Shown here piece after piece: positions 1-31,011 of a DNA stretch of 31,011 nucleotides. The first letter of the stretch is position 1. Every line of letters starts with the position of its first letter. The notes under the pieces were generated by a model, which was not told where the DNA came from, searched no databases, and worked only from the letters and a program-made list of their open reading frames with translations. A program made the position numbers and the translations under genes. The stretch is from a virus: the IMG/VR virus record IMGVR_UViG_3300008450_000277, positions 1-31,011 of that record; one strand, given 5' to 3'.

Positions 1-114
1 TTAGAATGGTAAGTCATCTTCTTGTGTTTGATTAGTTACTGGTGCTGATGGTGGTGCTGGTGCTAATGAATATTCTTTGGTTGCCATCCAATTCTGCAAA
101 TGATTCCATTCTGG
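1..114. repeat. Left copy of 114-bp terminal direct repeat
   Basis: These 114 bases are identical to the last 114 bases (30898-31011). The repeat lies inside one gene, and the gene at 30693-30914 is complete only because the repeat is present at the right end. This is what a circular or circularly permuted genome gives when an assembler leaves an overlap; a true short direct terminal repeat cannot be excluded. Confidence 0.95.
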
Positions 115-672
115 AGATTTGGCAATATCCTTTTGCATCCATTCTGGTAAAGAATTATATCCATCCCAGTTGAAATCTTCGAAGTTGTCAAGGAAGATTA
201 CTACTTGCGGATTGAATGTTGCTGGTGCTGACATTCCAGTTATTAGTGGTGTCATCGTGCTGATGTTCGCGTATGTCTTACCATCTTTATTCGCGTGAAT
301 AATGTTGAGTAATCCAGACATTCCACATAAAGACGAGAAGTCAAATTTTCTTGCTTCATCATCACTCATCGTCTTGCCTAACCAAGATTGAATAAAAGGG
401 CGCAACACGCTATTCTCGTGCATCGAGAAAGTAAAATCACGATGCTTGACTAATGGCTGCTTTCCTTTTTCTTCGCTGAAAACACGAAGTTCGTTTGGCA
501 ATTCAAATGACAATCTGATTTTGCGCTTGAATGTTGGTTGTCCTTCCCATTGTCCTTCAACCATTCCCAAGTCAATGACTTGATAGCAAGTTGCAACGTG
601 ATTGCCAGATGGCACGAGTTCTTTTGGTTTTGATTCACTGATTGGTGCGTGAAACCCTTTAGATTGATTCAT
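1..672 (-). CDS. Single-stranded DNA-binding-like protein (NGO0469-type phage family)
   Basis: The 223-residue protein has an N-terminal SGNHVATCYQVIDLG segment (about residues 22-36), the hallmark of the NGO0469-like phage family described as putative ssDNA-binding proteins. It ends in a short acidic tail, EDDLPF, of the kind SSB proteins use to recruit replication partners. A proline- and alanine-rich linker precedes the tail. The expected role, from family knowledge, is to coat ssDNA during phage replication or recombination. The stop codon is at 1-3. In the closed circle the next gene downstream is the small HTH gene, whose ATG lies inside this gene's last codons, so the two are probably translationally coupled. 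Family assignment is from motif recognition only. Confidence 0.72.
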   Translation of the reverse strand: MNQSKGFHAPISESKPKELVPSGNHVATCYQVIDLGMVEGQWEGQPTFKRKIRLSFELPNELRVFSEEKGKQPLVKHRDFTFSMHENSVLRPFIQSWLGKTMSDDEARKFDFSSLCGMSGLLNIIHANKDGKTYANISTMTPLITGMSAPATFNPQVVIFLDNFEDFNWDGYNSLPEWMQKDIAKSPEWNHLQNWMATKEYSLAPAPPSAPVTNQTQEDDLPF

Positions 673-684
673 AGATTTGATTTA

Positions 685-840
685 TTATATTGATTGGATA
701 ATTTCTTTTGCCATTGATTTGATTCTCTCATACATCGTTTGCTTTGATTGCGATGCGATGTAGTTAGATTGCTCGTTATAGTTCAGTCTATCTGTTGGAT
801 AGTAGCTTGATTGAACGCATATGTACTTTCTCTTTTCCAT
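685..840 (-). CDS. Small hypothetical protein, 51 residues
   Basis: A 51-codon frame fills the gap between two minus-strand genes, running from the ATG at 838-840 to TAA at 685-687. The product is polar and begins MEKRKYICVQ, with a Lys/Glu-rich helix-like C-terminus. It starts directly after the upstream gene ends and has an AATAAA-ATG start context like other genes here. Its exact fit between neighbours on the same strand supports a real gene. No family is recognised and no function is proposed. Confidence 0.55.
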   Translation of the reverse strand: MEKRKYICVQSSYYPTDRLNYNEQSNYIASQSKQTMYERIKSMAKEIIQSI

Positions 841-841
841 T

Positions 842-1255
842 TTATTGATTGGTTAAGTCATTGATTCTTTCGTTAGCTTCTCGATAAGCATTGTCGAGTT
901 GTGATGCACGTTCTGATGCTGCTGCTGCTATCTTTTTAAGAATAGCGCGATGGTCAGCGTTTTTGTACTTATGCAAACAATCTTCTGCGTATGCTAACCA
1001 GTCCATTGATGTTGGTTCTCCAGTGGATGCATCAAATTTGTTAGACATACTGATTGTGCAGTTGTCATTTTCAAGAACACTTACGAATACATAACCTTCG
1101 TGTGCTGAAGCATTGGCAGTGAATGTCACTCCCTTTTCTGTTATGCTTATCACGAAACCATTTGCATCGCTATGAAATAAGGGTGCAAGTCCAAAGTAGT
1201 CATCCTTTAATTTTTGACCAAGTTCTGCGAATACTGATAATGCTGAATTTTCCAT
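842..1255 (-). CDS. Hypothetical protein, 137 residues
   Basis: The frame is on the minus strand and is preceded by the recurrent leader ACACAACACA-ATG. The N-terminal two thirds alternate beta-like and polar segments. The last 45 residues are Ala/Glu/Arg/Lys rich with a heptad-like pattern, suggesting a terminal helix or coiled coil. There is no signal peptide or membrane segment. It sits with the ssDNA-binding-like and DnaA-like genes, so a role in early replication or takeover of the host is possible, but no family was recognised. Confidence 0.75.
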   Translation of the reverse strand: MENSALSVFAELGQKLKDDYFGLAPLFHSDANGFVISITEKGVTFTANASAHEGYVFVSVLENDNCTISMSNKFDASTGEPTSMDWLAYAEDCLHKYKNADHRAILKKIAAAASERASQLDNAYREANERINDLTNQ

Positions 1256-1290
1256 TGTGTTGTGTGTTATTATTTGTTATTGATTATTGA

Positions 1291-1497
1291 TTAGAATCCT
1301 CTCTTGCACATTGCTTTTAAGACTTTCAAGTCACCTTTCTTTGGACTATCGTTGTTCTTTGTAGCATCTACTAAAGGCATATCGGTTGTTTGGAAAGTGA
1401 ACTCCTTGCGAGTTTTACGACTTGTGTAAGTCACTTCGTAACGACCATAACTAACTTGTGTAAATCTGAAGTCTGAAAGGAAAATTGAATTTTTCAT
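1291..1497 (-). CDS. Small hypothetical protein, 68 residues; first gene of the minus-strand block
   Basis: The longer frame could begin at 1668, but the ATG at 1495-1497 is preferred. It is preceded by the leader AATACAACACACA-ATG shared with other minus-strand genes, and the extension would run through the divergent intergenic region and into the nuclease gene. The 68-residue product is basic (many Lys/Arg), begins MKNSIFLSDF and ends KAMCKRGF. It resembles small basic single-domain proteins but matches no family I recognise. It is the promoter-proximal gene of the minus-strand block and so likely expressed early. Confidence 0.65.
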   Translation of the reverse strand: MKNSIFLSDFRFTQVSYGRYEVTYTSRKTRKEFTFQTTDMPLVDATKNNDSPKKGDLKVLKAMCKRGF

Positions 1498-1609
1498 TGT
1501 GTGTTGTATTATTGTGTTGTTTTGTGAGGACAAATAAATGGCAACTTTTCCGAATAAAAAAATTTTTTTTCGTTTTTCTGTAAAATAATCCGTAACACGT
1601 TGTAAACCA
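1498..1609. promoter_or_regulatory. Divergent intergenic region with A7T8 tract, probable promoters for both gene blocks
   Basis: These 112 bases separate the first minus-strand gene from the first plus-strand gene, and all genes on the closed circle read away from here. The segment contains AAAAAAATTTTTTTT (1556-1570), an intrinsically bent tract typical of UP-element-like promoter DNA. On the minus strand a TTTATTTG octamer (1525-1532) is one mismatch from the Bacteroidota -7 consensus TAnnTTTG, but no correctly spaced -33 TTG was found. The promoter call therefore rests mainly on gene orientation. Confidence 0.5.
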
Positions 1610-1975
1610 ATGATAAAAAAAAGTAAGAAAATAGTACCTTTAGAAGAGATTGAGCAGAAAATAGTCATCCAGTATCTACGTTCTGCACATCCACAAGCAC
1701 TTTATTGTGCTTCTGCTGGTGGAATGAGGACATCTATGCGACAAGCAATCAAGATGAAGCAGATGGGCTACATCGCTGGATTCCCAGACTTGTTCATATA
1801 CGAGCAGCGCAAAGGCTTTGCTGGTCTTGCTATTGAAATGAAAAGAGTGAGTGGTGGTGTTGCATCTCCAGAGCAGAAGCAATGGAAAGCACATCTGCTT
1901 ATGAATGGCTATGCTGCCTATATTTGTAAAGGAGCAGAAGAAGCAATAAAAATCATTGATGAATATTTCAAATGA
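1610..1975 (+). CDS. VRR-NUC domain nuclease
   Basis: The 121-residue protein is about the size of a stand-alone phage VRR-NUC domain. The PD-(D/E)xK core is visible: FPDLF at residues 58-62 (Asp60), then IEMK at 75-78 (Glu76, Lys78), followed by SPEQKQW with the conserved Gln before the last helices. An N-terminal EEIEQKIVIQYL helix carries the early acidic residue. In phages such proteins are thought to cleave branched or flap DNA in replication, recombination or packaging. It opens the plus-strand block and overlaps the next gene by 17 bases. Confidence 0.85.
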   Translation: MIKKSKKIVPLEEIEQKIVIQYLRSAHPQALYCASAGGMRTSMRQAIKMKQMGYIAGFPDLFIYEQRKGFAGLAIEMKRVSGGVASPEQKQWKAHLLMNGYAAYICKGAEEAIKIIDEYFK

Positions 1976-2453
1976 TACATATCAACGTCTTGTCATTAGC
2001 GCACATAAGATTGCGCGAAGTAGTGATGATGCTATGGACTTGCTGCATTTCACCTTGGAATATCTGCACGAAAAGAATGTATTAATCTTTGACCTTCCAG
2101 AAGCAGAGAAGTTCAGCTACATAAATAGAGCAATGTATATGGGCTATCACTTCAAATCTTCACCATACTTTAGAAAGTATCGCAGCACTACAATAACATA
2201 TGTTGAATATGTTGATAGTGTTGATGATGTGCAAATGAATGAAGTGTTGAATACTGAACTACTTGACATCGCAATGAGTAGGCTTCCAGAACACGAAAGA
2301 TTCCTTATCAATGCATATCTGCAAGGTGACTTCGATTATCAATACTGGAGTAGCATAGCTGATTGCAGTGTTGACTATCTGTACACATACATAAACAAAA
2401 TCAAATCAAAACTTAAAACATATGTGGTTCACTGCAAAACAAACAATAGATGA
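1959..2453 (+). CDS. Divergent sigma-70-like or HTH regulatory protein
   Basis: ATG at 1959 is chosen; a TTG three bases earlier is in frame. The 164-residue product has a helical N-terminus with AHKIARSSDDAMDLLHFTLEYL-like spacing, reminiscent of the region 2 core helix of ECF sigma factors. The C-terminal helices (AMSRLPEHERFLINAYLQ, then IADCSVDYLYTYINKIKSKL) are laid out like sigma region 4, where an HTH follows an ERFL helix. Small sigma-like proteins are frequent in phages of Bacteroidota and may redirect host RNA polymerase. The similarity is weak, so this is a hypothesis. It is embedded between the nuclease and a Cys-rich protein with overlaps on both sides. Confidence 0.55.
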   Translation: MNISNDTYQRLVISAHKIARSSDDAMDLLHFTLEYLHEKNVLIFDLPEAEKFSYINRAMYMGYHFKSSPYFRKYRSTTITYVEYVDSVDDVQMNEVLNTELLDIAMSRLPEHERFLINAYLQGDFDYQYWSSIADCSVDYLYTYINKIKSKLKTYVVHCKTNNR

Positions 2454-2829
2454 ACGAAGAGCCATCTGCAAGGGATGTCAATTCTTCAATAAGGGATGGT
2501 GTGGAAAAGCATTCATTCCGGAAACGCATCGCATCAAAAAGAAAACATACCACACTTGTGGATGCAACGTATATCTGAAAACACAATTCAGTAATCAGCA
2601 TTGCCCAAATAACTTCTGGAGTAGCACGGGAAAGTTGACTGCTGAAGAAAGAGAAGCAATTAAGAATCTCATTGGAGAGATTAAAGGTGACACACTAACA
2701 AAGGAACAATATAACTTGCTCTATGACTATGCTGATAAAATAACTGGTGGCGTACATAGAAGAACATCGTGCGAACCTTGTTTGAAAGATTTGGTTTCGA
2801 AGTTGAAAGCATCTGTGCTTGATGTCTAA
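2422..2829 (+). CDS. Cys-rich putative zinc-binding protein
   Basis: The 135-residue protein carries an N-terminal cysteine cluster: ICKGCQFF, then GWCG, then HTCGC and finally QHCP. This resembles the zinc-ribbon-like small proteins common in phages of Bacteroidota. The C-terminal half is helical (KLTAEEREAIKNLIGEIKG) with a second CEPC pair near residue 120. Its start overlaps the upstream gene by 32 bases, indicating tight coupling. A nucleic-acid- or protein-binding role is plausible from the zinc-ribbon pattern; the precise function is unknown. It is the last gene before a 480-base gene-free region. Confidence 0.7.
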   Translation: MWFTAKQTIDERRAICKGCQFFNKGWCGKAFIPETHRIKKKTYHTCGCNVYLKTQFSNQHCPNNFWSSTGKLTAEEREAIKNLIGEIKGDTLTKEQYNLLYDYADKITGGVHRRTSCEPCLKDLVSKLKASVLDV

Positions 2830-2875
2830 CTTTGTCAAGCATTATTTTCTGTTTTATCATTGTGTATTATTTGGG

Positions 2876-2907
2876 AAGCAAGTCAAGTCTAATAACTTGG
2901 CTTGTTT
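2876..2907 (+). other. 13-bp imperfect hairpin downstream of the Cys-rich gene
   Basis: AAGCAAGTCAAGT (2876-2888) pairs with ACTTGGCTTGTTT (2895-2907) through 13 base pairs including two G-T pairs, with a six-base loop CTAATA. It lies 46 bases after the upstream stop codon. There is no long T-run right after the stem (the next bases are CGTTTATGG), so it may be an RNA-processing or stabilising hairpin rather than an intrinsic terminator. Confidence 0.5.
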
Positions 2908-2988
2908 CGTTTATGGTAGTTAAAGTTAGTAATGTTATTAACATATTCTTTTTTTTTTGTAAAAACCACCTAATATTTGTCCCACATA

Positions 2989-3016
2989 ACTATTCAATAA
3001 CCACCTGTTCAATAGT
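2989..3016. other. Hairpin presenting AACCACCT in its loop
   Basis: ACTATTCAAT (2989-2998) pairs with GTTCAATAGT (3007-3016), with one mismatch and one terminal G-T pair. The eight loop bases are exactly AACCACCT. The same octamer occurs 35 bases upstream at 2964-2971. The arrangement could be a protein-binding site; no known element is recognised. Confidence 0.35.
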
Positions 3017-3047
3017 TGTGTGAAATAGGGTTTCTCTATGAAACTTG

Positions 3048-3084
3048 AAGAGCAGTAAGGGTGGGTCTTGCTGCTCTTTTTTTT
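3048..3084 (+). terminator. Rho-independent terminator
   Basis: AAGAGCAGTAAG (3048-3059) pairs with CTTGCTGCTCTT (3067-3078) through 12 base pairs, with one T-G pair and a GGTGGGT loop. The stem runs directly into eight T residues (3077-3084). It would end transcripts from the nuclease, sigma-like and Cys-rich gene cluster before the structural block begins. Confidence 0.88.
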
Positions 3085-3205
3085 ATACATACTACACAAC
3101 TAATCATTGGCTATATTAGAGGAAGCAGCCTACACTTGCGACACATCAACGCTTGGAACAAGCAACTGCTCGATTGAGCGAGAACATTGTTTCTTTTTGG
3201 TAACT

Positions 3206-3267
3206 TTTTTCTTTCTTTTTTCTTTTTCTTTTTTACCTTTTTTTCTTTTTCTTTTTTCTTTCTTTTT
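3206..3267. repeat. Perfect 29-base homopyrimidine mirror repeat (H-DNA type)
   Basis: On the plus strand the left arm (3206-3234) has the run pattern T5 C T3 C T6 C T5 C T6. The right arm (3239-3267) has exactly the reverse order, T6 C T5 C T6 C T3 C T5. The four central bases are ACCT. The arms match at all 29 positions in mirror (not inverted) orientation. Mirror-symmetric polypurine-polypyrimidine DNA of this type can form intramolecular triplexes. It lies about 120 bases after a terminator and 42 bases before the next start codon. Confidence 0.92.
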
Positions 3268-3309
3268 AATGAATTATCATAATCACTTACAATACATTAC
3301 ATTTGAACA

Positions 3310-3615
3310 ATGAATCAAATACCACAAGATAAAATAGATGAAGTAATGCAGTTTGTTGCAAATACTGAAATGGACTTTTTAGTTCAGACATTAAAGGCAA
3401 AAAACTTCTCCTTCAAATCAGAGAAAGCACTTGCCAGATTTGTAAGAAACAATCTCATCAAGACAACAACAAAAGACACAATCACATATCACTACAAAGA
3501 ATATGGTACTGGTGTATTGCACTTTTTTTTCTCAATGACAAAAGAGATAGTAACGGATGGAGATGTATTCAAATTAAACCTTAAAATAGACAATGGAGAG
3601 AATCAAAATATGTAG
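3310..3615 (+). CDS. Hypothetical protein, 101 residues
   Basis: This is the first gene after the mirror-repeat region. The product has a helical N-terminus (DKIDEVMQFVANTEMDFLVQTL) followed by beta-like segments and a Lys-rich character, with no membrane segment. Its end overlaps the lipoprotein gene start by 23 bases, suggesting joint translation. The start has ACATTTGAACA-ATG upstream; the TACATTTG octamer at 3298-3305 matches a Bacteroidota -7 element, but it is too close to the ATG for a normal leader and has no -33 partner. Function is unknown. Confidence 0.7.
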   Translation: MNQIPQDKIDEVMQFVANTEMDFLVQTLKAKNFSFKSEKALARFVRNNLIKTTTKDTITYHYKEYGTGVLHFFFSMTKEIVTDGDVFKLNLKIDNGENQNM

Positions 3616-4228
3616 CATACTGATGCTTATTCTTTTTTTTAGTTGCAATCCAGATCAAATGATGATGCCATCAATGGCAGATGATTATGAGATGGAACAG
3701 AATCAAGTTAACACTTTACTTTATAATGAAGAAGGTCAGTTATTGCTTGACTTTATTCCTGCAATCCAACCATTCGTTAATGAAGGTTGCAATACTGCTT
3801 GGGATAATCTATCAGCTATTGTCAATCCAGATGGCTCACTAACATATTTTAATTCACTACCAAATTACACTGCCAGTCCTAATGACTTGGACAAGGGTAG
3901 ATTCACCTTTATTCATCAATGTCGCAATCCATACTTTGGAATCTTTGAAGGTGAAGAACAATATTCACAAATAGGTAGTAGTGGATGGATGATGCTGCCA
4001 ATAGATGATTATGGTTCTATGACTTGCAATGGACTTCAAGAGATAAGAACTTGGGTGCTTGACGAGTTGACTGGTCAATGGTATATGAATAGTCAAGTGT
4101 GTTGGGCTGGATATTTATGCAACGGACAAGGTGACTGCAATCAAGGATGGTCATTTGACCAAATAGAGTTCACAACATATCAAGAAGGGTATCTACACTT
4201 GTCATTAACACCAATAAATAATCAATGA
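3593..4228 (+). CDS. Predicted lipoprotein
   Basis: The 211-residue protein starts MERIKICSILMLILFFSC, a short basic head, a hydrophobic core and a lipobox-like FFSC at about residue 18, followed by NPD. This fits export and lipid attachment of the Cys, and the +2 Asn is common in outer-membrane lipoproteins. The mature part is Cys-rich (GCNTAW, QCRNP, MTCNG, VCWAGYLCNG, GDCNQG), suggesting disulfides outside the cytoplasm, and rich in Tyr, Asn and Gln. No catalytic motif was seen. Phage lipoproteins often alter the host surface or block superinfection; that role is inference. It overlaps the methyltransferase gene by ATGA. Confidence 0.75.
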   Translation: MERIKICSILMLILFFSCNPDQMMMPSMADDYEMEQNQVNTLLYNEEGQLLLDFIPAIQPFVNEGCNTAWDNLSAIVNPDGSLTYFNSLPNYTASPNDLDKGRFTFIHQCRNPYFGIFEGEEQYSQIGSSGWMMLPIDDYGSMTCNGLQEIRTWVLDELTGQWYMNSQVCWAGYLCNGQGDCNQGWSFDQIEFTTYQEGYLHLSLTPINNQ

Positions 4229-5436
4229 AAACAACAAAAACAACACCAGAGTACAAGGTGCAGCACGTTCCAATCAATTCTGTTAAAAGCAATGCTGACA
4301 ATCCACGAATCATCAAAGATGATAAGTTCAAGAAATTAGTCAAGTCAATATCAGAGTTTCCACAGATGCTTGAGTTAAGACCAATCATCGTTGATAATGA
4401 TATGATTATTTTGGGTGGTAATATGCGCCATAAGGCAGCTATGGAATGTGGGCTTCAGATGATACCAATAGTAGTTGCTGATGACTTAACTGAAGAGCAG
4501 AAAAAAGAGTTCATCATAAAAGATAACGTAGGCTTCGGTGAATGGGATTGGGAGTTGCTTGCTAATGAATGGGATAATGAGTTACTTGTTGAATGGGGCT
4601 TGGACGTGCCAGTTGATTATATGGTTGAACTGGATGCAGTAGAAGATGATTTTGATGTTCCAGAAGAAGGTTTGGAAACAGATATAGTGCTTGGAGATTT
4701 GATCGAAATAGGTCAGCACAGATTGCTTTGTGGAAGCAGTACAAATGCAGACGATGTTACTAAATTAATGAATGGTAATAAAGCTAATATGGTATTTACA
4801 GACCCCCCATATGGTGTAAGTTATGTAGGTGGAGTTATTTACGGAAATAAAATTAATACAACTCATAAAAGAGAAATGCTTAAAAATGATGAAGTTGATG
4901 TTTATGCAGATTTTATATCCTTATTGCCATTAGTAATTGATAATGGTGCTTTATATATTTTCTATGCAACAAGAAATTCATATGAATTATTTAAGCCATT
5001 AAAAGAAAATGGTATTGATATTATGTCTGTTTTAGCTTGGATTAAAATTAATACAGGATATGCGGATATGAATAGCCACTATAAAAACAGATACGAGCCA
5101 TTTGTATATTGTAAAATAGGACAAAAAACTAATTTTATTGGTGCAACAACAGAAAACACAACTTGGGAAATAGAAAAAGATAGAGATAATAAACTACACC
5201 CTACACAAAAGCCAATAAGTGTTCCATTAAGAGCTATTGGAAATCACGATGCAGAAATTGTAGCAGATTTATTTAGCGGCTCTGGCTCTACAATGGTAGC
5301 ATCACATCAACTGAATCGAAAATGCTACGGAATGGAACTTGATCCGAAGTACTGCCAAGTAATAATTGACCGAATGAAGAAACTCGATTCAACACTTGAG
5401 ATAAAAATAAATGGAAAACCTTATGAACAAAACTGA
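4225..5436 (+). CDS. ParB-like nuclease domain fused to N4/N6 DNA methyltransferase
   Basis: The 403-residue protein has two parts. Residues 10-125 form a ParB/Srx-like domain, including NPRI (26-29) and the signature GGNMRH (64-69). Residues 150-395 form a DNA methyltransferase with DPPY at 193-196 and the AdoMet motif FSGSGST at 350-356. DPPY before the AdoMet motif marks the beta-type order, which can be N6-adenine or N4-cytosine specific. Such fusions are common beside small terminase genes in phages, and the next gene is terminase-small-like. The catalytic centre (about 4755-5290) is markedly more AT-rich than the flanks, suggesting replacement of the target-recognition part by recombination. 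Confidence 0.93.
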   Translation: MKTTKTTPEYKVQHVPINSVKSNADNPRIIKDDKFKKLVKSISEFPQMLELRPIIVDNDMIILGGNMRHKAAMECGLQMIPIVVADDLTEEQKKEFIIKDNVGFGEWDWELLANEWDNELLVEWGLDVPVDYMVELDAVEDDFDVPEEGLETDIVLGDLIEIGQHRLLCGSSTNADDVTKLMNGNKANMVFTDPPYGVSYVGGVIYGNKINTTHKREMLKNDEVDVYADFISLLPLVIDNGALYIFYATRNSYELFKPLKENGIDIMSVLAWIKINTGYADMNSHYKNRYEPFVYCKIGQKTNFIGATTENTTWEIEKDRDNKLHPTQKPISVPLRAIGNHDAEIVADLFSGSGSTMVASHQLNRKCYGMELDPKYCQVIIDRMKKLDSTLEIKINGKPYEQN

Positions 5437-5755
5437 ACAACAAAAAAAGGCAATGCTTGATGCTCTGGAGAAATCTCTTGGCATCGTAACATCTGCTTGT
5501 CGAGCAGTTGGAATTGGAAGAACCACACACTATATGTGGATGGTAGATGACGAGGATTATAGAGATGCAGTTAATTCAATAGATGACATTGCGCTGGACT
5601 TTGTAGAATCACAACTGCACAAGCAAATCAAAGAAGGTGAAGTATCATCTACTATCTTCTACCTAAAGACCAAAGGAAAGCGAAGAGGCTATGTTGAGCG
5701 ACAAGAAGTAAGTCAAGTTGAACCAATCAAAATAGTAATCTCAGACGATATATGA
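5411..5755 (+). CDS. Small terminase subunit-like HTH protein
   Basis: The 114-residue protein begins with a helix-turn-helix: LEKSLGIVTSACRAVGIGRT followed by THYMWMVDDEDYRDAV. This is the pattern of Homeodomain-like phage small terminase subunits, in which a resting HTH reads GI.RTTHYMW. The remainder (FVESQLHKQIKEGEVSSTIFY, KTKGKRRGYVER) matches the oligomerisation region of that family. It follows the ParB-methyltransferase gene with a 26-base overlap, the usual neighbourhood. The large subunit is far away on the minus strand. An in-frame ATG at 5423 is an alternative start; 5411 is preferred for its AAAAATAA-ATG context. Confidence 0.75.
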   Translation: MENLMNKTEQQKKAMLDALEKSLGIVTSACRAVGIGRTTHYMWMVDDEDYRDAVNSIDDIALDFVESQLHKQIKEGEVSSTIFYLKTKGKRRGYVERQEVSQVEPIKIVISDDI

Positions 5756-6342
5756 AAAAAGGATTCATCCCAAGAAAGTATAGCGACATCTCATTAGGTC
5801 AATTCCTTGATTGGAACGATACCAAGAATGAGTTTGAACGCTTTTGTATTATGACGAAAATCTCTGAAGCAGAAGTGCGTCAGCTTCCTTTCCAAGAAGT
5901 AAAGGAAACACTTGACTATATCCAGTCCATAATCGATAACCAAGAAAGTGCAGAGTTCAAATTACGATTTGATTTAAATGGCACTGCTTATGGTTTCATT
6001 CCAGACATAAGTCAACTTTCGTATGGAGAGTTTGCTGACCTTATGCACTACACAAAGGAAGATAACATAATGCAAAATCTCGATAAAGCAATGGCTATCT
6101 TCTACCGACCTATCACTGCAACGATGGGAAAGAAGTATGAGATTGAGCAGTACAATTCAGACAAGCATCTGGTGAATGCTGCTGATATGCGTGAGTTAAG
6201 ATTGGACTATGTGTTCGGTGTCATTCTTTTTTTTTCGACTATTGCAAACGACTTGCTGAACGATTCCCTAACTTACTTGGAGGAAGCAACGAAGGAGCTG
6301 GTGGAGATGACAAAGGAGTTGCAGAACGAGCAGATGCAATGA
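5752..6342 (+). CDS. Tail assembly chaperone, short (0-frame) form
   Basis: The 196-residue product sits between the terminase-like gene and the first tail gene and has the helical, acidic character of G-type tail chaperones (RKYSDISLGQFLDWND and LSYGEFADLMHY are typical of such proteins in phages of Bacteroidota). A run of nine T residues falls at 6227-6235 (codons for ILFFS). Slipping back one base there moves translation into the frame of the following small ORF and gives a 251-residue protein ending at 6503. Known siphophage tail chaperones are made in exactly these two forms. The 0-frame tail (STIANDLL and onward) stays open 35 codons past the site. Start overlaps the previous gene by ATGA. 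Confidence 0.78.
   Translation: MKKGFIPRKYSDISLGQFLDWNDTKNEFERFCIMTKISEAEVRQLPFQEVKETLDYIQSIIDNQESAEFKLRFDLNGTAYGFIPDISQLSYGEFADLMHYTKEDNIMQNLDKAMAIFYRPITATMGKKYEIEQYNSDKHLVNAADMRELRLDYVFGVILFFSTIANDLLNDSLTYLEEATKELVEMTKELQNEQMQ
6227..6235 (+). promoter_or_regulatory. T9 slippery site for -1 frameshift in the tail chaperone gene
   Basis: In the 0 frame the bases read CTT TTT TTT TCG, so 6228-6234 is the heptamer T TTT TTT (X XXY YYZ form). After a -1 slip translation continues TTC GAC TAT TGC and remains open to TAG at 6504-6506. The -1 frame is closed upstream by TGA at 6192-6194, so the overlap of the two frames is limited to a window centred on the slip site. Confidence 0.7.
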
Positions 6343-6506
6343 CGCAAATAGGTAAGACCTATGGGTACTATCACTTTCTGATGTCATTAGTTGGTGGTGA
6401 CCTTACAAGATTCAAACAACATATATATTATCCAGTAGAAGAGATATTGTATTATGCTCAATACTCTTCTGACTTAAATCAAGTTCGAAATGTCAAACAA
6501 TTATAG
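6339..6506 (+). CDS. Tail chaperone second part, -1 frame (frameshift extension, or 55-residue ORF)
   Basis: This frame is -1 relative to the upstream chaperone gene. It can be reached by the slip at 6227-6235 or by re-initiation at the ATGA overlap (ATG 6339). The protein it adds ends with KTYGYYHFLMSLVGGD and VEEILYYAQYSSDLNQ. This Gly-Tyr-Tyr/Leu-rich pattern is that of the T-part of tail chaperones (a membrane-of-the-tail-tube clamp helping the tape measure). Coding character continues upstream of the ATG to the slip site (RLAERFPNLLGGSNEGAGGD), favouring frameshifting over independent initiation. It overlaps the next gene by 17 bases. Confidence 0.68.
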   Translation: MTQIGKTYGYYHFLMSLVGGDLTRFKQHIYYPVEEILYYAQYSSDLNQVRNVKQL

Positions 6507-8253
6507 TTACCGTGTAGTCATTGAGCGACTTCGCCAATTTGCCGAAGGTCACTTTCTTATCCGCAAGTTCTATCACGGAGAAGTTGCTGAAGCAGACCTA
6601 TTCAAAGAACCAGAATATCCATTTATGCACGTATTGCCAGTGACCATCACACCAAGTGAAGGTATGCTGGAGTATGACTTTGAAATCAGATTTGCTGACA
6701 TTGGAAGGGACAAAGAAACGAAGCAAGAATATCAAAAAGAAATCATCAGCGATTGTGCAAGATTGGCTCTTGACCTTGTTGCTGAAATACAGAATGGTGG
6801 TATTTTGTTTGGAAGAGAAGTTGAAGTTGTTGGTAAGACGGCAACCATTCAACCATTCATTGAAGAGTTCACTCACGTTCTTACTGGAGTGCAACTTAAT
6901 CTTCAAATAGCAGTGCCATACAACTGGTCTGCTTGCGATATACCAGCAGACTATTCGCCAAACATAATCGACAATCCAGAAATCAATGGTGGCATCTTGA
7001 CCAAGATTGGCATCTATTCAAATGAAGCACTTGTAGGTTACACAAGTTATCTTGACTTTGGAGATGATTTTTCTGTCACTATCAATGGTGGCTTAATCAG
7101 CGTTGAATATATTGGTAGTGGTGGTGAGTTGACTTGCGAAACTATAGAAGATTGTGATGTCATTATAAATATCAACGAATCTATTGTTGACCTAACAGAA
7201 AGAATGACTGATGCTGAAAGTGCAATAGCTGGAAAAGAAGATGCTGGTGTGGCTCAAGGACTTCTTGATGCTCACGTTGCTGCTGCTAATCCACATCCAC
7301 AATATGCATTAGATACTGACTTGGCTGGTTACGTTCCGTACACTGGAGCGACAACTGACGTTGACTTGGGAACGCACAACTTGACTGCTGACCATATTGC
7401 TTTAAATGTCAATCCATCTGGTGCTGGCTTTGTCGTTGGTGCTACTCAATGGAACAACACTATTGGTAGTTCACAAACCTTGCTAAAGGGTGGAAACGTC
7501 ACGTTAAAAAATGGTGTTGACTTGGTTGCTCGAATAGTGAACAAAGTAACCCCAAATACAACATTGACCAAAGCATCCTATCAAGCAGTACGAGTAAGTG
7601 GTGCAACTGGTGGAAGATTGTCAGTTGAATTGGCAAGAGCAGATTCAGATATCAATTCAGCAGATACTATTGGTCTGGTGTGCGAAACAATAGCAACGAA
7701 TCAAGAAGGGTTTATCTTAACGGTTGGTCAGCTATTAGATGTCAACACTACTGGTTCTTTGCAGGGTGAAACTTGGGCAGATGGTGACGTGCTTTATTTG
7801 TCACCTACAACTGCTGGAAGAATTACCAAAGTGAAGCCTACTGGCGCTGGTCATATTGTTGTTATCGGTTACGTTGAGTATGCTCACGCAGTCAATGGAA
7901 GCATATATGTCAAAGTAATGAATGGTTGGGAGTTGGATGAACTTCACGATGTTGATATAAGTAACGTGCAGAATGGTCAATGGCTAACATACAATAGTGG
8001 CAGTGGTACTTGGAAGAATACATCAGTATTTAACTATTCAGTAAACTTCAAAGATGTCATTCAGCACGAAGTGATACTACCATACGCTTGGAAGATTCAA
8101 AGTGTTGGTAGCAATCCATCTGGTGTTACATTGACAATCGAATTAAATGGTTCAGCGTATTCACTTGGAAACACTATTGCTGCCAATACTGGTGTCATTA
8201 CAATCGACACAAGTGCGATTGGATTCATCAACTTAATATGTGAACGAGTATGA
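6490..8253 (+). CDS. Tail terminator-like domain fused to fibre-like C-terminus
   Basis: The 587-residue protein has two distinct parts. Residues 1-165 look like a small tail protein of the terminator or completion type (VVIERLRQFAEGHFLIRKF, FEIRFADIGRD, then a helix and EEFTHVLTGVQLNLQI). After a linker rich in Ile/Asn/Glu, the remainder is fibre-like: HVAAANPHPQYALDTDL, a trimeric-fibre motif, then YVPYTGATTDVDLGTHNLTA, a segment recurring in fibres of Bacteroidota phages, and Gly/Thr/Asn-rich beta repeats. This suggests a virion protein exposed at the tail. The domain reading is from motif recognition; the boundary near 240 is approximate. Confidence 0.7.
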   Translation: MSNNYSYRVVIERLRQFAEGHFLIRKFYHGEVAEADLFKEPEYPFMHVLPVTITPSEGMLEYDFEIRFADIGRDKETKQEYQKEIISDCARLALDLVAEIQNGGILFGREVEVVGKTATIQPFIEEFTHVLTGVQLNLQIAVPYNWSACDIPADYSPNIIDNPEINGGILTKIGIYSNEALVGYTSYLDFGDDFSVTINGGLISVEYIGSGGELTCETIEDCDVIININESIVDLTERMTDAESAIAGKEDAGVAQGLLDAHVAAANPHPQYALDTDLAGYVPYTGATTDVDLGTHNLTADHIALNVNPSGAGFVVGATQWNNTIGSSQTLLKGGNVTLKNGVDLVARIVNKVTPNTTLTKASYQAVRVSGATGGRLSVELARADSDINSADTIGLVCETIATNQEGFILTVGQLLDVNTTGSLQGETWADGDVLYLSPTTAGRITKVKPTGAGHIVVIGYVEYAHAVNGSIYVKVMNGWELDELHDVDISNVQNGQWLTYNSGSGTWKNTSVFNYSVNFKDVIQHEVILPYAWKIQSVGSNPSGVTLTIELNGSAYSLGNTIAANTGVITIDTSAIGFINLICERV

Positions 8254-8915
8254 TAGACTACTATGCAGAAGTAAAAATAACTGGTGTCACTCCTTCTGGT
8301 ATTCTTTACCAACGTCCACCGATAACACAAAGAACATCATATCGTACTGGAGATACTGGATGGGCATACGTGAATGGTTACTACGACTATTCATCAGACC
8401 CAATCAATCCAGCAGTGATTCAGCAACTCGACTATACAGATACTACCAACTTCTTTTTTAAGTTGAAGTTTGATAATGCGTTCGGTAATAAAAACAGATT
8501 CACAAATTCGCTTGGAGTAAATAGCAATGCGTCTGGTAGATTAGTTGGTATGTCATTCACTGGAGCATTGAGTAACTACATCATTGACAATCTCACTGGA
8601 TGGGCATTCACTTCATTTGATAATGGCGCATCAATAAACTGGAATGGAACTATTGATTCAATAGGATTAAGAAGAGCAGCAAGTTATTTGGGTTACAATG
8701 ATTGGTTGCCAGTATCACTTGCACAAGTTTATCAATCCTATTCAGCACACTTCATAAGTGAGTTACCATTCGGTGCTTCTGCTGCTTTTTATTTTGGTGA
8801 AACCAATTCTGTTACTACAACCAATAGTTGGAGATTAGTATCATCAGCAGTTGCCGCATCAACTAAGGCAACAACAACAAATCAAGTTTACGCATTCACT
8901 CGAAAACATTTTTAA
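8250..8915 (+). CDS. Virion-associated protein with DUF1566/Lcl-like segment
   Basis: The 221-residue product begins at the ATGA overlap with the fibre gene. Its centre has a Gly/Asn/Trp-rich beta character. The segment RRAASYLGYNDWLPVSLAQV resembles the GYNDWxLPS core of DUF1566/Lcl domains, which are found in surface and fibre-tip proteins. There are no cysteines of note, signal peptide or membrane segments. Sitting immediately after the fibre-like gene, it may be a fibre tip or decoration protein contacting the host surface. The exact role is inferred from position. Confidence 0.6.
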   Translation: MIDYYAEVKITGVTPSGILYQRPPITQRTSYRTGDTGWAYVNGYYDYSSDPINPAVIQQLDYTDTTNFFFKLKFDNAFGNKNRFTNSLGVNSNASGRLVGMSFTGALSNYIIDNLTGWAFTSFDNGASINWNGTIDSIGLRRAASYLGYNDWLPVSLAQVYQSYSAHFISELPFGASAAFYFGETNSVTTTNSWRLVSSAVAASTKATTTNQVYAFTRKHF

Positions 8916-8916
8916 T

Positions 8917-9234
8917 ATGAAAATTGAAATCATCTTCCAGAAGTTAGGACTCGTTCCAGTAGGCACGAATGAAGCAGAGCAGACCATCAATATGCAAGAA
9001 CCATTAGGTAAGCCATTGAGTATCTATTTCAATTTCGTTGATGGCAAAGCAATAATGACAATCGAGTCTTGGGATGATAGAAACTCTATCGTAAGAGATT
9101 TTGAATTGGAACTGACAGATGCTTGCTGGCAAGATTTTCTTGTTCACGTTTTCACCAAGCATATCAGACCAACTGCGAAAGCTACATATCCAGAATTTGA
9201 TGGATTAATTGAAGTATCTGCAACAATCAACTAA
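8917..9234 (+). CDS. Hypothetical protein, 105 residues
   Basis: The ATG at 8917, right after the previous stop (TAA 8913-8915), is preferred over a start at 8851 that would overlap that gene. The product begins MKIEIIFQKLGLVP and has alternating beta-strand-like stretches (LSIYFNFVDGKAIMTIESWDD) and a conserved-looking WQDFLVHVFTKH helix. It is in the tail gene cluster, one base overlapping the next gene (TAATG), so a minor structural or assembly role is likely. No family is recognised. Confidence 0.68.
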   Translation: MKIEIIFQKLGLVPVGTNEAEQTINMQEPLGKPLSIYFNFVDGKAIMTIESWDDRNSIVRDFELELTDACWQDFLVHVFTKHIRPTAKATYPEFDGLIEVSATIN

Positions 9235-9800
9235 TGGAAGAAAAAGACCTTGACATAAAGATTGAAGCCATCATTGACGAGTTGGCTGAAGGTGTGATTG
9301 AACGTGCCAGAAGGAATCTTGCAGTAACAAGAACGAGAACTGGCTATCGCACAAAGAATGGTGTAACAACACCATACAAATACAAGTCAAAGGTCAATGC
9401 AAGTGGTAACTTAAGTAGGTCTTTGTCCTACAACGTGAGAAAGAAAAAAGATTCCTACACGATTAAATTCTACGGGAAGGGAACGCAGCAGTACGCTGAT
9501 GTAATTGAGCAAGGTCGAAAACCAAACTCAAAAAAACCACCAATAGAACCAATCATCAAATGGATGAAGATTAAGCCTATCAAGTTGAGAAGCACATCTG
9601 GTCAATTTGTGAGAACGAAAAGTGAAGATGCTATAAGACAAGTTGCAAAATTGATTGCTCGCAAGATTGGCAAATATGGAATTGAACCAGTACATTATTT
9701 TAAAGAAGCTATTGATGCAGAACTTGAAGTGAACTGGGAAAAGTACAACGAAGAAATTACAAAACATATTCAAACAAAAATTAACGAAGGATGGCTATAA
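9234..9800 (+). CDS. HK97 gp10-like head-tail or tail completion protein
   Basis: The 188-residue protein is basic and rich in Lys. The segment NLSRSLSYNV, then YTIKFYGKGTQQYADVIEQGRKP and PIIKWMK, follows the HK97 gp10 layout: a beta-rich core with a YA.yiE.G motif, then a PF-like exit. Gp10-like proteins complete the tail end or join head and tail. The C-terminal helix (EAIDAELEVNWEKYNEEITKH) is typical of the family. It overlaps the preceding gene (TAATG) and the following one by 10 bases. Placement among tail genes fits. Confidence 0.62.
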   Translation: MEEKDLDIKIEAIIDELAEGVIERARRNLAVTRTRTGYRTKNGVTTPYKYKSKVNASGNLSRSLSYNVRKKKDSYTIKFYGKGTQQYADVIEQGRKPNSKKPPIEPIIKWMKIKPIKLRSTSGQFVRTKSEDAIRQVAKLIARKIGKYGIEPVHYFKEAIDAELEVNWEKYNEEITKHIQTKINEGWL

Positions 9801-11095
9801 CTATTCAGCAGAAGCCTTACTCATTCACCAAATGCAGTCAAGCATTAATCTATCGTGCTACATCAACGAATGTAGTAAACGATGGCTTCCGTTTTGTGTT
9901 CAAGATATACGAGGACACTACATTGATTGCTACATTAAAGATTGCTCCAACACCAGAAGTAACACCACAAGGGTTGCTAAACTTGTCACCGATTATTCGC
10001 AATAGAATTGAAAGCAAAATAGATTTGACAAATGTTGACCTAACAACGAACTGGGGCAATCAAAACTATCCAGCATACTTGTATAAGATTGAAGTGATAG
10101 AAGGGTGGTTGGTTAGTGGTGTGTTCACAGAGCAAGCAGCATCAACGATCACTGAATACCATTATTTCTTTAAAGGAATGTATGCAGTATCTGATGGGTT
10201 CAAACCATCGATGTCACGTTATCAGATGACAAGTGATTTGTCGCTATTGATGGGTGGTCGTAAGATTGGAACACATAAGCCTTCAGTAGTATTTCCATCA
10301 ACTAATCTTAACAAGTCAATCTACATTCCTATTCGTAGAAACAACCTTGATATGGGTTATCTCTATATGCTCAATGATAGAACAGATACATTCACAGATA
10401 AAGATAGCGGATTGGATAGCGCATATCTTGCGAAGATGACATTGATAGATAGTGCTGGTGCATCACATACTGCATCTGCTGGTATTGGTACTATTGGAAG
10501 CAATGCTGGTATAGTTGCTATTCCAGCTTATCCAGCATCACTTATTGGTACTACTGACTTCCTTGATGTTGCTGATTATCCAAACTATAAGTATTATATG
10601 TTTGAGATATTGAATTTGGCTGGTACTGAAGAAAGAAGCGTTCCGTACATATTCTATCCAGTAGATACAGATTGCAAATTTGACAATGTCAGATTGTGCT
10701 GGTATAACGAGTATGAAGGTGGATGGGATTATTTCAACTTCGAAAAACGAAACGAGAAAACAATTAACGTTGAGCGAAAGAGAATCAAAAGAGTAGTTGG
10801 CAACTATGCGACATCAGCAGATGGGTTTAATTTTGATGGCAGCGAAAGAGGAATGATGGAAGGTATGGTCGATGTTTCCACTACAATTTCAATCAGCACA
10901 AATGTCTTGAGCGAAGGTGAGTTTCTGTTGCTATCATCGTTGATTCAAAGCAAAGATGTGTACATACTTCCAGACGCATCCACAATTCCTATTCCAGTAG
11001 TTGTGGAATCAAATAGCTACACAGAAAGAAAGTTAAGGGATGGCAAAGTATATGACTTGAATCTCACTATCAGACAATCAAACGAATATCAATAA
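9791..11095 (+). CDS. Tail protein, 434 residues
   Basis: The protein is a mostly beta-rich polypeptide with many Thr/Ser/Asn (AITIQQKPYSF; VFKIYEDTTLIATLKI). Its C-terminal third contains ERKRIKRVVGNYATS, and LLSSLIQSKDVYILP followed by VVVESNSYTERK. These resemble domains of tail-tip proteins of Bacteroidota siphophages, where two such large proteins precede the tape measure. No enzymatic motif was seen. It overlaps the next gene at TAATGG. Function is from context. Confidence 0.68.
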   Translation: MAITIQQKPYSFTKCSQALIYRATSTNVVNDGFRFVFKIYEDTTLIATLKIAPTPEVTPQGLLNLSPIIRNRIESKIDLTNVDLTTNWGNQNYPAYLYKIEVIEGWLVSGVFTEQAASTITEYHYFFKGMYAVSDGFKPSMSRYQMTSDLSLLMGGRKIGTHKPSVVFPSTNLNKSIYIPIRRNNLDMGYLYMLNDRTDTFTDKDSGLDSAYLAKMTLIDSAGASHTASAGIGTIGSNAGIVAIPAYPASLIGTTDFLDVADYPNYKYYMFEILNLAGTEERSVPYIFYPVDTDCKFDNVRLCWYNEYEGGWDYFNFEKRNEKTINVERKRIKRVVGNYATSADGFNFDGSERGMMEGMVDVSTTISISTNVLSEGEFLLLSSLIQSKDVYILPDASTIPIPVVVESNSYTERKLRDGKVYDLNLTIRQSNEYQ

Positions 11096-13386
11096 TGGTA
11101 CACTTAACTCTATACGATATCAACAACAATGGTTTCTTGCTTGACTTGTTTGAAGCAGAAAACATCTATCTGAAAAAGCAATTCGCAAGCATCAGCGACT
11201 TTAGCGTTGTAGGTGGTTATTCGCAAGAATTCAGAGTTCCTATGAGCGACAACAATCTAAAAATATTGTCATCCATCTGGAACGCAAATAATACTGCATT
11301 TGACTTTTCAAAGAAAATTAAAGCGACATTGAGCGATGATACAATCCAAGTTGCAAGTGGTCACGTTCAAGTGAAGAAAGTGTATAGCAAAGGTCTGACT
11401 TGGCACGAAGTAGAACTGCTTTTTTTTTCAACTTTGCCGAACATCAGTTCATCTATTGGTGACAAGAAGATTAAAGACATCAGCACTATTGCTGACTTGA
11501 ATCACGATATGATTTATGCTAATCTTGCTCCAGATGCAATACTTGATGGAGTGATAAGATACGGCTTGACAGAACGAGGAAAGAAGTGGAGCGAGGATAG
11601 CGTTGATGTTGCTAATGGTGCAAGAAGAATCTTTGATGCTGATAGTCCTTTATATGTTACTGAATTAACACCATACGTTCAGACAAAATACTTATTCAAA
11701 CAGATTTTTGCTGATGCTGGTTTCACATATGACAATACAACACTTGATGGTCTGCTCCAAGATATTTATATTCCATTTGTTGTGGCACAAGATTTAATGA
11801 CATTAGATGGAATAGACCAGTATTATTTTTACGCTTCAACAGATGATAGTACTGATGTTGTCAGTGGAGCATACTTTTTTGATGATACTGATTTACCGAT
11901 GGAAGAATTTGCAGATAATGGAAATGATTTAAGCACATCCTTTATTTATACTGCTCCAAATACTTCATCTTACACTTTTGGTGTAAAAGTTATTTTAAGT
12001 ATGACCGATTGGAATATAGTACAAGAAAGTCCGCCTAATACTGCCAGAATTCAATTATGGGATGTTGATGCGAATCAACCTTTGTGGTTTGCTGATATTG
12101 ATGAATGGTGGTATGAAACTACAAACTACTTTGAACCTACATTAAATCTATCCGTAGGGCAAAGGATTCAAATGAGAATCGTATTAAATGATTTAACCAA
12201 AGTTGATGTTATCAATCCACCATTTCCAACATATACATTCAATGAACATCTTGTTGGATTTGGTTGTGAGTTTAAATTGTTATCTACTGTTGGTGTTGTG
12301 TTCGATGCTGCTGCTAATGCTCCAGATTATAGACAAGTCGATTTTGTCAAAGACATTATCGGTATGTTCAATCTTGCATTCGTTCCAGATGATTTCAATC
12401 CAAATTTCATCAACATCCAATTCTTGCAAGACTATATCGCAAGTGGTGACACATTAGATTGGACAAAGAAGCAAGACTTCGAAAAGGACATTGTATTGTA
12501 CGCACCATCAGATGAGCAGAGCAAGAAGTTCACTTGGTCATATAGTGCTGGTGGAGAATACCTATCAAAGCTATTCACAGATGCTGGTAGAATATATGGT
12601 GACTATGTCATTGATAATACTCTCAACGATTTTGCTACTGGAACGAAAGAATTGAAACTCGTTGCTTCAAGCACACCATTAAATGAAGTTCCAAATACAG
12701 AAGTTCCGATTCCTAAATTCGTTGACCAGTCCGCAAACTTTGTAAGTCCAAAAGCAAGGCTATTGTATTTGTGCCAAGAAGAATTAAATATCTATATATG
12801 GGATGAAGTGGATGAGGCTTCTTATCTAACAAACATCAAGCAATTCAGTCACTACTCTAACATCATTCCAGATGTCGCAACGTATGACCTAAACTTTGCA
12901 CCAGAAACATCATTGCAACAGATGACTGCAACACCATACAACAACTTGTTCAATCTTTATTGGAGAAGATATTACAACGAGTTGTATAGTGCTGAAAGCC
13001 GAATAATGGAATGCTATTTTGACCTTGATGCTTCAGACTATTTGAGCGTAAAGTTTAGCGATATCATTTTTGTGAGAGATAGCTATTGGAGATTAATTGA
13101 AATCAATTCATTCGCAGTTGGATTGCGACAATCAGTACAATGTAAATTGATGAAGATAGTTGACGTTCCTTCTGCTTGTGAGTTCACACCAGTATCATCT
13201 ACATTAAGCGGTCAAATATTATTTAGCGATGGTGTCAATAATGACCTTGATGGTAACCAAACTTGTTGTCAGTTGTATGGTTACAGATGGAACATAGAAT
13301 CTGAAAAGTGCTATGCTTTCAACTCAACTGCTAACAGACCAAGCGAAGTATCTTATATATCACGAATAAATTTGAGAAATGAATAA
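11095..13386 (+). CDS. Large tail or tail-tip protein, 763 residues
   Basis: The start ATG is in the TAATGG overlap with the preceding tail gene. The N-terminal 60 residues (DLFEAENIYLKKQFASISDF, GGYSQEFRVPMSDNN) are of the kind found at the front of tail-tip proteins of Bacteroidota phages, where a strand-rich domain is followed by a conserved Q-F-R-V-P motif. Long beta-rich, aromatic-rich stretches follow (residues about 230-430) and the last 60 residues contain Cys (NQTCCQLYGYRWN). Region 11640-12330 is more AT-rich than its surroundings, possibly a swapped domain. Sequence-only evidence points to a structural protein of the tail tip, role not certain. Confidence 0.68.
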   Translation: MVHLTLYDINNNGFLLDLFEAENIYLKKQFASISDFSVVGGYSQEFRVPMSDNNLKILSSIWNANNTAFDFSKKIKATLSDDTIQVASGHVQVKKVYSKGLTWHEVELLFFSTLPNISSSIGDKKIKDISTIADLNHDMIYANLAPDAILDGVIRYGLTERGKKWSEDSVDVANGARRIFDADSPLYVTELTPYVQTKYLFKQIFADAGFTYDNTTLDGLLQDIYIPFVVAQDLMTLDGIDQYYFYASTDDSTDVVSGAYFFDDTDLPMEEFADNGNDLSTSFIYTAPNTSSYTFGVKVILSMTDWNIVQESPPNTARIQLWDVDANQPLWFADIDEWWYETTNYFEPTLNLSVGQRIQMRIVLNDLTKVDVINPPFPTYTFNEHLVGFGCEFKLLSTVGVVFDAAANAPDYRQVDFVKDIIGMFNLAFVPDDFNPNFINIQFLQDYIASGDTLDWTKKQDFEKDIVLYAPSDEQSKKFTWSYSAGGEYLSKLFTDAGRIYGDYVIDNTLNDFATGTKELKLVASSTPLNEVPNTEVPIPKFVDQSANFVSPKARLLYLCQEELNIYIWDEVDEASYLTNIKQFSHYSNIIPDVATYDLNFAPETSLQQMTATPYNNLFNLYWRRYYNELYSAESRIMECYFDLDASDYLSVKFSDIIFVRDSYWRLIEINSFAVGLRQSVQCKLMKIVDVPSACEFTPVSSTLSGQILFSDGVNNDLDGNQTCCQLYGYRWNIESEKCYAFNSTANRPSEVSYISRINLRNE

Positions 13387-13576
13387 TCTGCACGATAATC
13401 TAAAAGTCATCACTGACTATTATAGCAATGGCATCAAAGGAAGTAGCTTGAACTGCCAGATAGCGCAAGGTAAATTTCATCTAAAGAATAAGATTGGATT
13501 CTCTGTGCTGAAATACGGAACGCAAACTTTGTCAATTTTGGCTACTATGTATATAATCTATAAAGCAATCGTATAA
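13379..13576 (+). CDS. Small protein with C-terminal membrane segment
   Basis: The 65-residue product has a polar N-terminus (MNNLHDNLKVITDYY) and a hydrophobic end, TLSILATMYIIYKAIV, predicted to span a membrane. It overlaps the tail-tip gene by eight bases and the tape measure start by one (TAATG). Short ORFs at this spot, just before the tape measure, are frequent. The gene's size and packing suggest it is real. No family is known to me. Confidence 0.6.
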   Translation: MNNLHDNLKVITDYYSNGIKGSSLNCQIAQGKFHLKNKIGFSVLKYGTQTLSILATMYIIYKAIV

Positions 13577-15390
13577 TGGCTGAAGTAAAAGTAGATACTG
13601 GTAAAGCACAAGAGAACGTAAACAACTTACAAAAGGAAATGCGTAAGTTGCTTGTTGAACTTCGCAATCTTGAAAGTGGAAGCGATGAGTTCGTCAAGAT
13701 GTCGGAGAAGGTCGGTGAATTACAAGACAAGATTAATGATGCAAGTGAAGCAGCAAGAGCGAATGCTGGTCCAGCGTTTGAAAGACTTGGAAACAACTTT
13801 GGTCTGGTAACGCAGAAACTTTCTTCTCTTGATTTGGGCGGTGCTGCTGAAAGTATGCGAGCATTTGGGTCAAGTATAAAGGCAATTAGTATAAAAGAAT
13901 TTGTGCAAGGCATTGGTTCTTTAACAAGTTCATTGGCAAGTCTGGGCAAAGTGTTGCTCACCAATCCATTGTTCTTATTAGGGGCAGCAATCTTCGGTAT
14001 CATTTCAAATTTTGAAAAGTTAAAAGATGCTGGTGGACTTCTTGGTAGTATGTTTAATGCAATAAGCAATTCTATTGATTTTGTTCTTCAAGGATTCAAA
14101 GATTTGATGGATGCGATAGGACTAACTAATTTTAAAGCACAAGAGGCTTTAGAAAAACAAGTGAAACTTGCCGAACAAATTAAGTCAGCTATTGAAAAAA
14201 TTGATGAGGACATATCTAAATCAAGAGAGGATGCTATAAAAAAATATGATGGCAATCTACAAAAAGCATACGAGGCAGAAAAGAAACGTATTGATGAAAT
14301 AACTGAATTGAATAATACTCAAATTCAACAATACGAAAAGTTGATTGCATCTGGAAAAAAATTAACTACATCACAATCTGCAACCTATGAGTTCTTTAAA
14401 ACAGAAAATCAAAAGTTAAAAGAAAATTTACTTTCATTTGAGGCTGAAGTAACTAAAGATAATGAAGAGAAAGCAAAAGAGAGAGCAAAAGTTGCAAATG
14501 AAGAATATGAAAAAAGGCAAGCTAAAATCAAATCTTTCAATGAATATAGAAGAAAAGTTGAAAATGATTTGTTAAATGCTCGAATAGCTAACCAATCTAA
14601 AATAGAAAAATTTTACAAGACAAGTGAAGATAGAACGCTTTTGCATTATGAAGAAAATCAAGCAAAAAGACGTCAGAAATATGAAAACGAAAAAAGAGTG
14701 CAATTTGAATTGATTGCTACTGATGAGGCGAGAGAAATAGCAGCAGTTGATGCAAAGTATATTGAATTAAGAAAATTAGCTGGTAACAATGCTGACCTAT
14801 TAAAGCAGATTGCTGAAAAAAATCAAATTGAAGTTGCTGAAGTTCAAAAGAAGTATGCTGAGATTGAAAAGCAAAAGGAGAGAGAATTATTAGAATCAAA
14901 ATTTCAGATGGCATCTGATGCAATGAATGCGTTAACTTCATTGAGCGATGCATTAGCTGGAGATAGTGAGAAGAGCGCAAAGAGAGCATTTAAAATCAAT
15001 AAGGCATTGTCATTGGCTCAAGCTATTATGTCAACGTATCAAGCGGTCAATGCTCAATTAGCAGTTCCACAAGATGCGCTGACTGGAGCAAACTTCATCA
15101 AGGCTGGTATTGCATTGGCTGCTGGTCTTGCCAACGTCATAAAGATTCAAAAGACAAAGTTCGAAGGTGGTGGTGGTAGTCCTTCACCATCTGGTGGTGG
15201 TGGTGGTGGTTTGGTTGCTAATGCTGGAGATAACCAATCGACTGCAACACCAGCATTCAATGTTCTTGATACTGGATTCCTTTCTGACAGACCTGCACAA
15301 GGTGCGCCAGTTCAAGCCTATGTATTATCAAGTGATGTATCTTCGTCACTTGAAGCATCACAAAAAGTTCAATCATTAACTGTATTATAA
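13576..15390 (+). CDS. Tail tape measure protein
   Basis: The 604-residue protein is helical and charged. It starts with a coiled coil (VNNLQKEMRKLLVELRNL), then a hydrophobic stretch at about 128-143 (LLTNPLFLLGAAIFGI), and then a long Lys/Glu-rich coiled coil (residues about 180-450). The last part ALSLAQAIMSTYQAVNAQ with a following AAGLANVIKIQKTKF and a Gly-rich linker is the classic tape-measure C-terminus. If the rule of about 0.15 nm per residue applies, the tail would be near 90 nm. The segment 14100-14900 is notably A-rich and may have been exchanged. No lytic domain was seen. Confidence 0.88.
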   Translation: MAEVKVDTGKAQENVNNLQKEMRKLLVELRNLESGSDEFVKMSEKVGELQDKINDASEAARANAGPAFERLGNNFGLVTQKLSSLDLGGAAESMRAFGSSIKAISIKEFVQGIGSLTSSLASLGKVLLTNPLFLLGAAIFGIISNFEKLKDAGGLLGSMFNAISNSIDFVLQGFKDLMDAIGLTNFKAQEALEKQVKLAEQIKSAIEKIDEDISKSREDAIKKYDGNLQKAYEAEKKRIDEITELNNTQIQQYEKLIASGKKLTTSQSATYEFFKTENQKLKENLLSFEAEVTKDNEEKAKERAKVANEEYEKRQAKIKSFNEYRRKVENDLLNARIANQSKIEKFYKTSEDRTLLHYEENQAKRRQKYENEKRVQFELIATDEAREIAAVDAKYIELRKLAGNNADLLKQIAEKNQIEVAEVQKKYAEIEKQKERELLESKFQMASDAMNALTSLSDALAGDSEKSAKRAFKINKALSLAQAIMSTYQAVNAQLAVPQDALTGANFIKAGIALAAGLANVIKIQKTKFEGGGGSPSPSGGGGGGLVANAGDNQSTATPAFNVLDTGFLSDRPAQGAPVQAYVLSSDVSSSLEASQKVQSLTVL

Positions 15391-15391
15391 A

Positions 15392-15964
15392 ATGAAAAAA
15401 GAAGTAAGAGATTACACGATAGACGAAAGTGGAATACTTGGTGTCAATGCAATTTCACTTGTCGAATATCCAGCAATAGAAGTTGACTTCATTGCACTAT
15501 CCAAGAAGATTCAATTCAAAGCATACGATGAAGAAAAGCGTATAGTGTATGGAGCAGTAATCATTCCAGACCAACTCATCTATCGTGAAGATGAAGATGG
15601 CACACCATACTATGGCAGATTTTCTGCTGAAACAATCGAGAAAATAAGTCAAGAGTTCTTAATTCGCAATGCACACCACAACCACACAATCGAACACAAG
15701 TTCAGTGTGAATGGATTGGTGGTAGTTGAGAGTTGGCTCAAGCATTCAGATAATGACAAGTCAATATCTTTGGGCTTTGATAACTATCCCAATGGCACTT
15801 GGTTCATCGGAAGCAAAGTGATGAACGATGAAATATGGCAAGAGGTCAAGAAGGGAAGTGTGAAAGGTTTTTCACTGGAAGGTTTCTTCAACGAGAAAGT
15901 AGCATTAAGCAAGAATGAGCAATCGTTCTTACAAGAGTTCACATCTCTTCTGATGTGTGGTTAG
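15392..15964 (+). CDS. XkdF-like prohead protease
   Basis: The 190-residue protein has VNAISLVEYPAIEVDF at the start, GAVIIPDQLIYRED after an open loop, then NAHHNHTIEH and VVVESWLKH, and finally VKGFSLEGFF. This order matches the XkdF-like putative serine protease family found in phages. It precedes the scaffold and major capsid genes, where a prohead protease is expected. Candidate catalytic residues are the His cluster near 88-94 and the Ser of KGFSLEG, by analogy with the family; not proven. A strong terminator follows the stop. Confidence 0.75.
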   Translation: MKKEVRDYTIDESGILGVNAISLVEYPAIEVDFIALSKKIQFKAYDEEKRIVYGAVIIPDQLIYREDEDGTPYYGRFSAETIEKISQEFLIRNAHHNHTIEHKFSVNGLVVVESWLKHSDNDKSISLGFDNYPNGTWFIGSKVMNDEIWQEVKKGSVKGFSLEGFFNEKVALSKNEQSFLQEFTSLLMCG

Positions 15965-15988
15965 TATATAAGTTGTTTATGTGATTCT

Positions 15989-16020
15989 AAAAAGGGTGTC
16001 CAAACGTGGATGCCCTTTTT
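15989..16020 (+). terminator. Terminator-like hairpin between protease and scaffold genes
   Basis: AAAAAGGGTGTCCA (15989-16002) pairs with TGGATGCCCTTTTT (16007-16020) across 14 base pairs including two G-T pairs, with loop AACG. The right arm ends in five T residues, and the left in five A residues, so it may act in both directions. It is located 24 bases after the protease stop and would separate the tail/protease transcripts from the capsid genes. Confidence 0.85.
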
Positions 16021-16099
16021 GTTGTTGGCAATGTTGGTAACTGAATGATAGAATGCACAGACAAAAACTATAATAGTGCATAAAGTAATTTAAAAAAAA

Positions 16100-16696
16100 A
16101 TGAGCAAAACATTTATCGAAAAAGTTTCTGAACTTTTGAAGAAGCACGACATCAAAGGTGTGCAGCTATCGGAAGTTGTGGAGATTAAAATGTCAGCAGA
16201 AGGTAAATTAGCGGATGGAGAAACAACAGTAGCAACACCAAGCGACGAGTTTAGTGTAGGTGCTGAACTATACGTTATTGATGCTGACGGCAATCCACAA
16301 CCAGCACCAGATGGTGAACACACACTTGAGAACGGCACTATGTTAGTGACTGCAAATGGTGTTATCACTGAAGTAAAAGAAGCAGAACCAGCAGAAGAGG
16401 ATATGAGTGCAGAGATTGCATCTGTTATCTCGGCAATGGATAGCAAACTTGAAGAAATCAAGTCACAACTTGCAGAAGCAAAGACTGAACTTTCAAGTGT
16501 GAAGCAAGACCTTGCTGACAAAACAAAGCAACTTACAGATGCTAACGTGAAGATTGCAAATCTTTCAAAGAAGGCTTCTACTATTTCTGTAAAAGACGAA
16601 CAAGGTGCTGAAGTGAAAGCAGCAAATCTTTCAACAAAAAAACAAACAAAAGAAAAAACTGCTCTTGAAATTATCTTGAGCAAAAAATCAAAATAA
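16100..16696 (+). CDS. Scaffold-like capsid assembly protein
   Basis: The 198-residue protein has a beta-rich middle with GKLADGETTVATPSD, IDADGNPQPAPDGEHTLENG and VTANGVITEVKEA, a pattern seen next to major capsid genes in phages of Bacteroidota. A long coiled coil follows (about 110-155, MDSKLEEIKSQLAEAKTELS). The basic C-terminus (TKKQTKEKTALEIILSKKSK) would bind capsid protein, as in many scaffolds. The gene is four bases before the capsid gene. It starts after a TTTAAAAAAAA-ATG leader, a strong A-rich start context. Sequence pattern plus position support a scaffold role. Confidence 0.75.
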   Translation: MSKTFIEKVSELLKKHDIKGVQLSEVVEIKMSAEGKLADGETTVATPSDEFSVGAELYVIDADGNPQPAPDGEHTLENGTMLVTANGVITEVKEAEPAEEDMSAEIASVISAMDSKLEEIKSQLAEAKTELSSVKQDLADKTKQLTDANVKIANLSKKASTISVKDEQGAEVKAANLSTKKQTKEKTALEIILSKKSK

Positions 16697-16699
16697 GAA

Positions 16700-17647
16700 A
16701 TGGCTACATCATTAACAATAAGTTCACCAACTTACGCTGGGCAGTTAGCACTCCCATACATTCAAGCAGCAATCTTGTCTGCTGATACAATCGCAAATGG
16801 ATATGTTACGATTAAAGAAAATGTAAAGTACAAGCAAGTAATCAAAGTCCTTGCATCAAGCGGTCTTGTTACTGCTGCAACTTGTGACTTCACAACTGCT
16901 GGTACACTTACATTGACAGAAGTAGTTTTGACTACAACTGATTTGAACACCAACGTAGAATTGTGTAAGAAGCAATTTGTACAAGACTGGGAAGCATACA
17001 ACACTGGTGCTGGATTCATCAACGACCAAGTGCCAGTTGAGTTCGCTGACTTTATGCTTGCACATCTTGCATCAAAGATTGGTGAAGCTATCGAGTACAA
17101 CTTGTGGCAAGGTAACTTCGATGCTGCATCAAACAACTCAACTCCAACGTACACTGCATTCGATGGATTGCTTCGTAAGATTGACAACGCAAAGAGTGGT
17201 ACTCCAGACGTTGACTTCTCTGCTGCAACATCTGCATCAACGGTTATCGCACAGATGCAGTCTGTTCTTGCTGCTCTTCCATCTACATTGATTGGAAAGA
17301 CAGATACAGTGAAGTTGTATGTCAACAGAAAGACTGCACAATTCTATCGTCAAGCAATCAACGCATTGGGATATCAGTTCACTTATGCAGCGACTGAAAA
17401 CACACCATTGATGGTTGATGGATATTCAATCAATGTTTGTCCGGGCATTCCAGACTCTTGTATGGTTGCTGCTGAAATCGACAAGTTGATTGTTGGTACT
17501 GACTTGCTTTCTGATATGAACGAAGCAAAGGTTATCAATATGTCTGAAACTGATGGCTCTGACAACGTAAGAGTGCGTATGGCTTACAGATTTGGTACTG
17601 CAGTTGCAACTCCATCTGACATCGTAATTGGTTACGTTCAACCATAA
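16700..17647 (+). CDS. Major capsid protein
   Basis: The 315-residue protein follows the scaffold and is flanked by two terminators, with an A-rich start and no internal low-complexity run. It contains YAGQLALPYIQAAILSADTI near the start, VKYKQVIKVL, CKKQFVQDWEAY and FADFMLAHLASKIGEAIEYNLWQGN, and ends RMAYRFGTAVATPSDIVIGYV. This is the HK97-like layout of capsid proteins in Bacteroidota phages, with an E-loop-like N-arm and an A-domain at the end. No protease motif. Location right after scaffold and protease makes the assignment firm. Confidence 0.87.
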   Translation: MATSLTISSPTYAGQLALPYIQAAILSADTIANGYVTIKENVKYKQVIKVLASSGLVTAATCDFTTAGTLTLTEVVLTTTDLNTNVELCKKQFVQDWEAYNTGAGFINDQVPVEFADFMLAHLASKIGEAIEYNLWQGNFDAASNNSTPTYTAFDGLLRKIDNAKSGTPDVDFSAATSASTVIAQMQSVLAALPSTLIGKTDTVKLYVNRKTAQFYRQAINALGYQFTYAATENTPLMVDGYSINVCPGIPDSCMVAAEIDKLIVGTDLLSDMNEAKVINMSETDGSDNVRVRMAYRFGTAVATPSDIVIGYVQP

Positions 17648-17665
17648 TCATAATAATAATCATAT

Positions 17666-17697
17666 AAAGGGGTGGGTATAACTGCCCATCCCTTTTT
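17666..17697 (+). terminator. Rho-independent terminator after the major capsid gene
   Basis: AAAGGGGTGGG (17666-17676) pairs with CCCATCCCTTT (17685-17695) through 11 base pairs with one G-T, loop TATAACTG. Five T residues (17693-17697) end the hairpin. It begins 19 bases after the capsid stop codon. Together with the upstream hairpin it would give the scaffold-capsid pair an independently measured transcript. Confidence 0.88.
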
Positions 17698-17714
17698 ATT
17701 AAAACATAAAAAAA

Positions 17715-18254
17715 ATGAGTTGTAATTTAACAAGAGGATTCAAAGCACCTTGCAACGACACAATCGCTGGTATTAAAGCAATCTACTTTGGTGAATGGGA
17801 AGATATTTATGGTATCGCTACATTCGACGCATCATTTGAATTAGATACTTTGCCAACAATCACGCTATACAAGTATGAGCCACATCGCAATACTGGTTTC
17901 TGGAATGAAGAACCAGATACGAATGAGAATGGTTCTATCTTCTATAAGAATACGATTGGATTAACATTGAAAGGATTAACAATAATGAAGCAAGTCGAAT
18001 TGCAATCATTGTTGGCTGGTCGTTGGGTTGCATTCGTTCAAGACAATCAAGACAGAATTTGGGTTGTTGGGTACTGGGAAGGTTTAACTGGTATGGGTGG
18101 TAGCGCGAATGGTTCTACTGGCACTGCTAAAGGTGACTTGAATGGTTATACTATCACTCTTTATGGAGAGGATAAAAATCGTTCCGTGTATTGCTCGCAA
18201 TTTACAAGCGTTCCATTTGACAATTTCCCTGGTGTAACAGTTGACGATAACTAA
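17715..18254 (+). CDS. Tail tube (major tail) protein-like
   Basis: The 179-residue protein starts MSCNLTRGFKAPCNDTIAGIK, with two Cys as in tube-like proteins of Bacteroidota siphophages (CN..rGf..pC.d...GIK). Its C-terminal half is Gly/Thr/Asn-rich (GMGGSANGSTGTAKGDLNGYTITLYGEDK), the pattern of the last strands of a tube protein. Start context is ATAAAAAAA-ATG, a strong A-rich leader consistent with high expression. Its location between capsid and portal rather than with the tape measure is unusual, so a capsid-decorating role remains possible. Confidence 0.6.
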   Translation: MSCNLTRGFKAPCNDTIAGIKAIYFGEWEDIYGIATFDASFELDTLPTITLYKYEPHRNTGFWNEEPDTNENGSIFYKNTIGLTLKGLTIMKQVELQSLLAGRWVAFVQDNQDRIWVVGYWEGLTGMGGSANGSTGTAKGDLNGYTITLYGEDKNRSVYCSQFTSVPFDNFPGVTVDDN

Positions 18255-18262
18255 AGTATTTA

Positions 18263-18646
18263 ATGCAATACTTACAGAACAATACTTCAGAGCAGAAGTT
18301 GTACCTATCTTTGTTTGAAGGTAGGTACACACTTGCTGCTTTTTCTCATTATATGATAGGCTTCATTCACGAAGAAAATAGTAATGTTGGCGAATCACTT
18401 TATCAAGTGCCAACGATTGTGAGTGATGGCTCTCGATATACAGAGTTAGAAGTCACAACTATTGGATTGACTAATTCTGGAAGATATCGTTATATCGTGT
18501 ATGGGCAAAATAGCAGCAGTAATATTAATCCAGAAGATAATGCCGTTGTTGGCATTGTTGAAATTGGATATTTAGTCATTGGTACGGACACAGAATTTTA
18601 TGACGTGCCACAAAACACAATTTTAAATGACATCATTATCGAATAA
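18263..18646 (+). CDS. Hypothetical virion protein, 127 residues
   Basis: The 127-residue protein is beta-rich (QKLYLSLFEGRYTL, SRYTELEVTTIGLTNSGRYRYIVYGQ). It resembles small proteins that follow the tube-like protein in phages of Bacteroidota, where an immunoglobulin-like or jelly-roll-like domain is suspected. The gene begins eight bases after the tube-like gene ends and overlaps the portal start by 20 bases. A structural role is likely; no family name can be given. Confidence 0.6.
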   Translation: MQYLQNNTSEQKLYLSLFEGRYTLAAFSHYMIGFIHEENSNVGESLYQVPTIVSDGSRYTELEVTTIGLTNSGRYRYIVYGQNSSSNINPEDNAVVGIVEIGYLVIGTDTEFYDVPQNTILNDIIIE

Positions 18647-20624
18647 AGTAGCTGGTATTAATCTTGCGTCATATACGCAGATTGGTGCTGGTGAAAAGGA
18701 GAATCCAAAAGGTTGGATTGAATATGGAGATAAGAATCTTTATCCGCAATACTTGATTGAATTAAGTGAGCAGTCACCAGTTCACGGCTCACTTGTGCGT
18801 TCAATAAGTCAGATGATTGCTGGTAAGAAAATATATAGCAAGGACTTATCAGCTATTTCAATGATGAATAAACTTGGAATAGATGCAGCAATATCAAACA
18901 CTGCATACGACTTGACTTTACAAGGCGCGTTCTATTGGGAAGTAATTTGGTCATTGGATAAAACACAACCAGTAAAAGTCAACCATCTTCCAGCAGAATG
19001 TTGCAGATTATCATTTGACAAAGTAACTGGAGATGTCAATGGAATTTTTTATAGTAGGGATTGGTCTAATCTTCGAATGAAAAGAAACACACCACACTAC
19101 ATTCCATTGCTTGATGAAACAAAAAAGGAAACTCAAGGCAGACAAGTCAAGATTAAGTTCAAGAATAGCACGGATGCAAATTACTATTCAAAGGCAGATT
19201 ATATCGCTGCTATGAACTACATTGAGTTGTCAAGACAGATAGGTATTTTTCACGTCAACAATATCCAGAATGGTTTATTCCCATCTTTCGTAGTTAATAT
19301 GAATAATGGTGTTCCAGAAACGGATGAGGAGATGGATATCGAGAAAAGAAATATTGAGAAGAACGTAAGTGGAGCAGTTAATGCTGGTAAATTCTTAATC
19401 TTCTTCAACGAAAATAAAGAACGTGCAGCAGAGTTCATTCCATTCCCAACGAATGATGCGGACAAATTGTACGATATGCTGGAGCAGACTTGTACACGAC
19501 AGATAATGATTGCCCACAGAGTTACTTCACCATTGCTTTTTGGTATTCGAGATAGCAGCGGATTGGGCAGCAACAAAGATGAGATGGAAACGGCTCTGAA
19601 GATTTTTAATGAGCAAGTCATCGAACCATCGCAAAGAATGATTTGTGAATGTGCTGAAGAGATATTGCAACTTGCAAATGTTAGTGCTGATGTATTCATT
19701 GTAATGAACAACGAAGAAGTAAATGCTACTGATTCAAAAGTTGTAACTGCTGCTCCAGCTACTGCACAACCAGTCATAGATGGCGCGAAGATATCAAGTG
19801 CATTGGACGTTGTTGCTAAAGTGAAGGAAGGAATACTTACAGACCAACAAGCAATCATCTTCTTAATTCAATTCTTGCAGTTACCAGAAGAGGTCGCAAA
19901 GTCATTCTTCGTGAGTGATGGACAGATGGCAGTGCAAAAATTATCTGCTCATTTAAAAAAAAAAGTTGAGTTAGAATCTTCAGAAGATTGTTGCCAAACT
20001 GCTCCAACATTTACTAAAGAACAAGAGGACTTTTGGAAAAACAAATTATCTGGTATTGGTGAAATCGTTAATGAAGATGAGTGGGAATTAGTCTACGAAG
20101 AAGAAGTAGGAACATCACAAGAAGAAAACGACATCATCAAGAAGTTGGTCAACGTGAATATGGCTTATGGCAGTTATGCTAATCCAGACGAGAAGAGTGA
20201 CTGGGGTGATAGTGGACTATACAAGTTGCGCTACAAGTATTCTGAAAACATCAGCGCAGGTAGCAGAGATTTTTGTCGTGATATGGTAGGTCTTTCAAAG
20301 AGTGGAGTGGTATTCAGATATGAAGATATTGCACCTAATTCAGAAACAAATATGAGTGATGCTGGAGTGAATGGTCAGTTTGCACCACAAGGTGAAAACA
20401 CTTATGATATTTTTACTTACAAAGGTGGTTCGTATTGCCATCATAGCTGGTTGCGTAGAATTTATTTTAGAAAGAGAGAGAAGGGTAAATTCTTACCGAA
20501 CGATGGTCTTGCAAATGACGAAAGAGTGAAGGATTCAAACTTACCATTCTTGCCATCAAAAGGAAAAGAAAGCATTAGACCAATCAACACACCAAACAGA
20601 GGTTCACTAAAAAACATTGATTAA
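18627..20624 (+). CDS. Portal protein with an extra C-terminal domain
   Basis: Residues 1-430 read as a portal: SPVHGSLVRSISQMIAGKKI in the N-terminal region, then GAFYWEVIWSLDK, FHVNNIQNGLFPSF in the wing, and HRVTSPLLFGIRDSSGLGSN with an acidic ETALKIFNEQVIEPSQ clip/crown part. Residues about 455-665 form a second domain with SRDFCRDMVGLSKSGVVFRYEDI, then TYKGGSYCHHSWLRRIYFRKR and a PNRGSL end, a domain seen in phages of Bacteroidota. Between them is a run of ten A residues (codons LKKK, residues 443-446). The portal follows the capsid genes rather than preceding them. Confidence 0.78.
   Translation: MTSLSNKVAGINLASYTQIGAGEKENPKGWIEYGDKNLYPQYLIELSEQSPVHGSLVRSISQMIAGKKIYSKDLSAISMMNKLGIDAAISNTAYDLTLQGAFYWEVIWSLDKTQPVKVNHLPAECCRLSFDKVTGDVNGIFYSRDWSNLRMKRNTPHYIPLLDETKKETQGRQVKIKFKNSTDANYYSKADYIAAMNYIELSRQIGIFHVNNIQNGLFPSFVVNMNNGVPETDEEMDIEKRNIEKNVSGAVNAGKFLIFFNENKERAAEFIPFPTNDADKLYDMLEQTCTRQIMIAHRVTSPLLFGIRDSSGLGSNKDEMETALKIFNEQVIEPSQRMICECAEEILQLANVSADVFIVMNNEEVNATDSKVVTAAPATAQPVIDGAKISSALDVVAKVKEGILTDQQAIIFLIQFLQLPEEVAKSFFVSDGQMAVQKLSAHLKKKVELESSEDCCQTAPTFTKEQEDFWKNKLSGIGEIVNEDEWELVYEEEVGTSQEENDIIKKLVNVNMAYGSYANPDEKSDWGDSGLYKLRYKYSENISAGSRDFCRDMVGLSKSGVVFRYEDIAPNSETNMSDAGVNGQFAPQGENTYDIFTYKGGSYCHHSWLRRIYFRKREKGKFLPNDGLANDERVKDSNLPFLPSKGKESIRPINTPNRGSLKNID
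19955..19964 (+). promoter_or_regulatory. A10 run, candidate slippage site between portal domains
   Basis: Ten A residues are read as TTA AAA AAA AAA GTT in the portal gene. A -1 slip leads to AGT TGA, and a +1 slip to TTG AGT TAG, so any slippage ends translation within three codons. The outcome would be a portal of about 447 residues lacking the C-terminal domain. The run type (A AAA AAA) is an efficient slippery sequence in several bacteria. Confidence 0.4.
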
Positions 20625-20626
20625 AA

Positions 20627-21205
20627 ATGGCAGCAGAAATTTGTATCATAGACGAGAACTATGTAAAGAAATATACACAAGTGAATGATGCAGTTGATAG
20701 CAATAGAATCTATCAAGCAATCTACACTGCACAAGACTTGTCACTTGAACAATATCTTGGAACAGACTTGTGGAATAAGATAAAGAATGATAGTGCTGCT
20801 GGTACTATCAGTGGAAACTATCTTGCATTGCGTGATAACTACATTCGCAAAAGTTTGGTCTGGTGGGTTATGGTTCAGCTATTGCCATCTATGTATTATC
20901 GTTATGATAATGGTAGCTTGGTCAAAAAGAATAGCGACAATTCCGAAGTTATATTGCCATCTGAACTTGACAGACTAATTGCTGACGCAAGAGGCAAGGC
21001 ATTGTACTACACGCAGCGTATGGTTGACTATCTTTGCCATAACTCTTCTTTGTTTCCAGAGTATACCAGTAACGAATTTCCAGACAGACATCCAGTAAAG
21101 AATGTGAATGGTAGAAGCAAGATGGTATTCAGTACTGGCAATACTCCAACGAGCAGAAGTAGCAATGATGTTCGATTCACTAACCGATATCTAAATGGAT
21201 TCTAA
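20627..21205 (+). CDS. Head-tail adaptor-like protein (DUF6712 type)
   Basis: The 192-residue product is helical: IIDENYVKKYTQVNDAVDSNRI, YTAQDLSLEQYLGTDLWNKI, then IRKSLVWWVMVQLLPSMYYRY and IADARGKALYYTQRMVDYL. Such small helical proteins with a QDLslEqyLGt-like motif follow portal and capsid genes in phages of Bacteroidota and are listed as DUF6712-type virion proteins with adaptor-like folds. It begins two bases after the portal stop. Assignment from position and pattern. Confidence 0.65.
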   Translation: MAAEICIIDENYVKKYTQVNDAVDSNRIYQAIYTAQDLSLEQYLGTDLWNKIKNDSAAGTISGNYLALRDNYIRKSLVWWVMVQLLPSMYYRYDNGSLVKKNSDNSEVILPSELDRLIADARGKALYYTQRMVDYLCHNSSLFPEYTSNEFPDRHPVKNVNGRSKMVFSTGNTPTSRSSNDVRFTNRYLNGF

Positions 21206-21305
21206 AACAAACACAAGAACTAAAGGATTAAAGAAAAAGGTTGAAGCCAATCTCAAGGCATTCATCCAAAAAACAAAAGAGAGCAATGAAAGAAAACGGT
21301 CTTGA
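21195..21305 (+). CDS. Small basic ORF, 36 residues, bridging adaptor and holin genes
   Basis: The frame starts at ATG 21195, 11 bases inside the previous gene, and ends with TGA at 21303-21305, 20 bases inside the holin gene. The product, beginning MDSKTNTRTKGLKKK, is very basic. It fills the only gap in this stretch and would couple translation of the two neighbours. No family is known; it may be a real peptide or only a coupling device. Confidence 0.4.
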   Translation: MDSKTNTRTKGLKKKVEANLKAFIQKTKESNERKRS

Positions 21306-21774
21306 AATTTTCATTCCATATTTTGATGCGGTCAAGTATCAAGCAGCGTTCATCATCGCGTACACTTGGGCAACATTTGCATCATTTTTTGAAACGTACA
21401 TATTCAATGATTGGTCATTCCTTATCTATCTCGCAATCGTTGTGTTGATTGATACGATTCTTGGTATTTGGAGAGCATACAAGTACAATCAAATTTCATC
21501 TGCAAAGTTTGGTGGCTTCATCATCAAAGTTGTGTTGTATGGCTTATTCCTTGTGATGATTCACTCGTTGAGTAGCTTCAGCAATAGTGACTGGGGCAAG
21601 TATGTTTTCACTTACTTACAAGAGTTGTGCTTTGCTGCATTGTTGGTGCGTGAAGGAATTAGCATCATTGAAAATATCGGAGCAATAAAAAAAGATTTAA
21701 TACCAGTATGGATTCTGAAGCGATTAAAAGCATTTGATGAAACTGGCGAATATAAAATAGACAAAGATGCGTGA
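21286..21774 (+). CDS. Holin (phage holin family 4-like)
   Basis: The ATG at 21286 (MKENGLEIF) is preferred to a TTG at 21241. The 162-residue protein has membrane segments around AAFIIAYTWATFASFF, FLIYLAIVVLIDTILGIW, and GGFIIKVVLYGLFLVMI. The motif IDTILGIWRAYKYNQISSAKF is typical of the Phage_holin_4_1 family, as is the later REGISIIENIGAIKKDLIP. It precedes the amidase with an eight-base overlap, the classic lysis order. It should open the inner membrane for endolysin at the end of the cycle. Confidence 0.85.
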   Translation: MKENGLEIFIPYFDAVKYQAAFIIAYTWATFASFFETYIFNDWSFLIYLAIVVLIDTILGIWRAYKYNQISSAKFGGFIIKVVLYGLFLVMIHSLSSFSNSDWGKYVFTYLQELCFAALLVREGISIIENIGAIKKDLIPVWILKRLKAFDETGEYKIDKDA

Positions 21775-22177
21775 TATAAAATACATAGTAGTTCATTGTA
21801 CTGCCACACCACAAACAACGTCAATAGATAGCATCAAGCGTTATTGGCGTGAAGTAATGAAATGGCGTGACGTTGGTTATCACTTCATCTATCAACCAGA
21901 TGGTAAGGAAGTGCAACTGCTATCAATAGCACATCCATCTAATGGCGTGAAAGGTCACAATCACTATTCTATTCATCTTTCTTACATTGGTGGTGTAGAT
22001 AAATTTGGAAAGGCAGTTGACAACAGGACAGAAGCACAAAAGAAAAAGATGCTTGAAAGAATTATTGCGCTAAAGAAAATGTTTCCCAAAGCGATGATTC
22101 AAGGTCACAGAGATTTCGATGGAGTGAGCAAGGCTTGTCCATCATTTAATGCGATGGAAGAGTACAAACACTTATAA
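21767..22177 (+). CDS. Endolysin: N-acetylmuramoyl-L-alanine amidase (Amidase_2)
   Basis: The 136-residue single-domain enzyme resembles T7 lysozyme-type amidases. Zinc ligands are His10 (VVHCTAT), His114 (GHRD) and Cys124 (KACPSF), with Tyr38 (GYHFIY) and Lys122 as the likely catalytic pair. It has no signal peptide, so it depends on the holin for access. It cleaves the amide bond between MurNAc and L-Ala of peptidoglycan. The gene overlaps the holin by eight bases. Confidence 0.93.
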   Translation: MRDIKYIVVHCTATPQTTSIDSIKRYWREVMKWRDVGYHFIYQPDGKEVQLLSIAHPSNGVKGHNHYSIHLSYIGGVDKFGKAVDNRTEAQKKKMLERIIALKKMFPKAMIQGHRDFDGVSKACPSFNAMEEYKHL

Positions 22178-22178
22178 T

Positions 22179-23120
22179 ATGAACGATAACATTTGGACAA
22201 AGAGATTCGCTGAACATCCAGAACTGATTGGCGAATCAAACATCAAGTACCTGCAAAGACTTTCAAAAATATACAACACGAAAGTATCTAACGTGCGCTC
22301 TAAGTATCACTATCACGTTAGGATAAAGAAGCAGCATACAAAGAATGTGTACTTTGAGAAACTTCCAAAGTCATCAGCAACAGATAAGCATATTGTTGAG
22401 ATTGAAGGAAAGAAAGTTCTTTGTCTATATGATGTTCACGTTCCTTATCACGACATCAAAGCATTGCATTGTGCATTGAATGAAGGACTAAAAAGAAAAT
22501 GTGATACGATATTCTTGGGTGGTGATTGTGTTGATGCTTACGAGTTGAGCAGATTTGAAAAGGACAAGAGAAAGCGTAGCTGGAAGGATGAGATACAACT
22601 CACAAAACAATTCTTCTCGTTCTTGCGATACAAATTTCCATCGGCAAAAATCTATTATCTGTATGGAAATCACGACTTGAGATATCAAGCATACATCAGA
22701 AAGAATGCAAGTGCGCTGGATGGTATTGAAGCATTCGACTTCAAGAATTTATTTGACTTTGAAAGATTCGACATCATCGAGATTGACCCATTGGCTCACG
22801 CTAAATACAAGGGCTTATCTCTCGTTCACGGACACGAATGGGGTGGAAGTGTATTCAGTCCAGTCAATGTTGCGAGAGGTCTTTATATGAGAGCAAAAGC
22901 AAGTGCAATGTGTGGGCATTCACACCAGACATCAGAGCATACAGAAAGAGATATCAATGGCAAGATGACAACCTGCTGGTCAGTTGGATGTTTGAGTGAG
23001 ATAAGACCAGACTATTCAAAGTTCGCAAAGTACAATCACGGATTTGCAATTATAGAAAGCAAAGGAAGTGATAAGTATCACGTCACTAATTACAGAATTG
23101 AAAACGGAAACATCTTATAA
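22179..23120 (+). CDS. Calcineurin-like metallophosphoesterase
   Basis: The ATG at 22179 directly follows the amidase stop and is preferred to a start inside that gene. The 313-residue protein has the full metallophosphoesterase set: DVH (85-87), GGD (114-116), GNHD (163-166), HGHE (217-220) and GHSH (246-249). An N-terminal 50-residue basic segment may be an HTH-like DNA-binding extension (IKYLQRLSKIYNTKVSNVRSKYHY). Phage enzymes of this kind may act on nucleotides, DNA or 2'3' cyclic ends; the substrate cannot be told. Its place after the lysis genes is not informative. Confidence 0.88.
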   Translation: MNDNIWTKRFAEHPELIGESNIKYLQRLSKIYNTKVSNVRSKYHYHVRIKKQHTKNVYFEKLPKSSATDKHIVEIEGKKVLCLYDVHVPYHDIKALHCALNEGLKRKCDTIFLGGDCVDAYELSRFEKDKRKRSWKDEIQLTKQFFSFLRYKFPSAKIYYLYGNHDLRYQAYIRKNASALDGIEAFDFKNLFDFERFDIIEIDPLAHAKYKGLSLVHGHEWGGSVFSPVNVARGLYMRAKASAMCGHSHQTSEHTERDINGKMTTCWSVGCLSEIRPDYSKFAKYNHGFAIIESKGSDKYHVTNYRIENGNIL

Positions 23121-23122
23121 CT

Positions 23123-23326
23123 ATGTGGTCATACGAAATAGAAGTGAAGTTTAAAATAGGTCAGATAGTGTATCTGAAAACAGATGCAGAAAAAAATGCT
23201 TATGTAGTTGTTGGCTACACTATTCGAGAAGCACAAGTGAAATATCTTTTGAGATGCAATGAATTTGAAGGAGAGTTCTTGAATATGGAGATTGATGCCA
23301 ACAATATGGGCATATCAGCGAACTAA
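23123..23326 (+). CDS. Small hypothetical protein, last gene of the plus-strand block
   Basis: The 67-residue product begins MWSYEIEVKFKIGQIVYLKTD, followed by VVVGYTIREAQVKYLLRC. The beta-rich pattern resembles small SH3-like proteins in phages that begin with F.iGq.Vylk.D and include Y.vr. It begins two bases after the phosphoesterase stop. Its end overlaps the convergent spanin-like gene by 12 bases. No precise function. Confidence 0.65.
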   Translation: MWSYEIEVKFKIGQIVYLKTDAEKNAYVVVGYTIREAQVKYLLRCNEFEGEFLNMEIDANNMGISAN

Positions 23327-23737
23327 AAAATAGATAGCAGCACCTTCAGCAATAGCAGTCAATGCTATTATAGCTGATATCTTGCGCCATCTTTTTTTCC
23401 TTTTCTGTTCAGTCAATAATTGCTCTTCGCACTTGCTTGTTGCGATAGATTTCTGCAAGTCATATAATCGCTGCAAGTCCTCTTGATTGTTTGATTGGAT
23501 ACCTACTACCTTAATGTAGTCACTAATGATAGAACGCAAGTGAATGATGATGCTATCTTTCGATTCACTATCTGCGTACCAGTATTCCAGAGAATTAAAA
23601 CACAAGTTGAATGCTTGGTCACTTGACAACTTTTGGATTGTATCTACCACTGAAGTATCTCTGCTCGAATAGTAGCTGGTTGCGTTTGCGTAGTTCGTTG
23701 TTAGTGCTATCATCAGCAGTAAGAATAACCTTTTCAT
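23315..23737 (-). CDS. Spanin-like protein with signal peptide and C-terminal membrane segment
   Basis: The 140-residue product starts MKRLFLLLMIALTTNYANA, a likely signal peptide with cleavage after ANA. It has a polar periplasmic-type middle and a basic RKKRWRK stretch followed by the C-terminal segment ISAIIALTAIAEGAAIYFLV. There is no lipobox Cys. Its first 119 bases overlap, in another frame, the end of the upstream gene, which has an N-terminal membrane segment and a long coiled coil. Overlapping genes of this kind are typical of i-spanin/o-spanin pairs. Because the C-terminal segment is unusual for an o-spanin, this is inference. Confidence 0.55.
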   Translation of the reverse strand: MKRLFLLLMIALTTNYANATSYYSSRDTSVVDTIQKLSSDQAFNLCFNSLEYWYADSESKDSIIIHLRSIISDYIKVVGIQSNNQEDLQRLYDLQKSIATSKCEEQLLTEQKRKKRWRKISAIIALTAIAEGAAIYFLVR

Positions 23738-23990
23738 TCTTGTAGTAGTTATTGATTATCGTTTCTTTTCTTTTTTCAATTAATCGAATGGTATCGTGTT
23801 TGAGTTCAATGCTATTGTTCAAACTATCTATTTGACGATAGCCATTCTTGATATTTTGTTCTATTCTTTCCATCTCTTTTATAAGATTTTTTTCACTATC
23901 AGATTTTCTGAACACAACAATAATTGTAAGAATGATATAAAATATGTTGGCTATTATAACCCCTATTGTAATTCTATCAAATTTGTTCAT
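23619..23990 (-). CDS. Putative i-spanin: membrane-anchored coiled-coil protein
   Basis: The 123-residue protein has one N-terminal membrane segment (ITIGVIIANIFYIILTIIVVF) and then a charged, coiled-coil region (about residues 34-75, with IKEMERIEQNIKNGYRQID and LIEKRKETIINNYY). This is the Rz-like inner-membrane spanin layout. The downstream gene overlaps its 3' part by 119 bases in a different frame. The pair lies at the convergent end of the minus-strand block, next to, but opposite in orientation to, the holin-endolysin genes. Function would be outer-membrane disruption at lysis. Confidence 0.58.
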   Translation of the reverse strand: MNKFDRITIGVIIANIFYIILTIIVVFRKSDSEKNLIKEMERIEQNIKNGYRQIDSLNNSIELKHDTIRLIEKRKETIINNYYKNEKVILTADDSTNNELRKRNQLLFEQRYFSGRYNPKVVK

Positions 23991-24024
23991 CTTGTTCTAT
24001 GCTATTAAGTAGTTATTTTCATTA

Positions 24025-24765
24025 TTATTTAGTATCACAAAATATTCCGCAGTCATAGCTTTTGATTTTACCACCTTTGGCATTGACTGGTAGTTCATCA
24101 AGATATATGCGAACTCCTTTATGCTTAACTAATTTGCATTTAATTCTTCTACTTTGCTCTGCACGTTGAAAAAATACCTCTGGATGCTTTTCTCTTACAA
24201 GATTCCAATAAGTTGGCGAACTTGACTTCACGCATCCTATACAATTTGCATTTGGATAACCAAGTTTATAGATATAAGGCAATTCTATTCCAGCATTTTC
24301 TAAAATATTGAAACAATTACCTTTACTTAAATTTGCATCAATTAAAACTGGTATAACATTTTCTCTTTCAAATTTGACAAATCTTTCGTGTCTATCTTGC
24401 TCATCTTTTGTAAACCCTAAAACGTGATAATCAATCTTATTGTTTAATTCAAACTCGTACCTTGCTTGTTTTTTTAAGAGAAGTGTACAAGGTGCGCCAT
24501 TAATCCCAGACATATACTTTCTCATATTCCAAACGTCAACTGCACTTGTTGTTTGTATTTTAGTGTTTACTGCTCGAATTATATCAATTCCAATCCATTG
24601 CTCAACATCTTTTAAAAATCGTTGATTGTCTTCGTGTTCTTCGTCAACTGGATTATTCACAATCAATATAGTATTGTCTTTTCCATATTTTTCTATGGTT
24701 AATTTTGCAGCAACTGCTGATGCAGCACCACAAGAAAACCAAACAGCTATTGTTTTATTTTTCAT
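24025..24765 (-). CDS. PAPS reductase-like PP-loop protein
   Basis: The 246-residue protein carries an N-terminal PP-loop variant, WFSCGAASAVAAK (SCGAAS at 11-16), typical of phage PAPS reductase/ATP-pyrophosphatase proteins. Further family marks are APCTLLLK (Cys93), GFTKDEQDRHERF (117-129) and NCIGCVK (Cys175, Cys178), with a CGIFC pair at the C-terminus (239, 243). The Cys set could bind metal or an Fe-S cluster. Such proteins activate a substrate with ATP; in phages the substrate is unknown, with sulfur or nucleotide modification considered. It overlaps the upstream membrane-protein gene by 11 bases. It is AT-rich compared with most genes here. Confidence 0.85.
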   Translation of the reverse strand: MKNKTIAVWFSCGAASAVAAKLTIEKYGKDNTILIVNNPVDEEHEDNQRFLKDVEQWIGIDIIRAVNTKIQTTSAVDVWNMRKYMSGINGAPCTLLLKKQARYEFELNNKIDYHVLGFTKDEQDRHERFVKFERENVIPVLIDANLSKGNCFNILENAGIELPYIYKLGYPNANCIGCVKSSSPTYWNLVREKHPEVFFQRAEQSRRIKCKLVKHKGVRIYLDELPVNAKGGKIKSYDCGIFCDTK

Positions 24766-25135
24766 TTTCTATTGAGTTTATAGAATGGTTGGTATCAATG
24801 AAGTCCAGTAATGCGTTCAATGCGCTGCCTAATTTAGTAAGATTTTTCTTCTGCTGATTCTTGCCAAGTACTGATGAAATTGTTTCATCTTCGTCACCGA
24901 ATGGAGTGCTATCATCTTTAATTAGTAGGTCATTGAATAGTTCAGCACAAAAGACATTTCCTAACTGGTCAATGGCAATGGCGCAAGAACGAAAGTATGT
25001 ACTGACCTTGTTCAAATACTTCTTGAACCTTAAAGAAAACAAATAGGATAAGAATGCGTAAAGCATCCCTACTACCAACAATGGAGATAGTAGGAATGCG
25101 ATACACAATAGAAGTAGATTGTTCAGCAATTTCAT
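24755..25135 (-). CDS. Conserved phage membrane protein
   Basis: The 126-residue product starts with a long hydrophobic region (residues 1-35, LLNNLLLLCIAFLLSPLLVVGM and LYAFLSYLFSL). The cytoplasmic or periplasmic rest holds IAIDQLGNVFCAELFNDLL, then FGDEDETISSVLGKN, and a C-terminal ALNALLDFIDTNHSINSIE. The DQLGN...DETIS..LGKN...DFID..H pattern recurs in many phages of different hosts, but has no established function. Its ATG overlaps the stop of the next gene (ATGA), and its end overlaps the PP-loop gene. Confidence 0.7.
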   Translation of the reverse strand: MKLLNNLLLLCIAFLLSPLLVVGMLYAFLSYLFSLRFKKYLNKVSTYFRSCAIAIDQLGNVFCAELFNDLLIKDDSTPFGDEDETISSVLGKNQQKKNLTKLGSALNALLDFIDTNHSINSIENEK

Positions 25136-25533
25136 TTGAACGATATTGCAAATGTTTCACCACCTTCAATCTTCAATGCTGGTTCAATTCTGATGCCATT
25201 AGAGTCATAGATTTCTTCTGTTGTTTCTGCTGCTTTCTGTGACAACTCTTGGTAGAGTTTCAACTTCTTTTGAGTTTCTTCAACCAGTGTGCAACCTTTG
25301 TATGTCCATCTGGATGCTTCATTCTTCATTTGAATCTTCGCTCCGAATGCAGAGAAGTTCTTTTCGCCAAACCTTGAGAATGCAGTGTGTGCTTCTGGTT
25401 TGATTTGCTCCATTGAATCTTTGATGATGTCTGATAACCTCTTCAGCATAACGTATGCTTGTCCAGCATTCGCGTTACCATTTTCAACTGCATCAACGAT
25501 TGTGATGATTTGTGTTTCGATTTGTTCTGTCAT
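25132..25533 (-). CDS. Conserved hypothetical protein, 133 residues
   Basis: The product is helical in the first half (TQIITIVDAVENGNANAGQAYVMLKRLSDII) and has a motif KPEAHTAFSRFGEKNF, AFGAKIQMK and RWTYKGC in the centre. This is a recurring small phage protein in Bacteroidota phages. Its start is preceded by AACAAACAACACA-ATG, the leader shared with four other minus-strand genes. No catalytic motif is visible. It lies between the large terminase region and the PP-loop gene. Confidence 0.68.
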   Translation of the reverse strand: MTEQIETQIITIVDAVENGNANAGQAYVMLKRLSDIIKDSMEQIKPEAHTAFSRFGEKNFSAFGAKIQMKNEASRWTYKGCTLVEETQKKLKLYQELSQKAAETTEEIYDSNGIRIEPALKIEGGETFAISFK

Positions 25534-25544
25534 TGTGTTGTTTG

Positions 25545-25781
25545 TTATTGATATTTTTTCTTAAGGTACTTTTTAAGTTTCTCTTTGTTTTCTTCATTAT
25601 CCCATTCTATGTTTCCTTCCCAATTATAAGCATCTCGCATATCATAACCAGCTTTATACGCATATTCAATCTGCTCAATCTCCATTTTGGAAGTCTGGTT
25701 AATTAATTTGAGAAAATCATCATCGTTGTCAATAGTTAGTGCTTCCTCAAGATACCGCTGAAATGCCGTTAATTTATTCAT
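25545..25781 (-). CDS. Small acidic hypothetical protein, 78 residues
   Basis: The protein is acidic in the middle (TIDNDDDFLKLINQTSKME) and Lys-rich at the end (EKLKKYLKKKYQ), predicted all-helical. The segment IEQIEYAYKAGYDMRDAYNW resembles small phage proteins of unknown role. The gene has the AATAAAAACACA-ATG leader shared with several neighbours and is AT-rich. It follows the large terminase gene after 18 bases. No function is proposed. Confidence 0.62.
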   Translation of the reverse strand: MNKLTAFQRYLEEALTIDNDDDFLKLINQTSKMEIEQIEYAYKAGYDMRDAYNWEGNIEWDNEENKEKLKKYLKKKYQ

Positions 25782-25799
25782 TGTGTTTTTATTTGTTGT

Positions 25800-27104
25800 T
25801 TATCTGATTCCGTATCTTCTATAGTTGGGATATAAGTCAAAGTATTTTCTCATCATTATCATATCAGCAATGTCTGGAGAGAATCCGTGCATACGCTTAA
25901 TCTCATCCTTTGGTGTCACTTGCCTTCTCTTTTCTGTGTTGGCAGTGTAATTCCTTACCACTTCCAATTCCTTGATGATATCACTCTTGTATGACTTGCA
26001 GATAAATGTCATTGAATTATTAGCAATGTCATCTGCTATTTTAAAGTAGCATTCACTTTTCAGATTCAAATATATCTCTGGTTCAGTAGAACGACCACCA
26101 TTGTTGAATGCTTGACATTTAAGTATTCCAACCACACCAATTCCCAAGCCATCAGCATCGACAACTATGTTTGACAATCTAACATTGTGCTGGATGGATA
26201 GCTGGCGAATGTAATCAGCAACTTCATTTGGGTACTTGTGTTCCAGTTTATGAATCTCAAGCAATGTCATACCATCCCACAACCCAATGATTGTTTTATC
26301 ATTGCCTAAAGCAGCAATGTCAGCAGTTATGTATTTGGTCTTATTGCCTACAATCTCGTCCCTAAAGCAGCGAAGCAAATCGTCATAGTGGTACAATCTA
26401 TCATTGCTATCATCAAAGTCCCAGTCACCATCTTTCAATCTTTTTCTGTCACGTTCTGAAAGTCTTGATAGCTTGTCAAGATATGATTGTGGCAAGTGTG
26501 GATTATCATCTGGAAGTGAACGAATGAATGCTCTATCGAATCTTAAGTTACCAGAACGATGTGCATCAAAGAACTCGTTGTATAACCATCCTTTGGTCGG
26601 ATTGCAAGTCATCAAGCCTTTTGGTCTGCCATCTATTAAATTGTATCGTACACGAGAATCAAGAATCTCAATAGCACGTTTACTTACTTCAGCAACTTCA
26701 TCAACAAAATAATCTGTAATTTCAAGCGAACCAAGTCTTGTGAACTCAACATCACTCGGCATATCTCTCAAGTCCATCAATACAATTTCACTTCCATTGA
26801 AGAACTTGATTGTCTGTTCTTGCTGATTATAAGTGTAGTGAACATCTTTGACCAGACCAATGTCAACGCATATCTTCCAAAATGTTTTCATCGTTGTCTG
26901 CTTCAACTTCTTCAACTCGCATCTACCTATCAACCCTCTGGTGTTGGCATACTTTAATCGTCTTGATATCTGCCACGCACAACCAAGATAAGACTTACCA
27001 CCACCAGCAGCACCACCAAATAGCAGCAGTTCGCAATCAGTATTGTTGATTGACAAATAACTCAATGCTTCTTGCTGCCTTTGGGTGTACTCAAACTGAT
27101 ACAT
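25800..27104 (-). CDS. terL: Terminase large subunit
   Basis: The 434-residue protein has an N-terminal ATPase with Walker A GGAAGGGKS (30-38) and Walker B YFVDEV (132-137; Asp135, Glu136), and MTCNPT (165-170) as the coupling motif. The C-terminal nuclease domain has ITADIAALG (Asp262), VVDADGLG (Asp316, Asp318) and SPDIADMIM near 415, the acidic triad of the RNase H-like fold. It packages DNA into proheads through the portal. The ATG overlaps the stop of a winged-helix gene. Unlike in most phages, it lies on the strand opposite to the portal, capsid and small terminase-like genes. Confidence 0.95.
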   Translation of the reverse strand: MYQFEYTQRQQEALSYLSINNTDCELLLFGGAAGGGKSYLGCAWQISRRLKYANTRGLIGRCELKKLKQTTMKTFWKICVDIGLVKDVHYTYNQQEQTIKFFNGSEIVLMDLRDMPSDVEFTRLGSLEITDYFVDEVAEVSKRAIEILDSRVRYNLIDGRPKGLMTCNPTKGWLYNEFFDAHRSGNLRFDRAFIRSLPDDNPHLPQSYLDKLSRLSERDRKRLKDGDWDFDDSNDRLYHYDDLLRCFRDEIVGNKTKYITADIAALGNDKTIIGLWDGMTLLEIHKLEHKYPNEVADYIRQLSIQHNVRLSNIVVDADGLGIGVVGILKCQAFNNGGRSTEPEIYLNLKSECYFKIADDIANNSMTFICKSYKSDIIKELEVVRNYTANTEKRRQVTPKDEIKRMHGFSPDIADMIMMRKYFDLYPNYRRYGIR

Positions 27105-27457
27105 TATATCAATTCGTATTGTGGTGAATGATTATTGTTGATTGCATCCAGAACTGATTGAATAGAGTTGATTCTATCAGTCAATGACTGAACATATTTG
27201 TGGAACTCTTGCTGCGTTCTTGCAACATAGTATCCTTTGCTGCTGGCACATAAATCAGATACTAATCCATTTCTTCGAATGTAATTAATAATGATTCTGA
27301 TTCGTGCTTGACTGATGTTCACTTGCTCTTGAATGTGGGTGCAAGATAATGCTTTATCCCTTCCGTAGCTTTGCTTGAGCATTGCTATTATAGTAGGCAA
27401 GTGTTTCATTTCTTCATCAGTCAATTTGTAAGTGATGTTCTCAAAGTTTGTAATCAT
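27104..27457 (-). CDS. Winged-helix DNA-binding protein
   Basis: The 117-residue protein has helices YKLTDEEMKHLPTIIAML and KALSCTHIQEQVNISQARIRIIINYIRRNGLV, an HTH with a wing (CASSKGYYVAR) and a C-terminal helix pair. Such proteins sit directly upstream of large terminase in phages of Bacteroidota; its stop codon overlaps the large terminase start (TAATG). It could be a transcription regulator or a non-canonical small terminase. The plus-strand HTH protein at 5411 is the other small-terminase candidate; the sequence alone does not settle which one. Confidence 0.72.
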   Translation of the reverse strand: MITNFENITYKLTDEEMKHLPTIIAMLKQSYGRDKALSCTHIQEQVNISQARIRIIINYIRRNGLVSDLCASSKGYYVARTQQEFHKYVQSLTDRINSIQSVLDAINNNHSPQYELI

Positions 27458-27469
27458 TGGTGTGTGATT

Positions 27470-28543
27470 TTAATTAAGAATTGACAACCATTGTTCATAT
27501 ACTTGTTTTGCTATTTGTGCAGTCATTACGGGTGGCACGCTCATACCGATTAAATAATTATACCTTAATTTTAAAAAATCATAATCCAAAGGAAAAGTAC
27601 CAGCTTTGCAAAATTCTTTTTTTGTTAATCTTCTATTGTGTTCATAGTGATAAGCTGTACCATCATTGTGAGCCGGTATTGTAGGTATTGGTTTATTTCT
27701 ATTTACTCTGAAAGCATTATGCAACATACCTTTGTGATGCACACTACTAAAATTATTCCCCTCTTGACATAACTCAAGACATTTCATATATGAAGGACAA
27801 ATAGAATAAATATCTTTTTCAATTTCATATTCATCTATTTCCAAAAAAGGAATCTCAGGTTCTTTGAATTCAAGTATTAATCTTGGAGAAATTGCAAACA
27901 TATCTTTTTGATATAAAAATGGTTCAGCTAAATCTTTACGCAAAGCAATAAAGAAAACTCGTTCCCTTCTTTGTGGAACTCCCATTTTACTTGCATCCAA
28001 TAACCAATGTTGGCAATAATAACCAGCCAAGTCAAATTCTTTGTAAATTTCTCTTGCATAGGTTTTTGCTTCGCCCAATAGCAATCCTTTGACATTCTCA
28101 GCGATAACAACTTTTGGTTGTAGTTTTTTAGCCAAATCAATAAAATCAAAAAACAAAGTATCTAAAACTTGTTGCGCTTGCCCTTCTTTGAATACTTTAT
28201 CTTTGCCCCAGTCTTTTTCACGATTTCCACTCATCGAAAAGCTGCTACAAGGTGGCGAACCGTCTAATATATCTAAATGATAAAGTTCATCAGGTAAATC
28301 AGTTCTTAATTTAAAAGTTTGTATTGGCTCTAAATAAGCGTATTTTGGATTGTGGTTAGCCTTGTATGCTTCAATCATTTTAGAGTCAATTTCATTGCAT
28401 CCCAATACATCAAAGCCAGCTAATTTATATCCCATTGTCGAGCCACCACCACAAGCAAAACAACTAAACACAGTTCCTTTGTCTTTTGTGAAATTTGCAT
28501 CTTTTAAATTCCAAGAATATGGAAATTGGTGCTTAAGTTTCAT
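27470..28543 (-). CDS. DNA (cytosine-5) methyltransferase
   Basis: The 357-residue enzyme has the full C5-MTase motif set: FACGGGS (29-35, motif I), GSPPCSSFS (95-103, motif IV, nucleophile Cys99), AENVKGLL (148-155, motif VI) and QRRERVFFIA (191-200, motif VIII). Motifs IX/X are in the last part (FPLDYDFLKLRY, then GMSVPPVMTAQIAKQV). No restriction gene is adjacent, so it is probably a solitary methyltransferase protecting phage DNA. The gene is more AT-rich than most in the window, suggesting recent acquisition. ATGA overlap with the upstream gene. Confidence 0.96.
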   Translation of the reverse strand: MKLKHQFPYSWNLKDANFTKDKGTVFSCFACGGGSTMGYKLAGFDVLGCNEIDSKMIEAYKANHNPKYAYLEPIQTFKLRTDLPDELYHLDILDGSPPCSSFSMSGNREKDWGKDKVFKEGQAQQVLDTLFFDFIDLAKKLQPKVVIAENVKGLLLGEAKTYAREIYKEFDLAGYYCQHWLLDASKMGVPQRRERVFFIALRKDLAEPFLYQKDMFAISPRLILEFKEPEIPFLEIDEYEIEKDIYSICPSYMKCLELCQEGNNFSSVHHKGMLHNAFRVNRNKPIPTIPAHNDGTAYHYEHNRRLTKKEFCKAGTFPLDYDFLKLRYNYLIGMSVPPVMTAQIAKQVYEQWLSILN

Positions 28544-29325
28544 TTGATTTTGTTTTTTAAAAATTGAACGTATAATAGCTTCTTCATTTCATTCATTACT
28601 GATTCCTTGTATAGCTGGTGCATTCTTTCGTTGCTGGTTATCCTTTGCATTTTTGTCCTTGTCAACTCTTGTTCATCAGCTATGTTTTTCTTCGCTTGCT
28701 TCTTTGCGCTTGACCATTCTTCTTCTGACCAAGATTCATCTGTTGCATTGTTGCTGGAATAGAGCCAATCATACATTCGCGTTCCAAGCATATAAGCACT
28801 TCTGAACTTTCCTTCTTTGGCATAATCAATGTCTTTATCGAATATGTCTTGCATATAATTAATTCCTTCAGTTGATGGCGCGAGTTGTTTGGATGTATCA
28901 ATGTAGTTGACGTTTACTTCATTCCATTTTTTCATCGCATCGTTTCTCAATTCTTTGTAGTCAGATAATACATTGCCGATAAACATATTGTCGAAAGACT
29001 TGAATGAGTTATGCTTTGAAGTCAACTTACCAGCAGCATTCATTTCAAATGCAAGTTGAAAGTCCTTGCAACTGCACCAGCTAAAATGGTCTTGAAGAAA
29101 AGAATGTGATTGTAACACTGGCTCTATTCGCTCTGGTTGTGGTATCTGGTGGAATACTAACTGAGCATAATACAACTCAAGGAATCTTCGCTGGTCTATC
29201 ATTGCAATCAACTCGTCTGTGCTTGCTGCGATTATCTTTCTGAAATCAGCATTGTAAACTTTACCCAAGTTGTTGAGCAAGTCTTTCGAATCCATCGACG
29301 GACGTGCCTTTTCCAAATGTTCCAT
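28540..29325 (-). CDS. Phage replication-associated hypothetical protein, 261 residues
   Basis: The protein is helical, with WCSCKDFQLAFEMNAAGKL and SKHNSFKSFDNMFIGNVLSDYKELRN in the centre and a highly charged C-terminus (EEEWSSAKKQAKKNIADEQELTR). The pattern is found in Bacteroidota phages between a DnaT-like short protein and other replication genes. The start overlaps the upstream gene by 65 bases in another frame. An internal in-frame ATG at 29293-29295 is an alternative start. A role as helicase loader or replisome partner is inference; no catalytic motif was found. Confidence 0.62.
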   Translation of the reverse strand: MEHLEKARPSMDSKDLLNNLGKVYNADFRKIIAASTDELIAMIDQRRFLELYYAQLVFHQIPQPERIEPVLQSHSFLQDHFSWCSCKDFQLAFEMNAAGKLTSKHNSFKSFDNMFIGNVLSDYKELRNDAMKKWNEVNVNYIDTSKQLAPSTEGINYMQDIFDKDIDYAKEGKFRSAYMLGTRMYDWLYSSNNATDESWSEEEWSSAKKQAKKNIADEQELTRTKMQRITSNERMHQLYKESVMNEMKKLLYVQFLKNKIK

Positions 29326-29659
29326 TGCTTAATGTTTTTTGCGTTACGAATTTAGACATATCCCAAGCAGCTATTGCCGCACGTTTCCAATCTTTCATCT
29401 TTCGCTTTCCATAGTGCCAATCAGTCTGCTCATAGTGCGCTATGAACTTCTGTGCAAATCTTCTTCCATCTTCCCAGCTACCATCTGTTTTATGCACGAA
29501 GTATTCTATAACTTCAGTTTCTGTTGGTGGTGTGAATCGCTTATTCTCTTGCTTACAATAATCAGCATATACTTTCATCATTCTGATACATTCTTCGGGA
29601 CTTATTAATCCTTGCTCGTTTGCTTTCGAATGCTGGTAGAAAAAATCTTCTGTTTTCAT
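29261..29659 (-). CDS. Replication-associated small protein (DnaT/primosomal-like)
   Basis: The 132-residue protein has helices RMMKVYADYCKQENKRFTPP, TETEVIEYFVHKTDGSWEDGRRFAQKFIAHYEQ and KMKDWKRAAIAAWDMSKFV. The W..gkrkm.DWkrAai.W pattern is found in phage replication (primosome-type) proteins, in which a short helical segment binds ssDNA or helicase. It overlaps the following gene by 65 bases and the previous gene's stop by four (ATGA-like). Family assignment is tentative. Confidence 0.6.
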   Translation of the reverse strand: MKTEDFFYQHSKANEQGLISPEECIRMMKVYADYCKQENKRFTPPTETEVIEYFVHKTDGSWEDGRRFAQKFIAHYEQTDWHYGKRKMKDWKRAAIAAWDMSKFVTQKTLSNGTFGKGTSVDGFERLAQQLG

Positions 29660-30225
29660 ATCGTTTTGCTATTAAGTATTTCGTTGACTTCTTCAATTAT
29701 CTCTTGACCTATATACTCTCTACATATATCAGCAGTCTGTTTCTGGTTTTCACTTTTAGCAGCACCATAAGCAGCATCATAAGCAGCAGCATTAGCAATA
29801 TCATTGATTGCGGCACAACCAGAATTATGAATAGCAGCAGCATAAGCAGCATAAGCAGCAGCGCGATAACAATAACCATCAATAATACCATCAATACCAT
29901 CAATATTATCAATATAGGCAATATCAGCAGCAAAAGCGGCAACTATTAATGCTTCGTGTTCGACTTCACCTTTACCATAAGCCATGGCAATATCAACTGC
30001 ATTTAAACTTCGCTCATCTTTCATTAGATGTCTAACCGTATTCGCACAATGTGCTTTAGCTAAAGTAATTTTACGATTATCTACATTGACGTGAAAAGCC
30101 AGCCATAGCAACCAATCTCCTCTGTGACATTCAGCTACTACTTCTTTGATTGTCTTTGCGGCAGCCCAATCACGAGCAACGCCACAAGCATTTAATTCTT
30201 CCAGTAATTCTTGAAATGTTTTCAT
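29656..30225 (-). CDS. Ala-rich repeat protein of the Imm5-like phage family
   Basis: The 189-residue protein starts MKTFQELLEELNACGVARDW, then CHRGDWLLWLAFHV and KITLAKAHCANTVRHL, a pattern of an Imm5-like family (CxrGDWlLWla...). The second half is an Ala/Ile/Asp-rich set of short repeats (AAYAAYAAA, DIAYIDNIDGIDGIIDG, NAAAYDAAYGAA), coded by tandem triplets. Homologues with such Ala-rich tails occur in many phages without a settled role. The leader is AATAATACACA-ATG. Low-complexity repeats may vary in length between isolates. Confidence 0.68.
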   Translation of the reverse strand: MKTFQELLEELNACGVARDWAAAKTIKEVVAECHRGDWLLWLAFHVNVDNRKITLAKAHCANTVRHLMKDERSLNAVDIAMAYGKGEVEHEALIVAAFAADIAYIDNIDGIDGIIDGYCYRAAAYAAYAAAIHNSGCAAINDIANAAAYDAAYGAAKSENQKQTADICREYIGQEIIEEVNEILNSKTI

Positions 30226-30241
30226 TGTGTATTATTTTTTT

Positions 30242-30700
30242 TTAATGAACGTATTTTTGAAGTACATAGATTCCTTTGTCAGTTAGATAGTCATTCAAGC
30301 TATCTATTCTCTCCTTAAGCATTGAATCAAAGTTGTAATTCTCGATGCATTTATTCCTTGCGTGAATAACTGAACAATGGTCACGCTTGTTGAACATCTT
30401 GCCAATCTCAACCATTGATAGCACTCCTTTGAAATTCTCGTGCAGTGCAAACATAATGACGTGACGAATGATAGTGATGTCCTGTTGGCGTGTCTTGTTG
30501 AACACTTCTTGTGCGCTGACGTTGTACTGCTCTTGCGCCCAATTCAACATATAGTCCATCATTTTTCTCACTCTTACTGGTGTGGCGTACAACTTACCAT
30601 TGAACATCTTGTTGAACTCTTCAACGAAAATATCTTGCTTGTCTGGAATAACATATTCAATGAACTTTTCTGGCGAGTAATATTTGTCTGTTTTATTCAT
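30242..30700 (-). CDS. Stand-alone DnaA domain IV-like DNA-binding protein
   Basis: Residues 58-120 of this 152-residue protein match the C-terminal domain of DnaA. They read YNVSAQEVFNKTRQQDITIIRHVIMF, then MVEIGKMFNKRDHCSVIHARNKC, with the DnaA signature DHCSVIHA (107-114). There is no AAA+ ATPase domain. It could therefore bind DnaA-box-like sites without ATP-driven opening, recruiting or blocking host DnaA, or initiating phage replication. No perfect TTATCCACA box was noticed. The start overlaps the end of the HTH gene by eight bases. Confidence 0.85.
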   Translation of the reverse strand: MNKTDKYYSPEKFIEYVIPDKQDIFVEEFNKMFNGKLYATPVRVRKMMDYMLNWAQEQYNVSAQEVFNKTRQQDITIIRHVIMFALHENFKGVLSMVEIGKMFNKRDHCSVIHARNKCIENYNFDSMLKERIDSLNDYLTDKGIYVLQKYVH

Positions 30701-30914
30701 CGTGTAGGATTATTAGTGTTGTGATCTCTTTGATTGATGTTTCTGTTTTCAGCGATAGCACATAGACTTGTTCTATTGTCATTCGTGCTGGTGTGCTAAT
30801 ATAGCTTCTTGCAGTTGGAGCAGTCACATTGAGTAACGCAGCAAAGTCTACTGCGTTACCAATGTTTGACTTAACAAATGACTTCCAATCGCTATTGTTA
30901 GAATGGTAAGTCAT
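30693..30914 (-). CDS. Small HTH DNA-binding protein (XRE/Cro-like)
   Basis: The 73-residue protein has helices SDWKSFVKSNIGNAVDFAALLNVTAPTARSYI, the HTH core of Cro-like proteins (FAALLNVTAPTARSY), and a C-terminal helix LKTETSIKEITTLI. In the closed circle its ATG is within the last codons of the ssDNA-binding-like gene, and its end overlaps the DnaA-like gene. It may regulate the early block. It spans the contig junction and is complete only because of the terminal repeat. Confidence 0.65.
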   Translation of the reverse strand: MTYHSNNSDWKSFVKSNIGNAVDFAALLNVTAPTARSYISTPARMTIEQVYVLSLKTETSIKEITTLIILHDE

Positions 30915-31011
30915 CTTCTTGTGTTTGATTAGTTACTGGTGCTGATGGTGGTGCTGGTGCTAATGAATATTCTTTGGTTGCCATCCAATTCTGCAAATGA
31001 TTCCATTCTGG
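30898..31011 (-). CDS. Partial copy of ssDNA-binding-like gene (C-terminal part only), 114-bp terminal repeat
   Basis: These last 114 bases repeat positions 1-114 exactly and encode only the last 37 residues plus stop of the ssDNA-binding-like protein, ending EDDLPF. It is not a second gene but the overlap left by the circular assembly. The coding frame reaches the window end without a start codon. Confidence 0.9.
   Translation of the reverse strand, partial: PEWNHLQNWMATKEYSLAPAPPSAPVTNQTQEDDLPF

Follow-up and report, generated by a model that had tools for sequence, protein, structure and literature searches.

ENE/MALAT1-type triple helices, in which U-rich strands are arranged around an A-rich strand, occur in eukaryotic or herpesvirus RNA, whereas the tract described here belongs to a bacterial virus. 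The tract resembles these helices in that two U-rich strands flank a loop in mirror order, that a cap hairpin lies between the arms, in one version only, and that the separators within the strands need not be identical. It differs from them in that a matching A-rich strand was found neither in cis nor elsewhere in the window and six relatives, where a poly(A) tail would be invisible in DNA, and in that conserved flanking or lower stems were not seen by reading.

The sequence rule for H-DNA is a homopurine-homopyrimidine mirror repeat with a short spacer (PMC4666352). With its homopyrimidine mirror arms, short spacer and isolated C residues, the window copy of the tract resembles such repeats; the exchange of C and G with run symmetry kept, the link to an RNA-like core and the conservation across phages set the element apart from them. 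The intrastrand triplex motif TMECO is present in 23 copies in the E. coli K-12 chromosome and folds within one strand; the cited study found no association of it with phages (PMC4666352). The phage tract is likewise a conserved intergenic motif of triplex type in prokaryotic DNA, but it is present in a single copy per phage where this was checked. Structured noncoding phage RNAs of the Rfam type share with the present locus an intergenic position, covarying stems, a promoter-like box and module exchange; the mirror-symmetric U-rich domain of the tract module is the difference. Rfam covariance models gave no match above the gathering score for positions 2800-3700 of the window or for the relative L154, with only sub-threshold noise in the window, and a literature search of incomplete coverage found no mirror-repeat element of such kind described for phages.

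The window, i.e. the whole stretch of DNA analysed, is an IMG/VR virus record of 31,011 bases representing a small siphovirus-like genome, the genes of which include portal, tape measure, terminase and holin. Comparison of related contigs shows that the tract is kept mirror-symmetric in ~60 related uncultured phages, that its arms change together and that it is always linked to a conserved core. The conserved mirror points to an unrecognised nucleic-acid device beside an RNA-like motif.

Geometry of the mirror tract

The mirror tract occupies positions 3206-3267 of the window and is composed of two 29-base arms and a centre.

3206..3234, plus strand: mirror arm 1, TTTTTCTTTCTTTTTTCTTTTTCTTTTTT, with runs T5 C T3 C T6 C T5 C T6
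3235..3238, plus strand: centre of the tract, ACCT, 4 bases
3239..3267, plus strand: mirror arm 2, the exact reverse of arm 1

The letters, read directly, confirm the coordinates and the run order of the perfect 29-base mirror with ACCT in the middle that had been predicted. The symmetry stops at both outer borders (3206 and 3267), and an extra T at 3205 adjoins arm 1 outside it. Both arms are pure T/C and the spacer is 4 bases, in keeping with the H-DNA sequence rule. The outer ends of the tract also form a 17-nt direct repeat, CTTTTTTCTTTCTTTTT (3204-3220 and 3251-3267), a consequence of the nearly mirror-symmetric order T6-C-T3-C-T6. This repeat leaves the inner runs of the tract unexplained; the original prediction that a direct repeat does not fit thus holds for the inner runs and has to be amended for the ends, where a direct component exists.

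Slippage by single bases is common in T runs, and chance or drift in AT-rich DNA, or an artefact of assembly, could be considered on that account as the source of the mirror. When the runs of the tract were shuffled (20,000 shuffles), arms of at least 29 bases appeared in 0.01%, or about 1 in 10,000; base shuffles never gave them, the longest arms being 24, and shuffling of the run order within each arm, with the centre fixed, gave such arms in 0.5%. In 1.14 Mb of fetched viral DNA, a redundant set that includes the window, every perfect mirror whose arms reach 17 bases, with a spacer of up to 15, belongs to this element. The element is represented there by three versions of differing sequence, namely that of the window, a T5CT4CT3CT5CT5-ACC type and a T5CT4CT3CT5CT4-ACC type. 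The shuffles and this uniqueness agree with the earlier view that AT-rich drift is an unlikely source, and shuffles of equal run content, which had been proposed as a comparison, are indeed rarely symmetric. Furthermore, ~60 contigs from many samples carry a tract that is altered in sequence yet still mirrored. This conservation contradicts chance or artefact, which can be given next to no credence.

Relatives of the window locus

Relatives were sought with a pattern taken from the conserved part directly 5' of the tract, without any tract letters.

3133..3171, plus strand: conserved core, CACTTGC-N-GCTTGGA-N-GCAACTGCTC, 39 bases in all relatives of the flexible-gap pattern (3133-3179 with the core hairpin)

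The core pattern retrieved 27 contigs and a second form of the pattern 54, while the upstream VRR-NUC gene, used as an anchor with the element itself unused, gave 80 loci, some of them on contigs already known. Besides the window, 59 IMG/VR contigs carry the core; these comprise the second-form contigs, L015 from the first form, and the gene-anchored L109, L113, L132 and L140. Two close relatives share the window locus, and the entire gap is conserved with them, upstream hairpins included. No match was obtained in a nucleotide search of a phage collection with the window locus or with the element of a relative, in a tblastn search with two window proteins, or in a scan of bacterial genomes with the protein of the upstream gene; the portal protein of the window has a ~33% match to a Nonlabens phage. 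A looser core pattern gave scattered matches in bacterial genomes, which lack the T tract and were taken as chance.

Structured core and leader

The tract is situated directly 3' of the core, which has an RNA-like fold. The other elements of the region are as follows.

2971..2979, plus strand: promoter-like box TAATATTTG (putative), a near match to TAnnTTTG
2983..3022, plus strand: conserved leader hairpin, loop CCACC at 3001-3005
3047..3079, plus strand: terminator-like hairpin followed by a T run, kept in L004 and L005
3109..3130, plus strand: weak upstream stem, GGCT...AGCC
3168..3179, plus strand: core hairpin, GCTC-GATT-GAGC
3298..3305, plus strand: promoter-like box TACATTTG (putative), matching TAnnTTTG

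The stem of the core hairpin covaries among relatives (GCTC/GAGC, GCCC/GGGC and ACTC/GAGT). The weak upstream stem reads GGCA...TGCC in L005, which is a double change seen directly in the letters, and other relatives have at this site a hairpin, CTTCG/CGAAG or CTGAG/CTCAG, with a loop able to pair downstream. The leader loop CCACC is complementary to GGTGG (3060-3064) in the loop of the next hairpin, and the equivalents of this loop pair in L004 and L005 are CCCACC/GGTGGG. In most relatives, a TAnnTTTG box precedes a stem whose loop, CCCCC, is able to pair with the following GGGGG and T run; this leader stem covaries, and the loop pairing does so as well, e.g. CCCTC/GAGGG. The counterparts in the window are the hairpin with the CCACC loop and the terminator-like hairpin with the GGTGG loop.

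The two promoter-like boxes of the window were compared with TAnnTTTG, the Bacteroidota -7 box; a TAnnTTTG-like motif is present upstream of the leader structure in both phage groups. The TACATTTG box sits 3' of the mirror tract and immediately precedes the 3310 gene's start codon. The tract had been regarded as a lone element after a terminator (3048-3084); it instead makes up the 3' portion of a structured module that is conserved.

Conservation of the mirror

The T-run lengths are mirrored at every core-bearing locus with a readable tract, in 33 distinct tract strings. The mirrored tract assumes at least four run-length configurations among relatives, given here outward from the centre.

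Configuration 1: 6,5,6,3; the window and, nearly, L005
Configuration 2: 3,2,4-5,5-6,3; L004
Configuration 3: 4-5,5,3,4; ACC type, e.g. L016 and L011
Configuration 4: 3,3,2,4 around GTGCTTACAC; e.g. L031

The centre of the ACC type is ACC (once AAC) flanked by T, and the mirror axis leaves a 4-base spacer; in a common second version, the centre measures 14-15 bases and contains a GTG/CAC cap hairpin between the arms. When the axis is fixed at a 4-base spacer, whereby the inner run of arm 2 loses one T, the arms are identical in three of the four configurations and off by 2 units in L004. Mirror order gives a joint permutation p of 1.75e-5 over the four configurations with the axis so fixed, and 0.0005 with the axis unfixed; the axis was chosen post hoc and the strength depends on this choice. 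Direct order is not significant.

Several pairs of relatives reveal changes in both arms. The inner runs are 4|5 or 5|6 among ACC types, one T being gained in both arms, and 3|4 or 4|5 among GTGCTTACAC types (L015, L073), again with the change in both arms. In L004, T>C changes relative to the window are located at mirrored positions in both arms, and in L024 the centre has moved by one base with the axis unchanged. The exceptions are a run that is one T shorter in one arm of L005, an extra G in the tract of L004, and an A opposite T in L073.

These observations bear on the possibility that the tract is a U-rich spacing element, which binds a protein or pauses RNA polymerase and is mirrored because both ends have similar spacing needs, with no contact between the arms. 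T-runs of 2-7 with C or G separators in nearly every copy, the free choice of C or G as separator and the promoter-like box 3' of the tract would suit such an element. A reader of single strand or duplex has polarity, however, so that direct order would be expected, and direct order does not fit; nor does this reading lead one to expect one-base changes that occur in concert in the two arms. We consider this reading unlikely.

The separators between T-runs are C in the window and C or G in relatives, where they are often unlike between arms. Such C/G differences are seen in L004, L005, the L013 group, L020, L025 and L052; in L020 the separators are G in arm 1 and C in arm 2, in L025 this is mostly reversed, and the L031 type has one C/G and one G/C separator position. 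The homopyrimidine purity of the mirror is thus not kept in relatives, and only the T-run lengths are mirrored. Since C/G swaps would harm a strict DNA triplex, the selected feature appears to be the run-length mirror rather than homopyrimidine purity.

The tract was originally assigned to the H-DNA type. On a reading as plain H-DNA, it would be an intramolecular DNA triplex that forms under supercoiling and acts as a barrier to replication or transcription, with no role for RNA. The window copy does satisfy the mirror rule (PMC4666352), its 4-base spacer suits, and another purine partner was not found in the window and six relatives. Strict H-DNA is thus possible in the window, but competence for it is not conserved: many relatives lose homopyrimidine purity by C/G interchange between the arms while the run-length symmetry stays. 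In addition, the core to which the tract is invariably joined covaries in the manner of an RNA, and the spacer of the second version measures 14-15 bases and holds a hairpin. Plain H-DNA is considered improbable.

Comparison with related phages, which had been suggested as a check, finds the mirror retained at the equivalent locus, and an unmirrored T/C tract was not met there. The mirror is very probably under selection at the nucleic-acid level. Few independent events underlie the four configurations, and lineages have evidently recombined with one another.

Exchange of modules in the slot

Among 65 gene-anchored loci with enough sequence, 32 contain the core and the mirror. The other 33 comprise 18 in which a different conserved module of ~310 bases is located in the same slot and 15 with something else. 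The ~310-base module, found in L152 (about 4861-5170; VRR-NUC-relative 1360-1670), L111, L103, L118 and 14 more, is RNA-like and belongs to syntenic phages; its similarity to Rfam RF02932 (Betaproteobacteria-1) is weak and sub-threshold (E 0.011). The exchanged block has homologous flanks to its left and right, which shows that modules have been replaced. The suggestion that the tract could mark an origin, a packaging signal or a barrier is not supported as stated, and phages of the same gene order carry a different module there.

A covarying, pseudoknot-like leader at ~1290-1370 after the VRR-NUC start, in L154, L134, L152 and others, is common to both module types and consists of the TAnnTTTG box, the stem with the CCCCC loop, and the GGGGG and T run. 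A third slot type, in L084 (about 5500-5700, minus strand), seems to have the same architecture of promoter, stem with C-run loop, G-run and T-run. We also note that a ParB N-terminal domain is fused to an N6/N4 DNA methyltransferase at 4225-5436 of the window, and that ParB-like proteins of various lengths lie directly 3' of the slot in relatives.

Coding potential

The mirror could be a by-product of T-rich codons if the tract encoded a hydrophobic F/L/S-rich tail on a short conserved N-terminus, MTTLA.HQCLERATALL. An in-frame ATG is present in 43 of the 48 distinct copies, 36 are open through the tract, and core changes, when weighted by frequency, lean to third codon positions. Nevertheless, the frame entering the tract varies (21/14/13), the ATG is lost in 5 of the 48 copies, the window among them, and the window frame ends at a TAA right before its perfect 29-base mirror. 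Moreover, one change in the L132 stem is compensatory yet non-synonymous, and coding offers no reason for mirrored run lengths. A conserved start with a frame kept through the tract was thus not found across the 48 distinct copies, and coding as the cause of the mirror was rejected on the ATG losses, the variable frame and the window stop; a peptide tail is a very unlikely explanation. A short peptide in relatives, though not in the window, is possible.

The open reading frame MTTLA[IST][HYN]QCL[ED]RATALL, with its hydrophobic tail of variable frame, begins 10 bases before the core TTGC in L025, L031, L055 and others. Another open reading frame, started by TTG, extends across the tract at 3107-3313 of the window and is also present in L004 and L005; its end falls within the ATGA of the next gene in each of them, and by eye the core substitutions have no codon pattern in its frame.

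Proposed three-stranded structure

We tentatively propose, from sequence comparison, that a phage RNA cassette has the tract as its 3' domain, and that the two arms would run antiparallel and form a triple helix around a shared purine or poly(A) strand; the chances of this reading are real, though somewhat less than even. The cassette, intergenic in Bacteroidota-type phages, would comprise in order a promoter-like box, a leader in the form of a pseudoknot or of kissing hairpins, the structured core and the mirror U/T-rich tract. Two pyrimidine strands that are antiparallel beside one purine strand, through Watson-Crick and Hoogsteen interactions, would require mirror order. The arms would turn back around ACCT or the short cap hairpin to give a pyrimidine-purine-pyrimidine triple helix. 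Its purine strand may come from the tract's own template DNA, either intramolecularly or with the arm of the nascent RNA as the third strand, or it may be homopolymeric A. The 3' end of the cassette transcript, which would precede the structural genes, may be anchored, paused or protected by such a helix.

Mirror order is made neither by Watson-Crick hairpins nor by polymerase copying, and readers of one strand favour direct order, so that a three-stranded structure is favoured. A matching A-rich or purine tract was not found elsewhere in the window and six relatives; the purine partner, if any, would therefore be the tract's own complement or simple poly(A). Isolated C residues are favoured in triple helices at neutral pH, and the C residues of the tract are isolated within its T-runs. 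The GTG/CAC cap hairpin at the centre of the second version fits antiparallel arms. A general Watson-Crick hairpin between the arms was rejected, since most facing separators are C/C. Against a triplex, a strict DNA version would contain poor base triples wherever C and G are interchanged between the arms. H-DNA could do without the RNA core, and an RNA clamp would depend on an A strand.

The most specific form of the proposal is a new class of phage RNA cassette, the 3' domain of which would be a mirror-symmetric oligo-U clamp. Its two antiparallel U-rich arms would form a triple helix with a captured purine strand, either nascent template DNA or poly(A), and coevolution of run lengths from arm to arm would replace base-pair covariation. 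We hold this form to be rather doubtful.

Implications

Mirror symmetry is neither copied by polymerases nor made by Watson-Crick pairing, and its upkeep through sequence change therefore suggests selection for a three-stranded structure. Such selection is rarely seen so directly by comparative genomics, and no case in phages was found in the literature searched. If the oligo-U clamp is true, it would possess a signature of mirror covariation that is invisible to standard RNA structure searches. With 62 bases and several compensating versions, the tract provides a natural small test object for asking whether bacteria and their viruses use triple helices in functions that are under selection.
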